64,000 nt of DNA from Chloroflexota bacterium (GTDB lineage: Bacteria; Chloroflexota; Anaerolineae; J036; Brachytrichaceae), in assembly GCA_030550095.1 (NCBI GenBank), contig JAUQQA010000002.1, forward strand, positions 1 through 64,000. Reading direction: 5' to 3'. A program made the position numbers and the translations under genes. The notes below the pieces were generated by a model. The model did not search any database. It was not told where the DNA came from and saw nothing but the letters and a program-made list of their open reading frames with translations. The first letter of the stretch is position 1; each line of letters begins with the position of its first letter. This document shows, piece after piece, positions 1 through 64,000 of the stretch.

Positions 1-2
1 AA

Positions 3-155
3 CGCGCCTTCATCGCCGACGTGAACAAGACGATGAAGCTGATCCGCTACGAGAACGGCGGCTATTATCTGGACGTCGAGGAGATCGCCGAACTCGAACG
101 CCCGCCGATGATTATGGTGGAGGAGTACAGGAGGAGAAGAGAAGATGTAATGTAG
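3..155 (+). CDS. C-terminal end of an unidentified protein (partial)
   Basis: The window opens inside a plus-strand reading frame that gives 50 residues and ends at TAG 153-155. The tail is charged (EEYRRRREDVM) and follows a segment with YENGGYYLDVEEIAELE. Codon choice is GC-rich (GAC GTC GAG GAG ATC GCC), unlike the AT-richer genes immediately to its right, so the left edge of the low-GC block lies close to its stop. I do not recognise the family from this fragment. Confidence 0.6.
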   Translation, partial: RAFIADVNKTMKLIRYENGGYYLDVEEIAELERPPMIMVEEYRRRREDVM

Positions 156-324
156 AAGTTTTGCGGCATGCTTCCGTAAGCCAGGCTAACTAGCGTAGTA
201 TCCCTTACCAAGATCAAGCCGTCTGTTGCAATAGTTGGGTATATTCACCCTACTCTGCCCAATACCCCAATCGGAAACTTTCAGGCGTACAGAGTAGGTA
301 GTTACGAGATAAAGATGCCTCACT
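156..324. other. Intergenic gap between convergent genes, with an inverted repeat
   Basis: This stretch has no convincing gene. A perfect 9-bp inverted repeat, CCTACTCTG (249-257) and CAGAGTAGG (290-298), is separated by 32 nt. It sits between two converging genes and could fold as a 3'-end hairpin, but no T-tract follows on either strand, so terminator function is only a guess. Confidence 0.4.
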
Positions 325-810
325 TCACGGCCAAGGTGCATACAGATCACCTAGCTCGAGGACCTCGTTGGGTTTGAGTGTGATCTTGAGGAGGGCATCG
401 CTGTTGGGAGATTCAACAACAAAGGCACGCGAATAGGGTGCCCAGACCGCGATGAAGTACGTACCAGGAGGTACGGACGAGAAGATCACTCGGCCACGAG
501 CATCCGTCTCCGCGCTGATGCCGTCTTGCTCCGTAAGCAAAATGGGGGGTGAACCGTCCTCGCGAGCGGGGATTAGGTATACCAGCGTGTTAGGAATTGC
601 TGCACCAGTTGAAGACATCCTGATTACTCCGCTTAGAGACGCCAGTCCCGTCTCGGGAACCAGAGGGCTTAGCTGTGTGGAGTTAGTTGCTGGGGAGACT
701 GGTGAGATGAGAGGTGTTCCTGTAAGTGTTGCGGGTGGAGCATTCGAGATGCATCCCGCAGCAAATGCGGAGAGTGCAACCACATGAAGCAAGCGATATG
801 TATGCATCAT
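325..810 (-). CDS. Putative lipoprotein with a carboxypeptidase-regulatory-like beta domain
   Basis: 161 residues. The N-terminus is a lipoprotein signal with lipobox FAAGC (Cys20), followed by a Thr/Ser/Pro-rich linker. Residues from about 55 resemble a CarboxypepD_reg/CNA-B-like beta sandwich: SGVIRMSSTGAAIPNTLVYL, then TDARGRVIFSSVPPGTYFIAV, then a beta-rich end. The product is probably anchored to the outer face of the membrane. An in-frame GTG at 876 exists, but the intrinsic terminator at 816-849 lies between it and ATG 810, so 810 is the sensible start. The gene directly follows the four-repeat secreted protein on the same strand. The exact substrate or partner cannot be told. Confidence 0.7.
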   Translation of the reverse strand: MMHTYRLLHVVALSAFAAGCISNAPPATLTGTPLISPVSPATNSTQLSPLVPETGLASLSGVIRMSSTGAAIPNTLVYLIPAREDGSPPILLTEQDGISAETDARGRVIFSSVPPGTYFIAVWAPYSRAFVVESPNSDALLKITLKPNEVLELGDLYAPWP

Positions 811-815
811 CGCAA

Positions 816-849
816 GGACAAAAACTGGGGGCTCAAGCTTGAGCCCCCA
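816..849 (-). terminator. Intrinsic terminator after the four-repeat secreted protein gene
   Basis: A perfect 24-bp palindrome (826-849, arms TGGGGGCTCAAG and CTTGAGCCCCCA) is followed on the minus strand by GTTTTTG (819-825). It lies 24 nt after the stop of the upstream gene and only a few bases before the lipoprotein ATG at 810, so the lipoprotein must be read by read-through or from an unseen promoter. Confidence 0.8.
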
Positions 850-872
850 AGCTAGTTGCAGAACTTCTAAGG

Positions 873-2357
873 TCACTGCCCAAAGGCGTTATGAGCTGCG
901 AAGAAGTCACCATTTGGCAAGTTAGGGTTGATGGACTTCAGATAGGTAAGCTGAACAAAAGATGCTATTGGGCGATCCGACTCGACACGCATCGTTCCAA
1001 ACCATCCTGAGGGCATATCGGGGACAGCGTTCACCCCACTGGGAAGACGATGGTTTTGAATAACCCCCTCACCCGGCCCAACATTGTTGAACACTATCGT
1101 ACCAGACCAGGAGGGGCTTCCCGAACCAGGTTGGTAGGTCACCGTGATTGTTGCGCTGTTGTTGAGATCGAGGTTCTGAATGGTCACTACAGTAGCAAAC
1201 CCATTCCCTAGGCGCTTTGCAACGAGAGGAATGAATGCAGAGGTGCTCGTCGTATTTTGAGGGAATGCTTCGTAAGCAGCTGCCTCTTCTGTGTTCGGAT
1301 TACCAGTGACGAAGCGCATCTGAACAAAAACCACCACATTCACAGGCGCTGAGACCGTGCATGAGCCGTAGAATCCATTCGGCACAGAAACATCAAATCC
1401 TGCACCCGTGACTGGGTTAAAGAAGTACGAGGCCGAATTCCCTACAGGAGTGGTGTTCGTCGCAGTAAACTCGGCACCTGAATACCCGGGCCCTGGCTTG
1501 CAGCGCAGCTGAATCCCCCCTTGCGGAATCTGCGTACCGCTTAAGTTCTGAATCGCAATCGGTGTGCTCAATCCATTGGACAACCTGTAAGTGAAGAGCG
1601 GGACAAACCACTGGGTAGCCAGAGCAGTCTCTGGGAAGGCATTGAAAGTTTGCATGGCGAACCCTGTGAAGAAGTTCGACACCACGCCAACGTTTGCCGA
1701 CGTACCTTCTACCACAGCTGATCCATACCATCCATCGTTTACATCTTGATCTTCTTTTAGATCATAGTATAACGAGGCACCTGGCTGAATAGGCGATGTC
1801 GTGAAGGATTTCTGCACAGTGGCATCAGCGTTCACTAGCGTGATAACAGCCGTGCTTGCAACGCTGCCAAGGTTCTGCACTACAATTTGGCTGTTTGCTA
1901 TCCCGCTTGCTGTGCCGAGTTGCTTAGCAACTAAAGGCACAAAGAAACGACGCGCACCTTGAGTGAGACCCGAGTATGCGCCGTTAGCCCAGGTGCTTGA
2001 GAAGTTTGCTGGTCGGATTTGCACAACCGCAGCCAATGGCTGATCTGAACTAACCACGACTGAACCCCGACCAGGAGTGAGGTTGGGATTGCCTTGGGAG
2101 CCTGGTGGATAATACTGCCTGAAGATCGCTTGACTGCCAGCGCCAGGCAGAACTACTATTTCTGGCCCGTTGCCCCATGGGCTGCCGTTTGTCTGATAGT
2201 AGTTGACCACCACCTGAGCTTGACCATTGCCCATGTTCACCAAGGTGAAGTTTGTGGCCAAAGGCGTCGATGGTTGGGCGAAAGCAGGCAATGCGCCTGC
2301 GCTTATCGTAGTAGCCACTAAGGCTGTAGCCACAAGAGTTGGAAGAGAACGCTTCAT
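873..2357 (-). CDS. Secreted protein made of four beta-rich repeats
   Basis: 494 residues. A Sec signal peptide (KR, hydrophobic 7-26, cleavage near AFA/QP at 27-28) precedes four related units. The last three open with F-V/I-PL (138, 250, 375), continue through I-x-x-QNL (158-163, 267-272, 392-396), then an acidic or Pro stretch with G-W/F-Y/F-G (209-212, 328-331, 451-454), and close with NAFP/EAFP/NAFG (239-242, 363-366, 490-493). The first unit (about 33-117) lacks the FVPL opener. No enzyme motif is present, so a structural or adhesive surface role is inferred. ATG 2357 is chosen because GAGGTGGAAAGG lies just upstream and the signal peptide starts there. Low GC relative to most of the window. 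Confidence 0.75.
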   Translation of the reverse strand: MKRSLPTLVATALVATTISAGALPAFAQPSTPLATNFTLVNMGNGQAQVVVNYYQTNGSPWGNGPEIVVLPGAGSQAIFRQYYPPGSQGNPNLTPGRGSVVVSSDQPLAAVVQIRPANFSSTWANGAYSGLTQGARRFFVPLVAKQLGTASGIANSQIVVQNLGSVASTAVITLVNADATVQKSFTTSPIQPGASLYYDLKEDQDVNDGWYGSAVVEGTSANVGVVSNFFTGFAMQTFNAFPETALATQWFVPLFTYRLSNGLSTPIAIQNLSGTQIPQGGIQLRCKPGPGYSGAEFTATNTTPVGNSASYFFNPVTGAGFDVSVPNGFYGSCTVSAPVNVVVFVQMRFVTGNPNTEEAAAYEAFPQNTTSTSAFIPLVAKRLGNGFATVVTIQNLDLNNSATITVTYQPGSGSPSWSGTIVFNNVGPGEGVIQNHRLPSGVNAVPDMPSGWFGTMRVESDRPIASFVQLTYLKSINPNLPNGDFFAAHNAFGQ

Positions 2358-2410
2358 ACCTTTCCACCTCGTGCTAAGAATCGCTGCAGATCTTGTCACT
2401 TGCCTAGCAA

Positions 2411-2439
2411 AGTATGCTCAACGCTGCCGTGCACAGCAA
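2411..2439 (-). promoter_or_regulatory. Predicted promoter of the secreted repeat protein
   Basis: On the minus strand TTGCTG (2439-2434) and CATACT (2416-2411) are separated by exactly 17 bp, giving a leader of about 47 nt before ATG 2357 that includes the purine-rich ribosome site. Confidence 0.5.
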
Positions 2440-2452
2440 TACTACAAGTATG

Positions 2453-3232
2453 CTATTCATGCCTGTGGAGCTCGCTTCTTAAGGAGCACCCAGTTAAAGT
2501 TTGGCACGAATGGCTGAATCGCCTTCCATAAGACACGAGGGTTGCTAGCACAAGACGCCTTAGCCAACTAACTTCGCTCCACCGCCAAGCAAGGACATCA
2601 GGAGCGGCATCCACAATTACAAAGTCGGCCCAAAGCTGTTTCAGTCCCCAGTAATGCCGTGAACGCTCGTAGTATGGTTCACTATGACCAAGAACGTGAA
2701 GCAATTTGTTCGCTACCTCAGGAGGAAGCCAATGGAGAAACGGGATATAGTAGTGTGGCTCAATGGGGAAGAGCCAATTCGGGCCACTGAAAAACACAAT
2801 TCCACCCTCGCGCAAAACACGGTGAATTTCTAAAGCCATTAGCCTATCATCTGGAACGTGCTCATACACTTGAGCGCAAATCACTAAATCAAAGCTACCA
2901 TCCTTGAATGGGAGAAATAGCCCGTCCCCTTGCACTAGTTTAACTTTGCGTCGAACATCGGATGTGGCGCTGAAAATTGACAAAGTGTCAAACTCCAAAC
3001 CAACGATTGACTTGAAATGAGGTGCTAGATAGCTGGTCAACATTCCTGAAGAACAACCCACATCTAGCGCTACGAAAGTGCTGAGCGCTTGAGTCGTGTG
3101 TCGAGCCAAGACCTCGAGTACCTTTGGTGCTTTCCTGGCGCGGCTTCTGGGGTCCGTGACTGCTTTGCTCTTTGTAATGAAATCGTGCTGGTAGCCTCGC
3201 ATATGCCTAGACACGTTGTGCGACTCCAACAT
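2453..3232 (-). CDS. Class I SAM-dependent methyltransferase
   Basis: 259 residues. The Rossmann methyltransferase core carries motif I VALDVGCSSGM (near residue 56), an acidic residue after the second strand (VGLEFD), and the post-motif FDLVICAQVYEHVPDD followed by HRVLREGGIVFFSGPN, as in Methyltransf_11/UbiE-like enzymes. A Trp/Tyr-rich C-terminal part (HYYIPFLHWLPPE) is typical of enzymes acting on lipid-linked or glycan substrates. The gene overlaps the preceding methyltransferase by 26 nt, so the two are probably co-translated. The substrate is unknown; the neighbouring glycosyltransferases suggest a surface glycan. Start ATG 3232 lacks a clear ribosome site and ATG 3202 is an alternative. 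Confidence 0.75.
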   Translation of the reverse strand: MLESHNVSRHMRGYQHDFITKSKAVTDPRSRARKAPKVLEVLARHTTQALSTFVALDVGCSSGMLTSYLAPHFKSIVGLEFDTLSIFSATSDVRRKVKLVQGDGLFLPFKDGSFDLVICAQVYEHVPDDRLMALEIHRVLREGGIVFFSGPNWLFPIEPHYYIPFLHWLPPEVANKLLHVLGHSEPYYERSRHYWGLKQLWADFVIVDAAPDVLAWRWSEVSWLRRLVLATLVSYGRRFSHSCQTLTGCSLRSELHRHE

Positions 3233-3914
3233 AGCCCAGAGGAAACAAGTCGGGAAAGCCTAGCCAGCGGTCAATGATGCTCCAAGGCTTTGTGATCAGC
3301 CATTTATTAGCTGACCAGACTGTAGAGCGCAGAAGCGGGATGGACCACCAAAAGGAGACAACTGCTGTCGAAAGCTGATGACCAAGGAAAGCGATTAACC
3401 CTCCGCGCACGACAATCTCCTCCAGCGTAAAGCCTGTTCCCTCAAGAAGGTAGGCTATCCCGTTAGCAGTGAATCGATAGTAGTCGTGCGGTAGCTCATG
3501 CAGGCGGCTAAGAAAGGGCACAGAGAAAATCAGTCGCCCACCAGGTTTGAGAACACGATGAATCTCCCTCAATGCCGCCTGGGTGTCAGGGACATGCTCA
3601 AGTACTTCAAAGCAAAGCGCTGTGTCGTAACACTCGCTTGGTACAACAGTCATCCGTTGGATATCGGCAACAAAGTCCACCTCCCTTCTAGGCCTTACAT
3701 CTAGTGTGTGATAGACCAGCACATTGTGAATCAAATGCCTGTAGGGCGTAAACCCGCACCCCAGATCAATCACCCAACCATAGGCATACTTTCTTACAAG
3801 CTGGCTGACAGCCTGGTATTGACGCAGGATGGCAGGAGAGAAGTGACGCCATTCCGCACTTCCTGCGAAGTACTGTTCCACTTCTTGTCTACTTCGAACA
3901 AGTTTATCTCTCAT
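3207..3914 (-). CDS. Class I SAM-dependent methyltransferase
   Basis: 235 residues. Motif I is WVIDLGCGFTPYRHL; the later motifs are YDTALCFEVLEHVPDT and HRVLKPGGRLIFSVPF, followed by LHELPHDYYRFT, a signature common in methyltransferases of polysaccharide clusters. Hydrophobic segments near residues 155-190 suggest membrane contact. ATG 3914 is preferred over GTG 3920 because AAAGGG lies 8 nt before it. Middle of three tandem methyltransferases that differ strongly from one another, so this is not a recent duplication. Confidence 0.75.
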   Translation of the reverse strand: MRDKLVRSRQEVEQYFAGSAEWRHFSPAILRQYQAVSQLVRKYAYGWVIDLGCGFTPYRHLIHNVLVYHTLDVRPRREVDFVADIQRMTVVPSECYDTALCFEVLEHVPDTQAALREIHRVLKPGGRLIFSVPFLSRLHELPHDYYRFTANGIAYLLEGTGFTLEEIVVRGGLIAFLGHQLSTAVVSFWWSIPLLRSTVWSANKWLITKPWSIIDRWLGFPDLFPLGYVGVAQRV

Positions 3915-4031
3915 TCGCACTACCCTTTAGCCTAAACAGAAATTGAGCATGCCAGGTAAGCACCTCACTGAACGGAAACGGGAGGCGCGCTGTGTTCACA
4001 GGTGAGTAGCGTGTAGACAGGTCAACCAGGT

Positions 4032-4688
4032 CTACATCCAGCTCTCTGCTAGTAGCTGTCTGACCTTTCGTATCGTCAGCCTATACAACCCCCACCGTGG
4101 ATAGAGGGCTGATAGCGAATTTGGTCGAACCACTGGCTTGTATAGGCGATTAACCCAGGCTGGAGAGGGACGACCAAGCAAGCGATGGATGCGCAAGGCA
4201 AAACGCTCGCCAAGATAGTGAAAGGGAGCGAATTCATGTCCGCCACGTGGGCTGTAGAAAGGTGGGAAACTCAAATAGCACCATCCATCTGGGCGTAACA
4301 CACGGCGGATTTCTTCAAGAAGCAGATTAGGTGAGGCAACATGCTCGATTAAGCTAGCACAGAAGACAAATTCAACTGTAGCATCTGCAAGCGGAATGTG
4401 CAGGGCATCTGCAACAAGTGGGTAGGTGCTTTCTGCTGCAGGAGGCACAAGAGCTTCCAAGTCTAGACTGATCACAGCTTTTGCGCCCCTACGAGCAAGT
4501 TCATCACTATATCCACGAAGCCCACTGCCTAGATCTAGCACTACTCTTCCCCTCACCTCTAGGCCAAACTGCTGCAGGTGCTTCAGAATAAGCGTTGCCT
4601 GAAAGGCTTGGAATTGCTTGTAATCGCTCTCAGATCGCAAGCGGTTTCTCGCAAGTTGGTAGAGGACAAGATAGTCTCTGAGCTTCAT
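4032..4688 (-). CDS. Class I SAM-dependent methyltransferase
   Basis: 218 residues. Motif I is VVLDLGSGLRGYSDEL, with acidic SLDLEA after the second strand, then FVFCASLIEHVASPN and IRRVLRPDGWCYLSFPPF. The N-terminal KQFQAFQATLILKHL helix is common in family members acting on nucleotide-sugars or lipids. No strong ribosome site precedes ATG 4688. It lies between a GT4 glycosyltransferase and two more methyltransferases on the same strand, so a glycan-modifying role is inferred. Confidence 0.75.
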   Translation of the reverse strand: MKLRDYLVLYQLARNRLRSESDYKQFQAFQATLILKHLQQFGLEVRGRVVLDLGSGLRGYSDELARRGAKAVISLDLEALVPPAAESTYPLVADALHIPLADATVEFVFCASLIEHVASPNLLLEEIRRVLRPDGWCYLSFPPFYSPRGGHEFAPFHYLGERFALRIHRLLGRPSPAWVNRLYKPVVRPNSLSALYPRWGLYRLTIRKVRQLLAESWM

Positions 4689-4745
4689 ATTTGGCGAGAT
4701 CGAATGCCTCAGACTGAGCTGATCTTTTAGCTTGCAGACGCTTGT

Positions 4746-5963
4746 TTACGATGCATTTTTACTAGATGGCCGAGATGCATCACGTTTGAGCAAATTGAAG
4801 CGCTGCAAATACTGGAGTGCAACCCGTTGCCAATCATAGATTTCTATCGCTCTCTCGCGCGCACGTGCGCTCATCTTCTCCCATGCTGAGAGGTTACTGA
4901 GAACCTGCACTATTCCCTCAGCCAAGCTGGCTGCATCTGCTGGTGGCACAAGCAGACCTACTTCTGGCGTCACCACATCCACAATACCGTCAACAGCTGA
5001 GGCGACCACAGGAGTTCCGCAAGCTAATGCCTCAACGACGGCAACTCCCATACCCTCCTCAAGAGAAGGCAACACCAGCAGTCGAGCACGCTGCATCCAC
5101 CTTGTGACCTCAGCACGGGGTTGCTGTCCCAAAAAGTGAACCCGTTCGCTCAGCCCTGCTGATGAAACCTGTGCTCTTAGCATTTGCTCCTGAGGGCCTT
5201 CGCCAATTAGTACCAACTTAAAATCAGGCAGAGTGTTGGAGATCTGACGAAAAGCCTCTATTAGAAATCGCACACCCTTTCTCTCAATTAGCGAACCAAC
5301 GAAAAGGATCAGAGGTTCACGTTGACGCCCAGGGGTGAATCGAGAGGTATTGACTCCGTTAGGGATCACTGATGTTCGATCGAGCGGGACCTCTAGTGCC
5401 CTTACCTCCTGTTGTAACTTGGCACTAAGGCTCACCACGTGATCGGCATGTCGAAGCGTCCATCCAGTGATTGTTCGAATCAGCCCTCCCCTTGCGAAAG
5501 TTAAAATGTCGCTACCTTGCACAGTGACAACAAGTGGCAGCTTCGCTTTTCGAGCAGCTGGGTAAGCAGCCAATGCTGGTAGAGTCCAGTGGGCGTGGAT
5601 TAAGTCACAATGGTACTTTGAGACAAGCCGAAGAGCAAACCAAACGTAGACTGTGAAAAGGGTCAATACTTGCAACCGCGCCTTGAGAGGGTATCTTTGC
5701 CATGCGGTTGGAATACCTCCGCCTTCCCTACGCAGGATTTCATCATTCTCTGAGATCCAATAGAGAGGGCGATAGATTGTTATCCCCTCCCATACTTCCT
5801 GTCGCTTAGCTCCAGGTGCGTGCATTGCTATCACTGTGACTTCAGCCCCTTGCTGCTTCAGAGCATGGCAAAGTTCCCACACAAAGACACCATGCCCATC
5901 CTCCTGCCAGCGAGGGAAAGAGGTTGTCACAACAAGAACTTTAAGGGAGAATGAGGTATTCAT
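4746..5963 (-). CDS. GT4-family glycosyltransferase
   Basis: 405 residues with the GT-B fold of CAZy family GT4. The N-terminal acceptor domain opens TTSFPRWQEDGHGVFVWEL. The donor domain starts near residue 219 with LILFVGSLIERKGVRFLIEAF. The EX7E nucleotide-sugar motif is seen as E303-GMGVAVV-E311, followed by ALACGTPVVAS. These are retaining enzymes that transfer a hexose from a nucleotide sugar to a lipid or glycan acceptor at the cytoplasmic face of the membrane. Neighbouring methyltransferases and GT2/GT-C proteins place it in one glycan locus. Sugar specificity cannot be read from sequence. Confidence 0.85.
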   Translation of the reverse strand: MNTSFSLKVLVVTTSFPRWQEDGHGVFVWELCHALKQQGAEVTVIAMHAPGAKRQEVWEGITIYRPLYWISENDEILRREGGGIPTAWQRYPLKARLQVLTLFTVYVWFALRLVSKYHCDLIHAHWTLPALAAYPAARKAKLPLVVTVQGSDILTFARGGLIRTITGWTLRHADHVVSLSAKLQQEVRALEVPLDRTSVIPNGVNTSRFTPGRQREPLILFVGSLIERKGVRFLIEAFRQISNTLPDFKLVLIGEGPQEQMLRAQVSSAGLSERVHFLGQQPRAEVTRWMQRARLLVLPSLEEGMGVAVVEALACGTPVVASAVDGIVDVVTPEVGLLVPPADAASLAEGIVQVLSNLSAWEKMSARARERAIEIYDWQRVALQYLQRFNLLKRDASRPSSKNAS

Positions 5964-6082
5964 ACGGGGGATACCTCTTAGTCGCAGGCTGTAAACACAA
6001 GAATGTTCTCAGCTTGCTCAACTTAGTGCGGACTAGTAGAGTGAAGACATTCTCCAAAGTTCACTTCAATGAGAACGCCGTG

Positions 6083-8530
6083 TCATTTCCCGCCAAAGCT
6101 ACTTCGATCCATTAGCTTGTACACAGTTACTCGATCCCTTTTGTGCTCTACCACCAACTCAGAAGAGGACTGCTCGCTAAGTCTGCGGGGGAGGTTTCGA
6201 TGAGAGGTGTGAGTTTGACCGAGGTATACATAGTCTACGCCTGCCTCCTGCATTACCAAGTTAATTGGTTTTGAACCACTGATCCACGATAAAGCAAGCT
6301 CATTGACGCGCTCATGGAAATCCGTCTTCCCTTCCCTCTCCACTAGGTAGGTGAGAGGTGGAACAGTGTTGGCACGCCTGGCTAGCAAGGGTATCCACCA
6401 CCCAGCGTCTGAGCCCACTATAGCTGAGCCTCCGTATGCAGAGAAGGAGTCAACAAGAAATTTTGAATCATGAGGCGTATGCTCCGCTATCCATTGCATT
6501 GCTCTGAGATCAGGGTGTGTCACGAGCGTAAACCGTGTGTCAATAATCCTTAGCTGGTTAATGAAAGCAAATCCTGCAGCTACTACGAAAGAGATTCTAA
6601 ACAGCAAATCAGCAGCTCTTGTAAAGCTTTGCTTTGCTTCCTCCAGTAATTCCGTTATAAGAAAGGAAGCCATAGGAGCAGCCACCAAGTACGAGGCTAT
6701 CAATATTGCAAAATTGCTAATTGCCCCAGTACCAGGTAACCCAATTCTCTCCGGATTCGTGGCTAAAACTAGGAGGGCAATCCAGATGAAAATGACAATA
6801 ACCTCTCTGCTCCTCTTCAATAACCCGTAAACAAACGAGAGTAGCATAAGCAACCAAGCCAAGCTTGGCATATAGAAACTTAGGTCACCTATCGAGTTGT
6901 ATTCGCGCATGAAGTCACTAAGCTGGCTCGATGGCGTAGATAATAAATCTAAAAGAACTGTAGGCAAGTTTCCATTCGTGATATTAAGCCACCAAGGAAG
7001 CGTAATCAAGAAGGAGAGAAGCAAAATTATCAATGCAGAAACAATAAACTCCTTACTACGTTCTCTACTAAGTAAGAAGAGGCCGAAGACTAATGCTACC
7101 ATAAAAACCAGTGCCCATGCAGCTACGCGGTAGTGAGTCAAAAACAGAGCAGCGAGAAGCAACACTGCTATCGCTGTATATAACCTCTTGCTGCTCTTGT
7201 CCTTCCCAGCGTCTTCTATATGGATTGCCGTAAAAACAAAAGCTGGTAGCAATACTTGACCCGTTAGCTGGGTGTACCTGCCCCAATTCACGTAGTATGC
7301 TGGCATGGGCAACAAGAGACCAGCGATCAGCAACGTGAGAGCAGCAGACCAGCGATTCTTTGTTATTTGCAGTGTAAGCAGGTATGGAGTAATGACTGCA
7401 AGGACATTCACAAGTTGAGCCCCGAGCAGAACAGCCCGAAAAGGCTGTAGACCCGTCATCCATGCAAACACAGCCATTAGAGCGTGGAAGCCAAAATGGT
7501 AAGTAAAAGTGCTAAGAGGAACATATGGTTCCCATGAGCGAAACAAGCCACCGTTGTCAACAATAAGTTGTGTAATCAGAGAATGTTGATATGAATCACC
7601 CCACATCGGCGCGGCAAGCGAGCGAACAACCAGAAGACGAGATAAAACAATGAGCGCTATAGCAAGAACAGTGAACAATGTCGGGTATGAAATTCTTAAA
7701 TCGCTCCGAGCTCGCAGAGAGGCAATCCAAACCTTCACATCTTTGACAGGCTTCCTAAGAGACCTATAAGCTAGTGCAACTAATCCAAGAAGTGTGGGCA
7801 GGTATGCGTACAAGGGCCCTAGCTGAACCTTAAACACATGAGTCCAAAGCATCAGCAAGGGATAGAACGCTACGCTCAAACTAGATGCTAAAGCAAATCT
7901 TGCCAAAAATGGTAAATCGCCAAAATGTTGAAGATTCACCAGGACTGCGTAGCCCGGTACAACAAACAACAGAACAGCAGCACCAACCCATACAAGACTC
8001 TCTAGCAGCCAACGAGTCAAATCTATAGCTATGCCCACTGGGTCATAAATCAAACGAAAGGTCAGTTGATGTGTATCCAAAGGTCTGTGGTCTTGGTAAG
8101 CAGCTCCATTGACGTACTGCTCACCCTCTGCTGCACCAACATGGACCGACCCAGCACCTGAGAAGGTCAGGAAAGCGTAGCGATACACTCCATGAGACCA
8201 GATTTGAGGACGCCAGTCAAATCTGTAGAATCCTGGCTTACTCCCCGTTGAAAGCAGTAACTCCGCAACTGCCAAGTCGGCAGAGGAGGTAAAGTCTTCC
8301 CGTAACCTCAATACGATCACGCCATGCGCGTCCGGTTCAGGCTCGAGCCAAACTTCTATTCCTTTCAACCCACCATGCTGGGCAACAAACGTTTGACCAA
8401 TTGCACGATTAGGCTCAAGCACCAACAGACGCTCAGGACGAATGCTTGGCTGGTCGTTATCCACAAAAGCACATGCACTCAGCAGCAGTGTAGTAGCTAC
8501 TAATAGAGGCAGCGGGACCTTTCTGTGCAT
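6083..8530 (-). CDS. Large GT-C-like polytopic membrane protein
   Basis: 815 residues. The N-terminus looks like a lipoprotein signal (LLLSAC, Cys20), followed by an extracytoplasmic beta-rich region (about 21-165) and then many membrane spans from about 170 to 665. Behind the spans near 285-300 is MWGDSYQH (309-315), an acidic motif in an exported loop like the catalytic Asp region of GT-C glycosyltransferases, and TYHFGFHALMAVFAW follows. The soluble C-terminal domain (about 675-815) contains AMQWIAEHTPHDSKFLVD, typical of bacterial GT-C-like proteins. Probably uses a polyprenyl-phosphate sugar, possibly the product of the adjacent GT2 enzyme. The genes are 27 nt apart. Low GC: 40% in 6961-7020. 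Confidence 0.65.
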   Translation of the reverse strand: MHRKVPLPLLVATTLLLSACAFVDNDQPSIRPERLLVLEPNRAIGQTFVAQHGGLKGIEVWLEPEPDAHGVIVLRLREDFTSSADLAVAELLLSTGSKPGFYRFDWRPQIWSHGVYRYAFLTFSGAGSVHVGAAEGEQYVNGAAYQDHRPLDTHQLTFRLIYDPVGIAIDLTRWLLESLVWVGAAVLLFVVPGYAVLVNLQHFGDLPFLARFALASSLSVAFYPLLMLWTHVFKVQLGPLYAYLPTLLGLVALAYRSLRKPVKDVKVWIASLRARSDLRISYPTLFTVLAIALIVLSRLLVVRSLAAPMWGDSYQHSLITQLIVDNGGLFRSWEPYVPLSTFTYHFGFHALMAVFAWMTGLQPFRAVLLGAQLVNVLAVITPYLLTLQITKNRWSAALTLLIAGLLLPMPAYYVNWGRYTQLTGQVLLPAFVFTAIHIEDAGKDKSSKRLYTAIAVLLLAALFLTHYRVAAWALVFMVALVFGLFLLSRERSKEFIVSALIILLLSFLITLPWWLNITNGNLPTVLLDLLSTPSSQLSDFMREYNSIGDLSFYMPSLAWLLMLLSFVYGLLKRSREVIVIFIWIALLVLATNPERIGLPGTGAISNFAILIASYLVAAPMASFLITELLEEAKQSFTRAADLLFRISFVVAAGFAFINQLRIIDTRFTLVTHPDLRAMQWIAEHTPHDSKFLVDSFSAYGGSAIVGSDAGWWIPLLARRANTVPPLTYLVEREGKTDFHERVNELALSWISGSKPINLVMQEAGVDYVYLGQTHTSHRNLPRRLSEQSSSELVVEHKRDRVTVYKLMDRSSFGGK

Positions 8531-8557
8531 ATCACCCTGCTACTCCGATCGCATATA

Positions 8558-9514
8558 TCATCCTTCCCTGCTGAATTCGAACTTGCGCAAACGCCAGATA
8601 ATCTCTTCAAGCATCCTTCGGTTCATTTGTATGAGATCAGCTACTAAGCCTATAAGTAGGGTCTGAAAGCCAACGATTGTTAGGATAGCGCCTAGAAGCA
8701 ATGACTGAATATGTCCAGAGCCCTGGCCCTGGAAGAAAAAGACGAGAAAACGCATCCCTATAGCAATTCCACCCATAGCCATCAACGCACCAGCCCAGGT
8801 GAAAACCCGCAAAGAGCGGTACATCGCGTAGAAGCGCACAATGCTCACCGCAGAAGCTGCCAAGAATGAGGGGATGCTGCGGATCAGCCGCGAAGGGCGC
8901 GTAGGGGGATTCGTGCGCACAGGGACGTGCACCACCTTCAAACCGCGTGCAGCAGCTTGGATGAGCGTCTCCAAAGTGTACGTGTAATCGCTCAACACGT
9001 TGAGCTTCAGAGCTGCCTCGCGGCTGAAGGCGCGAAAGCCGCTCGTAGCATCTGGAATCGAAACACCCGCGGCTTTGCTCACCACCCAACTGCCAATGTA
9101 CTGAAGCCAACGCTTCGTGGGGGAGAAGTAAGGCGATGTTAGCACCCCTCGATCGCCAACCACAATATCTGCCTCATCGGCAAGAATCGGCGCTACAAGC
9201 GCATTGATGTCCTCGCTGTTGTATTGGTTGTCTGCGTCAGTGTTGACAATCACATCAGCACCCAGCTCTAAGGCTATTTCAAGCCCAGCTTTAAAAGCAC
9301 GCGCTAGTCCTTGATGCTGCTTTAGGCGAACCAAGTGCACGCCGGCATTGCGCGCGATCTCTGCCGTTCTGTCACTAGAGCCGTCGTCCACCACGACTAT
9401 CTCGACACTCTTGAAGCCTCGCACTGAGCGCGGTAGTGCCTGAAGCGTCGAGGCAAGCACTTCCTCCTCATTGTAAGCTGGCACTTGGATGACCAGCTTT
9501 GGAAGCTCTTTCAT
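8558..9514 (-). CDS. GT2 glycosyltransferase, polyprenyl-phosphate sugar synthase type
   Basis: 318 residues. The GT-A domain has IQVPAYNEEEVL (9-20), VVVDDGSSDRT (40-50), the metal-binding region NTDADNQY (91-98) and DATSGFRAFSREA (155-167), all characteristic of DPM1-like family 2 enzymes. Two C-terminal membrane segments follow (about 238-262 and 270-295), then a basic cytoplasmic tail. It likely charges polyprenyl phosphate with a sugar for the GT-C-like neighbour. ATG 9514 is preceded by AAAGGT; longer upstream extensions would run through the divergent redoxin gene. Base composition is patchy within the gene (43% GC in 8581-8640, 67% in 8881-8940, 45% in 9241-9300), which may mark the edge of the low-GC block. 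Confidence 0.85.
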   Translation of the reverse strand: MKELPKLVIQVPAYNEEEVLASTLQALPRSVRGFKSVEIVVVDDGSSDRTAEIARNAGVHLVRLKQHQGLARAFKAGLEIALELGADVIVNTDADNQYNSEDINALVAPILADEADIVVGDRGVLTSPYFSPTKRWLQYIGSWVVSKAAGVSIPDATSGFRAFSREAALKLNVLSDYTYTLETLIQAAARGLKVVHVPVRTNPPTRPSRLIRSIPSFLAASAVSIVRFYAMYRSLRVFTWAGALMAMGGIAIGMRFLVFFFQGQGSGHIQSLLLGAILTIVGFQTLLIGLVADLIQMNRRMLEEIIWRLRKFEFSREG

Positions 9515-9534
9515 ACCTTTAACGCGCAACGCGC

Positions 9535-9540
9535 CATTGT
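9535..9540 (-). promoter_or_regulatory. -10 element of the GT2 gene
   Basis: TACAAT on the minus strand, 20 nt before ATG 9514, giving a leader of about 13 nt. It is of the same type as the -10 elements of the GC-rich part of the window. Confidence 0.45.
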
Positions 9541-9582
9541 AAGCCAATCCCGAGGGATCGCCTCTAACCTCTCCCCGCTCGC

Positions 9583-9588
9583 TAGAAT
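9583..9588 (+). promoter_or_regulatory. -10 element of the redoxin gene
   Basis: TAGAAT ends 17 nt before ATG 9606 and 8 nt before the in-frame TTG 9597. The spacing leaves open a leaderless TTG start; ATG 9606 is retained as the more ordinary codon. Confidence 0.45.
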
Positions 9589-9605
9589 CCAATCCGTTGG
9601 TAACC

Positions 9606-10193
9606 ATGTCTGGTCGCAAGCGCAACCAGCGTAGCTCGTTCCCTGCCGCCACGTTGATCGTCGTGGTCATCTCCGCCCTGATTGGCGTAGGGCTGGCGCT
9701 GCTCGTGATCAACGCTAACCAAGCGGCCACCCAAAGCCCAGGCGTGCTCGCGCCCTCCATGCGCATGGTGCTACGCGAAGGTGCGCCCGCTCCCACGTTC
9801 ACACTGCGCACCCTCGACGGGCAAACCGTCGCGCTCGCCGACCTGCGCGGCAAACCTGTGCTGATCAACTTCTGGGCATCGTGGTGCCCGCCTTGCCTCA
9901 AGGAAACGCCAGCGCTCATCGCCGCATATGAAACGCTGCGCGCTGAGGGACGCGAGATCGCCTTCATCGGCATTGGCGTCAACGACGACCCGCAAAACTT
10001 GCGCCGCTTCGCTGAGAACAACCAAATCCCCTACTTCGTTGTTGAAGACAGCGACGGCAGCGTGAGCGATTCATACGGCATACGCGGCTTGCCCACCACA
10101 GTGTTCCTCGACAGCCAAGGGATCGTGCGGCGCGTGTGGAATGGTGAGATCCGCAAAGACACCGTGCTGGAGATCATGCGCAGCCTGCGGTGA
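9606..10193 (+). CDS. TlpA/ResA-like membrane-anchored thioredoxin
   Basis: 195 residues. An N-terminal signal anchor (about 14-36) holds a thioredoxin-fold domain outside the membrane. The active site WCPPC (Cys94, Cys97) sits in INFWASWCPPCLKETP, the cis-Pro region is GLPTTVFLD, and GIGVNDDPQNLRRF matches the AhpC/TSA-Redoxin insertion of TlpA, ResA and CcmG relatives. Such proteins reduce disulfides in apocytochrome c or copper-site proteins, or act generally in envelope thiol balance. No cytochrome-maturation genes adjoin it here. It is the first GC-rich gene after the low-GC block, and it converges on the FAD oxidoreductase with a 3-nt gap. Confidence 0.85.
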   Translation: MSGRKRNQRSSFPAATLIVVVISALIGVGLALLVINANQAATQSPGVLAPSMRMVLREGAPAPTFTLRTLDGQTVALADLRGKPVLINFWASWCPPCLKETPALIAAYETLRAEGREIAFIGIGVNDDPQNLRRFAENNQIPYFVVEDSDGSVSDSYGIRGLPTTVFLDSQGIVRRVWNGEIRKDTVLEIMRSLR

Positions 10194-10196
10194 TCC

Positions 10197-11492
10197 TCAG
10201 CGCGCCAGCATCAACCGCGCCACCTCTCGCCCCAAGCGCACGGCGTAGTTCGTGCCGCGATCCCAAGGATAGACGTGGCTCATGCTGGCGAAGTACAGCC
10301 CGGGCAGCGGCGTGTGGATCGGCGGCAGGTGCTGCGAATGATTCACAAACGGCACAGGCTGCGCATACGCCTCTCTGAAGGCCCAAAAGCCCTTCACCCA
10401 CGAAGGCGAAAACGCTGGGTTGATGCGCACAAGCGCTGGCTCAAACGCCCATCGCAGGTCCTCCTCAGTCATGGCAAAGTACTCATGCTCCGGCGGCAAG
10501 TAGTCGCCGCAGTAGATGAGATGCTGACCGCCAAAGTCCGCCGCATCAGCAAAGTGTGTATGCTCGCAAAGCGCGAGGAAGGGGAACCCTGCTGATTTTG
10601 GCAAATTGTGCCAGTAGTAGCCGTGTGGACTGAGCGGGCGATCCAACGCGAAGATCACGCTCACGGCGCCAAGCGAGACAAGTTGCGCGAGGGGCGTCGT
10701 GTAGTGCGGCGGCAATTGTGGCACCATGCGCATCAGCGCACGCGGTGAGGTGGTCACAAGCACGCGATCGAAGCGCAAATGCGCTACTTCGCATCCTTCA
10801 CACAACACGTGCCAGCCGCCACTCTCGTGATGCAAAGCACGCACACGCGCGCGGTAGTACACGCGCCCACCGCGCGCCTGCACGTGCTGCGCGAGCACAT
10901 CGAAAAACGCCTGGAAGCCTCCCTCAAACGTGCCCAGGCGCGGCGTGCGCGCTTTGATGCGTGCCCACAGCCACGCCATATTCACGCGGTCGTGATAAGC
11001 GCCGAACTTGCCCTCGAGGAGGGGCTGCCAGACCACTTCATAGGCCGCCTTGCCCATCCAGCGCCGACACCAAGCGTCCGCAGTCCATCGCTCCAGCGCG
11101 CGCCAGTTGTTGGTGGCGAACTTGAGGTATGCCACCACCAACCCCATGCGCACGCGCGCCAACAGCGGCAGACCTGGGAATCGCAACACCGCTTGCGGCG
11201 AGTCGAGCGGGTAAAACGCGCCTTCGTGATACGAAACCGTGATGGGGCGTTTGAAGATCACCTTCTGGCGCACGCCCAGCTCGTCCGCCAGCCGCAGCAC
11301 ATCGGAATCGCTGGCAAACCAGTGATGGTAGAAGCGCTCCAGCGACCAACGCCAGCCAGGCATGCGAAACCCGCCTGCCAATCCGCCGGGCATGTCGGCT
11401 GCCTCGAACACCGTGACGCTATGACCTGCAGAGGCGAGGTCATATGCAGCAGCCAGACCCGTTGCGCCTGCACCGACGATGGCGATGTCCAT
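10197..11492 (-). CDS. FAD-dependent amine-oxidase-family oxidoreductase
   Basis: 431 residues. The N-terminal FAD-binding dinucleotide fold is IAIVGAGATGLAAAYDLASAG, with VFEAADMPGGL behind it, the arrangement of the NAD(P)/FAD-dependent protoporphyrinogen oxidase, phytoene desaturase and UDP-galactopyranose-mutase-like group. The C-terminus has the usual FAD-closing sequence LPGLYFASMSHVYPWDRGTNYAVRLG. The exact substrate is unknown; uncharacterised amine-oxidase proteins of this type are often beside glycosyltransferases. ATG 11492 is chosen because the dinucleotide fold begins immediately after it and a -10 hexamer ends 8 nt upstream. Confidence 0.8.
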   Translation of the reverse strand: MDIAIVGAGATGLAAAYDLASAGHSVTVFEAADMPGGLAGGFRMPGWRWSLERFYHHWFASDSDVLRLADELGVRQKVIFKRPITVSYHEGAFYPLDSPQAVLRFPGLPLLARVRMGLVVAYLKFATNNWRALERWTADAWCRRWMGKAAYEVVWQPLLEGKFGAYHDRVNMAWLWARIKARTPRLGTFEGGFQAFFDVLAQHVQARGGRVYYRARVRALHHESGGWHVLCEGCEVAHLRFDRVLVTTSPRALMRMVPQLPPHYTTPLAQLVSLGAVSVIFALDRPLSPHGYYWHNLPKSAGFPFLALCEHTHFADAADFGGQHLIYCGDYLPPEHEYFAMTEEDLRWAFEPALVRINPAFSPSWVKGFWAFREAYAQPVPFVNHSQHLPPIHTPLPGLYFASMSHVYPWDRGTNYAVRLGREVARLMLAR

Positions 11493-11500
11493 CACACGAG

Positions 11501-11506
11501 AGCATA
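11501..11506 (-). promoter_or_regulatory. -10 element, leaderless spacing
   Basis: TATGCT on the minus strand, 8 nt before ATG 11492 of the FAD oxidoreductase. Confidence 0.45.
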
Positions 11507-11589
11507 GCGCAGCCCCCCAAAGCGCTGCGCCGCGCGCGTTGTAACTCAAACAAGGCTAAGGGTGGTCTCAGGGAAGACGCCAGAGCCAC

Positions 11590-14500
11590 TCATGCTGTCA
11601 CCATTTCGTCAAGCCGCAGGCTCAGCACTGTGCTTGCGCCGTCGGCGCCCATGGTGATGCCGTAGATGGTGTTAGCGGCTTCGACAGTGCGGCGGTTGTG
11701 CGTGATGATGATGAACTGCGTGCGCTCACTCAGGCTCTCCAGCATGGCGCGGAAACGCCCCACGTTGCTCTCATCGAGCGCAGCATCCACTTCGTCGAGC
11801 ACGCAAAAGGGTGTGGGCTTCACCTGCAAGATGGCGAACAGCAGTGCCACTGCCGTGAGCGAGCGCTCGCCACCCGAAAGCAGCGCCAACGACTGAGGGC
11901 GCTTGCCGGGCGGCTGCGCGTGGATCTCCACACCGCACGCGTCGAGGTCATCGGCGTTGATCAGCGAAAGGCGTGCCTGCCCACCCCCGAAGAGCAGCTT
12001 GAACGTGTTTTGAAACGCTGCTGCGATGGCTTCGAACGTCTGGCGGAAGGCGCTTTGCATTGTGGCGTTCAGCTCGGCGATCACTTGCTGGAGCGAGGCA
12101 GCAGCTTGCTCTAGATCGGCAACTTGCGTTGTGAGGAAGTGATGGCGTGCGCTGAGCGCCTCGTATTCCTGTTGCGCCTCAAAGTTAATCGCGCCCAAGC
12201 GGCGTAATTGCGAACGGAGCTGCGCCATGCGCGTTTCAATGTCTGAAGGCACTTCGTCCACCACGGGCAGCGCCTGCATGAACGCCTCCACTTGCGCCTC
12301 GGTTGACTCGCCGTTGCCCTCGACGTCCATTTCTAGTGCGCTGAGCAAGGTTGCCGCCTGTTGCTTGAGCGCCTCAAGCTCGTCTGCGTGGTGTGCGGAG
12401 CGCAGCAGGGCGTCGCTCAAGCGTTGCTCATACTCGCGCAGCGCAGCTTCGAGCGCATCGCGTTCTTCCTCGAGCGCGCGTTGGCGCTGCTCTATTGCCG
12501 CATACGCGGCGCGCAACGGCTGGAGCTGCGCCTCAGCGCGTTGGGCTTCCTGCATCGCCTGAGCGAATGCGGCTTCGCGGTGGGCAAGGTCGGCTTCGAG
12601 AGCTTCGCGTTGAAGCTGCAACGTCTCCAGTTCAGCGCGGCGGCGCTCTGCGCGCGCTTGGGCTTGCTGCAGCGCGGCGCTGCGCTCTTGATGCAGCGCT
12701 TGGGCTTTGCGCAGCTCAGCTTGCGCTGATGCAGCGGCAGCCTGTGCTGCATTCAACGCTTGCAGCCACCCAGCGGCGAGGTGATCGCGCAACGCTTGTT
12801 CGATTTGCCGCAGCGCCGCGCGCGCAGCCTCGCGTTCGGCATTATGCGTGTGCGCCTCTTCTCGCGCTTGCGTGAGTTGCGCAGCGAGCGTCTCCTGCTC
12901 TTGGAGAAGCTGATTGAGATCAGCGCGCTGCGCTGCGATCACCGCCTCGGCGCGTTGGATGGCGCGTTCTGCCTCCTCAAGGTGTCGCTGACGTTGGGCT
13001 GCCTCGCGGGCATGTGCTGTGCGCGTTGCCTCAAGCGCTTGCAGCTCACGGCGCACGTGCTCAAGGCGCGCGTGTGCTTCGCGTTGCTCGCGCCGCGCCG
13101 CCTCCAAACGGGCGCGCACTGACCCCAGATCGGGAACCTCGGGCACATCGTGCGCAGCGAGCGGTGCGCCTGCAGTCAGCGCGAGGCGTCCATGCGCGTG
13201 TATCACCTCGCCTGCGCGCGTAACCGCAAACCCTCGCTCGGGCAGATGGGCGGCAAGCGCACACGCTTGTTCCCATGTGTCGCACAGAAAACCATCGGGC
13301 ATCAACGCGAACAAGGCAGCGCGCAGCCAACCAGGCGCTTCAAGACAATCCAGCAACCAGCGCGCGTGATGTTCACTTGCAAAGGCGCGCGCGCGTTGTG
13401 CCGCTGCTTCGTCAATTTCAACATGCGGGTGCGAATCCGCGACAAGCAACACGGCGAGCCTGCCTGCCGATTGGCGATTGAGCCAGGCGCGTAGCGGCGC
13501 TGTCGCCTCAGGCAAGGGCGCACTGGTGCTCACAACCAGCGCGCTGCGCCATTCCCCAAGCGCGGCTGCGATTGCCGCTGCGTGCTCGGGCGCATAGCGC
13601 ACAAGCTGCCCAAGAATGCCCACCGCGCCGTTCAGCTTTGCCTCGAGCGCCGCATTTGCAAGCGCATCGGGCGCTGCTTGCGCGGCAGCCTCGGCAAGCC
13701 GGGCGAGTTGCGTGGCAAGGCGCTCTTCCGCCTCTGCTGCTGCGAGAGCGGCCTGGGCTTGTGCCAACGCAGTGCGGGCAGCCTCAAGCTGCGCTGAGAG
13801 CGCCGCGTGTTGCGTTTCGAGCGCGCTTAGCTGCGCCGCTTCCGCTTCGGCAGATTGGCTAAGCTGCTCGACGAGCATCATCGCTTGGGTGCGCTGCGCC
13901 TCTGCCTCGGCAATGCGACGTTCGAGCTGCGCTTGGTTGCGCAGCAGCGCCTCGCGTCGCGCGTTCAGTGCAGCAACCTGGGCTTGTGCGCGCGAGGCGC
14001 GCGATTCTGCATCGGCAAGCGCCTGCTGCGTTTGAGCACGCTGCTGCTCGAGGGCGCGATGTTGTTGCTGGAACGCCGCGGCTTCTGCTTGTGCCGCCTG
14101 TAGCACCTGTTGCTGTTGGGCGTAGCGCGCTTCTGCTTCGGCAACCGCCTGCGCGAGTGCTTCTAGCTGTGCAGCGAGCGCGGCTTGTGCCTGCTCTGCC
14201 TCGGCACGTTCGCGCTCTGCGAGGTGTTGCTGCTGCACCAACGCGCGCAGGCGCTCGCGCTGCACCGCCAGCTCACGCTGCGCAAGGCCCAAGGCGCGTT
14301 GCGCTTCGTCATGTGCGGTCTGCGCTGCGTCGAGCGCAGCCTGAAGGTGCGCGCGCTGTTGGCGCAGCACTTCGGCACGCACATGCACGTTTGCGAGCGC
14401 AAGCTGCGCAGCTTGCAGCGCGATGCGCGCCTCCACGCGTGCCTGCTCGGCTTCGCGCAGTGCCTGCTGCAAGCTGTGATAGCGATGCCCTAGCCATTGC

Positions 14501-15180
14501 CGGGTGAGGTCGTGCAACGCTGCACTGAGGGCACGATGTTGGCGCGCGCGTTCTGCTTGGCGTTCAAGCTGTTTCAGGCGCGGCTCGACCTCGCTCAGGA
14601 TGTCGCGCACGCGCGCCAGGTTTTGGCGCGTCTCCTCCAGCTTGCGCAGCGCATCCTCGCGGCGAGCGCGATACGCGACAATGCCCGCAGCCTCCTCGAA
14701 GAGTGCGCGGCGTTCCTCTGGCTTTTGCGCCAAAGCGCTATCCACCAACCCTTGCCCGATCACGGTGTAGGTACGCTCTGCAAGGCCGCTGTGCCCGAGC
14801 AAGTCGGTGATGTCGCGCAGGCGCACGCGATTGCCGTTGAGCAGATACTCGTTGCTGCCGTCGCGGTAAGCGCGGCGACCGATCTCGATCTCGTTGAACG
14901 CGATAGGGAAAAAGCCGTCGCTGTTGTCAAAGGTGAGGATGACCTCAGCCATGCTGGCGCGCGGGCGGCGCGCGCTGCCGCTGAAGATCATGTCCTCGGT
15001 TTTCTTACTGCGCAGCAGCGAAAACTGCTGTTCGCCCAGCGCCCAGCGAATGCCGTCGGCGATGTTGCTCTTGCCGCTGCCGTTAGGACCGATGATGCAC
15101 GTGATGCCCTCGCCAAACTCGAAGCGCGTCTTGGTGGCGAAGGTTTTGTAGCCGTTGAGCGTTAACGATTTCAGGCGCAT
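11590..15180 (-). CDS. smc: Chromosome segregation protein SMC
   Basis: 1,196 residues, full length for bacterial SMC. The Walker A motif is GPNGSGKSN (31-39). A first coiled arm follows, then a hinge beginning NGAVGILGQLV, a second coiled arm, and a C-terminal head with signature LSGGERS (about 1101) and Walker B FCVLDEVDAALDESNV (ending 1140). SMC dimers with ScpAB organise and separate sister chromosomes; no scpA or scpB is in this window. The arms are strikingly rich in Ala, Gln, Arg and Glu and nearly free of Lys, a consequence of the GC-rich coding. The gene is transcribed divergently from sufE across a 38-nt gap. Confidence 0.95.
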   Translation of the reverse strand: MRLKSLTLNGYKTFATKTRFEFGEGITCIIGPNGSGKSNIADGIRWALGEQQFSLLRSKKTEDMIFSGSARRPRASMAEVILTFDNSDGFFPIAFNEIEIGRRAYRDGSNEYLLNGNRVRLRDITDLLGHSGLAERTYTVIGQGLVDSALAQKPEERRALFEEAAGIVAYRARREDALRKLEETRQNLARVRDILSEVEPRLKQLERQAERARQHRALSAALHDLTRQWLGHRYHSLQQALREAEQARVEARIALQAAQLALANVHVRAEVLRQQRAHLQAALDAAQTAHDEAQRALGLAQRELAVQRERLRALVQQQHLAERERAEAEQAQAALAAQLEALAQAVAEAEARYAQQQQVLQAAQAEAAAFQQQHRALEQQRAQTQQALADAESRASRAQAQVAALNARREALLRNQAQLERRIAEAEAQRTQAMMLVEQLSQSAEAEAAQLSALETQHAALSAQLEAARTALAQAQAALAAAEAEERLATQLARLAEAAAQAAPDALANAALEAKLNGAVGILGQLVRYAPEHAAAIAAALGEWRSALVVSTSAPLPEATAPLRAWLNRQSAGRLAVLLVADSHPHVEIDEAAAQRARAFASEHHARWLLDCLEAPGWLRAALFALMPDGFLCDTWEQACALAAHLPERGFAVTRAGEVIHAHGRLALTAGAPLAAHDVPEVPDLGSVRARLEAARREQREAHARLEHVRRELQALEATRTAHAREAAQRQRHLEEAERAIQRAEAVIAAQRADLNQLLQEQETLAAQLTQAREEAHTHNAEREAARAALRQIEQALRDHLAAGWLQALNAAQAAAASAQAELRKAQALHQERSAALQQAQARAERRRAELETLQLQREALEADLAHREAAFAQAMQEAQRAEAQLQPLRAAYAAIEQRQRALEEERDALEAALREYEQRLSDALLRSAHHADELEALKQQAATLLSALEMDVEGNGESTEAQVEAFMQALPVVDEVPSDIETRMAQLRSQLRRLGAINFEAQQEYEALSARHHFLTTQVADLEQAAASLQQVIAELNATMQSAFRQTFEAIAAAFQNTFKLLFGGGQARLSLINADDLDACGVEIHAQPPGKRPQSLALLSGGERSLTAVALLFAILQVKPTPFCVLDEVDAALDESNVGRFRAMLESLSERTQFIIITHNRRTVEAANTIYGITMGADGASTVLSLRLDEMVTA

Positions 15181-15192
15181 GTGCGGGGCTGG

Positions 15193-15210
15193 ATTGTAGT
15201 GCGCTATAGT
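15193..15210. promoter_or_regulatory. Back-to-back -10 elements of smc and sufE
   Basis: Minus-strand TACAAT (15198-15193) is 12 nt before the smc ATG. Plus-strand TATAGT (15205-15210) is 8 nt before the sufE ATG at 15219. Only six bases separate the two hexamers, so initiation complexes for the two genes should exclude one another. Confidence 0.55.
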
Positions 15211-15218
15211 TGCTATGT

Positions 15219-15707
15219 ATGCCGGATTTCTCGCAGTATCCCGAGGCGCTGCGCGAGGTGTTGACGATCTTCGCGGAGAATCCTGCTGATCGCAGCCAAA
15301 TGTTGGTGGAGTATTCCGATCAGTTCACGGGCGTGCCTGAGCACATTGCGCGGCGGCCTTACCCAGAGGAAAACCGGGTGCCGCACTGCGAATCCGAAGC
15401 CTACGTGTTCGTCGAGCCGCTCGACGATCCCGCCACCACTCCTTCGCCGCGTTTGAAGTTCTACTTCGCCGTGGAAAATCCGTTCGGCGTCTCAGCACGC
15501 GCCTTGTGCGCGATCTTGGATAGCACGCTGAGCGGGTTGCCCGCAAACGAGATCGCTACGATGCCGATAGATGATCTCGTGACCACGTTGTTTGGCAAGA
15601 ACATCTCCATGGGCAAGGGGCAAGGGTTGCTTAGCATCGCTGCTGTGGTGAAGCACCTCGCGCGCCGTTACACGCAACTGTCGGCACCCTCTTCCCCGCT
15701 GACCTGA
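15219..15707 (+). CDS. sufE: SufE-like Fe-S cluster sulfur acceptor
   Basis: 162 residues. SufE accepts persulfide sulfur from the cysteine desulfurase SufS and passes it to the SufBCD scaffold. The active-site Cys lies in PEENRVPHCESEAYVF (Cys57), matching the SufE pattern with Cys followed by x-Ser. The C-terminal region has GLPANEIATMP and LVTTLFG, where the family usually has the substrate-contacting helix. Start ATG 15219 is favoured by the -10 hexamer; the in-frame TTG at 15210 would lie within that element. No other suf gene is adjacent, so it probably serves a distant suf operon. Confidence 0.85.
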   Translation: MPDFSQYPEALREVLTIFAENPADRSQMLVEYSDQFTGVPEHIARRPYPEENRVPHCESEAYVFVEPLDDPATTPSPRLKFYFAVENPFGVSARALCAILDSTLSGLPANEIATMPIDDLVTTLFGKNISMGKGQGLLSIAAVVKHLARRYTQLSAPSSPLT

Positions 15708-15743
15708 GCCGAGCACAGTCCCCCAGCTCTGCCCGGCTCAGGT
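15702..15743 (+). terminator. Hairpin over the sufE stop codon (weak terminator)
   Basis: ACCTGAGCCG (15702-15711) pairs with CGGCTCAGGT (15734-15743), and the loop holds a second short GAGC/GCTC pair. The sufE TGA (15705-15707) is inside the 5' arm. No T-run follows, so factor-independent termination would be inefficient. The rest of the gap to 15889 shows nothing gene-like. Confidence 0.4.
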
Positions 15744-15889
15744 CCCTCGCGTTCCTCCCCGCTTCCCCGACGTCCGGCGAGGTGTCCTCGTCCCGTCTCC
15801 TGCCCCTCTTTGCCTTGATAGTCGTTACAACGCGCCCGACTCCGCAAACATTGGACGACCGTTTCGCACGTCTTCAGCAAGAAAGCGCT

Positions 15890-16567
15890 TTATGATTCGG
15901 TGCGGAACACTTGATCCCAAAAACTGGTGGTCACGCCAAAGCGCGCGTCAGGCGTTTTGAAGTGATGCTCCATGTGGTGGCGCTTGAGGAACTTCATAAT
16001 CGGTCCTTTCACGGGTAAGTGATGCGTGGCGTAGTGAATCATGTCGTAGGTGATGTAGCCCGCGACGGTGCCTGCGAACATAGGCGCGATCAGGTAGGGC
16101 ACGCCAAGCACCACATCGAGCACCAACCAGAAGGCGAAGTAGAAGATGAACGCCATGGGGATGCTCACCGCTGGTGGCATCACGAGGCGTGTCTTCACGT
16201 GTGGCTGGTAATGATGCACGCCGTGGAAGAGGAAGATAATTTGCCACTGCGTGCGGTTGCGCGGCTTGAAGTGAAATAGGAAGCGGTGCAACACATACTC
16301 CAAAAACGTCCATAGCAGTACCGCGCCGAAGATAAACGCCAGCGGATACCAAAGCGGCGACACCTCTACCGGCCACTGAAGCGCCCCGCGCACCGCGAAG
16401 AAGATCACCACCGGCGTCCAGATCGCCAACACCGCTTGCGGCGTGACGTGAGTGAAGAACTCCAAAAAGTCAGACTTGAACAAACGGATCGGCTTGGTGT
16501 CGTAGCTGATCGCGTCGTGCGGAATGGTGTCCACATCAACAGCCAACAAACGGTCGAACAGCTTCAT
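15890..16567 (-). CDS. Fatty acid hydroxylase / sterol desaturase family membrane di-iron protein
   Basis: 225 residues. The histidine clusters that hold the di-iron centre of this superfamily are all present: HRFLFH (94-99), HGVHH (115-119), HYATHH (178-183) and HHMEHH (197-202). Membrane spans lie near 46-62, 74-92, 133-153 and 157-175. The spacing is close to that of fatty-acid 2-hydroxylase (Scs7/FA2H), which hydroxylates acyl chains of sphingolipids; the bacterial substrate is not known here. A -10 hexamer ends 7 nt before ATG 16567, right behind the stop of the glycosyltransferase gene, so it is separately transcribed. Confidence 0.85.
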   Translation of the reverse strand: MKLFDRLLAVDVDTIPHDAISYDTKPIRLFKSDFLEFFTHVTPQAVLAIWTPVVIFFAVRGALQWPVEVSPLWYPLAFIFGAVLLWTFLEYVLHRFLFHFKPRNRTQWQIIFLFHGVHHYQPHVKTRLVMPPAVSIPMAFIFYFAFWLVLDVVLGVPYLIAPMFAGTVAGYITYDMIHYATHHLPVKGPIMKFLKRHHMEHHFKTPDARFGVTTSFWDQVFRTES

Positions 16568-16574
16568 AGGCAGG

Positions 16575-16580
16575 ATTGTA
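16575..16580 (-). promoter_or_regulatory. -10 element, leaderless spacing
   Basis: TACAAT on the minus strand, 7 nt before ATG 16567. Confidence 0.5.
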
Positions 16581-16582
16581 GC

Positions 16583-18460
16583 TTAGGGAGCGACGCGAAT
16601 CGTGAAGAGCGGCAAACGTCCTTCTTCTGCTGGTGCACTTGCGATGGGCAAGCGCACACCTGTGTCTGCGTCGTACAGTCCGAGGAATACAGCGATTGTT
16701 TCGCCTGGCGAGACTCCCTCAAGCCAGACTCCTCTTCTGTCAACGACCACGGCGTCGGGCTGCCACGCAGACGTGGGCACATTGCCGTGTCTTGGCTCAC
16801 TGTCGAACTGCGCCTTTGGGGGTGCGTTTGGTTCGCCAACATGGACAAAGACTTTGTAACGCCGCGGGATTGGCGTCAGCGCCTGCCAATGAAGTTCCAG
16901 CGGCAACACGTCGCCAGCGCGCCAAGGGGGGCGCCCAACGTGCGCGCCCACCAATGCAATCGCCTCGCCGAAGCGGATCGGCGTCTTGAGGTCCAACGTT
17001 TGGAGCGCGAGCTGCGATGAGCCGTACACCGCCACGCGCACGTTGCCCACCCAATGCTCATGCGCCTTGAACGCATTGGCATTGAGCCATTGCTCGTACC
17101 ACCCCTCGGGGTCTGCCTCGCGCTCACCGTAGTAAATCACAAACAGGCGCGGATGTGCAGCGGTGATCGCCTCGAGCTGCTGCGCCACCTGATCGTAGCG
17201 TTCAGGGCGGTAGCGCAACGGGTAAAGGTTGCGGTCGTTGCCCTGGTAGTAGGTGTACACCTCCCACTGGTTTGGCGCGAGGAACAGCACAGCATCATCA
17301 GGTCGCGCGCGTGCCGCGATCCAGCGCTGGAGACCGCGGTAGTCGTCGCGGGCGTAGGTGGGATCGTCGTACAGGTTGCGCAAGGCAGGCAATACGCTCA
17401 CCACAAGCGCTGCCGTGCCGAGCAACATCGCGCCGCGCTGCGCCCAGGGGTGCGCCAAACGCACCGCGACGTTGCTCGCGCCCAACGCGCTGAGCAGACA
17501 CAACGGCGCGACGCTCACAAGCACGAACTTCAAGTATGCCTCGCGGTATGCCCCTAGCCCAACGAGCAGCGCCGCCGGCACGAAAAGTAACGCCACCCCT
17601 TGGGCGCGCATTCCGCCTTTGCGCTCTGCGCTCAGCGCGCCGAGGGCTGCCGCGCCCAGCCAAAGCACCAACGGCACCGCGCTTTGCGCAGCGGGCAACG
17701 TGCGCCCCACCACCAGCGTGCGCGCGAGGGTTAGCAGCGCGTCAAACGCGCCCACGCGCTCGCGCGCCACATCCCAGCCGCCGAGCTGGCGGAGCGCCAC
17801 AGGCAACCACGGCGCAAAAAGCACCAGCGCACCCACACCAAGCAGCCCAAAACGCGCCAGGCGCGCCAAGCCCGCGCGTGCACAGCGCGCACCAAGCAAC
17901 GTTCCGAGCGCTTGGGCGGCGATCACAAACGGATAAGCGTAGTGCGTGTATAGCCCGGCGGCTGTGCTGAGCACAAAAAGCGCATCGAATCCGCCCATGC
18001 GTTGCCGCACATTCGCCCACGCCCATGTGCTCAGCGCCGCCCACAACGCCAACAGCGCGTACATGCGCGCTTCCTGCGCGTAGTACACGCTGAAAGGCGA
18101 GGCAGCAAGGAGCAACGCAGCAGCAGCACCCACGTGCTGCCGCGCCTTGCTTCCCCAAGCGAAGATCACCGCCACAGTGAGCACGCTGGCGAACGCGGAG
18201 AGGCTGCGCAGCGCCATTTCGCTCCCGCCCGCACCCAGGCGCCACACCTTGAGCAGCAAATAGTAAAGCGGGGGATGAATATCCCCCGCTGCGCCTTCGA
18301 GGATCAGTTGAACGGAACGCTCAGCAATGCGTGCGCTGTTGCCCTCGTCGTACCAAAGCGATTGCGCATCCAGCTTGTGCAGGCGCAGCGCGAAGGCAAG
18401 CAGCACGATCAGCAACGCAATCCAAAGCGCCCACCCACGAGCCCTCATGGCGTGGTGCAT
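16583..18460 (-). CDS. ArnT/PMT-like membrane glycosyltransferase (GT39/GT83 type)
   Basis: 625 residues. About ten membrane spans precede a soluble C-terminal domain. The first exported loop has LDAQSLWYDEGNSARIAE, the acidic signature of the dolichyl/undecaprenyl-phosphate-sugar-using PMT_2 family, followed by DIHPPLYYLLLKVW, also standard. The C-terminal portion (about 470-625) is beta-rich and may bind the acceptor. It transfers a sugar from a polyprenyl carrier to an exported acceptor. Its ATG follows the stop of the RbsD/FucU-like gene with no gap, so the two are translationally coupled. Confidence 0.8.
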   Translation of the reverse strand: MHHAMRARGWALWIALLIVLLAFALRLHKLDAQSLWYDEGNSARIAERSVQLILEGAAGDIHPPLYYLLLKVWRLGAGGSEMALRSLSAFASVLTVAVIFAWGSKARQHVGAAAALLLAASPFSVYYAQEARMYALLALWAALSTWAWANVRQRMGGFDALFVLSTAAGLYTHYAYPFVIAAQALGTLLGARCARAGLARLARFGLLGVGALVLFAPWLPVALRQLGGWDVARERVGAFDALLTLARTLVVGRTLPAAQSAVPLVLWLGAAALGALSAERKGGMRAQGVALLFVPAALLVGLGAYREAYLKFVLVSVAPLCLLSALGASNVAVRLAHPWAQRGAMLLGTAALVVSVLPALRNLYDDPTYARDDYRGLQRWIAARARPDDAVLFLAPNQWEVYTYYQGNDRNLYPLRYRPERYDQVAQQLEAITAAHPRLFVIYYGEREADPEGWYEQWLNANAFKAHEHWVGNVRVAVYGSSQLALQTLDLKTPIRFGEAIALVGAHVGRPPWRAGDVLPLELHWQALTPIPRRYKVFVHVGEPNAPPKAQFDSEPRHGNVPTSAWQPDAVVVDRRGVWLEGVSPGETIAVFLGLYDADTGVRLPIASAPAEEGRLPLFTIRVAP

Positions 18461-18886
18461 TCACTGCGGCGGCAACACCACGCCGATGGTCAGCAAAATG
18501 TTGGCGTACACGCGCTGCTCTCCGCTTGCGATCACCAACGCGGTGTCGCTGTCGCGGCAAGCGTCGTAAAACTCGAAACGCTTATGGGTGTACACGGGCG
18601 TGCCAGGCGGCAGCAGCGCGCGAAACTCCGCAATGATTGGTGCCTCGCTGCCATCGTCGCGCACCATCACGTCTGCGCGCTCAATCGGGATCGCGTCCAC
18701 AAGCACGCGCAGGATGTCGGTGGCGCTGATCAAGCCCGGCGCGAAGTTGAGATACACGCGCTTGGCGGCTGGGTTGGCGCGCGTGCTGAAGGGATAGTTG
18801 CTGTCGGCGATCAAAATCTTTGAGCCATGACCGGCGCTGGCGAGCGCGGCGAGGATCTCAGGATGCAGCAATTGGTACTTGAGCAT
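18461..18886 (-). CDS. RbsD/FucU-family sugar mutarotase
   Basis: 141 residues, the normal length. The family pattern is clear: LLHPEILAALASAGHGSKILIADSNYP carries the conserved His20 and Asp28, and VYANILLTIGVV closes the chain where the conserved Tyr/Asn of the active site lie. RbsD and FucU interconvert pyranose/furanose forms or anomers of ribose and fucose. The chain resembles FucU slightly more, but no sugar kinase or transporter is adjacent. Its partner is the ArnT-like glycosyltransferase that starts directly at its stop codon, so it may supply a preferred anomer for glycan assembly. That link is inference. Confidence 0.85.
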   Translation of the reverse strand: MLKYQLLHPEILAALASAGHGSKILIADSNYPFSTRANPAAKRVYLNFAPGLISATDILRVLVDAIPIERADVMVRDDGSEAPIIAEFRALLPPGTPVYTHKRFEFYDACRDSDTALVIASGEQRVYANILLTIGVVLPPQ

Positions 18887-18896
18887 GGCGGCGCGG

Positions 18897-18904
18897 ATTA
18901 TAGT
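18897..18904. promoter_or_regulatory. Overlapping divergent -10 elements shared by two genes
   Basis: The eight bases ATTATAGT read as TATAAT on the minus strand (18902-18897, 10 nt from ATG 18886) and TATAGT on the plus strand (18899-18904, 9 nt from ATG 18914). The two hexamers share four base pairs, so only one direction can open at a time. The whole divergent spacer is 27 nt. Confidence 0.6.
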
Positions 18905-18913
18905 GAGCGCCTC

Positions 18914-20038
18914 ATGGTGATCGAGCTGACCGCCATGGCGCCAACCGGCGAGGCGATCGGGCGCGCGCCCGATGGGCGCGTGGTCTTCGTGCCGTTCGGC
19001 ATCCCAGGCGAGCGCGTTGAGGTGACGCTAACGCACGAACGACGACGATTCGCTTACGCGCGGCTGCTACGCGTGCTGCGCGCCTCGCCTGAGCGTGTAG
19101 AGCCGCTGTGCCCCCACTTCGCCCATTGCGGTGGCTGCGATTGGCAGCACATCGCCTACGCCGCCCAGCTACGCTACAAAACCGAAGCCGTGCGCGAGCA
19201 GCTCGTGCGCTTGGGTCGCATCCCCGATCCTCCTGTGCGCGCCTGCGTGCCCTCGCCAAACCCATACGGGTATCGCAACCGCATCCAGCTCGTCGGCGCG
19301 CACGATGGGCGCTGGGGCTACCGCGCGCGCAAAGCGCATGACGTTACGCCAATTGATGCGTGCGCGATCGCCGCGCCGGAGCTGAACGCGCTGCTCCACG
19401 CGATCCCCGCACAGCCCGGCGCACATCTCGACGTGCGCCTTTCGGACGAAGGCGCGCAACGCTTGAGCGCAGAGACGCCTGTGGCAACGATGCGTGTGGG
19501 GCGCTGGCGCTACCGTGTGCCTGGGAACGCCTTCTTCCAGGTGAACACGGCGGTCGCGGCGCTGCTGGTGGAAGAGGTGCTGCGCGCAGCTACGCCAGAC
19601 CCGAGCGCGCGCGTGCTCGACCTCTACTGCGGCGTGGGCTTGTTCACTGTGCCGCTGGCGGAACGAGCGCAGTTCGTGCTCGGCGTCGAGGTCAACGAAC
19701 GCGCCGCCCGCGCAGCCGCGGAGAACGTGCGCGGCTTGCGCGCCGAGATTTGGGCGATGGACGTGAAACGCGCGCTCGTTAGCATGGCACACCAACGCGA
19801 GCGCTGGGACATCGCGGTGTTGGACCCACCCCGCGGCGGTATCGACCCGCAGGCGCTGCGCGCTTTGATCCGCCTCAACGCATGGCGCCTCGTGTATGTC
19901 TCCTGCGAGCCGGCAACGTTCGCGCGCGACGCGCGCCGCCTGCTTGACGCAGGCTACAGGCTTGAGTTCGTCCAACCACTGGACATGTTCCCGCAAACGC
20001 GCCACGTGGAGAGCGTGGCTTGCTTCACGCACACCTAA
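18914..20038 (+). CDS. rlmD: 23S rRNA (uracil-C5)-methyltransferase, RumA/RlmD family
   Basis: 374 residues. An N-terminal TRAM domain (about 1-55, GEAIGRAPDGRVVFVPFGIPGE) is followed by the [4Fe-4S] cysteines Cys66, Cys72, Cys75 and Cys150, then the SAM domain with VLDLYCGVGLFTVPLA and the catalytic loop VYVSCEPATFARD (nucleophile Cys in YVSC). The four cysteines favour the iron-sulfur RumA/RlmD type over cluster-free relatives. It methylates a uridine in 23S rRNA. ATG 18914 is chosen because the -10 hexamer ends 9 nt upstream and the TRAM domain starts immediately. The 3' end overlaps the convergent gene by 14 bp. Confidence 0.85.
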   Translation: MVIELTAMAPTGEAIGRAPDGRVVFVPFGIPGERVEVTLTHERRRFAYARLLRVLRASPERVEPLCPHFAHCGGCDWQHIAYAAQLRYKTEAVREQLVRLGRIPDPPVRACVPSPNPYGYRNRIQLVGAHDGRWGYRARKAHDVTPIDACAIAAPELNALLHAIPAQPGAHLDVRLSDEGAQRLSAETPVATMRVGRWRYRVPGNAFFQVNTAVAALLVEEVLRAATPDPSARVLDLYCGVGLFTVPLAERAQFVLGVEVNERAARAAAENVRGLRAEIWAMDVKRALVSMAHQRERWDIAVLDPPRGGIDPQALRALIRLNAWRLVYVSCEPATFARDARRLLDAGYRLEFVQPLDMFPQTRHVESVACFTHT

Positions 20039-21182
20039 AGATGCGAATCGCTAACGTGACGTGCTCGAAGTAGCCCTCTTTGGCATTCTCCTTTAGAGGC
20101 CTAAAGCGCACCTCTTTCTCTAGAGACCCAAAGCGCACCTCTTCCACCTTTACCTCTGCTTCGAGGTGGTTGTTGTGCAGCGTAAGCACCCCGCCCGGCA
20201 CAGCCATCACACGTTCGCCCTCGTCGCTCATCCTGCCGAAAATCACTGCGTTTCGGAAGGCGAAGGGCGTGAGCAACGTGCGCGAGACGGTCTGCATGGT
20301 GTTTTTCTCGAACAGACCCACCGAAAGCGCCGTCACCTGCGGAGGCTGCGCAAGCCCAAACCGATCGCCGATGCTCACGAAGCATTCGCCCAATAGCTCG
20401 CCATTTTCAGCGGTCACATCAAAGGCCTCATCGAAGTTTTCGTCGCCATGGACGTAGGTGCAGGTGAAACAATGAAGCTCGTACTTTGTGGAAGCAGACT
20501 GCGGTGTAGGTGGCCTCTCCTGGACCGGTATCGTGACTGTAGGTTCTGCTGAGGTGGGCGCCGTAGGCCCAGGAGGCGACGGCGCAGCGCGCCCAACAGC
20601 AACATTGGCGCTCGTCCCTGCTGCACTGGCGGGAAACGGCGCGGCATTGCGCTGAAAAAACCACAAGGCAACCCCGGCAGCAGCCACCACCAACAACGTG
20701 AGCACAGCACCAATGCCCTGAATGCCACGCCGTGGATGTGCTGGCGTGACCGCCGGCGGCGAGGCCCGTTCTAGCGCGGAGAGCAACGTTTGCAAGCTTG
20801 TTGAGTCGCTGAGGGCGAAGCGCCGCCTGTCCTCTGCCTCACGCCCCACCACTAAGGCGGCGCCGCGCACCATAGCCAGCGCTTCGTCGAAGGTGACATC
20901 GCCCGTGCTCACCCCGAGCAAGCTCAACGCCTCCTGAAGCGCGAGATCATCGCCGCCGATCTCCACAAAGCGCCGCGCCACCGACACCACGTAAACATCG
21001 CGGTAGTGCGCGTTGAGGCCTTGGGGATCGAACTTGAGATACGAGGGCGGTGCATCGCGCAAGATGAGCGTGGGCGGCAGCCAAGCATAGAGCACATACC
21101 CAGCTACCGTCATCCCCACCATCGCCCCGAGGATAAACACCACCACGAGCACCCAGCGACGCACAGCAAAGACCTGGTTCAT
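20025..21182 (-). CDS. Membrane protein of unknown function with two spans and a beta-rich exported domain
   Basis: 385 residues. A span near 10-32 is followed by an Asp/Glu/Leu-rich helical domain (about 40-150). A second span (about 157-177) and a Pro/Thr/Ala-rich linker (185-235) lead to a C-terminal domain (236-385) with ELHCFTCTYVHGDENFDEAF and repeated VRFGSLEKEVRFRPLKE. The two Cys in CFTC could form a disulfide or metal site. I do not recognise a family. The -10 hexamer lies 10 nt upstream of the ATG. The 3' end overlaps rlmD by 14 bp on the opposite strand. Confidence 0.7.
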   Translation of the reverse strand: MNQVFAVRRWVLVVVFILGAMVGMTVAGYVLYAWLPPTLILRDAPPSYLKFDPQGLNAHYRDVYVVSVARRFVEIGGDDLALQEALSLLGVSTGDVTFDEALAMVRGAALVVGREAEDRRRFALSDSTSLQTLLSALERASPPAVTPAHPRRGIQGIGAVLTLLVVAAAGVALWFFQRNAAPFPASAAGTSANVAVGRAAPSPPGPTAPTSAEPTVTIPVQERPPTPQSASTKYELHCFTCTYVHGDENFDEAFDVTAENGELLGECFVSIGDRFGLAQPPQVTALSVGLFEKNTMQTVSRTLLTPFAFRNAVIFGRMSDEGERVMAVPGGVLTLHNNHLEAEVKVEEVRFGSLEKEVRFRPLKENAKEGYFEHVTLAIRIFRCA

Positions 21183-21192
21183 CCTGGCTGAG

Positions 21193-21198
21193 ATTCTA
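21193..21198 (-). promoter_or_regulatory. -10 element, leaderless spacing
   Basis: TAGAAT on the minus strand, 10 nt before ATG 21182. Confidence 0.45.
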
Positions 21199-21244
21199 CC
21201 GAGCGACTTCTCAATTGCAACTGCGCCTTGCTCGAAGGTTCGCC

Positions 21245-21250
21245 TACACT
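21245..21250 (+). promoter_or_regulatory. -10 element, leaderless spacing
   Basis: TACACT, 9 nt before ATG 21260 of the CCA-enzyme gene. Confidence 0.45.
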
Positions 21251-21259
21251 AAGAGCGCA

Positions 21260-22705
21260 ATGAGCGCAGGGCTTCCCCCAGAGCTAGCCGCGTTGCTCGC
21301 ACATCCATTGATGAGGCGCGCGAGAGAAGTAGCGCAAGCGCAGGGCGTCCCCGTGTTGCTCGTGGGCGGCGCTGTGCGCGACGCGCTGTTGCATCACGAG
21401 ACCAACGATTTTGACTTTGCAGTGCAAGGCAATGCCATTCGCCTCGCGCGCAAAGTAGCAGATGCGCTCGGCGCACACTTCTACGTGCTCGACGAGGCGC
21501 GCGACATCGGGCGCGTCGTTATCCCCGCATCAGCAGATCGCGCGCCTGCCACGCTCGACTTCGCCGCGTGCGTCGGTGAGACGTGGGCGGACGATCTGCG
21601 CGCACGCGACTTCACCGTGAACGCCATCGGCGTCGATCTCGCCAGCGGCGCATTGGTGGACACGATGCACGGCGTGCAGGACCTGCGCGCGCGCGTGCTG
21701 CGCCTCGCCCATCCCGATGCGCTGCGCGCCGATCCAGTTCGCGCGCTGCGCGCCATACGCCTAAGCCACGCGCTGGAGATGAAACTCGATCCCGCGCTGG
21801 CGCAGCGTCTTCCCGAAGCACGCGCCATGCTAACGCAGCCCAGCGCAGAGCGGCTGCGCGATGAGTTATTCGAGATGCTCAAGCTGCCGCGCGCCTCTGC
21901 CGCGATCCGCGCTTTGGACGCCTTCGCGCTGCTCGACGTGTTGATCCCAGAGATCGCCCCTCTGCGCGCGCAAGCTCAAAGCGCGCCACACGCCTTCAAC
22001 GTGCTCGAGCATACCTTCGCAGTGCTTCGCGCCCTTGACGCAGGCGAGGCAGCGCTTGGGCGCGCCGATGACGAAACGCGCGCTTGGCTCGGCGTCGAAG
22101 TGTGCGAATCCCGCACGCGGCTCAGCCTGCTGCGCTTTGCAGCCCTGCTGCATGATTGTGCCAAGCCCGAAGTCGCCCATCAAGACGCCGAGGGACGTTG
22201 GCACTTCCCCCATCATGCAGAGCGCAGCGCCGAACGCGCTGCACACCGTGGGCGCGCGCTGCGCTTAAGCGCCGACGAAGTGCGCTGGGTGCACGCTTGC
22301 ATTCAGCCGCACACGCGCCTCAATCAACGCGCTCAAGCCGAGACGCCGCCAGACGACAGCGCCTTGTATCGCTTGCTGCAAGACCTTGGCGACGTGACGC
22401 CTGCGGCTGCACTCCTCACGCTCGCCGACTGTTGGGGTCGGCGCGGCGAGGCAACCGCGCAAGACGCTTGCGCGCCACAAGCAACTTTCGCGCGCACCGT
22501 GGCGCAGGCTTACTTCCGGCGTTGGCTGCCTTTGCGCGCAGCGCCGCCCTTGATCACGGGGCACGACCTCATTGCGCTCGGCGTTGCGCCTGGTCCGCAG
22601 CTTGGTGCGCTGCTCGACGCGGTGCGCGAGGCGCAATTCTGCAACCTGGTGCACACGCGCGAGGAAGCGCTGGCGTTTGTCGAGCGACGCATCGAGGGAC
22701 GCTAA
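21260..22705 (+). CDS. CCA-adding enzyme / poly(A) polymerase family nucleotidyltransferase with HD domain
   Basis: 481 residues. The class II nucleotidyltransferase head has PVLLVGGAVRDALL and the metal-binding NDFDFAV. TLDFAACVGETWADDLRARDFTVNAIGVDL follows, with RDFTVNA a family hallmark. The neck has DPVRALRAIRLSHAL. An HD domain (RFAALLHDCAKPE, then FPHHAERSAERA) follows at about 300-345. The enzyme repairs or adds tRNA 3'-CCA or an A-tail. This matters here because the tRNA at 35017 does not encode CCA. ATG 21260 is chosen from the -10 hexamer position; the longer in-frame extension would precede it. Confidence 0.9.
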   Translation: MSAGLPPELAALLAHPLMRRAREVAQAQGVPVLLVGGAVRDALLHHETNDFDFAVQGNAIRLARKVADALGAHFYVLDEARDIGRVVIPASADRAPATLDFAACVGETWADDLRARDFTVNAIGVDLASGALVDTMHGVQDLRARVLRLAHPDALRADPVRALRAIRLSHALEMKLDPALAQRLPEARAMLTQPSAERLRDELFEMLKLPRASAAIRALDAFALLDVLIPEIAPLRAQAQSAPHAFNVLEHTFAVLRALDAGEAALGRADDETRAWLGVEVCESRTRLSLLRFAALLHDCAKPEVAHQDAEGRWHFPHHAERSAERAAHRGRALRLSADEVRWVHACIQPHTRLNQRAQAETPPDDSALYRLLQDLGDVTPAAALLTLADCWGRRGEATAQDACAPQATFARTVAQAYFRRWLPLRAAPPLITGHDLIALGVAPGPQLGALLDAVREAQFCNLVHTREEALAFVERRIEGR

Positions 22706-22729
22706 AACCCGCGCACTTGCGCGCGACGC

Positions 22730-23650
22730 TCACTTCACGTAGGGCACACCCAACGCAGCGGGCGGCGTGCTGCGCCGCACCACGCCCGCCAACGTGATGA
22801 TGGTCAACACGTAGGGCAGCGTGGAGATGAGCTGATACGGCAATGGCACGCCGAACATCTGGAATTGGCCTGCCAGCGCTTGCGGCACGGTGAAAAGCAT
22901 GGCTGCCAGCAGCGCCGGCAGTGGCGTCCAGTTGCCGAAGATCATCGCCGCCAAGCCGATGAAGCCTTGCCCGCTGGTCATCAGTGGCGTGAAGCTGGAG
23001 ACGGTGTGCAAGGTGAAGAAGGCGCCGCCAAGCCCCGCCATCATGCCGCCGATCATCACGTTCACGTAGCGCACACGGTTGACGGCAACACCTGCCGTGT
23101 CTGCTGCGCGCGGCAACTCGCCCACAGCGCGCGTGCGCAACCCCCAGCGCGTGCGGAAGAGCACGAACGTCGTCAACGCGATCATCAGCAGCATCACCCA
23201 CGTCAGCAGCGGTTGGTTGCCGAGCAGCGGCAAGTCGCGCACGAGGGGCATGTTCATGTTGGGCAGGTACGGCGCTGATTCCTGCGCGCCGAGCACGCGG
23301 AACAAGAAGCCCGTGATGCCCGCGGCGAAGATGTTCAGCACCGTGCCACTCACCACCTGGTTGGTGCGGTAGCGGATCGAGATCACGCCGTGCAGCAACG
23401 CCAACACCATCGCCGAGAGCACGCCCGTGGCTAGCCCCAACCACGGCGAGTTGAAGATCACCGCCGCCTTGTAACACACGTACGCGCTGGTGAGCATCAT
23501 GCCCTCTAGCGCGATGTTGATCACGCCAGAGCGCTCAGAGAAGATGCCCCCCAGCGCAGCGAAGACGATCGGCGTCGAAGCGCGCAGCGCCGTCGCCAGC
23601 AAGAACAGGTAGTCAATGCGCACTAAGACCTCGGTGATGGATTCGATCAC
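22730..23650 (-). CDS. BMP-type ABC transporter permease (second permease)
   Basis: 306 residues of polytopic membrane protein. It matches the BPD_transp_2 permease group: FAALGGIFSERSGVINIALEGMMLTSAY is the typical N-terminal signature of nucleoside permeases (YufQ/NupQ type), with about eight spans. It pairs with the adjacent permease and the double ATPase. The start is GTG 23650, overlapping the previous gene's TGA as GTGA; upstream in-frame extension is out-of-frame coding of the neighbour. Substrate class (purine nucleoside or related) is inferred from the family. Confidence 0.85.
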   Translation of the reverse strand: MIESITEVLVRIDYLFLLATALRASTPIVFAALGGIFSERSGVINIALEGMMLTSAYVCYKAAVIFNSPWLGLATGVLSAMVLALLHGVISIRYRTNQVVSGTVLNIFAAGITGFLFRVLGAQESAPYLPNMNMPLVRDLPLLGNQPLLTWVMLLMIALTTFVLFRTRWGLRTRAVGELPRAADTAGVAVNRVRYVNVMIGGMMAGLGGAFFTLHTVSSFTPLMTSGQGFIGLAAMIFGNWTPLPALLAAMLFTVPQALAGQFQMFGVPLPYQLISTLPYVLTIITLAGVVRRSTPPAALGVPYVK

Positions 23651-24741
23651 GCTTCGCCCTCCTTTGCGCGGCGCGGCAGCCAGCGCGCCCACCAACTCAC
23701 GAGCAGATCGCGGGCGATGCCCGGCGCCGCGACGAAGACGATGATGAACGCCTGCACAACCGCGATGATGTAGTTCGAGACCCCAGCGCTGAACTGCATG
23801 TAGCCTGCGCCGTTTGCCATTGCGCCGAACAAAAGCGCCGCCAGCGCGATGCCAACCGGGTTGCCCTGTCCCAACAGCGCTACCGCGATGCTGTCGAAAC
23901 CGTAGCCAACGGTGAACTCGGTGGGCAGGTAGCGATACAGCGCCAACACCTCCACCGCACCCGCCAAGCCACACAACGCACCGCTCAGCGCCATGGTGAT
24001 GAGGTAGGTCTGGTTAACGTTGATGCCGGCGTAGCGGGCAGCATGGCGGTTCTCGCCCACCAGCCGAATGCGCAAGCCCAACGTGGAGCGATTCATCAGG
24101 AAGTAGTAGCCCACTGCGGCGGCGATTGCCAAGAACAGCCCCCAATGCAACCGCTCTGGCGGCGGCAGCAGCGTGGGCAATACGGCGCTTGGCTCAATGT
24201 CTGGCGTGCGCGGCGCGGTGCCCGTGTGGCGCAGCGGGCCGTTCACCATGTAGTTCACCACCGCGTAGGCGATGTAGTTGAGCATGATCGTGGTGACCAC
24301 CTCGGGCGCCTCGCGCGTCGCCTTCAACCAGCCCGCAATGCTCGCCCATAGCATCCCCGCCACCACACCCGCCGCAAGCGCTAGCGGCAGGTGAATGAAC
24401 CACGGCAAGCCCTTGACCAAAAAGCCCACCGAGACGCTCGCCAACGCGCCCATGTAAAGCTGCCCCTCGGCGCCGATGTTGAACAGACCAGCCGCAAACC
24501 CTAGCGAGATCCCCAGCGCGAGGATGAGATACGGCGTCGCGGAGACAAGCGTCTCGAAGAACGCCGTCGGGCGCGTGGCAGTGCCGGGGCGCAGGAACGC
24601 GCCCTGCACCAACGCAGAGTATGCCGCGATCGGATCGGAGCCAGTGATCACCATCACTAACCCCGCCAGCAGCAGCGCCAGCAACACCGAGGCGATCGCA
24701 GGTGCTGCGCTGCCGAACCAGAATAGGCGTCGCGCGCTCAT
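23647..24741 (-). CDS. BMP-type ABC transporter permease (first permease)
   Basis: 364 residues, polytopic. Family signature: YLILALGISLGFAAGLFNIGAEGQLYMGALASV near residue 70, plus EVVTTIMLNYIAYAVVNYMV, both typical of YufP/NupP-like nucleoside permeases. It overlaps the ATPase gene by ATGA (24738-24741) and the second permease by GTGA, so the operon is tightly coupled. It forms the channel with the second permease. Confidence 0.85.
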   Translation of the reverse strand: MSARRLFWFGSAAPAIASVLLALLLAGLVMVITGSDPIAAYSALVQGAFLRPGTATRPTAFFETLVSATPYLILALGISLGFAAGLFNIGAEGQLYMGALASVSVGFLVKGLPWFIHLPLALAAGVVAGMLWASIAGWLKATREAPEVVTTIMLNYIAYAVVNYMVNGPLRHTGTAPRTPDIEPSAVLPTLLPPPERLHWGLFLAIAAAVGYYFLMNRSTLGLRIRLVGENRHAARYAGINVNQTYLITMALSGALCGLAGAVEVLALYRYLPTEFTVGYGFDSIAVALLGQGNPVGIALAALLFGAMANGAGYMQFSAGVSNYIIAVVQAFIIVFVAAPGIARDLLVSWWARWLPRRAKEGEA

Positions 24742-26261
24742 GCAGCCCCCTCCTTCACACGCCCCATCATCAGCAAGCCGATCTCCTCGCGCGTGGCGGT
24801 GCGCGCATCGCGCTCGCCAACGATGTGCCCTTTGAACATGACCAAGATGCGATCGCTCAACGACATGATCTCGTCCAGCTCTGCGGAGACCAGCAGCACA
24901 GCCGCGCCGGCATCGCGCGCCTGCACGATGCGCTTGTGGATGAACTCAATCGAGCCGACGTCCACGCCGCGCGTGGGTTGCGCCGCCACGAGCAGCTTGA
25001 GCGGGCGCGAGAGCTCGCGCGCCACCACCGACTTCTGCTGATTGCCACCCGAAAGCGAGGCGATCGGCACCAGCTCATGCGGCGCGCGGATGTCGAACTC
25101 GCGGATCAGGCGACGCGCGTGCTCGCGGATCGTCACCCACCGCAACAAGCCGCGCTGTGCAAACGGCGGCTGGTGGAACGTGGACAGCGTGAGGTTCACG
25201 GCAAGCGGCTGCTGCGCCACCATGCCATACTTGTGGCGGTCCTCAGGGATGTGCGACATGCCAGCGTCAATCGCGGCGCGCGGCAGCGCATGCGGCAACG
25301 GCTGCCCACACAGCATCACTGTGCCGTGCACAGGCGCGCGCAAGCCAGTGATTGCCTCCACCAGCTCGGATTGCCCATTGCCCTCAACGCCCGCGATGCC
25401 GACGATCTCGCCCGCGCGTACTTCAAACGAGACGCCATCCACAGCGACAGCGCGGCGATCGCTCATCACGCGCAAATCACGCACGCTGAGCACCACTTCG
25501 CCCGGCTGCGCCGGCAGCTTCTCCACTTGCAGCATCACGGGACGCCCCACCATCATGGAGGCAAGTTTTGCCTCGTCGGCTTCGGCTGGTGTCGTCGAGC
25601 CGACCACGCGCCCTTGGCGCAACACGGTGATGCGGTCGGCGATCGCCATCACCTCTTTGAGCTTGTGCGAGATGAAGATGATCGAGACGCCGCGGCGCAC
25701 CATCGCGCGCAACGTCTCAAAGAGGCGCTCGACCTCCAGCGGCGTGAGCACGGCGGTCGGCTCGTCGAGGATCAACACTTGTGCGTTGCGGTAGAGCGCC
25801 TTGATGATCTCCACGCGCTGCTGCACGCCAACAGGCAAATCTTTCACCAGCGCGTCGGGGTCCACCTCCAGCCCGTAGTCGCGGGCGATGGCGAGGATGC
25901 GTTGGCGCGGCTGCGCGAGATCAAGCACGCCGAAGCGCCCCGTCTCAGCGCCGAGGATCACGTTCTCGGTGACGCTGAGGGTCGGCACGAGCGTGAAGTG
26001 CTGATGCACCATGCCGATGCCGAGTGCGATTGCGTCTTTTGGGCTATGGATCGTGACGCGCCGGCCGTTCAGCCAGATCTCACCCTCGTCGGGCTGATAC
26101 AAGCCGTAGAAGATGTTCATCAGCGTCGTCTTGCCGGCGCCGTTTTCGCCGAGCAAGGCGTGGATCTCGCCGCGGTTGAGGTCGAAGAAGATGTGGTCGT
26201 TTGCCAAGACGCCAGGAAAGCGCTTGGTGATGTTGCGCATCTGCAAGATCGGCTCGCCCAT
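24738..26261 (-). CDS. BMP-type ABC transporter double ATPase
   Basis: 507 residues with two ATP-binding domains, as in YufO/NupO and sugar importers. The first has Walker A GENGAGKTT, signature PVGVQQRVEIIKAL and Walker B VLILDEPTAVLT. The second has a degenerate Walker A, AGVEGNGQSEL, and signature LSGGNQQKSVVAREL with LLVAAQPTRGVD in place of the usual DEP, as is normal for the second site. It energises uptake by the two permeases. ATG 26261 is preceded by AGGAGG, so it is preferred over the in-frame upstream start at 26288, which would fall in the terminator hairpin. Confidence 0.9.
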   Translation of the reverse strand: MGEPILQMRNITKRFPGVLANDHIFFDLNRGEIHALLGENGAGKTTLMNIFYGLYQPDEGEIWLNGRRVTIHSPKDAIALGIGMVHQHFTLVPTLSVTENVILGAETGRFGVLDLAQPRQRILAIARDYGLEVDPDALVKDLPVGVQQRVEIIKALYRNAQVLILDEPTAVLTPLEVERLFETLRAMVRRGVSIIFISHKLKEVMAIADRITVLRQGRVVGSTTPAEADEAKLASMMVGRPVMLQVEKLPAQPGEVVLSVRDLRVMSDRRAVAVDGVSFEVRAGEIVGIAGVEGNGQSELVEAITGLRAPVHGTVMLCGQPLPHALPRAAIDAGMSHIPEDRHKYGMVAQQPLAVNLTLSTFHQPPFAQRGLLRWVTIREHARRLIREFDIRAPHELVPIASLSGGNQQKSVVARELSRPLKLLVAAQPTRGVDVGSIEFIHKRIVQARDAGAAVLLVSAELDEIMSLSDRILVMFKGHIVGERDARTATREEIGLLMMGRVKEGAA

Positions 26262-26285
26262 GCTCCTCCTGTGCAAGGCAAAATA

Positions 26286-26321
26286 CAAGCCTCCCCCGCG
26301 CCAAACGGCAAGGGAGGCTTG
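26286..26321 (-). terminator. Terminator/attenuator between the binding-protein gene and the transporter genes
   Basis: On the minus strand CAAGCCTCCC (26321-26312) pairs with GGGAGGCTTG (26295-26286) across a 16-nt loop, then TATTTTG follows. It lies after the BMP-lipoprotein stop (26350) and before the ATPase ribosome site, so most transcripts should stop after the binding protein while some continue into the ATPase and permeases. Confidence 0.75.
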
Positions 26322-26349
26322 TTTGGATCAGGTTATGCCGTAAGCGCGA

Positions 26350-27450
26350 TCACTCGCACGGGTTTGCGACGCCCTCCAAGCCGGTCTTGATCGTGCCGTT
26401 CTTCAGGCCTTCAATCACCTCTTGGAGCTTGTCGCGCACCGACTGCGGCACCTTGTCCTCCAACTCGTGGAATGGCGCCAAGCCGATGCCGTCGTTGGTG
26501 ATGTCGAAGACGCGGTTGCCGCCCTGGAATGCGCCGTCCACCACGCTCTTCACCGCGAGATACGTGGCCTGGTCCACGCGCTTCATTGCGCTGGTGAGGA
26601 GGATCTTGCGCACGTTCTCGGAGAGCGTGTAGTACTGGTCCTGGTCCACGCCGATGCCGAGCACGCCTTGCGCCTTGGCGATCTCCTCCAAGCCGCCGTT
26701 GCCGGTGGTGCCGCCGGCGCTGAAGATGACGTCTGCGCCTTCGTTCATTTGGTCACGCGCGCGCGCTGCGCCCCACTGCGGGTTGTTGAACGGCGTGCCG
26801 TCAGCGGGACCCTGATACACGCCGAGGATGCGCGCGTTCGGGTTGACGAACTTCACGCCGTTCTCATAGCCCTTGCGGAAGCGACACACGGGCGGGATCG
26901 CCAAGCCGTACACGCCGCCAACCACGTTGCTCTTGGTCATCAACCCTGCAACTACACCAGCGAGGAAGCCAGACTGGTCCTCAGCAAAGAGCAGCCCCAT
27001 CACGTTCTTAGGCGCGTTCTCACCGAAGTAGCCCACGTCCACGATAGCGAACTTTTGATTGGGGTACATCTCGGCGGCTTTGCGGGTGTCGTCACCCATC
27101 AAAAAGCCGACGGTGATGATGAGGTCATATTCCTCGTTGACGAAGGTTTGAATGTTCTTAATGTAGTCGGTGGGCTGCTTGGACTCGATGGCCTTCGCCT
27201 CGACGCCGAAATCGCGCACAGCGCGCTGCACACCTTCCCACGCGCTTGCGTTAAAGCTGCGGTCGTCCAGCGAGCCGACGTCGGTGACCAGACCGACCTT
27301 GATCTTCTTCGCTGGTTGTGCCGCTTGCTCCGTCGGAGCGGGTTGCCCAGGTTGCTGCGGCTGCGCCGGCGCCGAAGGAGTCGGTACAGCGCACGCCGCC
27401 AACACAACAGCCGAAACAGCAAGCAAGCTCAACGTTTTCAACGTCTTCAT
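26350..27450 (-). CDS. BMP-family substrate-binding lipoprotein
   Basis: 366 residues. Lipoprotein signal with AVVLAAC, then a Pro/Gln-rich linker. The PBP1-BMP fold is shown by KIKVGLVTDVGSLDDRSFNASAWEGVQRA, the signature of Borrelia BmpA/PnrA and related proteins, and by IGVDQDQYYTLSENV and ITNDGIGLAPFHELE. It captures a purine nucleoside or similar ligand outside the membrane for the downstream importer. ATG 27450 is preceded by GAGGGAAAG. Its own promoter (TATAAT, 27505-27500) gives a leader of about 43 nt. Confidence 0.9.
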   Translation of the reverse strand: MKTLKTLSLLAVSAVVLAACAVPTPSAPAQPQQPGQPAPTEQAAQPAKKIKVGLVTDVGSLDDRSFNASAWEGVQRAVRDFGVEAKAIESKQPTDYIKNIQTFVNEEYDLIITVGFLMGDDTRKAAEMYPNQKFAIVDVGYFGENAPKNVMGLLFAEDQSGFLAGVVAGLMTKSNVVGGVYGLAIPPVCRFRKGYENGVKFVNPNARILGVYQGPADGTPFNNPQWGAARARDQMNEGADVIFSAGGTTGNGGLEEIAKAQGVLGIGVDQDQYYTLSENVRKILLTSAMKRVDQATYLAVKSVVDGAFQGGNRVFDITNDGIGLAPFHELEDKVPQSVRDKLQEVIEGLKNGTIKTGLEGVANPCE

Positions 27451-27499
27451 GGCAGCTTTCCCTCTTTGCAACGAGCTTTCTGTGCCCACTGCTGCCAGG

Positions 27500-27552
27500 A
27501 TTATAGCGACGGGCGTGCTCTTTGCGTGACCTGCGCCCTGTGTCGCTACAAT
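27500..27552. promoter_or_regulatory. Divergent promoters of the BMP lipoprotein and aroC
   Basis: Minus-strand TATAAT at 27505-27500 serves the lipoprotein gene, which has an ordinary leader. Plus-strand TACAAT at 27547-27552 ends 8 nt before ATG 27561 of aroC, a leaderless arrangement. The two promoter types thus sit side by side. Confidence 0.5.
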
Positions 27553-27560
27553 CGTGATTC

Positions 27561-28748
27561 ATGCTGCGCTTCCTCACCGCTGGCGAATCGCACGGGCCCT
27601 CGTTGACGGCGATCCTCGAGGGGATGCCCGCAGGCGTGCCGCTTACGCCTGATCACATCAACCATCAGCTTGCGCGTCGGCAGCGCGGCTTCGGCAGCGG
27701 CGGGCGCATGAAGATCGAGCACGACCGCGTGCGCATCACTGCTGGCGTGATGAACGGACGCACCACGGGCGCACCAATCGCGTTCATTGTGGAGAACCTC
27801 GACTACGCCAAGTGGAAAGATCGCGATATTCCGCCAATGACCATCCCGCGCCCTGGGCACGCTGACCTCACTGGCGCAGTGAAATATGGCTACCGCGAGC
27901 TGCGGCTGGCGTTAGAGCGCGCCTCAGCGCGTGAGACCACCATGCGCGTTGCCGTGGGCGCGGCTTGCCGCGCGTTGCTGAGCGCTTTCGGCATCGAGGT
28001 TGTCGGCTATGTGGTGAGCATCGGCACAGTGAGCGTGCCCAACCACACCAGCTCGCCCGACCCCGAGGTGTATCGGCAGCGCTTCGCGCAGGCAGAAGCC
28101 AACGATGTGCGCTGCTACGACGCCTCCACCGCAGAGCACATGCGCGCGCAGATCCGCGCGGCAATGGACGCGCGCGATACGCTCGGCGGCGTGGTCGAGG
28201 TCGCAGCGCTCAACGTGCCACCTGGCTTGGGCAGCCACGTGCATTGGGATCGCCGGCTCAGCGCGCGGCTTGCGCAAGCGGTGATGAGCGTGCACGCGGT
28301 GAAAGGCGTGGAGATCGGCGACGGCTTCGCCGAAGCAGCGCGCTTCGGCACGCAGGCCCAAGACGCACTCTATCTCGAAGGAGATCGCATTCGCCATCGC
28401 ACCAACCGCGCTGGCGGCATCGAGGGAGGCATCACCAACGGCGCGCCCATCGTGGTGCGCGCAGCGCTCAAGCCGATCGCCACCACGCTAAACCCGCTGG
28501 ATTCCGTGGACCTCGCCGCAGGGCAAGCCGTGAAGACGCAATACGAGCGCAGCGATTTCTGCCAAGTGCCGCGCGCCGTGCCGATCCTCGAGGCGATGGT
28601 GTGCTTTGTGCTTGCCGACGCGCTTCTTGAGAAGCTCGGCGGTGACTCGCTTGAGGAGATGCTGCCGCGTTTCCACGCGCTTCGGCAGCTCCGCCTGCAC
28701 GATTTGCCGATGGATAATCAGCCTTGGCGCTTCGGCTACGCGGCGTAG
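27561..28748 (+). CDS. aroC: Chorismate synthase
   Basis: 395 residues, usual length. MLRFLTAGESHGPSLTAILEGMPAG and RRQRGFGSGGRMKIEHDRV are the first conserved blocks; RASARETTMRVAVGA holds the Arg that contacts the substrate phosphate; GGIEGGITNG is the FMN-contact loop and TQYERSDFCQVPRA lies near the end. The enzyme converts 5-enolpyruvylshikimate-3-phosphate to chorismate using reduced FMN. It is monocistronic here and converges on dnaN with a 7-nt gap. Confidence 0.95.
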   Translation: MLRFLTAGESHGPSLTAILEGMPAGVPLTPDHINHQLARRQRGFGSGGRMKIEHDRVRITAGVMNGRTTGAPIAFIVENLDYAKWKDRDIPPMTIPRPGHADLTGAVKYGYRELRLALERASARETTMRVAVGAACRALLSAFGIEVVGYVVSIGTVSVPNHTSSPDPEVYRQRFAQAEANDVRCYDASTAEHMRAQIRAAMDARDTLGGVVEVAALNVPPGLGSHVHWDRRLSARLAQAVMSVHAVKGVEIGDGFAEAARFGTQAQDALYLEGDRIRHRTNRAGGIEGGITNGAPIVVRAALKPIATTLNPLDSVDLAAGQAVKTQYERSDFCQVPRAVPILEAMVCFVLADALLEKLGGDSLEEMLPRFHALRQLRLHDLPMDNQPWRFGYAA

Positions 28749-28755
28749 CGCGCCC

Positions 28756-29913
28756 CTACGAGGAAGTGCGCGGCAAGTGCATCGGCATGATGAGATGCAA
28801 GAACTGATTGTCGCCGACAGCGCGCAACGTCACGGGACTGCTGGGCGTGGTCATCTCCAGCGCCACTTGCGGCGTATCCACCGCGCTCAGCGCCTCGATC
28901 AGGAAACGCACGTTAAAGCCGATCTCTAGCCCTGGCCCCGTAACCTCTGCGTCCAGCTCAGTCATGTTCTCGCCGCTCTCGGTCGCGCGCGCGTTCACCA
29001 ACATGCGCCCAGCGCCCAAGTCGTCTGCGGGCTTGATGGTGAGCCGCACCATGTCTGCGGACTCGCGCGCGAAGATGCTCGCCTGCCGACACGCCTTGAG
29101 AAACTCCGCCGTGTTCAACACCACGCGCGTCTCCCAGCGGCGCGGGATGATGGACTCGTAGGGCGGGAACTTCTGATCAATGAGCTGTGCCACCACGTCC
29201 ACGTTCTCCATGTGGAACAGCACCTGCCCGTGCGAAGGCGTGACGCTGATCGCCACGGAGCGCTCTTTGTCTTGATCGCCGAGCGCCCGCGCCACCTCGC
29301 TGAGCGCCCGCGCTGGGATCAACATCTCCAGTGGGGAATCCGAGGGGAACGGCGCTTGCAGCGTTTCCTTGCGCAAGCTCAGGCGGTAGCCATCGGTCGC
29401 CACCATGGTGATGTGCTGATCTTCAACTTTGGTGAACACGCCAGTGAGGTTCGGGCGCGATTCGTCGGTCGTGGCGGCAAAGGCGACCTGCGCGATGAGC
29501 TTTTTCAGCGTTGCCGAGGCGATCTGCGCGGCTGAGGTCGCGCTGAAGGTGGGGATGATCGGGAACTCCTGCGCATCAATGCCTTTCAAGTGCGCCTCGG
29601 TGTGCGCGCCGCGCACGTGCAGCGTTTGCGTGCGGACGTTGAGTTCTAGCTCCACCTGATCAGCAGGCAGCAAGGCAACCAGCTCGCTGAACACACGCGC
29701 AGGCACGGTGATCGCCCCCTCGCTCTCCACCTTGGCGCCGATCCAACAGCTAATGCCCAGCTCGAGGTTGGTGGCAGCGACCTTTAGGCGACCGTTGTCC
29801 GTCGCAAGCAGCACGTGCGTGAGCACAGGCAACGTCGCGGTGCGCGGCGCAACAGCGCGATTAGCGAGGCTCAGCGCGCGCGCGAGGTTCTCTTGTAGGC
29901 AGGATACTTTCAT
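28756..29913 (-). CDS. dnaN: DNA polymerase III beta sliding clamp
   Basis: 385 residues. Three topologically equal domains are visible: domain 1 (about 1-120, VLTHVLLATDNGRLKVAATNLELGI), domain 2 (FAATTDESRPNLTGVF, VATDGYRLSLR) and domain 3 (SAVDTPQVALEMTTPSSPVTLR, ending FLHLIMPMHL), where the family has its MPM(R/H)(L/I) pocket. It encircles DNA and tethers polymerase. It stands alone without dnaA or recF. ATG 29913 has GAGGAAGG upstream and TATAAT (29956-29951) in front, an ordinary leader of about 31 nt. Confidence 0.95.
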   Translation of the reverse strand: MKVSCLQENLARALSLANRAVAPRTATLPVLTHVLLATDNGRLKVAATNLELGISCWIGAKVESEGAITVPARVFSELVALLPADQVELELNVRTQTLHVRGAHTEAHLKGIDAQEFPIIPTFSATSAAQIASATLKKLIAQVAFAATTDESRPNLTGVFTKVEDQHITMVATDGYRLSLRKETLQAPFPSDSPLEMLIPARALSEVARALGDQDKERSVAISVTPSHGQVLFHMENVDVVAQLIDQKFPPYESIIPRRWETRVVLNTAEFLKACRQASIFARESADMVRLTIKPADDLGAGRMLVNARATESGENMTELDAEVTGPGLEIGFNVRFLIEALSAVDTPQVALEMTTPSSPVTLRAVGDNQFLHLIMPMHLPRTSS

Positions 29914-29950
29914 GCAGCCTTCCTCGGCGTCGCGTAGATTTGGGTGCGGG

Positions 29951-29956
29951 ATTATA
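29951..29956 (-). promoter_or_regulatory. -10 element of dnaN
   Basis: TATAAT on the minus strand with a leader of about 31 nt carrying a clear ribosome site, GAGGAAGG. Confidence 0.55.
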
Positions 29957-29971
29957 CCGACCGATGCCTCT

Positions 29972-31231
29972 TTAGCTCAGCCAGCGCAGGGCGCGATCGG
30001 CGAGCATCGCGGCAAACAACGCGAAAAGATAGACCAGCGAGTACGCGTAAAGCCCAAGCGCAGCGCGCGGATGAGGCGCGCGGTGTAGCCGCCACGCCAG
30101 CGCGATGAGCCCACCGCCGAGCAACACGGCGCCGACTAAGTACGGCAAGCCCACTACACCGAGCGGCATGAGCACGAGCGAGAGCGCCACCGTGCCGAGG
30201 GCATACCCTAACATCTGCCAGGTAGTCTCCCGCTCACCAGCAACCACTGGCAGCATCGGTACGTTTGCAGCGGCGTACTCGCGCCGCTTGAGCACTGCCA
30301 GCGCCCAAAAATGCGGTGGCGTCCAGTAGAAAATCAACGCGAACAAAAAGATCGCTGGCAGCTCCAATTGCCCGCTCGTTGCCGCCCAACCGATCAACGG
30401 CGGGATCGCGCCAGCGCCGCCGCCGATGACGATGTTTTGCCAGGTGTTGCGCTTAAGCCAGCGCGTGTACACCACAGCGTAGTACAGAAACCCCACGAGC
30501 GCCAACAAAGCTGCCAGTGCGTTCACGAACAGCACGAAGATCGCCAGCGAAAGCGTCATCAGCACAAAGCCGAAACGCGCTGCTTGCTGCGGCGCGATGC
30601 GCCCTGCGACAATTGGCCGGCGCGCGGTGCGCCCCATCACGCGATCAATGTCAGCTTCGTACGCCATGTTCATTGCGTTAGCACCGCCTGCCATGAGGTA
30701 GCCGCCCACCAGCGTCCACATCACCACTTGCCAAGGCGGCAGACCCGCCGGCGTGAGGAACAGGCTGACGAACGTCGTGAACAAGAGCAGCAACACCACC
30801 TTAGGCTTGGTGAGCGCGAAGTAGTCGCGTAGTGTGGCAAGCGCTGTGGGCGGCGTGTGCCCTGCATGGGGCGAGGAGGGTGCACGCCAGAGCGCGCTTT
30901 GCCCCACACCCATCAGCGCCAACGCCATCATCCCGATCGCAGCACCGTCCGCGATCTGCACCACTGTGCGGAAACCGTCCTCCCTTCCCTTCAGCTCTGC
31001 TCCTGCCAGCCCAAACGCCACGCCAACCCCGACGAGCGGCAACACCACCCCCAGCAGCTCCACCGCATGGCTGAGGCGCGCATGTGGCGGCAACGCACGC
31101 GCGAAGAGCAACCGCACCGATGCATGAACCACCAGGCCCTCAGCCGCTACAAACACCCCCAGCGCCACCCAAAACACGACTTCAGCCAACAACGCCAACG
31201 ACGGCTCAAACCCGATTTGCATAGCTTGCAT
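29972..31231 (-). CDS. ctaB: Heme O synthase with an extra N-terminal membrane domain
   Basis: 419 residues, longer than the usual roughly 300. Residues 135-419 are protoheme IX farnesyltransferase: LTKPKVVLLLLFTTF, GGANAMNMAYEADIDRVMGRTARRP (Asp-rich prenyl-diphosphate site) and WTPPHFWALAVLKRREY with YAAANVPMLP. The enzyme adds farnesyl to heme B to make heme O for terminal oxidases. The first 130 residues hold three or four spans; FWVALGVFVAAEGLVVHASV followed by HAVELLGVVLPLVGVGVAF resembles the two-helix N-terminus of cytochrome oxidase subunit II without its copper domain. No oxidase genes adjoin it in this window. Confidence 0.85.
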   Translation of the reverse strand: MQAMQIGFEPSLALLAEVVFWVALGVFVAAEGLVVHASVRLLFARALPPHARLSHAVELLGVVLPLVGVGVAFGLAGAELKGREDGFRTVVQIADGAAIGMMALALMGVGQSALWRAPSSPHAGHTPPTALATLRDYFALTKPKVVLLLLFTTFVSLFLTPAGLPPWQVVMWTLVGGYLMAGGANAMNMAYEADIDRVMGRTARRPIVAGRIAPQQAARFGFVLMTLSLAIFVLFVNALAALLALVGFLYYAVVYTRWLKRNTWQNIVIGGGAGAIPPLIGWAATSGQLELPAIFLFALIFYWTPPHFWALAVLKRREYAAANVPMLPVVAGERETTWQMLGYALGTVALSLVLMPLGVVGLPYLVGAVLLGGGLIALAWRLHRAPHPRAALGLYAYSLVYLFALFAAMLADRALRWLS

Positions 31232-31241
31232 CTTCTTCTCG

Positions 31242-31263
31242 TGATGATCGTGTGATGATCGTG
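31242..31263. repeat. 11-bp tandem duplication in the ctaB leader
   Basis: TGATGATCGTG occurs twice with no gap (31242-31252, 31253-31263), 11 nt upstream of the ctaB ATG and just inside the predicted transcript from TAGAAT (31272-31267 on the minus strand). It may be a protein-binding site or simple slippage. Confidence 0.6.
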
Positions 31264-31332
31264 GTGATTCTAGACACGCTTGCGCGCTTTGCTACGCACC
31301 GCGCAGCGCCAAGCAAAAAACCTTAACACCCT

Positions 31333-31338
31333 TACAAT
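31333..31338 (+). promoter_or_regulatory. -10 element of mtaD, decides its start
   Basis: TACAAT overlaps the in-frame ATG at 31337, which therefore cannot be within the transcript. ATG 31364, preceded by GAGGGA, is the first usable start. Confidence 0.5.
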
Positions 31339-31363
31339 GAACGCGAGGGAGCGCATCAACGTC

Positions 31364-32698
31364 ATGCCTGAGTTCAACATGCTCATCGTGGACTGCGACG
31401 TGCTTGTGCGTGAGAACGGGCGCTACACAGTCCGCCGTGAGTACGACATCGCCATCCGTGGCAATCGCATTGTCGCGCTGGCACCCACAGGGCAGCTCGA
31501 CCCTGCGCACAGCGAGCTGTGCATCCACGCCGACAACTGCTTGGCGATCCCCGGTCTAATCAACACGCACACCCACGCAGCGATGGTGCTCTTTCGCGGC
31601 CTCGCTGAGGACGTGCCGATCGAGGTTTGGTTCAACGAGTACATCTGGCCTCTCGAGAGCAACGAGGAGCCGGAGGACATTTACTGGGGCACCTTGCTCG
31701 CCATCGCCGAGATGATCCAAAGCGGCGTCACCACCTTCGCCGACCACTACTTCTTCTGCGACGAGATAGCGCGCGCAGTGGAAGAAAGCGGCGTGCGCGC
31801 CCATATCGGCTGGGCGGTGTTCGGCCATGAGGGCGAGGAGAAGCTGAGGCAAACCGCCGAGTTTGCAGCACGCTGGCAAGGGGGCGCAGGCGGACGCATC
31901 ACAACGTGGATGGCGCCACACTCGCCCTATCTCTGCGACGAGTCGTTCCTACGCAAGACGGCAGCCTACGCCAAGGCCCTCGGCGTCGGCATTCATATCC
32001 ACTGCAGCGAGACGCCAGAACAAGTGGCGTTGAGCCTTAAGCAATATGGCGTCACACCGCCGGCGATGTTAGCGCGCGCAGGCGTGTTTGAAGTGCCCAC
32101 CTTGCTGGCGCACGGCATTGCGCTCACGCCTGAGGACATCGCTTTAGTGCGCAACCATGACGTCGCCATTGCGCAATGCCCGAAGACCTACCTCAAGCTC
32201 GCCATGGGCACGGCGCCCGTGCGCGCCTTCTTGGAAGCAGGCATCACGGTCGGCATTGGCACCGACGGCGCAGTGAGCAGCAACACGCTCGACGTGCTTG
32301 AGCAAATGCGCCTGCTCGCGCTCGATCAAAAGCAGGCGGCGAAGGACTCCACCGTGATGCCGCTGCAAACCGTGCTGGACATCACCTTCCGCGGCAGCGC
32401 AGCAGCGCTGCGCGCGCCTGACCTAGGGGAGATCGCCGTTGGCAAGCTTGCTGATATTGTGCTGCTGCGCCAAGACAGCGCGCGTTTGTTCCCCACACAC
32501 GACCCGCTCGCCAACCTGGTGTATGCCGCGCAGGCGAGCGATGTGGATACGGTGATTTGCGACGGGCAGTTGCTCATGCGCCACGGACGGCTGCTCACGA
32601 TTGATCTGCCGCGCGTGCGCGCCGAAGTGAGTGCGCGCCTCGAACGGTTGAGCCAGCGCGCCGCAGAACGGCGCATCGCCACTTACCCGACCATGTGA
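31364..32698 (+). CDS. mtaD: 5-methylthioadenosine/S-adenosylhomocysteine deaminase family amidohydrolase
   Basis: 444 residues. Metal-dependent amidohydrolase: LINTHTHAAMVLFRGLAED (His69, His71), then HIHCSETPEQV, LAHGIALT and IGTDGAVSSNTLD with the metal-binding Asp. These four blocks and the length match the MtaD/SsnA/guanine-deaminase group, MtaD best. It deaminates MTA or SAH to the inosyl forms, part of methionine/SAM salvage. An alternative is another purine or triazine deaminase of the same family. Confidence 0.8.
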   Translation: MPEFNMLIVDCDVLVRENGRYTVRREYDIAIRGNRIVALAPTGQLDPAHSELCIHADNCLAIPGLINTHTHAAMVLFRGLAEDVPIEVWFNEYIWPLESNEEPEDIYWGTLLAIAEMIQSGVTTFADHYFFCDEIARAVEESGVRAHIGWAVFGHEGEEKLRQTAEFAARWQGGAGGRITTWMAPHSPYLCDESFLRKTAAYAKALGVGIHIHCSETPEQVALSLKQYGVTPPAMLARAGVFEVPTLLAHGIALTPEDIALVRNHDVAIAQCPKTYLKLAMGTAPVRAFLEAGITVGIGTDGAVSSNTLDVLEQMRLLALDQKQAAKDSTVMPLQTVLDITFRGSAAALRAPDLGEIAVGKLADIVLLRQDSARLFPTHDPLANLVYAAQASDVDTVICDGQLLMRHGRLLTIDLPRVRAEVSARLERLSQRAAERRIATYPTM

Positions 32699-32706
32699 GC
32701 GCGCGC

Positions 32707-33822
32707 CTACACCACACCCTCTTCCGTCTCGCGGATCACCTGGTCCACCACCGCCTTGAGGTCGCCGGTGCGGTGATACGTGGCGAGCTGCCGGTCGGCG
32801 CTGCTGCCTTCTTCGAGGATGCGGTAGGCGTACTCCACTTCTTTGCGGCTGCCCAGCTCGTCCACCACATCGCCGATGAACCACTCGATCAGCTCGCGGA
32901 TCAACTCGCGCGCGGGCTTTTCTTCTTGTTTGCCGAAGTCAATCAACTTGCCGTCAAGCCCATAGCGCACTGCGCGCCACTTGTTCTCGTTGATCAGCTC
33001 TGTGGGGTACACACGGAAAGTAATGTTGTCGCGCCGCATCTTCCACAGCTTGTAGCAGATCGCCTGGAAGATCGCCGCGACGCAGATCGCCTCATCCACG
33101 CGCGTGCATGCATCGCAGATGCGAAACTCAAGCGTGGGGTACTTGTGGTTTGGGCGAACGTCCCACCAAATCTTAGTGCCATCTGGGATGCAGTGCGTGC
33201 GCACAAGCACGTTCACGAACTGGTCGAACTCGGCGCGGCTGTTGAAGATAGGCGGGATGCCCGTGCGCGGGAAGTTGCTGAAGACCATGGTGCGGTAACT
33301 CTTCAGCCCTGTGTCTTGCCCAAGCCAGAACGGCGAGCTAGTGCTGAGGCAGAGCACGTGCGGCACGAAGTAGCGCACCACCTTCATGCAGTCAATCATG
33401 AACTCTGGGTCCTCGATGCCGATGTGCACATGCGTGCCGAAGATGAGCAACTGCTGCGCAAGCTGCGCCATGTCGTTGCGCACACCGATGTAGCGCTCTA
33501 GCGGCGTGATCTCCTGATCGCGCCAGTGCGAGAACGGATGGGTGCCCGCTGAGGCGATGCGCAAGCCGTTTTTGTGCGCCAGCGCAATCACCCCACGGCG
33601 AATGCGCACCAGCTCTTCGCGCGCCTCCGCAGCCGTGTTGCATACCTTCGTCCCCACTTCGACGATGGACTGGTGTAGCTCGGGCTTCAGCTCTAGCTCC
33701 AGCAGCTTCATCGTCGTTTGATCTTCGAGGAACTGTGTGATGTAGGAGCGCAGCTCGCGCGTCTCTGGGTCAATGATTTGGTATTCCTCCTCAATGCCGA
33801 TGTTGAAGCTGGGTTGTTGCAT
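32707..33822 (-). CDS. GCS2-type carboxylate-amine ligase (YbdK-like)
   Basis: 371 residues. The GCS2 family (glutamate-cysteine ligase type 2) is shown by [47 protein letters not shown] and [19 protein letters not shown], giving the Glu/His metal ligands. YbdK of E. coli has weak gamma-glutamylcysteine ligase activity; EgtA and related enzymes are also of this type, so the product could be a gamma-glutamyl thiol or another amide. ATG 33822 has GGAGGGTGACC upstream. It overlaps the 3' end of the AcpH-like gene by 32 nt, which indicates coupled translation. Confidence 0.8.
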
Positions 33823-34429
33823 GGTCACCCTCCGAGCGTCGGAGATCTTGCCAATGCTGCCACGTGCGCACGTGCGCGCGCACCTGCGGGAAGAAGGCAT
33901 GAAAATCGGCACGCAACGCCTCGTAGTGCGTCACGAGCACCGCAGCGCCCTCTGCAAGCGGCGTGGGGCGGCTGAGGCGCGCAGCGATGCGCTGCAAGAT
34001 CGCGCGCACTCCTTCCACTGAGGCATAGCACCCCAGCCAATCCTCGCGCACCATGCGCTCCAGCCCTGCGCGCACCTTCGGGTGCAGCGGCGCATCAAAA
34101 CTCAGGAGCTGCGCATACACGCGCTGCTTCCACGCCACAAAGGGCTGGTCGCAGTAGTGCGCCCAGTCGCGCGCCAAAAAGTGATCGTAGAACACGTCCA
34201 CCAGCACTCCCGCGAAGCGCTGCAGCGGTGCACCGATGCGCGCATGGCTGCGATGCACAATCGGGTGTGCGTCGGTGAATCGATCGATCTCGAGGTGACA
34301 CGCCACCCCACGCCGCACCGCGAGCGGCAAACTAAGACGTGCCTCGCCCTTCACCCAGTCAGCAATAACATTGCCGATGCGATAAGCGGCGTCGTCCTCG
34401 GAGAGGAAAAGATGCGCCAGCCAGTTCAC
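33791..34429 (-). CDS. Acyl carrier protein phosphodiesterase (AcpH-like)
   Basis: 212 residues, close to the family norm. Family blocks: [13 protein letters not shown] at the start, [40 protein letters not shown] with Asp/His metal ligands, and [19 protein letters not shown]. AcpH removes the 4'-phosphopantetheine arm from holo-ACP. GTG 34429 is chosen because it gives exactly MNWLAHL, the usual family N-terminus; an upstream TTG (34438) would add three residues. It is followed by the GCS2-type ligase with a 32-nt overlap. Confidence 0.8.
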
Positions 34430-34507
34430 GGCGTTCAAGTCGGCAACCTGGGCAGGTCGAGCAGCCTAGATGGGGTGTGGTTAAGCGGCAGCGTTAGGCG
34501 CTGAGGC

Positions 34508-34882
34508 TCACAGAAGCAAGAGCAGCATGACAAGCGCCATGCCCGCGACGCCAACCAGCAGCGATTTCGCCTGCACTTTCTGCGCCTCTATCTCAAGGGC
34601 GCGCTGCAACGTGGCATCCGTGACAGGTTCATCGCCATTGTCCATGTTGCGCACACCGCGCCGGACGTTGGCAATGCACGTGTGATGCTGCCACTGAAAC
34701 ACCCCCAACGCACCGCCAAGGAAGAAAGGCAACGTTGCCACGCCCGCCCACCACGGCGCGTTTGCTGCGACCAAATACCCTGCTGTGGCAAGCGCCACCG
34801 CTGTTCCCACGAGGCCCACTACTAAGCGTTTTTGGCGCTCGCGCGGGCCGATGTTTGCACAAACCACATGTTGCGTCGTCAT
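34508..34882 (-). CDS. Small membrane protein of unknown function
   Basis: 124 residues. Three predicted spans: 21-40, 44-62 and 106-123. Between them lies a cytoplasmic stretch with HTCIANVRRGVRNMDNGDEPVTD and a helix ALEIEAQKVQAKS. GGAGTG stands 9 nt before ATG 34882 and TACACT lies upstream with a leader of about 25 nt. I do not recognise the family. It is on the strand opposite to the tRNA and separate from the AcpH gene. Confidence 0.6.
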   Translation of the reverse strand: MTTQHVVCANIGPRERQKRLVVGLVGTAVALATAGYLVAANAPWWAGVATLPFFLGGALGVFQWQHHTCIANVRRGVRNMDNGDEPVTDATLQRALEIEAQKVQAKSLLVGVAGMALVMLLLLL

Positions 34883-34995
34883 GGCTCACACTCCTAATTG
34901 CGACAGCAGTGTAACGAAAGCGCACCCGCGCATGAGGCAACTGTGAGCCAAGCGTGCCTGTCGCGCTGCGTTCGACGCAACCCGGCGCGTTGTGT

Positions 34996-35001
34996 TATAC
35001 T
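34996..35001 (+). promoter_or_regulatory. -10 element of the tRNA gene
   Basis: TATACT, 15 nt before the mature 5' end of the tRNA. Only a weak -35 is visible near 34971 (TTCGAC). Confidence 0.5.
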
Positions 35002-35016
35002 TTTTACACCTAGCGC

Positions 35017-35089
35017 GCTACCTTAGCTCAATCGGCAGAGCACTCGCTTCGTAAGCGAGGGGTTTCGGGTTCGACTCCCGAAGGTAGCT
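35017..35089 (+). tRNA. tRNA-Thr (anticodon CGT)
   Basis: The 73-nt cloverleaf is complete: acceptor GCTACCT (35017-35023) pairs with AGGTAGC (35082-35088) with discriminator T 35089. D arm holds AGCTCAATCGGCAGAGCA. The anticodon stem CTCGC/GCGAG encloses loop TTCGTAA with anticodon CGT at 35050-35052, reading ACG. The T arm is TCGGG-TTCGACT-CCCGA. CCA is not encoded, so the CCA-adding enzyme in this window would be needed. Confidence 0.95.
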
Positions 35090-35112
35090 TCCCCTAAGCT
35101 CCCCAAAGTTAT

Positions 35113-35141
35113 TTCACCCTCGTCCACGGCAGTGATACAAT
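35113..35141 (+). promoter_or_regulatory. Promoter of rpsO (and perhaps pnp)
   Basis: TTCACC (35113-35118) and TACAAT (35136-35141) with 17 bp between them. The leader of about 40 nt carries GAGGAAG just before ATG 35188. Confidence 0.5.
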
Positions 35142-35187
35142 TTGCGACGCATCACGCACCAAAGCAAGCGAGGTTTCTGAGGAAGCA

Positions 35188-35457
35188 ATGGCGCTTAGCA
35201 AAAAGGAAAAGGCGGAGATCATCGCCAAATTCGCAGTCGCCCCTGGGGATACCGGGTCCTCGGCGGTGCAAGTGGCGCTGCTTACGCAGCGCATCAACCG
35301 GCTGAACGAACACCTCAAGGTGCACAAGCACGACCGTAGCTCGCGTTACGGCTTGCTCAAGCTGGTGGGTCAGCGGCGCGCGCACCTTAAGTATCTCGCC
35401 GCCAAAGACCCCCAAGCTTACCGTGAGCTGCTGGTGAAGCTTGGCTTGAGGCGGTAG
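35188..35457 (+). CDS. rpsO: 30S ribosomal protein S15
   Basis: 89 residues, exact family length. The hallmarks are [44 protein letters not shown], with HKHD and LLxLVxxRRxxLxYL as 16S rRNA contacts. S15 nucleates the 30S platform. The gene is followed by an intrinsic terminator and then by pnp, the classic bacterial rpsO-pnp order. Confidence 0.97.
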
Positions 35458-35467
35458 TTGCGAACAG

Positions 35468-35498
35468 TCAGCCCTGTCGCTTTGGCAGGGCTGATTTG
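35468..35498 (+). terminator. Intrinsic terminator after rpsO
   Basis: TCAGCCCTG (35468-35476) pairs with CAGGGCTGA (35486-35494), a 9-bp stem with a 9-nt loop, followed by TTTGT. Probably partial, allowing some read-through into pnp. Confidence 0.7.
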
Positions 35499-35509
35499 TC
35501 ATGCGTGCC

Positions 35510-35596
35510 CTGCGGAGAACGCGCGTAGAAGTTAGAGGATTGCTGACTTCCAGCCGCGAAGTCGGCAGCCCTCTAACCTCTAGCCGTTCTCCGCAG
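35510..35596 (+). promoter_or_regulatory. Long near-perfect hairpin in the pnp leader
   Basis: The lower stem is 12 bp, CTGCGGAGAACG (35510-35521) with CGTTCTCCGCAG (35585-35596). After a small internal loop, 35526-35550 pairs with 35558-35582 with two mismatches and two G-U pairs, closed by a 7-nt loop (35551-35557). About 37 bp of near-continuous duplex lies between rpsO and pnp. This is the location and form of the RNase III-processed pnp leader in E. coli. A mobile palindromic repeat is the alternative. Confidence 0.7.
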
Positions 35597-35648
35597 TGGA
35601 AGATGCTCAACAAGCTTTGCTCATCCCTTTCAACCGCTGTTGGAGAAC

Positions 35649-37952
35649 ATGGAACAGATTCAGACGCTTTCCCCCTCCATTCCGCTGATCGTGCCGGCTG
35701 AGAAGCCGGTGAAGCACGTTTACGAGGCGTACGTCGGTCAACACAAGATCATCATCGAGACTGGTCACGTGGCGAAGCAGGCGGGTGGCGCTGTCACCGC
35801 GCGCATGGGCGACACGATGGTGCTCGCCACAGCGACGATGGCGAAGACACCGCGCCAGGGCATTGACTTCTTCCCGCTCAACGTTGAATACGAAGAGCGG
35901 CTCTACGCTGCCGGGCGCATCCCTGGCAGCTTCTTCCGCCGCGAGGGTCGCCCGCCCGAAGCCGCGATCCTCATCGCGCGCCTGGTTGATCGCCCCTTGC
36001 GCCCCCTCTTCCCTGAGGACCTGCGCAACGACGTGCAGGTGATCATCACCGCGCTCTCGCACGACCAAATCAACGACATTGACGTGCTCGCGGTGAACGC
36101 CGCCTCTGCCGCGCTGATCATCAGCGACGTGCCCTTCACCACGCCCGTCGGCGCGGTGCGCATCGGACTCATCAACGGTGAGCTGGTGATTAACCCCACC
36201 ATCCCTGAGATGGAGTACAGCGACCTCGACTTGCGCGTGGCGGGCACCCGCGACGCCATCGTGATGGTGGAGTGTGGTGCCAACGAAGTGGACGAGGCGA
36301 CCATGGTGCGCGCGCTCAAGCTGGCGCACGAGAGCATCCAGGACTTCATCGCCATGCAAGAGCGCATGCGCGCGGAGATCGGCAAGCCGAAAGCTGATTA
36401 CCCGCGCTTTGGACGCGACGAAGCGCTCAACCAGCGCGTCCGCCAAGCGCTCGGCACGCGCATCCAAGAGACATTCGCGCTCGAGCTGGAGAAGGCGGAA
36501 CGCCAAGCCATGCTCGACGCGATCGAGGGCGAAATCCTCGCGCAGGTGCAATCCGAGGATGAAGCGGTGAACCCCGACGAGGTGCACGCCGTGATCAAAG
36601 ACGTGACCAGCGAGGTCGTCCGCCGCCGCATCCTTACTGAGGGCATCCGTCCCGATGGGCGCACGCCCAAGCAAATTCGCCCCATCTGGATCGAGGTTGG
36701 CGATCACCTCGCGCCGCGCGCGCATGGCGTCGGCTTGTTCACGCGCGGCGAAACGCAAGTGCTCTCGGTGGTCACGCTCGGCAGCAAGAGCGACGCGCAG
36801 CCACTCGACGGCTTGCACCCCGTCGAGGAGAAGCGCTACATGCACCATTACAACTTCCCGCCCTACAGCACTGGCGAGGTGAAAATGCTGCGCGGCAGCA
36901 GCCGCCGCGAGATCGGGCACAGCGCTTTGGCAGAGCGTGCCTTGCTCGCTGTGCTCCCCAGCGAGGATGAGTTCCCTTACACCATCCGCGTCGTCAGCGA
37001 GGTGCTCTCCTCGAACGGCTCCACCTCCATGGCGAGCGTGTGCGGCAGCACCCTCGCGCTGATGGATGCAGGCGTGCCCATCAAGGCGCCTGTCGCTGGC
37101 ATCGCTATGGGCCTGGTGACGCACCCCGACGGCATCGAGCACGGCTACGCCATCCTCAGCGACATCCAAGGCATCGAGGACCACATCGGCGACATGGACT
37201 TCAAGGTCGCTGGTACGCGCAAGGGCATCACAGCGCTGCAAATGGACATCAAAATCTCAGGGCTAACGCCTGAGATCCTCGCCGAAGCGCTTGAGCAAGC
37301 GCGCGAAGGGCGCTTGGCGATCCTCGACCGCATGATGGAAGTGATCAGCGAGCCGCGCCCCACGCTCAAGCCGCACGCGCCACGCATCTTGATCATGACG
37401 ATTGACCCCGAGAAGATCGGCGCGCTGATCGGCCCCGGCGGCAAGACCGTGCGCTCGATCCAAGACCAGACCGGCGCTGAGATCGAAATCCAAGAGGACG
37501 GTCGCGTCTTCATCGTCACGCCCGATGCCCAGGCAGCGGAACGCGCCCGTGAACTGGTCGCCTCGTTCACAGGCACGGTCGAGCTGGGCGGCATTTACAC
37601 AGGGCGCGTCACGCGCGTGACCGAGTTCGGCGCGTTTGTGGAGATCTTCCCGCGCGTCGAGGGCATGGTGCACGTCTCGCAGCTTGCAGAGCGCCCCGTG
37701 CGCCGCGTCGAAGATGTCGTGCGCCCTGGACAGGAGATCACCGTGATGGTGATCGCCAACGACAACGGCAAGCTGCGCCTGAGCCGCCGCGCTGTGCTAG
37801 AGGGCATGACGCTCGAAGAAGCCCAAGCGGCTGACCGAGGCTTGCAGCGTCGCACCACGAACGCACCCGCCTTCGGCCCTCATGCCGCCCGCGCGGCAAA
37901 AGCCGCGCCCCGCGCAACAGGGCGCCCGCTCCCCAGCAAAAAGCAACGCTGA
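35649..37952 (+). CDS. pnp: Polyribonucleotide nucleotidyltransferase (PNPase)
   Basis: 767 residues. Domain order: RNase PH-1 (about 25-155), helical linker, RNase PH-2 (about 330-475, HHYNFPPYSTGEVKMLRGSSRREIGHSALAERAL), KH (about 575-630 with LIGPGGKTVRSIQ) and S1 (about 640-710, YTGRVTRVTEFGAFVEIF). It degrades RNA 3' to 5' using phosphate, usually in the degradosome, and makes heteropolymeric tails. ATG 35649 is preceded by TTGGAG; an in-frame TTG at 35640 is less likely. A Pro/Ala/Arg-rich tail ends the chain. Confidence 0.96.
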   Translation: MEQIQTLSPSIPLIVPAEKPVKHVYEAYVGQHKIIIETGHVAKQAGGAVTARMGDTMVLATATMAKTPRQGIDFFPLNVEYEERLYAAGRIPGSFFRREGRPPEAAILIARLVDRPLRPLFPEDLRNDVQVIITALSHDQINDIDVLAVNAASAALIISDVPFTTPVGAVRIGLINGELVINPTIPEMEYSDLDLRVAGTRDAIVMVECGANEVDEATMVRALKLAHESIQDFIAMQERMRAEIGKPKADYPRFGRDEALNQRVRQALGTRIQETFALELEKAERQAMLDAIEGEILAQVQSEDEAVNPDEVHAVIKDVTSEVVRRRILTEGIRPDGRTPKQIRPIWIEVGDHLAPRAHGVGLFTRGETQVLSVVTLGSKSDAQPLDGLHPVEEKRYMHHYNFPPYSTGEVKMLRGSSRREIGHSALAERALLAVLPSEDEFPYTIRVVSEVLSSNGSTSMASVCGSTLALMDAGVPIKAPVAGIAMGLVTHPDGIEHGYAILSDIQGIEDHIGDMDFKVAGTRKGITALQMDIKISGLTPEILAEALEQAREGRLAILDRMMEVISEPRPTLKPHAPRILIMTIDPEKIGALIGPGGKTVRSIQDQTGAEIEIQEDGRVFIVTPDAQAAERARELVASFTGTVELGGIYTGRVTRVTEFGAFVEIFPRVEGMVHVSQLAERPVRRVEDVVRPGQEITVMVIANDNGKLRLSRRAVLEGMTLEEAQAADRGLQRRTTNAPAFGPHAARAAKAAPRATGRPLPSKKQR

Positions 37953-37958
37953 TTCACA

Positions 37959-38006
37959 GGTGGGCGCGCCACACCGCTCGGCAAGCTAAAACGCGGCGCG
38001 CCCACC
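37959..38006 (+). terminator. Strong hairpin after pnp
   Basis: GGTGGGCGCGCC (37959-37970) pairs perfectly with GGCGCGCCCACC (37995-38006), a 12-bp GC-rich stem with a 24-nt loop, just behind the pnp stop. No T-run follows, so it may protect the 3' end rather than terminate by itself. Confidence 0.5.
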
Positions 38007-38032
38007 ACACACTCAAAATCGCCACAAAAGCC

Positions 38033-38061
38033 TCGACAACAAGCCACAAATCAGCTACAAT
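38033..38061 (+). promoter_or_regulatory. Promoter of the S1-domain protein gene
   Basis: TCGACA (38033-38038), 17 bp, TACAAT (38056-38061). The leader of about 70 nt contains a hairpin. Confidence 0.6.
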
Positions 38062-38068
38062 TCTGAGC

Positions 38069-38094
38069 GCCGCTTAGCCTTGGCGTGAAGCGGC
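38069..38094 (+). promoter_or_regulatory. Hairpin in the leader of the S1-domain gene
   Basis: GCCGCTT (38069-38075) pairs with AAGCGGC (38088-38094) across a 12-nt loop. It begins within a few bases of the predicted transcription start and could act as a 5' stabiliser or as a binding site for autoregulation. Confidence 0.45.
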
Positions 38095-38137
38095 AGCAAT
38101 CTTGAGACTTTGCGCTTCTGAGAGGAGAATCCCCAAC

Positions 38138-39070
38138 GTGAGCAACGCAACGCTTGAGCTTCAGCAAGAGCAGCAGATGAGCGCTGCACAGCAACCTGCA
38201 CCAAACAACGGCACGATGCTGCGCCTAGAGGATTTGAAGCCGCGCATGGGCTTCAAAGGCAAGGTGGTGCACGTCGAGCTTGGCGGTGCTTTTGTGGACA
38301 TCGGCGGCATCATCGGCTTCCTGCATATCTCGCAAGTCGTCACAAGCGACGGCAAGCCGATCCTGCGCCTTGCCGACGTTTTGAAGCCCGGTAGCGAAGT
38401 CCAGGTGTATGTAAAGCGCGTCAACCTCAAGCAGAAGCGCGTTGACCTCACCATGCACCAGCCACCAGCCTATGGCTGGGACAACCTGCAAGTGGGCATG
38501 GTGATCCAAAACGCCAAGGTAGTCTCCGTTGAAAGCTTCGGCGTGTTTGTGGATTTTGACGGCCCCAAGCACGGCCTGGTGCCGTTCAACCTCATGCCCA
38601 AGGACTTCCGCCCCAAAGTGGGCGATGTGCTCGAGAAGCTGTGGGTGATCGAGGTGGACGAGCCCAGGCGCCGCATCGGACTTACCATGGTCGAGCCACC
38701 AGCGCTGCCATGGGACCGCATCCGCAAAGGTGAGAAATACACTGGCACCGTCACGCGCGTGGAACGCAACGCTGCCTATGTGGACATCGGCGCTGAGCGC
38801 GAGGGTGTGGTGCGCGCCTCCTCGCTCGGCGTCACTTACGCCGACATGCGCGCCATCGTCTCGCAGGGCGAACAAGTTACCGTGAAAGTGCTGCGCGCTG
38901 ACCCATCGCGGCGCATCCTTGAGCTTGCGCTCGACGGCGTTGACGCGAAAGACTTGGTGCTCTCTTCAGGTCCAGAGGAGGAGCTTAGCCCCTTTGCCGT
39001 GGCGCTCCAGCGCGCTCAACAACTGAAGCGCAGCCAAGAAGCAACCAAGGCTGAACAAGCCAACAACTAA
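38138..39070 (+). CDS. Protein with three S1 RNA-binding domains (RpsA-like)
   Basis: 310 residues. A short Gln/Ala-rich N-terminus precedes three S1 OB-folds: FKGKVVHVELGGAFVDIGGIIGFLHISQ (about 38-105), IQNAKVVSVESFGVFVDFDGPKHGLVPF (about 122-190) and YTGTVTRVERNAAYVDIGAEREGVVRAS (about 199-270), then a Gln/Ala/Lys tail. It is shorter than enterobacterial S1 (six domains) and similar to the three- or four-domain bacterial S1-like proteins. It likely helps mRNA bind the 30S subunit. GTG 38138 is preceded by GAGAGGAG; ATG 38177 is an alternative. Lies between pnp and lysS. Confidence 0.85.
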   Translation: MSNATLELQQEQQMSAAQQPAPNNGTMLRLEDLKPRMGFKGKVVHVELGGAFVDIGGIIGFLHISQVVTSDGKPILRLADVLKPGSEVQVYVKRVNLKQKRVDLTMHQPPAYGWDNLQVGMVIQNAKVVSVESFGVFVDFDGPKHGLVPFNLMPKDFRPKVGDVLEKLWVIEVDEPRRRIGLTMVEPPALPWDRIRKGEKYTGTVTRVERNAAYVDIGAEREGVVRASSLGVTYADMRAIVSQGEQVTVKVLRADPSRRILELALDGVDAKDLVLSSGPEEELSPFAVALQRAQQLKRSQEATKAEQANN

Positions 39071-39120
39071 GTTCCCCCAAGTTCACGCTGCGCCAAACGT
39101 GCGCCTTCTCCTTAGCGCAC

Positions 39121-40650
39121 ATGGAACTCACCGAAGTTGAGCGCGAGCGCCTCGCTAAGTTAGAGCGCCTTCGCGCTGCAGGCATTGATCCTTATCCCCC
39201 CCGCGCGCAATTTTTGCGCGAGCGCGTCATGGCAGCCGAAGCCGTGCAGCGCGCGCGCGAGGCTAACCCCAACGCCACTTCCCCCATCGCCGTCATGGGG
39301 CGCATCATCTCTAAGCGGCTGATGGGCAAGGCGTGCTTCGCACACGTCGAAGACGCCAGCGGGCGCATTCAGTTCTTCGCGCGCGTGAGCGAAGACTCGC
39401 TCGCCTTGGAATCGTTCGAACGCTTCGCCGACCTCGATCTCGGCGACTTCATCGAGGCGCGCGGCTACCCCATGCTCACCAAAACAGGCGAGCCAAGCCT
39501 GCGCGTGATCGCCTGGAACCTGCTCGCTAAGTCGCTTAGCCCGCTCCCGTTTGCAAAAGAGGAACGCCTCCCCGACGGCACAGTGCGCCGGCACAGCGCC
39601 TTCTCCGACCCAGAGCTGCGCTACCGCCAGCGCTACGCTGACCTTGCCGTGAACCCCGAGGTGCGCCAAGTGTTCGTGCTGCGCGCGCGCGTGATCAAGG
39701 CGATCCGCGAGTTCCTCGACAACGAGGGCTTCCTCGAAGTCGAGACGCCCATCCTGCAACCGATTTATGGCGGCGCGGCTGCGCGCCCATTCATCACCCA
39801 CCACAACCAGCTCCACCAAGACCTCTATCTGCGCATCTCGTTCGAGTTGTATCTCAAGCGCCTCATCGTCGGCAACCTCGAGCGCGTGTATGAGATCGGG
39901 CGCGATTTTCGCAACGAAGGGGTGAGCTACAAGCACAACCCTGAGTTCACGATGCTCGAGTTCTATGCCGCCTACATGGACATGTACGACGTGATGGACC
40001 TCACTGAGCGCCTGATCCATCACGTCGCGCGCCAGGTCTTGCCGCCAGAAGCAGAGGGCAAAACGCATTTCCGCGGGCACACCATCGAATGGTTGCGCCC
40101 ATTCAAGCGCATCAAGCTGCGCGACGCCATCCTCGAGCGCACGGGCGTGGACTACCGCGCCTTCCCCACGGCGCAAGCCCTCGCCGATGAGGTAGTGCGC
40201 CGCGGCTTGTTGCCGCGCGAAGCGGTGCAGAGCAAGCCTTGGGGCAAGATCGTGGACTTGCTCATCGGCGACTACGTGGAACGCACTCTCATCGAGCCGA
40301 CGTTCCTCTACGAGTACCCGCGCGACATCTCGCCGTTTGCTAAGAGCGTGCCGGGCGACCCAACTCACGTCGAGCGCTTTGAAGGGTTCATCGGTGGCGC
40401 CGAGCTGTGCAATGCCTTCACTGAGCTCAACGATCCACTCGAGCAGCGCGCGCGCTTCCTCGCTGAAGCCGAAAATGCAGAAGAGGGCGAAGCCAACCCC
40501 GTGGACGAGGACTACATCCGCGCGCTGATGTACGGCATGCCCAACACGGGCGGCTTTGGCATGGGCATTGACCGACTGGTGATGATGCTCGCGGGCAAAG
40601 ACACCATCCGCGAAGTGTTGCTCTTTCCCCACCTGCGCCAAGAGCAGTAA
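39121..40650 (+). CDS. lysS: Lysyl-tRNA synthetase, class II
   Basis: 509 residues. An N-terminal OB-fold anticodon-binding domain (VMGRIISKRLMGKACFAHVEDASGRIQFF, about 57-145) precedes the class II core: motif 1 region FLDNEGFLEVETPILQPIYGGAAARPF, motif 2 IGRDFRNEGVSYKHNPEFTMLEFY, motif 3 GFGMGIDRLVM. The enzyme charges tRNA-Lys. GC-rich; no ribosome site is obvious before ATG 39121. Two genes follow on the same strand, but PreP has its own -10 element. Confidence 0.95.
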   Translation: MELTEVERERLAKLERLRAAGIDPYPPRAQFLRERVMAAEAVQRAREANPNATSPIAVMGRIISKRLMGKACFAHVEDASGRIQFFARVSEDSLALESFERFADLDLGDFIEARGYPMLTKTGEPSLRVIAWNLLAKSLSPLPFAKEERLPDGTVRRHSAFSDPELRYRQRYADLAVNPEVRQVFVLRARVIKAIREFLDNEGFLEVETPILQPIYGGAAARPFITHHNQLHQDLYLRISFELYLKRLIVGNLERVYEIGRDFRNEGVSYKHNPEFTMLEFYAAYMDMYDVMDLTERLIHHVARQVLPPEAEGKTHFRGHTIEWLRPFKRIKLRDAILERTGVDYRAFPTAQALADEVVRRGLLPREAVQSKPWGKIVDLLIGDYVERTLIEPTFLYEYPRDISPFAKSVPGDPTHVERFEGFIGGAELCNAFTELNDPLEQRARFLAEAENAEEGEANPVDEDYIRALMYGMPNTGGFGMGIDRLVMMLAGKDTIREVLLFPHLRQEQ

Positions 40651-40702
40651 CGCTTCTTCCTCGCGCACTTCGCTCCGTCTCGCGCGCACACTGCGCCTGT
40701 TG

Positions 40703-40708
40703 TATCCT
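40703..40708 (+). promoter_or_regulatory. -10 element, leaderless spacing
   Basis: TATCCT, 7 nt before ATG 40716. Confidence 0.4.
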
Positions 40709-40715
40709 CAACCCC

Positions 40716-43628
40716 ATGAGCGTGACGCATGGCTTTGAGCTACTGCGCGAGCAGGACATCCCCGAGATCAACACCAAAGCGCGCCTCTATCGTCACGTGA
40801 AAACCGGCGCGCAATTGCTTTCGTTGATCAACGACGACGAGAACAAAGTCTTCGGCATCGCCTTTGCGACGCCACCCTACGACAGCACAGGCTTGCCGCA
40901 CATTCTCGAGCACAGCGTGTTGTGCGGCTCGCGCAAGTATCCACTCAAAGAACCGTTCATCGAGCTAGCAAAAGGATCGCTCAACACGTTCCTCAACGCC
41001 TTCACTTATCCCGACCGCACGGTGTATCCCGTCGCCAGCCAGAACGTGAAGGACTTTTACAACCTGATTGACGTGTACCTCGACGCCGTGTTCTACCCGC
41101 TGCTCACGCGCTGGACGTTGATGCAAGAGGGATGGCACTACGAGCTGGAGGACAAATCACAGCCCTTGCAGTTCCGCGGCGTGGTCTTCAACGAGATGAA
41201 AGGCGCGTATTCCTCACCGGAGAGCGTGCTCGGGCGCACGATTCAAATGACGCTGCTGCCCGATACGCCCTACGGCGTGGACTCTGGCGGCGACCCCGCC
41301 GTGATCCCTAACCTCACCCACGAGGCGCTTGTGGCTTTTCATCGCAAGTACTACCACCCCTCCAACGCGCGCATCCTGTTCTACGGCGATGACGACCCAG
41401 AAGAGCGCCTGCGCTACATGAACGAGTGGCTCAGCGCGTTCGATGCAGCGCCGATTGACGTGCATATTCCCACCCAGCCGCGTTTTGCCCAGCCGCGCCG
41501 CATCGTCGAGCGCTACGACGCTGGCGAGGACGAAAGCTCTAAGCGCGGCATGGTCTCTGTGAACTGGTTGCTTGCGGAACCCAGCGACCCTGAGCTGCTG
41601 CTCAGCTTGCACGTGCTCGCGCATATGTTGGTCGGCACCCCTGCATCGCCGCTGCGCAAGGCGTTGATCGACAGCGGCCTAGGCGAGAACCTCACGCCAA
41701 GCGGCCTCGAAGACGACCTGCGCGAGGCGTACTTCAGCGTTGGCTTGAAGGGCATTGACCCAGCCGACGCCGACAAGGTCGAGACGCTGATCCTCAACAC
41801 GCTGCGCGACCTCGCCGAGCATGGCTTCGATCCCGAGCAGGTTGAAGCCTCGATGAACACCATCGAGTTCCGCCTGCGCGAGGCGAACTTCGGGAGCTTC
41901 CCACGCGGCATCGTCTATCTCGTCTCGGCGTTGCGCACGTGGACCTACGGGGGCGACCCGTTGGCAATGTTGGCGTTCGAGGCGCCGCTTAACGCGCTGA
42001 AGCACAAGCTTGCGCAGCAGGGGCAAGCCGTGTTCACCGATCTCATCCGCCGCTTCTTCCTCGAGAACCCACACCGCACCACAGTGATCTTGCTGCCCGA
42101 TGCCAACGTGCGCGCCGAGCGTGAGGCAGCGGAACGCGCGCGCCTCGATGCAGCACGCGCCACCATGAGCGACGCCGACCTCGAGCGCATCATCGAAGAG
42201 ACGCGCGTTCTCAAAGAGAAGCAACTCACCCCCGACCCGCCTGAGGTGCTGGCGCGACTGCCTTCGCTCAAGATCAGCGACCTCGACCCGAAGATCCGCA
42301 CCATCCCCACCGAAGCAAGCACGCACGATGGCGCCACGGTGCTCTACCATGACCTGTTCACGAACGGCATTGTCTATCTCGACCTTGCCTTCGACATGCG
42401 CACAGTGCCCCCCGAGGATGTGCCCTACTTGGGCTTGATCGGTCGCGCGCTGTTGCAGATGGGCACAGAGAAAGAGGACTTCGTGAAGCTGCTCCAGCGC
42501 ATCGGGCGCAAGACCGGCGGCATCGCCCATGCTACGCTGAACACCTTGGCGCGCCAAACGCGCGAGCCAATCGCTCGGTTCGTGTTGCGCGCAAAGAGCA
42601 CCGTGCGCCAATTCGACGACCTGCTCGAGATCTTGCGCGATGTGCTGCTCACTGCCAAGCTGGACAACCGCGAGCGCTTCAAGCAGATCGTGCTTGAGAA
42701 CAAGGCAAGCCTGGAGTCTGCGCTTGTGCCGAGCGGACACGCCTTCGTCGCCTCGCGGTTGCGCGCAGCGTTCAACGTCGCCGATTGGCTCAACGAGCAG
42801 ATCGGCGGCATCTCGCAGCTCTTCTTCCTGCGCGAGCTTGCCGAGCAGATTGATCGCGACTGGGAGGCTGTGCTTGCGAAGCTATGCGCCGTGCGCGATG
42901 CGCTCGTCTCGCGCGCCGGCTTGGTGGCAAACGTCACGCTCGACGCGCGCAATTGGGAGTCGCTGCAACCGAAGCTGACGCAGTTCCTCAGCGCTTTGCC
43001 CGCAGGGGCGCGCCCCCTCGCAGCATGGTCCACAAATGGCGCACGCAACAATGAAGGCTTGAGCATCCCCGCGCAAGTGAACTACGTGGGCAAAGGCGCT
43101 GACTTGTACGCGCTGGGCTTCACATTAAGCGGCCGCTGGCTGCCTGTGCACAACTGGCTGCGCACAGGCTATCTCTGGGAGCGCGTGCGCATGCAAGGGG
43201 GCGCATACGGCGCATTCTGCACGTTCGACCCGCGCAGCGGCATGTTCGCCTTCCTCTCGTACCGCGACCCGAACCTTTTGGAGACGATCAAAGCATACGA
43301 TGCCGTAGGCGACTACCTGCGCGGGCACGCGCCAGACAACCAAGAGGTGACGCGCACCATCATCGGCGTGATCGGCGATCTCGACGCCTACATGCTGCCC
43401 GACGCGAAAGGCTACACAGCGATGACCCGCTGGCTCGCCGGCGACACCGACGCGTTTCGCCAACGCTTGCGCGACGAAGTGCTTTCCACCACGCGCGAGG
43501 ACTTCGTGCGCTTCGCCGAGATCGCCGACGCTGTGCGCGAGCATGGGCGCGTCGTGGTGATGGGTTCAGCGCAAGCCCTCAGCACAGCCACACAGACGCA
43601 TGCTCTTTCGATAACCACCGTCCTGTAG
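40716..43628 (+). CDS. M16C metalloprotease, presequence-protease (PreP) family
   Basis: 970 residues, the full PreP/Cym1 length. The inverted zinc motif HILEH (62-66) lies in GLPHILEHSVLCGSRKYPLKEPF, and FNEMKGAYSSPESVL supplies the downstream region with the third ligand Glu. Four M16 domains form the enclosed chamber of these enzymes, which degrade short unfolded peptides. No signal peptide is visible, so it acts in the cytoplasm, likely in peptide recycling. C-terminal half has GYLWERVRMQGGAYGAFCTFDPRSG, the second-half signature. Confidence 0.9.
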   Translation: MSVTHGFELLREQDIPEINTKARLYRHVKTGAQLLSLINDDENKVFGIAFATPPYDSTGLPHILEHSVLCGSRKYPLKEPFIELAKGSLNTFLNAFTYPDRTVYPVASQNVKDFYNLIDVYLDAVFYPLLTRWTLMQEGWHYELEDKSQPLQFRGVVFNEMKGAYSSPESVLGRTIQMTLLPDTPYGVDSGGDPAVIPNLTHEALVAFHRKYYHPSNARILFYGDDDPEERLRYMNEWLSAFDAAPIDVHIPTQPRFAQPRRIVERYDAGEDESSKRGMVSVNWLLAEPSDPELLLSLHVLAHMLVGTPASPLRKALIDSGLGENLTPSGLEDDLREAYFSVGLKGIDPADADKVETLILNTLRDLAEHGFDPEQVEASMNTIEFRLREANFGSFPRGIVYLVSALRTWTYGGDPLAMLAFEAPLNALKHKLAQQGQAVFTDLIRRFFLENPHRTTVILLPDANVRAEREAAERARLDAARATMSDADLERIIEETRVLKEKQLTPDPPEVLARLPSLKISDLDPKIRTIPTEASTHDGATVLYHDLFTNGIVYLDLAFDMRTVPPEDVPYLGLIGRALLQMGTEKEDFVKLLQRIGRKTGGIAHATLNTLARQTREPIARFVLRAKSTVRQFDDLLEILRDVLLTAKLDNRERFKQIVLENKASLESALVPSGHAFVASRLRAAFNVADWLNEQIGGISQLFFLRELAEQIDRDWEAVLAKLCAVRDALVSRAGLVANVTLDARNWESLQPKLTQFLSALPAGARPLAAWSTNGARNNEGLSIPAQVNYVGKGADLYALGFTLSGRWLPVHNWLRTGYLWERVRMQGGAYGAFCTFDPRSGMFAFLSYRDPNLLETIKAYDAVGDYLRGHAPDNQEVTRTIIGVIGDLDAYMLPDAKGYTAMTRWLAGDTDAFRQRLRDEVLSTTREDFVRFAEIADAVREHGRVVVMGSAQALSTATQTHALSITTVL

Positions 43629-43645
43629 CACCAACCGTGTAAACC

Positions 43646-46624
43646 ATGCGCACCTTCCAAGACCTCATCCTCGCCTTACAGAGCTTTTGGGCAGCGCATG
43701 GCTGCTTGATCTGGCAACCGCACAACCAAGTAGTCGGCGCGGGAACGATGAACCCCGCCACCTTTTTGCGCGTGCTCGGACCAGAGCCTTGGCGCGTTGC
43801 CTACGTTGAGCCATCAGTGCGCCCTGACGATGGGCGTTTTGGTCAAAACCCAAACCGTCTCTACACGCACACGCAATTCCAGGTCATTCTCAAGCCACCA
43901 CCAGAACGCTCACAGGAGCTTTACCTGAAAAGCCTAGAGGCAATCGGCATTGACCTGCGCAAGCACGACATCCGCTTCGTCGAGGACAACTGGGCACAAC
44001 CCACCATCGGCGCGTGGGGGCTGGGCTGGGAAGTTTGGCTGGACGGCTTGGAGATCACACAATACACCTACTTCCAACAAGTCGGCGGCTACCCTCTCGA
44101 CCCCGTTTCGCTGGAGATCACCTACGGCTTGGAGCGCATCGCCATGGCACTGCAAGGGGTGCGCAACGTCTTCGATCTCCGATGGGACGCGCAACGCACT
44201 TACGGCGACGTGCGCTTGACAGACGAGCGCGAGCGCAGCGAATACGCCTTCAATCATGCCGATGTGCCCACGTTGCAATCGTTGTTCGCCGCTTACGAGG
44301 CAGAGTGCCGACGCGCCTTGGACGCCGACTTAGTACTGCCAGCTTACGACTACGTGTTGCAATGCTCGCACACCTTCAACTTGCTCGACACGCGCGGCGC
44401 GATTGGCGTCACCGAACGCCAACGCTTCATTGCGCGCATGCGCGATCTCGCTCGTGAGGTCGCCACGCGCTACGTGAAACAACGTGAGGCGCTGGGCTTC
44501 CCTTGGCGCAGCGCTGAGGTGCCCGCCACCGCCGCGACACCCGAACCTGAGCTGCCTACCCTCACGCAGCCCGCTGCGCTGCTCATCGAGTTGGGCACAG
44601 AGGAGCTACCCGCCGACGACGTGCAGCCATGCGCGCAGCAACTACGCGACCACCTGCTCGCGTTCCTCGATCAGGCGCGCATTGATCACGGCGCTGTTCA
44701 TCTCTTTGCGACGCCGCGCCGCACTGCGGTGTTGGTGGAATCGGTCGCGCCACAGCAACGCGAGGTGGACGAATGGGTGCGCGGCCCTGCTGCGAAAGCC
44801 GCGTTCGACGCAGCGGGCAAGCCCACGCAGGCTGCACTGGGCTTTGCCAAGCGCGTCGGTGTTCCCGTCGAGGCGCTGGTGGTGCGCGAAGAAGGTGGCA
44901 ACGCCTACGTTTACGCGCATCGTCGCCAAGCAGGGCAACCTACCCTCGCGCTCCTTGCGCAAGCGCTGCCCGACGTGCTGAGCAAGATCACCTTTGAGAA
45001 GACGATGCGCTGGAACGCGACCAACATCGCGTTCGCGCGCCCGATCAACTGGATCGTGGCGCTGCTGGGCGATGCAGTGATTCCCTTTCGGTTTGCCGAC
45101 GTGCACAGCGGGCGCGAGAGTTGGGGATCGCGCGGCATGGGTTCACCAGTGTTCACGCTTGCGCGCGCCGAGGATTACCCTGAAGCGTTGCGCGCACACC
45201 ACATCCTTGGGGATCGCGCCCAACGCCGCGCCGAGATCGCGCGCCAAGCGCAACAGCTCGCGCGCAGCGTTGGCGGTGTGCTCGCCGAAGACGAGGCGCT
45301 GCTCGACGAGGTCACCGATCTCGTGGAGCAGCCCACCGCGCTGTTGTGTAGCTTCCCAGCGGAATACCTTGAGCTGCCCGCGCCCGTGCTGATCAGCGTG
45401 ATGCGCAAGAAGCAGCGTTACTTCACCGTGCTCGACGCGCAAAACCCACAGCGCATGTTGCCCTACTTCATCACCGTGCGCAACGGTCCCGAGGACACAG
45501 AGGGGCTGGTGCGCCGTGGCAACGAGGACGTGGTGAACGCGCGCTTCGCAGACGCGGCTTACTTCTACCGTGAGGACCTCAAGAAGCCGCTCGAAGCCTA
45601 CCTGCCGCGGCTCGACACGATCACCTTCCAGGCCAAGCTCGGCAGCATGCTCGACAAGTCGCGCCGCCTCGAAGCGCTCGTGCCCCAGATCGCCGCGCTG
45701 CTCGGCATGGACGCTGAGACGGTGCGCATCGCGCAAAAAGCCGCGCGCTTGTGCAAGGCAGACCTCGCCACGCAAATGGTGGTGGAGATCACCGCGCTGC
45801 AGGGCGTGATGGGGCGGATTTACCACCGCCTGACCAGCAACGATCCCGACCGCGACGCCGTCGCCGAGGCGATCTTCGAGCACTACTTGCCGCGCTTCGC
45901 TGGCGACGCCACACCGCAAACCGAAGCAGGGCTTGCGCTCGCGCTTGCCGACAAGCTCGACAGCATCGCGGGGTTGTTTGCAGCCGGCTTGGCGCCGAAG
46001 AGCACCGCTGATCCGTTTGCCCTGCGCCGCGCCGCCATCGGCATTGTGCAAAATCTCATCGCCGCGCAGCGCTCCTTCTCGCTGCGCGCCGGGCTAGAAG
46101 CGGCACGCGCGCAACTGCCGATCCCCATGGACGACGCAACGCTCCACGCCGCGCACGCCTTCATCGTCGAGCGCTTGCGCCAGCAACTGTTGGACGAGGG
46201 TATCCGCCACGACGTGGTCGAAGCTGTGCTCGCCGCCCAAGCCGATAACCCTACCCAAGCCCATCGCGCTGCGCATCAACTTGCCAACGCCGTCACGCAG
46301 CCCGATTGGGCGAGCGTGCTTGCCGCGTACGCACGCTGCGCGCGCATCGCACGCGGGCAACCTACGACCGGCGATCCCAGCGCCGATCCCACGCCGCAAA
46401 CGCAAACCTTGCTACAAGCGCTTCAATCGCTAGAGCCGCCAAAGGATGTGCCGATGCTCGTCGCCGCGTTGCGCGCGCTCGCGCCGACCATCAACGCCTT
46501 TTTCGACGCCGTGCTGGTGATGGCTGAAGATGCAACGTTGCGCGCAGCGCGCCTCGCCTTGCTACATCGCATCGTGCAGCTCGCTGAGGGCATCGCCGAC
46601 TTGAGCAAGCTAGAAGGCTTCTAG
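43646..46624 (+). CDS. glyQS: Glycyl-tRNA synthetase, alpha and beta chains in one polypeptide
   Basis: 992 residues. Residues 1-290 are the catalytic alpha chain ([36 protein letters not shown], then [11 protein letters not shown]). Residues from about 309 are the beta chain ([17 protein letters not shown], later [17 protein letters not shown] and an HD-like and C-terminal anticodon region). The chains are separate genes (glyQ, glyS) in most bacteria but are fused in some, such as Chlamydia. No frameshift or stop is present at the junction. The last bases overlap the convergent oxidoreductase by 4 nt. Confidence 0.95.
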
Positions 46625-46625
46625 C
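46609..46625. repeat. Palindrome over two convergent stop codons
   Basis: GCTAGAAG (46609-46616) and CTTCTAGC (46618-46625) form an exact inverted repeat around G46617. The TAG stops of glyQS (46622-46624) and of the oxidoreductase (46623-46621) both lie in its right arm. Confidence 0.6.
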
Positions 46626-47595
46626 GCATGCCGGCAGCGCGATAAAGCGCGATCAGCGCCGCAACGTTGTTACGGCTGTCCTCAAGGGAGATGCGTTGCG
46701 GCGCGCCGTCGAGCGCGGCAGCTTCCATGTCCTCGACCTCGCCGAGGTAGAGCTGCTCGGGGCCTTCAACTGTGAGTGGCTCAAGGGTGGTGCTGCTTTT
46801 GCCGAGGTAGATCGTCTCGCGCGCGCCGGGTTTAAACGGGCTGGGCACGACGATCACGCCCTCGCTGCCCACGACCTCGATGTGCATGCGCTCTGGCGCG
46901 CGGAAGCCGGAGTCGAACAGGGCGAAAGCATCCTCGCCGAAACGCAGCCAGCCGACGAAGGTCTCGTCCACACCCGAAGCGCCACGCACTGCAACGCCGT
47001 GCGCTTCAAGCGGCTCACGCCCAAAGAGATAGCGCGCGTAGCTCACGGGGTAGCAACCAACATCCCACAAGCTGCCGCCATCAAGCGCGGGGTCGAGGCG
47101 TATGTCGTCGGCGCGCGCGATGGTGAAGGTGAACGCACCGCGCACAAGCTTGGGCGCGCCGATCGCGCCCGAATCCACAAGCGCTTTCACCTTTAGCGTC
47201 TGCGGGTGGTGGCGATACATGAACGCCTCGGCAAGCACGCGCCCGTTCTCGCGCGCCGCTGTGATCATGGCGTCCACGTCCTCGAGCCGTGTGGCAAGGG
47301 GCTTCTCGCAGAGCACGTGTTTCCCAGCGCGGAGCGCGCGGATCGCCCACTCCGCATGTAAGCGGTTGGGCAGCGAGATGTACACCACGTCCACATCCTC
47401 ACTCTCCAGCATCGCCTCGTAGCTGCCGAAAGCACGCGGGATGCTCCATTCGTGGGCGTAGCGCTCAGCTTGCTCGAGCGTGCGGCTGGCGACGGCGACC
47501 AATTCACTGCGTTGCGCAGCGCGAATCGCAGGGATGAGGGCGCGGTTGATGCGTGCGGTGCTGAGCAGGCCCCAGCGAAGCTTGGTGTGCGGCAT
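46621..47595 (-). CDS. Gfo/Idh/MocA-family NAD(P)-dependent oxidoreductase
   Basis: 324 residues. An N-terminal Rossmann fold ([20 protein letters not shown], about 5-24) binds NAD(P). The middle has the family block [19 protein letters not shown], where the catalytic Lys is in the CEKP motif, and the C-terminal alpha/beta domain follows ([42 protein letters not shown]). Members reduce or dehydrogenate sugars, inositols or related compounds; the substrate is not predictable here. A -10 hexamer ends 10 nt before ATG 47595. Confidence 0.85.
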
Positions 47596-47605
47596 AGCGC
47601 TGCGC

Positions 47606-47611
47606 AGTATA
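47606..47611 (-). promoter_or_regulatory. -10 element, leaderless spacing
   Basis: TATACT on the minus strand, 10 nt before ATG 47595. Confidence 0.5.
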
Positions 47612-47626
47612 AACGCGGCGTGCGCG

Positions 47627-48463
47627 CTAATTCACACGCGACACATGGGTGACGAGCGCGTCGAGATACTCGCGCACCTGTGCTGTGTCGGGGGCTGATG
47701 GATTCGCGTTGAGGTACTGCTCAAGCAACGCGATGGCTTGGTGCTTGCGCCCAATCTGACCGTAGATCAAGCCGAGGTTGCGCACCTCAAGCCAATTATC
47801 GGGATTCAGCACAAGCAAGCGCTCCACCACGCGCGCCGCATTCACAAGATCACCGCGCTGGGCGTAGTGGTTCTTCAAGTTGTTCAACATGCGCGTTAGG
47901 ATGTAGCGCTGCCCCACGGGGTTGAGGAACGAGGGATGAAACGGCAGCTTGCCCCCCGTCACGGCGCGCACGCGCGCGCGGCAATCTTCCTCGGAGAGCA
48001 CCGTGCCGCGGTGGAAAGGATCAAGGTAAATCACCTCGCCAGTGTCGAGCACCACGCGCACGATGAAGTGCCCCGGCAGCCCCACGCCTTGCGCCTGCAC
48101 CCCTGCGCGGCGCGCCACCTCAAGATAAAGCACGGAAAGCGAGATCGGGATGCCCAAACGCCGCTCCAGCACTTCGTTCAAAAAGCTGTTGCGCGGGTCT
48201 TCGTAATGCGCGGTGTTGCCTGCGAAGCCCAACGTCTCGAAGAGGAATTCCGCAAGCACTAACGCAGGCGGTTTACCTTCGCGCAGCGCCCGGCGCGCCG
48301 CATCCGCGAGCCGGTCAATCCGCTCGATGTAAGCCTGCACGTTGAGCGAGGGGTAAGCGAATTGCCCCATCACCAACGCCGCGCGCGCGAGGTCAATTTG
48401 ATCCTCGGGGCGGCTCACTTCAATGGCGAATGCCTCAAGGGCTGCATCGCGCACGATCTTCAT
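47627..48463 (-). CDS. SirB1-like transglutaminase-fold protein with TPR tail
   Basis: 278 residues. The SirB1/transglutaminase-like_2 core is seen in NVQAYIERIDRLADAA, then FAGNTAHYEDPRNSFLNEVLERRLGIPISLSVLYLEVARRAGVQAQGVGLPGHFIVR, where the usual Cys is replaced by Ser in GIPISLSVLY. The C-terminal helices resemble TPR repeats (ARVVERLLVLNPDNWLEVRNLGLIYGQIGR). The family role is unclear. ATG 48463 has GAAGAGG upstream. Confidence 0.75.
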   Translation of the reverse strand: MKIVRDAALEAFAIEVSRPEDQIDLARAALVMGQFAYPSLNVQAYIERIDRLADAARRALREGKPPALVLAEFLFETLGFAGNTAHYEDPRNSFLNEVLERRLGIPISLSVLYLEVARRAGVQAQGVGLPGHFIVRVVLDTGEVIYLDPFHRGTVLSEEDCRARVRAVTGGKLPFHPSFLNPVGQRYILTRMLNNLKNHYAQRGDLVNAARVVERLLVLNPDNWLEVRNLGLIYGQIGRKHQAIALLEQYLNANPSAPDTAQVREYLDALVTHVSRVN

Positions 48464-48554
48464 GGCTGCCTCTTCCACACCTCGCACGCCGACCCCAGGC
48501 GCCCGCGGTTCACAACGACGCAACGAGCAGCAGCGAGAGCGCGATGCAGGCTGA

Positions 48555-48560
48555 TACGAT
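48555..48560 (+). promoter_or_regulatory. -10 element, leaderless spacing, decides the thyX start
   Basis: TACGAT, 7 nt before ATG 48568; an in-frame ATG at 48544 lies upstream of the element and so should not be in the mRNA. Confidence 0.5.
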
Positions 48561-48567
48561 CGCGCGC

Positions 48568-49269
48568 ATGGCGCCCAAGGATTTGATCGGCAAGCGTGTG
48601 TCTATTTTAGACAAAGGGTGGATTGAGCTGCAAGACGTGATGGGCGACGATCTCGCCATCGTCAACGCTGCGCGCGTCTCGTTCCTCGGCGAGAGCAAGG
48701 GCGAAGAGAAGGACAAGCGGCTGCTGTTCTATCTCATGGAGCACCGGCACACCAGCCCCTTTGAGCAAGTGGAGTTTAAGTTTCGCGTGCGCGCGCCGCT
48801 GGTGACATGGTGGCAGTGGGTGCGGCATCGCACGTGGAGCTTCAACGCGCAATCCGGGCGCTACGTGGCTTTCGACGAGGACGACTTCTACGTGCCATCT
48901 GCTTGGCGCATGCAGTCACCCACGAACAAGCAAGCGAGCCTCGGCGCGCTGCCCAACGAGCTCGGCGAGCCGCTCACCCAGGCGTTGCTCGCACACTATG
49001 AAGCCAGCTACCGCCTGTATCGCCAAGCGCTCGAGATGGGCGTTGCGCGCGAGCAAGCGCGGCTGTTTCTGCCGGGCTTCGCTGTGTACTACACCTGGGT
49101 GGCAAAGGTGGACGCGCACAACCTCATGCACTTCCTCGCCCTGCGCATGGCAGAAGATGCGCAGTACGAAATCCGCGTTTATGCCCAAGCCATCTACGAG
49201 CACTTCTTCAAGCCAGCGCTGCCGTGGACGGCGGAAGCGTTCGAGCGCTTTGTCCTGCAGCATCACTGA
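48568..49269 (+). CDS. thyX: FAD-dependent thymidylate synthase
   Basis: 233 residues. The ThyX signature RHRTWSFNAQSGRY (86-99) is exact to the RHRxxSxNxxSxRY pattern, and MEHRHTSPFEQVEFKFRV precedes it. C-terminal LPGFAVYYTWVAKVDAHNLMHFLALRM supplies the dUMP and FAD contacts. It makes dTMP from dUMP with methylenetetrahydrofolate and reduced FAD. No thyA is in the window. ATG 48568 is chosen from the -10 hexamer, giving an N-terminus without leader. Confidence 0.93.
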   Translation: MAPKDLIGKRVSILDKGWIELQDVMGDDLAIVNAARVSFLGESKGEEKDKRLLFYLMEHRHTSPFEQVEFKFRVRAPLVTWWQWVRHRTWSFNAQSGRYVAFDEDDFYVPSAWRMQSPTNKQASLGALPNELGEPLTQALLAHYEASYRLYRQALEMGVAREQARLFLPGFAVYYTWVAKVDAHNLMHFLALRMAEDAQYEIRVYAQAIYEHFFKPALPWTAEAFERFVLQHH

Positions 49270-49273
49270 GCAC

Positions 49274-49279
49274 TACAAT
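49274..49279 (+). promoter_or_regulatory. -10 element, leaderless spacing
   Basis: TACAAT, 8 nt before ATG 49288 and immediately after the thyX stop. Confidence 0.5.
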
Positions 49280-49287
49280 ATCTTGTG

Positions 49288-50583
49288 ATGACCACGATCA
49301 CACTGCGCGAAGCGTCGTACTGGTCAGCTACTGCGGCACCGCCTACGATCACCGAGCGCGCGTTTCCTCAGCGGGTGGATGTAGCCATTGTCGGTGGGGG
49401 CTACACAGGCTTAAACGCTGCGCGCGAACTTGCAAAGCGCGGCGCGCGCGTCGCAGTGTTTGAAGCGCAAACCTTCGGCTGGGGTGCCAGCTCCCGCAAC
49501 GGCGGCATGGCGCTCACGGGTTTGAAAGAAAGCATGAGCGCCACCGTGCAGCGCTTTGGTTTAGAGACAGCACGCGCGCTCTTCCAGACCTCGCTTGAGG
49601 CTGTGGCGCACGTCGAGCGCGTCGTGCATGAGGAAAACATCGCCTGCGAGTTCGCGCGCTGCGGCCACCTCGAGCTGGCGTGGAAACCCGCGCACTTCAA
49701 CGCGTTGCAGCGCGAGGCAGAGCTGCTCGAGCGCGATTTTCATCACCGCGTGCGGGTGATCCCACGCGCAGAGCTGCACACCGAAACTGCAACCACCTAC
49801 TACCACGGCGCCCTGCTCGACGCGATCAGCGGCGGGCTGCATCCTGCCAAGTACGCAAGCGGCTTAGCTAGTGCCGCCGACCGCGCTGGCGCGTGGCTCT
49901 TCGAGCGTTGCCGCGTGGAAGCGATCGAGCGCAACAACGGCAGCTTTAGCCTGCGCACCACGCGCGGCACGCTCACAGCGAGCGCGGTGCTCATCGCCAC
50001 CAACGGTTACACCACGGCACTCACGCCCGAGATTCAGCGCCGTGTGATCCCCATCGGCTCCTACGTGATCGCCACAGAGCCGCTGCCGCTCGAAGTTGCT
50101 CAGGCGATCAGCCCACAGCGGCGCATGATGTATGACACCAAGCACTTCTTGTTCTACTACCGCCTCTCTTCAGACAACCGCATGATCTTCGGCGGGCGCG
50201 CGGCGTTCTTCCCCGAAGGACCAAACACCGTGCGCGAGAGCGCCGAAATTCTGCGCCGAGGGATGGTGGAAGTGTATCCGCAGCTTGCCAATGTGCGCGT
50301 CGCGTATGCGTGGGGCGGGACGTTGGCGTTCACGTTCGACATGATCCCGCACGCAGGACAGACGCGCGATGGGCTGTATTACGCGCTGGGCTGCGGAGGG
50401 CACGGCGTTGCGCTCCTTTCGTATCTCGGCGCGTGCGTCGGGCGCTATATTGCTGGCGAAAAGGTGGAAAACCCGTTCTTCACTTTGCCTTTCCCCACCG
50501 CGCCCTTTGGCTTGTACGATGGGCGCCCTTGGTTTTTGCCGTTTGTGGGCTTGTATTACCGCGTGCGCGATTGGCTGGAGTGA
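49288..50583 (+). CDS. DadA-like FAD-dependent amine/amino-acid oxidoreductase
   Basis: 431 residues. N-terminal DAO fold VDVAIVGGGYTGLNAARELAKRG with FEAQTFGWGASSRNGGMA, and C-terminal FAD contact GHGVALLSYLGACVGRYIAGE. The SSRNGG stretch and overall layout match gamma-glutamylputrescine oxidase PuuB and similar oxidases rather than GlpD. Likely substrates are secondary amines or amino acids, unproven. Starts at ATG 49288, the second of two possible starts (GTG 49285). Converges on greA. Confidence 0.82.
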   Translation: MTTITLREASYWSATAAPPTITERAFPQRVDVAIVGGGYTGLNAARELAKRGARVAVFEAQTFGWGASSRNGGMALTGLKESMSATVQRFGLETARALFQTSLEAVAHVERVVHEENIACEFARCGHLELAWKPAHFNALQREAELLERDFHHRVRVIPRAELHTETATTYYHGALLDAISGGLHPAKYASGLASAADRAGAWLFERCRVEAIERNNGSFSLRTTRGTLTASAVLIATNGYTTALTPEIQRRVIPIGSYVIATEPLPLEVAQAISPQRRMMYDTKHFLFYYRLSSDNRMIFGGRAAFFPEGPNTVRESAEILRRGMVEVYPQLANVRVAYAWGGTLAFTFDMIPHAGQTRDGLYYALGCGGHGVALLSYLGACVGRYIAGEKVENPFFTLPFPTAPFGLYDGRPWFLPFVGLYYRVRDWLE

Positions 50584-50602
50584 GCGCTTGTGCACTCACT
50601 CC
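50577..50602. terminator. Symmetric hairpin covering two convergent stop codons
   Basis: GGAGTGAG (50577-50584) pairs with CTCACTCC (50595-50602) with a 10-nt loop. Each arm contains GAG TGA, the last sense codon and stop of the DadA-like gene and of greA respectively. No T-run follows on either strand. Confidence 0.5.
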
Positions 50603-51081
50603 ACGCGCACGATGCGAAACACGGTTGGGCCGTTGGGCGTCGTCACGCGCACCTTTGCGCCTACGCGCTTGCCCAGCAGCGCTTGTCCCAGCGGCGAGAC
50701 GTTTGAGATTTTGCCAGCAAGCGGATCAGCTTCTGCGGCGCCGACGATCTGGAAAGTCTCTTCATCCCCAAAGCCTTCCTCGACCACTGTTACGCGGCTG
50801 CCGATGCGCACTTCGCCATCGGCTTGGGTTTCGTCGGGGAGGATTTCTGCGTTTGCCAGCAGGTTCTCTAGCTGCAGGATGCGCCCTTCGAGGAAGGCTT
50901 GTTCTTCTTTGGCAGCAGTGTAGTCGGCGTTCTCGGAGAGGTCGCCCTGCTGAATGGCGGCGCGCAGGCGCGCGGCGAGCTCTGGGCGCTTCACATCGCG
51001 CAAGTAGGCAAGCTCATCGCGGATCTTCTGCGCACCTTCGCGCGTGAGATACACCTTACTCGAGTCCTGCTGTACGCTCAT
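50596..51081 (-). CDS. greA: Transcription elongation factor GreA/GreB family
   Basis: 161 residues. N-terminal coiled coil with VYLTREGAQKIRDELAYLRDVKRPELAARLRAAIQQGDLSENADYTAAKEEQAFLEGRI, where the acidic tip residues of GreA are in DLSENADY. The C-terminal FKBP-like part has RIGSRVTVVEEGF and SPLGQALLGKRVG. It inserts into RNA polymerase to cleave backtracked RNA. Two tandem ATGs occur (51084, 51081); TAGAAT lies 5 and 8 nt away, and 51081 gives the usual spacing. Confidence 0.93.
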   Translation of the reverse strand: MSVQQDSSKVYLTREGAQKIRDELAYLRDVKRPELAARLRAAIQQGDLSENADYTAAKEEQAFLEGRILQLENLLANAEILPDETQADGEVRIGSRVTVVEEGFGDEETFQIVGAAEADPLAGKISNVSPLGQALLGKRVGAKVRVTTPNGPTVFRIVRVE

Positions 51082-51089
51082 CATTTGCT

Positions 51090-51095
51090 ATTCTA
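51090..51095 (-). promoter_or_regulatory. -10 element, leaderless spacing
   Basis: TAGAAT on the minus strand, 8 nt before ATG 51081 of greA. Confidence 0.45.
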
Positions 51096-51137
51096 CCCCT
51101 CGCTTGATCAGGCTCCTGAGCGCGTTTGAAGTGCGCT

Positions 51138-51143
51138 TATACT
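51138..51143 (+). promoter_or_regulatory. -10 element of the thioredoxin-fold gene
   Basis: TATACT, 25 nt before ATG 51169. A leader of about 18 nt without a clear ribosome site is predicted; an in-frame TGA at 51154 excludes any earlier start. Confidence 0.45.
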
Positions 51144-51168
51144 CTCTTGTGGGTGAACGCGCGAGACC

Positions 51169-51816
51169 ATGTTGACGCCTCAACAATTCCAACGCGGCTT
51201 GCGACTCGACCAGTATCTGGCGAGCATGGCAGCGCAACGCGAGACGTTCCGCGCTCACTTCATCGCAGCAGCACAGGTGCTTGTGCCCGAAGTGCTCCGC
51301 TTCTTCCGCCATCTGCCCCAGCCGCTGTGGGTGGTCGCCCTCACCGAAGACGGCAACCCCGACGCCGTGCGCGATGTGCCACTGGCGGCGCGCTTGTGCG
51401 CGGAATGTAGCACGCTCACGATACGCCTATTCCGCCCGCAGACCCACGCGGATGTGGTGCGCCACGTGCTTGCAGACGTAGGTGCCACTCCAGAAGACGA
51501 AAGCGGTGAACGTCCTTTACCTGTAATCGGCTTCTACACCCAAGGCGGGCGTTTGATTTTTGCACACGTGCAACGCCTTCCTGAACTCTCGCAGGTGCTT
51601 GCGCAACGCCGCGAGGCGTGGATCGCTGCACACCCTGAAGTGAGCGATGCGCGCTTGCCCTGGTCACAAATGTCCACGCTCACGCGCATCCGAATCCTGC
51701 AAGCGCAATATGCCCTCACGCCCGAAGAACGCCTGCATTGGTGGCGCAAGACGCTGCTCGCTTGGCAAAGCGCCCTCGCGCAACATTGGCCGCAGTTGAC
51801 GCCGCAAGAGAAATAG
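51169..51816 (+). CDS. Thioredoxin-9-like protein lacking the active-site cysteine
   Basis: 215 residues. From residue 14 it follows the Thioredoxin_9 layout: DQYLASMAAQRETFRAHF, then a strand WVVALTEDGNPDAVRDVPLAARLCAE, IRLFRPQTHADVV, LPVIGFYTQGGRLIFAHVQRLP. The family normally has EDWCGDA at the active site; here residues 60-66 are EDGNPDA, so Trp and Cys are gone. Two other cysteines, Cys77 and Cys80 (LCAEC), lie on the next helix. It might be a binding protein derived from a redox enzyme, or use the C-x-x-C on the helix. The family assignment is from motif resemblance only. Confidence 0.6.
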   Translation: MLTPQQFQRGLRLDQYLASMAAQRETFRAHFIAAAQVLVPEVLRFFRHLPQPLWVVALTEDGNPDAVRDVPLAARLCAECSTLTIRLFRPQTHADVVRHVLADVGATPEDESGERPLPVIGFYTQGGRLIFAHVQRLPELSQVLAQRREAWIAAHPEVSDARLPWSQMSTLTRIRILQAQYALTPEERLHWWRKTLLAWQSALAQHWPQLTPQEK

Positions 51817-51859
51817 CTAACATTCAGGCACATACCCAGCGACAGCGGAGAGAACACCT

Positions 51860-52276
51860 ATGTATCAAAGCATCACGATTGTCGGGCGACTCGGGCGCGA
51901 TCCCGAAATGCGCTATCTTCCCTCAGGTGACCCTGTGACCACTTTCTCAGTGGCGACCGATCGCGTCTGGACCGACCGCTCAGGTCAGCGCCAGCGCGAG
52001 ACCGCGTGGTTTCGTGTCACCGTGTTTGGCAAATCTGCCGAAACCGCGAACCAGTACCTGAGCAAAGGCAAGATGGTGCTTGTCGAAGGGCGGCTCGCGG
52101 TTGACCCCAAGACTGGTGGTCCGCGCATCTACACGCGCCAAGACGGCACAGTTGCTGCAAGCTTTGAGATCGTCGCCAACACAGTGCGCTTCCTCAGCCC
52201 GCGCGAAGAGGGCATTGCGGGCACAGAAGAGCCGCCCGAGATCCACGCCGAATCCGAAGAGGACATGCCTTTCTAA
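51860..52276 (+). CDS. ssb: Single-stranded DNA-binding protein
   Basis: 138 residues. OB-fold with YQSITIVGRLGRDPEMRYLPSGDPVTTFSVATDRVWTDRSGQ, RETAWFRVTVFGKSAETANQYLSKGKMVLVEGRL, then a short linker and the acidic tip EDMPF that recruits partner proteins. Shorter linker than in E. coli SSB. A purine-rich GGAGAGA stretch lies about 8 nt before ATG 51860. A strong intrinsic terminator follows. Confidence 0.92.
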   Translation: MYQSITIVGRLGRDPEMRYLPSGDPVTTFSVATDRVWTDRSGQRQRETAWFRVTVFGKSAETANQYLSKGKMVLVEGRLAVDPKTGGPRIYTRQDGTVAASFEIVANTVRFLSPREEGIAGTEEPPEIHAESEEDMPF

Positions 52277-52310
52277 ACTTTGCGCGTGTTCGCGCTTGCT
52301 GCCAAAGCGA

Positions 52311-52356
52311 AACGCCGCACACCCGCGTTGCGAGCTGGTGTGCGGCGTTTGTTGTG
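52311..52356 (+). terminator. Intrinsic terminator after ssb
   Basis: AACGCCGCACACC (52311-52323) pairs with GGTGTGCGGCGTT (52337-52349), a perfect 13-bp stem with a 13-nt loop, followed by TGTTGTG. It may also serve the converging sulfur operon, whose minus-strand side shows only scattered Ts. Confidence 0.7.
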
Positions 52357-52372
52357 GCGACTAAGCGCGCCT

Positions 52373-52885
52373 TCAGATGAAGATGATCTGCGCGCCCTCA
52401 GTCATGTCAATGAAGTCGCTGGCGGTGACAATGCCCGCCAAGCCATCCACGAAGTCTTCGCGCTTCAAGCCCATCATGTCCACGCTGAGCTTGCACGCGT
52501 AGAGCTTCGCGCCGCCATCAATGAGCATCTGCACGTATTCGCTGACGGGCGGGATGCCCAGGGCGCGCATCTTCTCCTTCATCAGCCTGGTGGCGATAGC
52601 GGTCATGCCGGGCAGCACGCCAAGCGCGTTGGGAATGCCGGCGTTCTCCATCGGCAAGCCCATCATGCTCAGCTTCATGCTGGTGTTGCCCACCGGCGCC
52701 AGTTCAAGGTGATCCTGGCGCGACTTGCGGATGATGTCCAAGCCCCAGAAGGCGAAGAACATGATCACGTCCACGCCGTTGCCCAGCGCAGCCCATCCCA
52801 TCACCAGCGCCGGGTATGCCATGTCCAGTGTGCCTTTGGTGCACACGAACGCCATTTTGCGCGTGTTCTCGGTCCCGTTCAACAT
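52373..52885 (-). CDS. DsrE/DsrEFH-family sulfur-carrier-like protein
   Basis: 170 residues. The DrsE_2/DsrE group is recognised by MAFVCTKGTLDMAYPALVMGWAALGNGVDVIMFFAFWGLDIIR, then LMKEKMRALGIPPVSEYVQMLIDGGAKLYACKLSVDMMGL, with Cys at CTKG and ACKLS as possible sulfur sites, and GAQIIFI as the end. Such proteins move persulfide sulfur among TusA, DsrC and oxidising enzymes. The ribosome site GGAGGATCGCC precedes ATG 52885. It is the last gene of the operon with SQR. Confidence 0.8.
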   Translation of the reverse strand: MLNGTENTRKMAFVCTKGTLDMAYPALVMGWAALGNGVDVIMFFAFWGLDIIRKSRQDHLELAPVGNTSMKLSMMGLPMENAGIPNALGVLPGMTAIATRLMKEKMRALGIPPVSEYVQMLIDGGAKLYACKLSVDMMGLKREDFVDGLAGIVTASDFIDMTEGAQIIFI

Positions 52886-52910
52886 GGCGATCCTCCTTCT
52901 TCGCTCTGAC

Positions 52911-53225
52911 TCACACGCAACCTTCGGGCTTGCCCAGCCCAGCGATGCGCGCGACCTTCTTTGCAGGCCCTTTCGGGAAAAGCGCGAACAGTTCCTTGGT
53001 GCTCAGGCCGGTGCCTGCTGTGATCTGGCGCAAGGTTGGTGAGCGCCCGTTCACAGCGTTCTCGCGGCACCAGCGGATCACCTGCCAGTGCTGCGGCGTA
53101 AGCTCTTCGATACCCTCCTCGCGCGCAATGGCGCGGGCGATCTCCTCGTTCCACTGCTCTGGCGAAACCAAGAAGCCCTCTTCGTTCACCTCAACGGTGA
53201 AGCCTTCAATCGTTTTCGTGGTCAT
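52911..53225 (-). CDS. TusE/DsrC-like sulfur relay protein with a single C-terminal Cys
   Basis: 104 residues, the DsrC/TusE length. GFLVSPEQWNEEIARAIAREEGIEELTPQHWQVIRWCREN, then RSPTLRQITAGTGLS and FALFPKGPAKKVARIAGLGKPEGCV. The penultimate Cys103 of the mobile arm is present, but the second DsrC arm Cys (about ten residues earlier, normally CKIAG) is Ala here (VARIAG). It is therefore TusE-like rather than a dissimilatory DsrC; a Cys at RWC is extra. It should carry or bind sulfur from the DsrE-like partner. Confidence 0.85.
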   Translation of the reverse strand: MTTKTIEGFTVEVNEEGFLVSPEQWNEEIARAIAREEGIEELTPQHWQVIRWCRENAVNGRSPTLRQITAGTGLSTKELFALFPKGPAKKVARIAGLGKPEGCV

Positions 53226-53274
53226 GGTGCTCTCACTCCTTTTTCTTTCCCAAGTCGTAGCGGTCTTCAGGTGC

Positions 53275-54048
53275 TCAAATCCTTTCGGGCGTTGGCGATG
53301 TTGGTGCAGCGGATGGGTTCTGCGTAGCGTCAGCAGATTGAGCCTGCACGCCGATGGTCCGCAAGGCGCGCAAGGTAAGCGCTAAGCCGCGGCGCGTGTG
53401 CGGGTCGCGCAGCAACTGCATGATGCTGCGGAAGGAGATGTCCACTGGCTGCGCGGTCTCCTGCTCCACGTTGATCACAGTGCGGTTGAGGAAGCGCATG
53501 ATCTCGGGCTGCGTCATCGTCTTCACCGTGCGCAGGATCAGCACGATGTTGTCGCCGAGTTGGCGCACTTCTTCCTCGCTGAAGGAGGTGACGATGTTGT
53601 CCACGATGCGCCAGCTCTCGCGCAGGAAGCCGAAGTAGCCCTTCTGTTCAAGCTCCGCAAGCAGCGCCGTGAGGCGCTCCACGGCAGCAGGTGGGATCGG
53701 CTTTGCCGCGTCGAGCAGATCGCGCAGGCTTTCAAGCTGATCGAGCAACGATTCGAGCAGGGGCGCGCTCGCGATCAGGCGCTTGAGCAAGCGCATGAGG
53801 TCTGCAAAGCTGACCTCAGGCTGTAGGGTGGCGAGCTCGCGCTCTGCGATCGCGAGTGCTTCGCGTGCGATCGGCGCGAGGTCGCGCATCAGGTCGGCTT
53901 GCGCCTCGGCGCGCTGCTCCGCGGCGCGTGCTTGCGCCACGAGGTACGCGACTTGCTCGGCGAGGCGATCCACTTTCGCTTCGAGCGCTGCTAGCGCCTC
54001 ATTTGCGCTGCTCACACGTGTGGACTCATCAAGCAGCCACGTGCTCAT
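53275..54048 (-). CDS. DUF1641 protein
   Basis: 257 residues. A helical N-terminal region (EALAALEAKVDRLAEQVAYLVAQARAAEQRAEAQADLMRDL) is followed by the DUF1641 core GYFGFLRESWRIVDNIVTSFSEEEVRQLGDNIVLILRTVKTMTQPEIMRFLNRTV (about 145-200). Function unknown; this family is often found beside sulfide:quinone oxidoreductases, as here. ATG 54048 has AAGGAGGG upstream. It overlaps the SQR gene by 20 nt, so the two are coupled. The Pro/Thr/Ala tail is flexible. Confidence 0.8.
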   Translation of the reverse strand: MSTWLLDESTRVSSANEALAALEAKVDRLAEQVAYLVAQARAAEQRAEAQADLMRDLAPIAREALAIAERELATLQPEVSFADLMRLLKRLIASAPLLESLLDQLESLRDLLDAAKPIPPAAVERLTALLAELEQKGYFGFLRESWRIVDNIVTSFSEEEVRQLGDNIVLILRTVKTMTQPEIMRFLNRTVINVEQETAQPVDISFRSIMQLLRDPHTRRGLALTLRALRTIGVQAQSADATQNPSAAPTSPTPERI

Positions 54049-55300
54049 AGCGACGCCCTCCTTGCCCATTCGTCCACTTGCCCGCCATGCTCATCTGCGC
54101 TGGCAGCGGCAGCGCTTCGCCCTTGAGCAGGACGTGCCAGTACATCCAGCGGAACATCAGCTTGCCCCAATGATTCGCCTCAGATTCCTCAAGCAACGTG
54201 AGCGGTCCGATCCCTGGCAGCGGGTATCGCCCAGGCAGCGGCTCTACGTCGTAGTTGAAGTCAATCAACAGCGCTTTGCCGAAGCCCGACTCGATGAAGC
54301 AGTTGGCGTGCCCGTCGAACTTGTGGAGCATCTCCAAGCCGTCCACGTAGCGCACAAAGTTCTCGACGAAGCACTCCACCGCAAAGTGCGCCGCGGAGCC
54401 AGCTTTCGAGGTGGGTAATGCAGCTGCATCGCCCAGCGCGAAGATCTCAGGGTGTTTCGGCGAGAGGAAGGTGTGCTTATCCACCGGCACGAAGTTGAGC
54501 GCATCGCCTAGGCCTGAGCGCGCAATGGACTCATCGCCCATGTTGAGCGGCACCGTCACCAAGAGGTCGTACTCCACCTCTTGCTCGTCATAGGCGATCA
54601 GCTTCTTGGCGTCGGGGTCCACGCGCTCCACCATGAACTCGGGCACGACGCGGATGCCTTTCTCTTCGAGCAGGTGTCCCAACAACTTGGCGGCGAGCGG
54701 CTTGGTGAACGCTCCCGAAAGCGGCGTGACGAAGATCAACTCCACGCGGTCGCGGATGCCCTGCTCGTGGAAGAACCAATCTGCCAGCATGAGAAATTCC
54801 AGCGGCGCGACTGGGCACTTGATCGGGAAATCCACTACGTTCACCACCAGCCGCCCGCCCTTCCAGCGGCGCAACTGCTCCGCGAGCGCTAAAGCGCCTT
54901 CAAACGTGTAAAACTCGTGAATCGAGCGGCGCCATTCTTGTTCCATCATTCCCGGCGTTTGATCGGGGCGGACGTGCGCGCCAGTGGCGATCACAAGGAA
55001 GTCGTAGGGCAACGTACGCGCAGGCTCGCTGAGGTGGACGCGCCTCGCTTCTGCGTCAATCACGTCCACCGTTCCTTGGATGAACTCCACACCCGGCGCA
55101 AACAAATTTCGGCGCGGCTTAATCACGTCCTGCTTGGTGTAGATACCGAACGGGATGAACAGAAAGCCAGGCTGATAGTAGTGCGTCTGGCTCTGGTCCA
55201 CCACAGTGATGGTCCACTCGAGAGGGTCCAGCATGCGACTGAGCCGATTGGCGACCATGGTGCCAGCGGTGCCACCGCCAAGAATGAGTAACCGTTTCAT
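54029..55300 (-). CDS. sqr: Sulfide:quinone oxidoreductase-like flavoprotein
   Basis: 423 residues. FAD-binding LLILGGGTAGTMVANRLSRM (4-23), a second nucleotide-binding stretch YDFLVIATGAHVRPDQTPGM, and the FAD-closing EIFALGDAAALPTSKAGSA (285-303). Redox Cys candidates are Cys162 (IKCPVAP), Cys334 (ANCFIE) and Cys310. The 162 and 334 pair matches the family position of the pair flanking the flavin; the third family cysteine is not obvious. The C-terminus (WMYWHVLLKGEALPL) is amphipathic, as in membrane-bound SQR. It moves electrons from sulfide to quinone. AGGAGGAG precedes the ATG. Confidence 0.85.
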   Translation of the reverse strand: MKRLLILGGGTAGTMVANRLSRMLDPLEWTITVVDQSQTHYYQPGFLFIPFGIYTKQDVIKPRRNLFAPGVEFIQGTVDVIDAEARRVHLSEPARTLPYDFLVIATGAHVRPDQTPGMMEQEWRRSIHEFYTFEGALALAEQLRRWKGGRLVVNVVDFPIKCPVAPLEFLMLADWFFHEQGIRDRVELIFVTPLSGAFTKPLAAKLLGHLLEEKGIRVVPEFMVERVDPDAKKLIAYDEQEVEYDLLVTVPLNMGDESIARSGLGDALNFVPVDKHTFLSPKHPEIFALGDAAALPTSKAGSAAHFAVECFVENFVRYVDGLEMLHKFDGHANCFIESGFGKALLIDFNYDVEPLPGRYPLPGIGPLTLLEESEANHWGKLMFRWMYWHVLLKGEALPLPAQMSMAGKWTNGQGGRRYEHVAA

Positions 55301-55315
55301 GGGTGCATACTCCTC

Positions 55316-56089
55316 CTAATTGCTTGGAGATTCAGGGGCGCGCAAAGCATTACCCTGCTGCCGCTGCTGCTGGTTGGCGACGTTGATCAGCACCATGTGC
55401 GAGAATGCATCTGCGAGCCGTTGGACTGCGTGCAACACGCGCTTACGATGAGCCTCGTTGAGGTAGTGCACATCGTGAGCTGTTGCCAAGAACACCTCTG
55501 CGGGGACGCCGAGCAGTTGGGCAAGCTCGCGTTGACGCGATTCATCAGGGGGCCAAGCGGGCGGTGCGATCCCCAACGCGATCACCATGCCCAACAACGC
55601 ATTCCCGTAGCGGATCAAACCGCGCGTGCAAAGCAAACCGTCGGGTCCTTCATGCCAAGCGGGCTCGAGCGCAGGCACGTTCGCCAAGCTTTGCCAAGCG
55701 TGCATGTGCGCCGCGAGCGCCTGCGGGTACTGCAACACCATTGCCAAAAACGCGCGTGGGTTGCTGAACTGCGTCACTGGCTGACCATTGAGATCAGCGG
55801 TGATGAGCGTGACCTCGAGCGCTTCAGCGACTACGTCTTGCACTGCTTGGGCACAGGTGATCGGCAAAGCACGCTGCAACGGTGGCGCAGCAAGGTGCGC
55901 GCCAAAGCGGTTTGCGCTCCGGTGTCGGCTGCGTTGATTGAGCCAAGCCATGAAGTGCTCAGCATCGAGGCGCCACCCACGCCCTTCGCGCACGGCAAGC
56001 AAGCGCCCGCTGCGGATGTTGCGGTAGAGGGTGGTCCGGTCAACTGCTGAGATCGCTTGTGCTTCACGAATGCCGAGCCAGCGGTTCAT
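55316..56089 (-). CDS. Excisionase-type HTH regulator with a PocR-like sensor domain
   Basis: 257 residues. Residues 1-52 form an excisionase/MerR-like winged helix: WLGIREAQAISAVDRTTLYRNIRSGRLLAVREGRGWRLDAEHFMAWL. From about 75 the chain resembles a PocR ligand/metal-sensing domain: ALEVTLITADLNGQPVTQFSN and GLLCTRGLIRYGNALLGMVIALGI, where the Cys-x-x-GL block is typical, although the first PocR cysteine cluster is not complete. Helical C-terminus follows (QRLADAFSHMVLINV). Only 15 nt separate it from the SQR start and the ribosome site lies between, so it probably regulates its own operon. Confidence 0.65.
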   Translation of the reverse strand: MNRWLGIREAQAISAVDRTTLYRNIRSGRLLAVREGRGWRLDAEHFMAWLNQRSRHRSANRFGAHLAAPPLQRALPITCAQAVQDVVAEALEVTLITADLNGQPVTQFSNPRAFLAMVLQYPQALAAHMHAWQSLANVPALEPAWHEGPDGLLCTRGLIRYGNALLGMVIALGIAPPAWPPDESRQRELAQLLGVPAEVFLATAHDVHYLNEAHRKRVLHAVQRLADAFSHMVLINVANQQQRQQGNALRAPESPSN

Positions 56090-56103
56090 GGCTTACCTCT
56101 AAG

Positions 56104-56164
56104 GCGTTGCATCTGTGCTGCAACGCTCAGTTGCAATCTTGCACATCAGCAAGGTATGCACATC
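56104..56164. promoter_or_regulatory. Operator-like repeats before the regulator gene
   Basis: GCGTTGCA (56104-56111) and TGCAACGC (56119-56126) form a perfect 8-bp inverted repeat with a 7-nt centre. TGCACATC is repeated at 56140-56147 and 56157-56164. The gap between the divergent HTH-PocR gene and hisD is 139 nt; these lie on the regulator side. Confidence 0.5.
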
Positions 56165-56174
56165 CCTCTTTCGA

Positions 56175-56221
56175 CTAGCCATAAACTAGCAAGACGGCTA
56201 GGTTCGCTGCATCGCTAGAAT
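56175..56221. promoter_or_regulatory. Inverted repeat and -10 element of hisD
   Basis: CTAGCC (56175-56180) and GGCTAG (56196-56201) form an inverted repeat across 15 nt. TAGAAT (56216-56221) is the hisD -10, 7 nt before ATG 56229; an ATG at 56220 lies within the hexamer. Confidence 0.45.
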
Positions 56222-56228
56222 GCGCTTC

Positions 56229-57563
56229 ATGCTCAACATCGTCAGCGCCGAATTTGCCCGTGAGACGTTGCTGCGTCGCTTGCCGTTAGATGAAATCCCC
56301 GTTAGCCCTCGCGTTCTGGAGCGACTCAACGCCACCTTCGGCGAGCCGATCACCGCCGAGGAAGCTGTGCGGCGCATCTTGCGCGATGTGCGCCTGCGGG
56401 GTGATGCAGCGCTGCTGGCGTGGACTCAGCAGCTCGACGGCGTCACGCTTAGCCCACAAGGCATCGCCGTGCCGAAGGCGGAGATCGCTGCGGCTTACGA
56501 CCACGTCAGCCGCGAGGCAGTGCAGGCATTGGAGCGTGCAGCGGAGCGCATCCGTCGGTTTCACGCGCGACCTGTGGCGCAGTCGTGGATGATGACCGAG
56601 CTTGGAGGCGTGCTCGGGCAGCTAATCCGCCCGCTGGCGCGCGTTGGGGTGTACGTGCCCGCGGGGAGCGCACCGCTGCCCTCCTCGCTGCTCATGACGG
56701 CACTTGTAGCGCGCGCGGCGGGCGTGCCAGAGATCATCGTGTGCTCACCACCACAGCGCGAGAGCGGCAAACCACACCCGCTCGTGCTCGTCGCAGCCGA
56801 CATCGCACAGGTGGACGCGGTGTATGCCGTGGGTGGCGCGCAGGCGATCGGCGCTATGGCGTTCGGCACGGCGACGATCCCGCGCGTGGACAAAATCTGT
56901 GGTCCCGGCAACCTCTTCGTCGTGCTCGCCAAGAAGCAAGTGTTCGGCGTGTGCGGCATTGACGCGCTGCCTGGTCCAACCGAAACGGTGATTGTTGCCG
57001 ACGAAAGCGCTACGCCTGCGTGGGTGGCGGCGGACCTGCTCGCCCAGGCAGAGCACAGCGGTGGCACCGCGCTGCTCCTCACACCTAGCCGCGCGCTCGC
57101 AGAAGCCGTATCCGCCGAGATCGAACTCCAGGTGCATCTGCTGCCCGAACCCAACCGCAGCGAGGTGTTGGATTCGCTTGAGCACCGCAGCGGCGCGGTG
57201 ATCTGCAAGACGCTCGAGGAAGCTATCGCGCTCGCAGATGAGTTCGCGCCCGAACATCTCTGTCTCTCGGTGCGCGACCCATGGGCGTGGGTGGACCGTG
57301 TGCGCAACGCGGGCGGCGTGTTCGTCGGCGAGCACTCGTACGAGGTGCTCGGAGATTACGTCGCCGGTCCTAGCCACGTGATGCCAACCGGCGGGACAGC
57401 GCGTTTTACCTCGCCGCTGAACGTGCTGGACTTTGTGCGCGTGATGAACGTGATCGCACTCGACCAAACCAGCGCGCAACAGCTTGCGCCTCTTGCTGTT
57501 GCGCTCGCCGAAGCCGAAGGGCTACACGCCCACGCGCGCGCCGCGCAGCTGCGGCTGACGTAA
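56229..57563 (+). CDS. hisD: Histidinol dehydrogenase
   Basis: 444 residues. The family signature is IVADESATPAWVAADLLAQAEHSGGTALLLTPS, with the zinc-site His of LAQAEHSGGT, and EFAPEHLCLSVRD plus GDYVAGPSHVMPTGGTARF, the base and substrate sites. It oxidises L-histidinol to L-histidine in two NAD-dependent steps. No other his gene is adjacent. Start ATG 56229 is inferred from the -10 spacing; the upstream in-frame ATG 56220 overlaps the promoter. Confidence 0.94.
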   Translation: MLNIVSAEFARETLLRRLPLDEIPVSPRVLERLNATFGEPITAEEAVRRILRDVRLRGDAALLAWTQQLDGVTLSPQGIAVPKAEIAAAYDHVSREAVQALERAAERIRRFHARPVAQSWMMTELGGVLGQLIRPLARVGVYVPAGSAPLPSSLLMTALVARAAGVPEIIVCSPPQRESGKPHPLVLVAADIAQVDAVYAVGGAQAIGAMAFGTATIPRVDKICGPGNLFVVLAKKQVFGVCGIDALPGPTETVIVADESATPAWVAADLLAQAEHSGGTALLLTPSRALAEAVSAEIELQVHLLPEPNRSEVLDSLEHRSGAVICKTLEEAIALADEFAPEHLCLSVRDPWAWVDRVRNAGGVFVGEHSYEVLGDYVAGPSHVMPTGGTARFTSPLNVLDFVRVMNVIALDQTSAQQLAPLAVALAEAEGLHAHARAAQLRLT

Positions 57564-57574
57564 TCGCCGCAACG

Positions 57575-58327
57575 CTAGCGGTAGTCGCCGAAAAGCCGCG
57601 CTGCGCGCGAGGATTGGGGCTGGAGCACGATCTCTGTTGGGCACACTGTCGGCGCGCTGTGGATCACGAAGCGCACCGCTTCTGCTACGTCTTCTGGCTG
57701 GATCACCTCGCGCGGGTCGAGCCACTCGGCGAGCAGATCGGTGTTGGTCCAGCCTGGGTAGATCACGCACACCTTCACGCCGTGGTCGCGCACGTCCTCG
57801 AACACGCTGCCGCCAAAGCCTGTGAGAGCGTGCTTGCTTGCAGCGTAACCTGCATTGGTCGGCGCAGTGAACTTGCCGCCGAGCGAGGAGATGAAGATCA
57901 CCGCAGCTTTGCGCCCGGCGCGCGCGCCGTTGACGATGTGCGGCAAGGCTAGGCGCGTGGCGTGCATCGCGGCGCGCAGGTTCACGTCTAACATGCGGTC
58001 CCATAGCTCTAGGTCGGCGTCCATCGCCGAGGCGAAGCGATGCATGCCTGCGTTGTTGACGAGGATGTTCAATCCACCGAACGCTTCCTCGCAGGCGTCA
58101 ATCGCAGAGGCGATCATGGCACGCTCTGCCAAATCCAGCGCCAGTGCTAGCGCGCGCACCCCTTGCGTCTCGCATGCCGCCTGCACGTGGTGCAGTGCCT
58201 CAGCGTGGCGCCCCACCAACGCCACGTTGCACCCCTCGCGCGCCAACATCAACGCGATCGCTTTGCCAATGCCGCGGCTTGCACCCGTCACCAGCGCGGC
58301 GTGACCTTCCAGCGGCTTGTGTTCCAT
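57575..58327 (-). CDS. Short-chain dehydrogenase/reductase
   Basis: 250 residues. Classical SDR: TGASRGIGKAIALMLA (cofactor loop), NILVNNAGMH, the catalytic Ser region FISSLGGKFTAPTNAGYAASKHALTGF (Ser, Tyr-x-x-x-Lys) and PGWTNTDL. The fold places it among 3-ketoacyl-ACP or sugar reductases, without specific prediction. Starts at ATG 58327 by the -10 position. Divergent from apgM with 49 nt between. Confidence 0.88.
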   Translation of the reverse strand: MEHKPLEGHAALVTGASRGIGKAIALMLAREGCNVALVGRHAEALHHVQAACETQGVRALALALDLAERAMIASAIDACEEAFGGLNILVNNAGMHRFASAMDADLELWDRMLDVNLRAAMHATRLALPHIVNGARAGRKAAVIFISSLGGKFTAPTNAGYAASKHALTGFGGSVFEDVRDHGVKVCVIYPGWTNTDLLAEWLDPREVIQPEDVAEAVRFVIHSAPTVCPTEIVLQPQSSRAARLFGDYR

Positions 58328-58335
58328 ACCTGCGC

Positions 58336-58367
58336 ATCGTAGCAGCAAACGCGCGCCTTCGTACAAT
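58336..58367. promoter_or_regulatory. Divergent -10 elements of the SDR gene and apgM
   Basis: TACGAT on the minus strand (58341-58336), 8 nt before ATG 58327; TACAAT on the plus strand (58362-58367), 9 nt before ATG 58377. Both are leaderless in spacing. Confidence 0.5.
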
Positions 58368-58376
58368 CGCGCCATC

Positions 58377-59597
58377 ATGACCGATCTCGCTCTGCTGCGC
58401 TCCCTTGTTCAGCCAGCGCAAACCAAGATCGTCTTGCTCGTGATGGACGGGCTTGGCGGCTTGCCGCGCCCCGAAGACGACAAAACCGAACTCGAGGCTG
58501 CGCACACGCCAAACATGGATCGGCTTGCGCGCGAGGGCTGCTTGGGGCAACACTATCCCGTCGCGCCGGGCATCACCAGCGGCAGCGGCCCTGGGCACCT
58601 CGCCTTGTTCGGATTGGACCCGCTCCGCTACGAGATCGGACGCGGCGTGCTTGAGGCGGTGGGCATCGGCTTTCACGTCACCGAGCGCGATGTGTGTGCG
58701 CGTGGCAATTTTTGCACGCTGGACGCCGAAGGGCGCATCGTGGATCGGCGTGCTGGGCGCATCCCGACCGAAGTGTGCGCGCGCCTCGTGAAGAAAATCA
58801 ACGACGCCCACATCCAACTCGAGGACGGCGTAGAGGTGTTCGTCGAGCCAGTGCAGGATTACCGCTTCGTGGTGGTGATGCGCGGCGACGGACTGCACGA
58901 CGCCATTGACGAAACCGACCCACAGCGGACGGGCGTCCCGCCGCTTCCCGCGCGCGCGCGCGTGCCCGAGGCAGAACGCACCGCTGCGTTGTTCAACCGT
59001 TGGATCGAGCAAGCAAGCGCCGTGATCCGCGACGAGCACCCAGCCAACGGCTTGACGCTGCGCGGCTTCGCCAAGGAGCCAGGCTTGCCCAAGTTCAAAG
59101 ACCTCTACGGCTTGCGCGCGGCTGCCATCGCCATTTACCCGATGTACCGCGGCGTCGCCTCGCTGGTGGGCATGGAGCGCATCGAGCACCAGGCGCACAC
59201 CGTGCGCGAGGAGTTCGAGGTTGCCGCGCGCATCTGGAACGACTACGACTTCTTCTTCATCCATGTGAAATACACCGACAGCCGTGGCGAGGACGGCAAC
59301 TTCGCCGCCAAACAGGCAGTGATCGAAGAGGTGGACGCCGCGCTGCCGATCTTGCTCGACCTCAAGCCTGATGTGCTCATCATCACCGGCGACCACAGCA
59401 CGCCAAGCCAGCTGCGCAGCCATTCGTGGCATCCCGTGCCGCTTCTGCTCTGGGCACCCGCAACCGCGCGGCGCGACGGCAGCACACACTTCGGCGAGCG
59501 CGCCTGTGCTCGGGGCGGCTTGGGCACCTTCCTAGCGCGCGACATCATGCCGCTAGCGCTCGCGCACGCGCAGCGCCTGCAAAAATTCGGCGCCTGA
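58377..59597 (+). CDS. apgM: Archaeal-type 2,3-bisphosphoglycerate-independent phosphoglycerate mutase
   Basis: 406 residues, about 100 shorter than GpmI and the length of ApgM. KIVLLVMDGLGGLPRPEDDKTELEAAHTPNMDRLAREG carries the first metal ligands; PGITSGSGPGHLALFGLDP has the catalytic Ser (near 70); YDFFFIHVKYTDSRGEDG and VLIITGDHSTPS complete the alkaline-phosphatase-type metal sites. It interconverts 3- and 2-phosphoglycerate in glycolysis. It is followed 6 nt later by mevalonate kinase. Confidence 0.9.
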   Translation: MTDLALLRSLVQPAQTKIVLLVMDGLGGLPRPEDDKTELEAAHTPNMDRLAREGCLGQHYPVAPGITSGSGPGHLALFGLDPLRYEIGRGVLEAVGIGFHVTERDVCARGNFCTLDAEGRIVDRRAGRIPTEVCARLVKKINDAHIQLEDGVEVFVEPVQDYRFVVVMRGDGLHDAIDETDPQRTGVPPLPARARVPEAERTAALFNRWIEQASAVIRDEHPANGLTLRGFAKEPGLPKFKDLYGLRAAAIAIYPMYRGVASLVGMERIEHQAHTVREEFEVAARIWNDYDFFFIHVKYTDSRGEDGNFAAKQAVIEEVDAALPILLDLKPDVLIITGDHSTPSQLRSHSWHPVPLLLWAPATARRDGSTHFGERACARGGLGTFLARDIMPLALAHAQRLQKFGA

Positions 59598-59603
59598 CCT
59601 TGC

Positions 59604-60533
59604 ATGAAAGAAGTCGTTGAGCGCAGCGCGTGTGGCAAGGTGATCCTCTGCGGCGAGCACGCCGTGGTATATGGCCGCCCTGCGATTGCGTTGCCCTTGC
59701 CGTCGTTGCGCGCGCGCGCCTACGTCGAACCCAGTGAATCGCCGCTCCACATCGTTGCGCCAGACGTAGGGCGCGTCATCGCGCTCGAGACCGCGCCCGC
59801 GGACGAGCCGCTGGCGCGCATTGTGCGCCTCACGCTCGAGCATCTTGGGCAAGCCACGCCGCGCGCAACAATCACCATTCGCTCTGACATTCCCATCGGC
59901 GCAAACCTGGGCAGCGGCGCGGCGGTCTCGATCGCCATTGCGCGCGCGTTAGCCGCGTTTTTGGGGCGATCGCTCTCCGCAGAGGAAGTGAGCGCGCTTG
60001 CCTTCGAGGTGGAAAAGCTGTACCACGGCTCGCCAAGCGGCGTGGACAACACGGTGATCGCCTATGAGCGCCCCGTGTGGTTTGTGCGCGGTGAGCCGCC
60101 CACCCTGCTCAATGCTGAGGCAGTGCGCGCCTTGCCGCTGGTGATCGCCGACACCGGCGTATACACGCCAACGCGCATCCCCGTTGGCGCTGTGCGTGCC
60201 GGTTGGGAACGCGACCGCGCGCGCTACGAAGCGGTCTTCGACGCCATCGCTGAGCATGTGCATCGCGCGCGTGCTGCACTCGTGGCGCAAGATTGGGAAA
60301 CGCTCGGTGCCGCAATGAACGCAAATCACGCGCTTTTGCAAGTTTTGGGCGTGTCCAGCCCTGAGCTAGACACCCTGTGTGAAGCCGCTCGCGCAGCAGG
60401 GGCGCTTGGCGCCAAGATGAGCGGCGGAGGGCGCGGCGGCAACATGATCGCGCTTGCGCCTTCCCGCGAGGCAACATCTGCACTCGCCGAGGCTCTTCGA
60501 CGCGCTGGCGCGAAGCGCGTGTTTTATGCATAA
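59604..60533 (+). CDS. mvk: Mevalonate kinase
   Basis: 309 residues. GHMP kinase: ACGKVILCGEHAVVYGRPAIALPL at the N-terminus, IGANLGSGAAVSIAIARAL as the ATP loop, YHGSPSGVDNTVIAYERPVWF with the Asp/Asn substrate site, and GAKMSGGGRGGNMIAL at the C-terminus. It phosphorylates mevalonate in the isoprenoid pathway. No other mevalonate-pathway gene is present here. Only 6 nt follow apgM and no ribosome site is seen, suggesting translational coupling. Confidence 0.92.
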   Translation: MKEVVERSACGKVILCGEHAVVYGRPAIALPLPSLRARAYVEPSESPLHIVAPDVGRVIALETAPADEPLARIVRLTLEHLGQATPRATITIRSDIPIGANLGSGAAVSIAIARALAAFLGRSLSAEEVSALAFEVEKLYHGSPSGVDNTVIAYERPVWFVRGEPPTLLNAEAVRALPLVIADTGVYTPTRIPVGAVRAGWERDRARYEAVFDAIAEHVHRARAALVAQDWETLGAAMNANHALLQVLGVSSPELDTLCEAARAAGALGAKMSGGGRGGNMIALAPSREATSALAEALRRAGAKRVFYA

Positions 60534-60662
60534 TTCAACGCAACCCATCTGGGACACTCGACAAGCCAGCGCTCACCAAGACCCAGCCCATTGAGGATAA
60601 CCAGGACGATATGCACAACCCGATGACCGAACCGACCTGAGCGACTTTGCTTAAGCCGAACC
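60534..60662. other. Gap between mvk and the lipoprotein gene
   Basis: Contains no recognisable gene, promoter hexamer of the usual form, or hairpin. Confidence 0.4.
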
Positions 60663-61187
60663 ATGATGAAACGCCTCATTGCTTTTCTCCTCATCGCCTT
60701 CGCTAGCGCCTTCGCTGCGGGGTGCGGTTTCCTCGACCCGCTCCTGGGCAGAGATCGCCAGCCCACTGCAGCCACTCAGTGGGCTGATGTACCCTTGCCC
60801 GAAGGCGTGCAACGCCAAAACGCAGATATTCCGCTCCCCATGCGCATTGCGCTCGATCTCTTCATTCGCCCAGCGCTTGAGCAAGAAGGCATGGACTTGC
60901 GCAACTTTGAGTTTGTGACGTACACCGCGCCACAGGCGCCGCAAGAAGTGAGCGCGTTTTACACCAAAGAGCGCATGCGCACCGCAGGGTGGAGCGAGAA
61001 GGACAGCCTCGGTTGCCTCGCCAGCGCAGAACTCGGCATCGAGGGCACGTACTGCCTTTTCTTGCGCGGCGAAGGCGAGCAGCAAACTGCGCTCGTCATT
61101 CTCGTCTCAAAGCGCGAGGCGGGCGGCAGCGACCTCACTTTCGTGCGTTTCAAGAGCAATTTGTTCCCGCTTTCACCCACGCCGTGA
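60663..61187 (+). CDS. Putative lipoprotein of unknown function
   Basis: 174 residues. Signal with lipobox FAAGC (Cys21), then a soluble domain of about 150 residues: VPLPEGVQRQNADIPLPMRIALD, VTYTAPQAPQEVSAFYTKERMRTAGW and CLASAELGIEGTYCLFLRG. The FYTKERMRTAGW block resembles small exported proteins in Chloroflexota that share this single-domain layout. Two tandem ATG codons occur (60663 and 60666). Ends 6 nt before queG. Confidence 0.6.
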   Translation: MMKRLIAFLLIAFASAFAAGCGFLDPLLGRDRQPTAATQWADVPLPEGVQRQNADIPLPMRIALDLFIRPALEQEGMDLRNFEFVTYTAPQAPQEVSAFYTKERMRTAGWSEKDSLGCLASAELGIEGTYCLFLRGEGEQQTALVILVSKREAGGSDLTFVRFKSNLFPLSPTP

Positions 61188-61193
61188 ACTGCT

Positions 61194-62255
61194 GTGCTCA
61201 GCGCAGCGCTCATCCGCGAAAAGGCGCTTGAGCTTGGCTTCGATCTCGTGGGGATTGCGCCTGCCGGACCTGCGCCGGGCGCCGAGCAATTTCTCGCTTG
61301 GCTTGAGGCGGGCTACCACGGTCAGATGGCGTATCTCGCCAAGGCACCAGAGCGCCGCCTCGACCCGCGCGCCGTGTTGCCCAACGCGCGCACGATAGTC
61401 ATCGTCGGGCTGAGCTATGAGACGCTCGCCGTCCCCCTCGAGGTGCTGCGCGACCCAAGCCGTGGGCGCATCGCGCGCTACGCTTGGGGTGCGGATTACC
61501 ACGACGTGATCACCCCTGTGTTGCGCGCGTTTGGCGAGTGGCTCTCACGCGAGTCGCGCGCCTACGTGGACACAGGGCCTGTGCTTGAGCGTGGCTGGGC
61601 GCAGCGTTGCGGCTTGGGTTTCATCGGCAAGAACACGTGCTTGATCCACCGCAAGCGTGGCAGCTACCTCTTCCTTGGCGCGGTGCTGTTGGCTGAGGAA
61701 CTACCTGACCTCGAACCCGAAGCACCACTCCCTGCGCTATTTGCGGGTTGTGGCCGGTGCACGCGTTGCCTTGATGCCTGTCCAACGCATGCTTTCGTCG
61801 CGCCAGGCGTGCTCGACGCGCGCCGGTGCATCGCTTATCTCACCATCGAGCTAAAGGGCAGCATTCCAGAGGAGCTGCGCCCGCTCATGGGCAACTGGGT
61901 GTTCGGCTGCGACGATTGTCAAGACGTGTGTCCCTACGTGCGGCGCTTCTCGCGCCCTTCAACCTCGCCTCTTGCCCAAGCGTTCCGCCCGCTCGACATT
62001 GACCGCGCAGCGCCCAAGCTGATCGACTTGCTGCAACTCGACCGCACGACGTTCAACCAGCGCTACAAACGCACGCCCCTGGCGCGCGCAAAGTGGCGCG
62101 GGTTGATGCGCAACGCCTGCGTCGCAGCGGGCAACTGGGGCAGCCCTGAGGCGCTGCCCTACCTGCGCGCGCTTGCAGCGAGCGATGAGCCGCTGGTGCG
62201 CGAACACGCAGCTTGGGCGATCGCGCGCATTTGCAACGGCGCATCCTCAGCGTAG
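61194..62255 (+). CDS. queG: Epoxyqueuosine reductase
   Basis: 353 residues. Cobalamin-binding N-terminal region with VLPNARTIVIVGLSYE and RYAWGADYHDVI; the proton-donor Asp is in VDTGPVLERGWAQRCGLGFIGKNT (Asp126). Two [4Fe-4S] clusters are held by CGRCTRCLDACPTHAF (Cys186, 189, 192, 196) and CDDCQDVCPY (Cys239, 242, 246) with Cys212 in between. A HEAT-like helical end follows. It makes queuosine in tRNA. GTG 61194 start, 6 nt after the lipoprotein stop. Confidence 0.93.
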   Translation: MLSAALIREKALELGFDLVGIAPAGPAPGAEQFLAWLEAGYHGQMAYLAKAPERRLDPRAVLPNARTIVIVGLSYETLAVPLEVLRDPSRGRIARYAWGADYHDVITPVLRAFGEWLSRESRAYVDTGPVLERGWAQRCGLGFIGKNTCLIHRKRGSYLFLGAVLLAEELPDLEPEAPLPALFAGCGRCTRCLDACPTHAFVAPGVLDARRCIAYLTIELKGSIPEELRPLMGNWVFGCDDCQDVCPYVRRFSRPSTSPLAQAFRPLDIDRAAPKLIDLLQLDRTTFNQRYKRTPLARAKWRGLMRNACVAAGNWGSPEALPYLRALAASDEPLVREHAAWAIARICNGASSA

Positions 62256-62269
62256 CGAGGCGCGTCTGC

Positions 62270-62275
62270 GACAAT
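62270..62275 (+). promoter_or_regulatory. -10 element, leaderless spacing
   Basis: GACAAT, 7 nt before ATG 62283; one base off the TANNNT form. Confidence 0.35.
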
Positions 62276-62282
62276 TTGGGCG

Positions 62283-63545
62283 ATGTCTTACCTGCTTGGC
62301 TTCCGCTGTGCCACGTGTGGCGCCACCTTTCCCCCAGACGCCGTTACCTACACCTGCCCACACGACGGCAGCAACCTCGACGCCGTGTACGACTACGCGC
62401 GCATGCAGCGGGAACTCGACCCGCGCTGGATCGCGCACGACACCGCGCGCGCCATCTGGCACTACGCGCCTCTTCTGCCCACTACCTTGCCAGAAGCAGT
62501 CATGCAACAACCGACGCCGCTCAGCACGCTTGGCTGGACGCCGCTCTACCGCGCGCCGCGCCTCGAGCAGCGCCTGGGCATGCGCGCCTTGTGGCTGAAG
62601 GACGACACGCGCCTACCCAGCAACTCGTTCAAAGATCGCGCAAGCGCTGTGGTGATCGCACAGGCGATGAAGATGGGCGTGCACACCATCGCGGTTGCTT
62701 CAACAGGCAATGCTGCTGCTGCGCTGGCGACGCTCTGCGCGGGCACAGCGCTGCAAGCAGTGATCTTCGTCCCTCAAGGCACGCCCGAGGCAAAGCTCGC
62801 CGGGATTCTGATTCACGGCGCGCGCGTGTTCGTTGTCGAGGGGAGCTACAACGATGCCGTTGCAATGGCAGCTGAGGCGTGCACGCGCTTCGGGTGGTAC
62901 AACCGCAGCACGGGCTTTAACCCGTACACCCGCGAAGGCAAGAAAACCGCTGCCTACGAGATCGCAGAACAGCTCGCGCTGCACACGCCAACCCCAACGC
63001 GCTTCCGCGCGCCCGATGTGATCGTGGTGCCGGTTGGCGATGGCAACATCATCAGCGGCTTGCACAAGGGCTTCCGCGATCTCCACGCGTTGGGCTGGAT
63101 CGATCACATGCCGCGCTTCATCGGCGTCACGGCAGCGTTGGCCCCCTCGCTCTATCGCGCTTGGCGCGCTGGGCGCGAGGACTTTGAAACAATCCCCTCG
63201 CAAACCATCGCCAGCGGCATCAGCGTTGACCGCCCCTGCGACGGCGTGATGGCGCTGCGCGCAGTGCGCGAGACAGGCGGCGTGTTCGTCGAAGCCAGCG
63301 ACGAGGCAATGCTCACTGCGATACACACGCTTGCCGCCGAAGCAGGCGTCTTCGTGGAACCAGCCTGTGCAGCAGCGCTCGTGGGCCTTGAAGAAAGCCT
63401 GCGCCGAGGTTGGATCCAACCCGACGAGGAGGTTGTGCTGCAACTCACGGGCAGCGGCTTTAAAGATGTGCGCTCAGCACTGCGCGCTGCAAGGCAGCCA
63501 ACAGTCGTGCGCACATTGGAGGACGTCGCGCGCGCGCTCGTATGA
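62283..63545 (+). CDS. thrC: Threonine synthase
   Basis: 420 residues. A zinc-ribbon-like N-terminus (Cys9, Cys12, Cys25, His27) precedes the PLP fold II core. The Schiff-base Lys is Lys117 in SNSFKDRAS. GNAAAALATLCAG binds the cofactor phosphate, and GDGNIISGLHKGFRDL and QLTGSGFKD follow. It converts O-phosphohomoserine to threonine. Its TGA overlaps the start of the next gene by ATGA. Confidence 0.92.
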   Translation: MSYLLGFRCATCGATFPPDAVTYTCPHDGSNLDAVYDYARMQRELDPRWIAHDTARAIWHYAPLLPTTLPEAVMQQPTPLSTLGWTPLYRAPRLEQRLGMRALWLKDDTRLPSNSFKDRASAVVIAQAMKMGVHTIAVASTGNAAAALATLCAGTALQAVIFVPQGTPEAKLAGILIHGARVFVVEGSYNDAVAMAAEACTRFGWYNRSTGFNPYTREGKKTAAYEIAEQLALHTPTPTRFRAPDVIVVPVGDGNIISGLHKGFRDLHALGWIDHMPRFIGVTAALAPSLYRAWRAGREDFETIPSQTIASGISVDRPCDGVMALRAVRETGGVFVEASDEAMLTAIHTLAAEAGVFVEPACAAALVGLEESLRRGWIQPDEEVVLQLTGSGFKDVRSALRAARQPTVVRTLEDVARALV

Positions 63546-64000
63546 CGCTGATCGAAGCGCTCTTCCCACACGCCTTGGGGTGGTACATCGGGGCACAAGC
63601 GTTTGCCTTCGCCGGTAGCCTCATCGCAAGTAGCTGGCTGCGCCCTCTAGCCGATCGCGGCTATGCAGTGGGGAAAGCCTTGGGGCTGCTGTTCGGCGCG
63701 ATTATCTTCTGGCTAAGCCCGACGTTGGGCTTCGCCCACAACGATCGTGGCGCGGCGCTGGTGGCGCTTGCAGCGACGTGGAGCTTGGCGCTCGCGCTCC
63801 GTCGCCCATTCAAAATTGATTGGCGATGGGTGGTGTTGGTCGAGCTGATCTTCGCTGGCGCGTTCTTCGGTTGGGCTGCGGTGCGCGCCTACAGCCCCGA
63901 GGTGCTGCCCGCAGGCGGCGAGAAGTTCATGGAGCTGATGATGCTCAACGCCATCTTGCGCAGCAGCCACTTCCCGCCCAACGACGCTTGGCTTGCGGGC
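63542..64000 (+). CDS. DUF2298 (YYY) family membrane protein (5' part)
   Basis: 153 codons to the window edge. It has five or so predicted spans and the family signature GGEKFMELMMLNAILRSSHFPPNDAWLAG (about 125-153), the conserved stretch of Chlor_Arch_YYY/DUF2298 proteins, large GT-C-like membrane proteins common in Chloroflexi and Archaea. Full proteins are several hundred residues longer. ATG 63542 overlaps the thrC stop as ATGA. Confidence 0.85.
   Translation, partial: MTLIEALFPHALGWYIGAQAFAFAGSLIASSWLRPLADRGYAVGKALGLLFGAIIFWLSPTLGFAHNDRGAALVALAATWSLALALRRPFKIDWRWVVLVELIFAGAFFGWAAVRAYSPEVLPAGGEKFMELMMLNAILRSSHFPPNDAWLAG

Follow-up and report, generated by a model that had tools for sequence, protein, structure and literature searches.

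A conserved, covarying hairpin with a central mismatch in the pnp leader of the Chloroflexota

The rpsO-pnp locus

The window, that is the whole stretch of DNA that was analysed, comprises 64,000 nucleotides of a genome assembled from a Chloroflexota bacterium (class Anaerolineae, family Brachytrichaceae; contig JAUQQA010000002.1, positions 1 to 64,000). Within it rpsO and pnp are neighbours on the same strand, with a spacer of 191 nt between them. The features of the locus are as follows.

35188 to 35457, plus strand: rpsO, ribosomal protein S15 (89 aa), the upstream gene of the pair (open reading frame; PF00312, E=3.9e-32)
35467 to 35495, plus strand: short 12-bp hairpin immediately 3' of rpsO (folding)
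35510 to 35596, plus strand: pnp-leader hairpin, approximately 37 to 44 bp according to how many of the outer pairs are included (sequence and folding)
35526 to 35538, plus strand: conserved core, 5' strand, UAGA-A-GUUAGAGG (from alignment A1 and the counts of pairs)
35530, plus strand: A of the conserved central mismatch, on the 5' side and facing C 35578 (mismatch here or at most 3 positions away in 64 of 65 distinct cores)
35570 to 35582, plus strand: conserved core, 3' strand, CCUCUAAC-C-UCUA (from alignment A1 and the counts of pairs)
35578, plus strand: C of the conserved central mismatch, on the 3' side and facing A 35530 (sequence and core comparison)
35649 to 37952, plus strand: pnp, polynucleotide phosphorylase (PNPase; 767 aa), with two RNase PH domains, KH and S1 (open reading frame; PF01138, PF03725, PF03726, PF00013, PF00575)

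The pnp gene, which is likely to be the one regulated by the leader hairpin, begins with an ATG at 35649 and stops at 37952, and the nearest named records encoding PNPase come from MAGs of Anaerolineae and other Chloroflexi. The product of the gene 3' of pnp (38180 to 39070) has three S1 RNA-binding domains.

The short hairpin at 35467 to 35495 is probably a 3'-end or terminator-like hairpin of rpsO with a weak U-tract. Many relatives also have a similar short hairpin 3' of rpsO, but a strict scan for U-tracts was positive in only 17 of 51 and found none at the hairpin of the window. The long hairpin follows about 15 nt past the short one, leaving no space for a promoter between them, and promoter-like matches near the locus are found only upstream of rpsO. 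The long hairpin is therefore probably carried on transcripts that read through from rpsO.

Structure of the long hairpin

The long hairpin starts 53 nt past the rpsO stop and ends 52 nt short of the pnp ATG, with weaker outer pairs extending it to about 35496 to 35613. Its lower stem is a perfect helix of 12 bp (35510-35521 with 35585-35596), above which the 5' strand carries two single-nucleotide bulges, at 35522 and 35525, separated by 2 bp. Then come 4 bp (35526-35529/35579-35582), an A.C mismatch (35530.35578), 8 bp (35531-35538/35570-35577), a second A.C mismatch (35539.35569) and about 11 to 12 bp up to a small loop. RNAfold gives -79.5 kcal/mol for 35480 to 35640, compared with -51.1 +/- 4.2 kcal/mol in dinucleotide shuffles (z = -6.8), and none of 200 shuffles was equally stable. 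A preliminary description of this DNA had placed a hairpin of roughly 37 bp between the two genes. The location, the size and the perfect lower stem all hold; the two mismatches that it gave for the upper stem are both A.C pairs, but the two 5' bulges had been overlooked.

Distribution in the Chloroflexota

Sixty genomes were searched, and rpsO was found in 55 of them, the window's genome included; these represent about 30 families. A homologous hairpin is present in 52 of these 55 rpsO-pnp spacers of the class Anaerolineae, a count that includes one locus (L042) in which the hairpin lies at the contig end after rpsO; both L038 and L058 carry the element. The three remaining spacers (L030, L037 and L039) lack it. 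The strict motif finder used matches 4.7% of shuffled sequences where a looser threshold matched 14%. The same finder had no match in the Firmicutes, cyanobacterial and Dormibacterota loci. A covariance model of the element, R1, matches directly upstream of pnp in loci that were left out of its building, with scores of up to 49 bits. The preliminary description had regarded a lack of hairpins in related rpsO-pnp spacers as the outcome that would speak against its reading, and such a lack is not what was found.

Outside the class, the element is again situated between rpsO and pnp in Herpetosiphon llansteffanensis (L110, class Chloroflexia) and in two more genomes of the phylum (L203 and L204). 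Its presence in at least two classes indicates that the element is old within the Chloroflexota.

Long, repeat-like extra inserts are present at the hairpin apex in three spacers (L010, L013 and L043, of genomes G023, G021 and G044), and it seems that the loop region tolerates insertion while the core stays intact. In the window's family, loci L010 to L016 have a second hairpin of roughly 19 to 26 bp, downstream of the long one and ahead of the pnp start; this is not seen in the window.

Compensatory changes in the core

The core takes two forms. In most of the class it reads YAGG-A-AUUGGrGAGUG / CACUCyCCAGU-C-CCUR, and in the window's family UAGA-U/A-GUUAGAGG / CCUCUAAC-C-UCUA. These differ pair by pair, from G-C to A-U at positions -1 and +4 and from A-U to G-C at +1. 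In alignment A1, both sides have changed in 12 of the 16 core pairs, and the cells changed on both sides number 168 against 58 in shuffles. Core cells are paired in 92.6% of cases against 77% in shuffles, although pairing was one criterion in choosing the core anchors and arms, which inflates the paired percentage and, to a lesser extent, the switches of pair type. When the partners are slid by one column, pairing is at most 47%. RNAalifold recovers the same stem without being given it.

Mapped on a PNPase tree of 51 genomes, the paired positions changed from one Watson-Crick pair type to another 48 times, and thus the covariation is not one inherited event. The compensatory changes for which the preliminary description had advised looking in the pnp leaders of relatives are therefore present, and they exceed both the shuffled and the slid controls; the element is a conserved structured RNA. 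At paired sites G.U outnumbers A.C by 130 to 29. The rule for placing the anchors took pairing into account and biases this ratio in part; the excess points to the plus-strand RNA, rather than the DNA, as what keeps the pairing.

The central mismatch

Of 65 distinct cores, 64 have kept a helix defect near the middle of the stem, in a count that anchors on flanking letters and in which pairing at the central position was rewarded, not punished. The defect is at position 0 in 54 cores, at +1 in six, at -3 in three and at -1 in one. The only core without it (L200) is that of a dispersed palindrome and is not beside pnp. At position 0 the mismatch takes nine forms, A.C being the most frequent (36), followed by U.C (8), and with G.A, U.U, A.G, G.G, A.A, C.C and C.U also found. 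The median stem is 40 bp long, with medians of 18 bp below and 20 bp above the mismatch. An RNase III site is expected to have a central irregularity with about 20 bp on either side. If the mismatch is conserved as such while its bases are free to vary, the element would be a clean natural case of a structural defect guiding cleavage.

Proposed function

A single RNase III gene is present in the genome (TIGR02191, E=2e-76; contig 49, 25.7 to 26.4 kb), the enzyme being found in 56 of the 60 genomes surveyed, and the PNPase of the window has the KH and S1 domains (PF00013 and PF00575). The favoured reading, which has a reasonably good chance of being correct, is that the hairpin is an undescribed pnp-leader element of the Chloroflexota that acts in cis in the rpsO-pnp transcript, through a cut by RNase III near the mismatch and feedback by PNPase. 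Through the hairpin the cell could probably cut the rpsO-pnp message and thereby keep its PNPase, an RNA-degrading enzyme, in check.

RNase III would bind the helix of about 40 bp centred on the conserved defect and cut near the central mismatch, in the vicinity of 35530/35578. The cut would separate the rpsO mRNA from the pnp mRNA and leave a short duplex at the 5' end of the latter. PNPase could then attack the new 3' end and strip the upstream strand, in the way that Jarrige et al. (2001, cited in PMC2864571) reportedly described for E. coli, where PNPase removes this strand after the RNase III cut. Its protection lost, the pnp message would decay, and an excess of PNPase would lower its own synthesis. 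The cleavage, the position of the cut and the feedback are all predicted by analogy with E. coli and Streptomyces. In both of these, pnp is controlled by an RNase III cut in the hairpin between rpsO and pnp: in S. coelicolor the cuts flank an internal loop and lower the pnp mRNA (PMC10126417), and the E. coli pnp mRNA is destabilised by RNase III (PMC2834685).

Against this reading, the hairpin and the enzyme do not always occur together. The three spacers without the element belong to genomes that do have RNase III (G010, G036 and G041), and two fairly complete genomes in which RNase III was not detected (G035 and G048) have kept the hairpin. G035 is a 100% complete MAG whose family members have an RNase III gene, and in its hairpin (L026) A pairs with U where the mismatch normally lies, the defect having moved to -3, a single case. 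On a possible tie between loss of RNase III and loss of the mismatch the two genomes point in different ways: the mismatch is displaced in G035, but G048 keeps it (L053).

Retention of the hairpin in these two genomes would be accounted for if it were instead the site of a dedicated RNA-binding protein, such as PNPase itself through KH/S1, S15 or another factor, controlling pnp translation or stability without an RNase III cut. The near-invariant letters of the core (AGG-A-AUUGG / CCAGU-C-CCU) and the fixed mismatch resemble protein recognition; the core sequence is conserved beyond what is usually held necessary for RNase III, and thus another protein could be its reader. Such a site is nevertheless unlikely, since RNase III substrates usually look like this, with a near-perfect stem of about 40 bp and a central defect, and since the core letters switch coordinately between the window's family and the rest of the class.

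E. coli has a small RNA, SraG, that is antisense to the corresponding spacer (RF00082, detected in the E. coli locus L140), and the hairpin could by comparison be the body of an antisense or small RNA, as its source or its target. This is very improbable in view of the plus-strand preference for G.U over A.C, which speaks against a minus-strand RNA, and of the minus strand of 34900 to 35700, which is without a promoter match. There is slightly less again to recommend a transcription terminator or attenuator of the rpsO-pnp operon: this is a stable intergenic hairpin downstream of a gene, but its stem is much longer than that of a terminator and rpsO already has a separate short hairpin at its 3' end. 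The lower stem is followed by GTGGAAGATG... without a U-run, so the hairpin is not an intrinsic terminator, and the scan for intrinsic terminators had no match at the hairpin, where TGGAAGATG comes after the lower stem.

Copy number and the dispersed palindromes

The genome, at 2.35 Mb and 97% complete, was searched for further copies of the element, as the preliminary description had proposed. BLAST returned only the element with its own inverted self-match and two 14-nt chance matches, and the covariance model had no further sites in this genome, leaving the pnp leader as the single place. The element is thus unique there, and the many copies with the same ends that would have marked a dispersed repeat did not appear.

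In several larger genomes of the phylum, R1 matches tens of extra sites. Tens of dispersed near-perfect palindromes per genome are present in G084, G121, G126, G065, G111, G096, G092, G140, G141, G016, G198 and G301; they are exemplified by L141, L169, L173 to L192, L194 and L195, and their places are unrelated, yet they match the pnp-hairpin model. Those examined are composed of tandem 7-nt units (GATTGGA, GATTAGA, GGGATTG and alike). Among the best 30 loci of the class, 27 adjoin rpsO or pnp and three are elsewhere, two of these three (L141 and L169) being of the 7-nt kind.

The dispersed palindromes resemble the pnp element in being hairpins with units like GATTGGA/TCTAACC that match its model. 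They differ from it in occurring tens of times per genome with no fixed gene, in their near-perfect tandem period of 7 (period-7 identity 0.81; pnp elements 0.43) and in having no conserved mismatch in those examined. In the pnp element, 7-nt periodicity is confined to the core and is pronounced only in one arm, the 3' arm, of the consensus of the window's family (z = 5.2), the flanks not being periodic. The dispersed palindromes are reminiscent of the STRR heptamers of cyanobacteria. It is conceivable, if decidedly improbable, that the mismatch in its near-invariant core is a phylum-specific recognition code for the Chloroflexota RNase III or a partner protein, with the 7-nt palindromes read genome-wide by the same machinery and the pnp element domesticated from them or evolved towards them.

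The matches of the model to dozens of dispersed palindromes in larger genomes, and the partial 7-nt periodicity of the core in the window's family, are the grounds for regarding the hairpin as a mobile palindromic repeat (REP/MITE-like) inserted by chance between rpsO and pnp, the alternative offered in the preliminary description; this fails and is the least probable reading of all, given a single copy in this genome, the same position with compensatory changes in 52 of 55 relatives, and dispersed repeats that are, by contrast, near-perfect tandem 7-nt units.

Comparison with known systems

The element is a covarying RNA of Chloroflexota pnp leaders of which neither Rfam 15 nor the papers searched have a description. 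A scan of the window and ten Chloroflexota loci against Rfam 15 at loose thresholds gave only miRNA-like chance matches to the long stem, SraG (RF00082) had no match in the window, and a literature search for a Chloroflexota pnp leader found nothing. Actino-pnp (RF01688) had no match in the ten loci, and its best score in the genome is 14.1 bits, at another place, against a curated cut-off of 47.7. The element represents a new family of a known kind, its layout and the precedents suggesting an RNase III site for the control of PNPase.

The E. coli pnp leader likewise has a long stem between rpsO and pnp, near the pnp start and after a short post-rpsO hairpin, and in both cases the genome has genes for RNase III and for a KH/S1 PNPase. 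The stem in E. coli is irregular at several points, whereas the Chloroflexota stem, for which cleavage is predicted, is marked by a single conserved mismatch within a defined core. Since the E. coli leader (L140) does not match R1 up to E=5, and since the actinobacterial motif has no match in this genome, the resemblance to E. coli is one of layout, by convergence or by divergence beyond recognition. The preliminary description had suggested convergence or ancient origin for the shared arrangement; antiquity is supported within the Chloroflexota, but there is no recognisable homology to the E. coli leader.

The S. coelicolor hairpin, which we assume to be one element with Actino-pnp, is similar in being a pnp-leader structure conserved in one phylum. 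Its internal loop is [4/4], compared with the 1x1 mismatch of the Chloroflexota element, and it is the nearest precedent for a helix defect as guide to the cut site (PMC10126417).

Both enterobacteria and Streptomyces are documented to control pnp through a cleaved rpsO-pnp hairpin, and their hairpins look unrelated. A third version in the Chloroflexota, well delimited and strongly conserved, suggests that this feedback either arose repeatedly or is very old. The covarying consensus defines a new RNA family and carries a specific prediction, that the cut falls at or beside the central mismatch.
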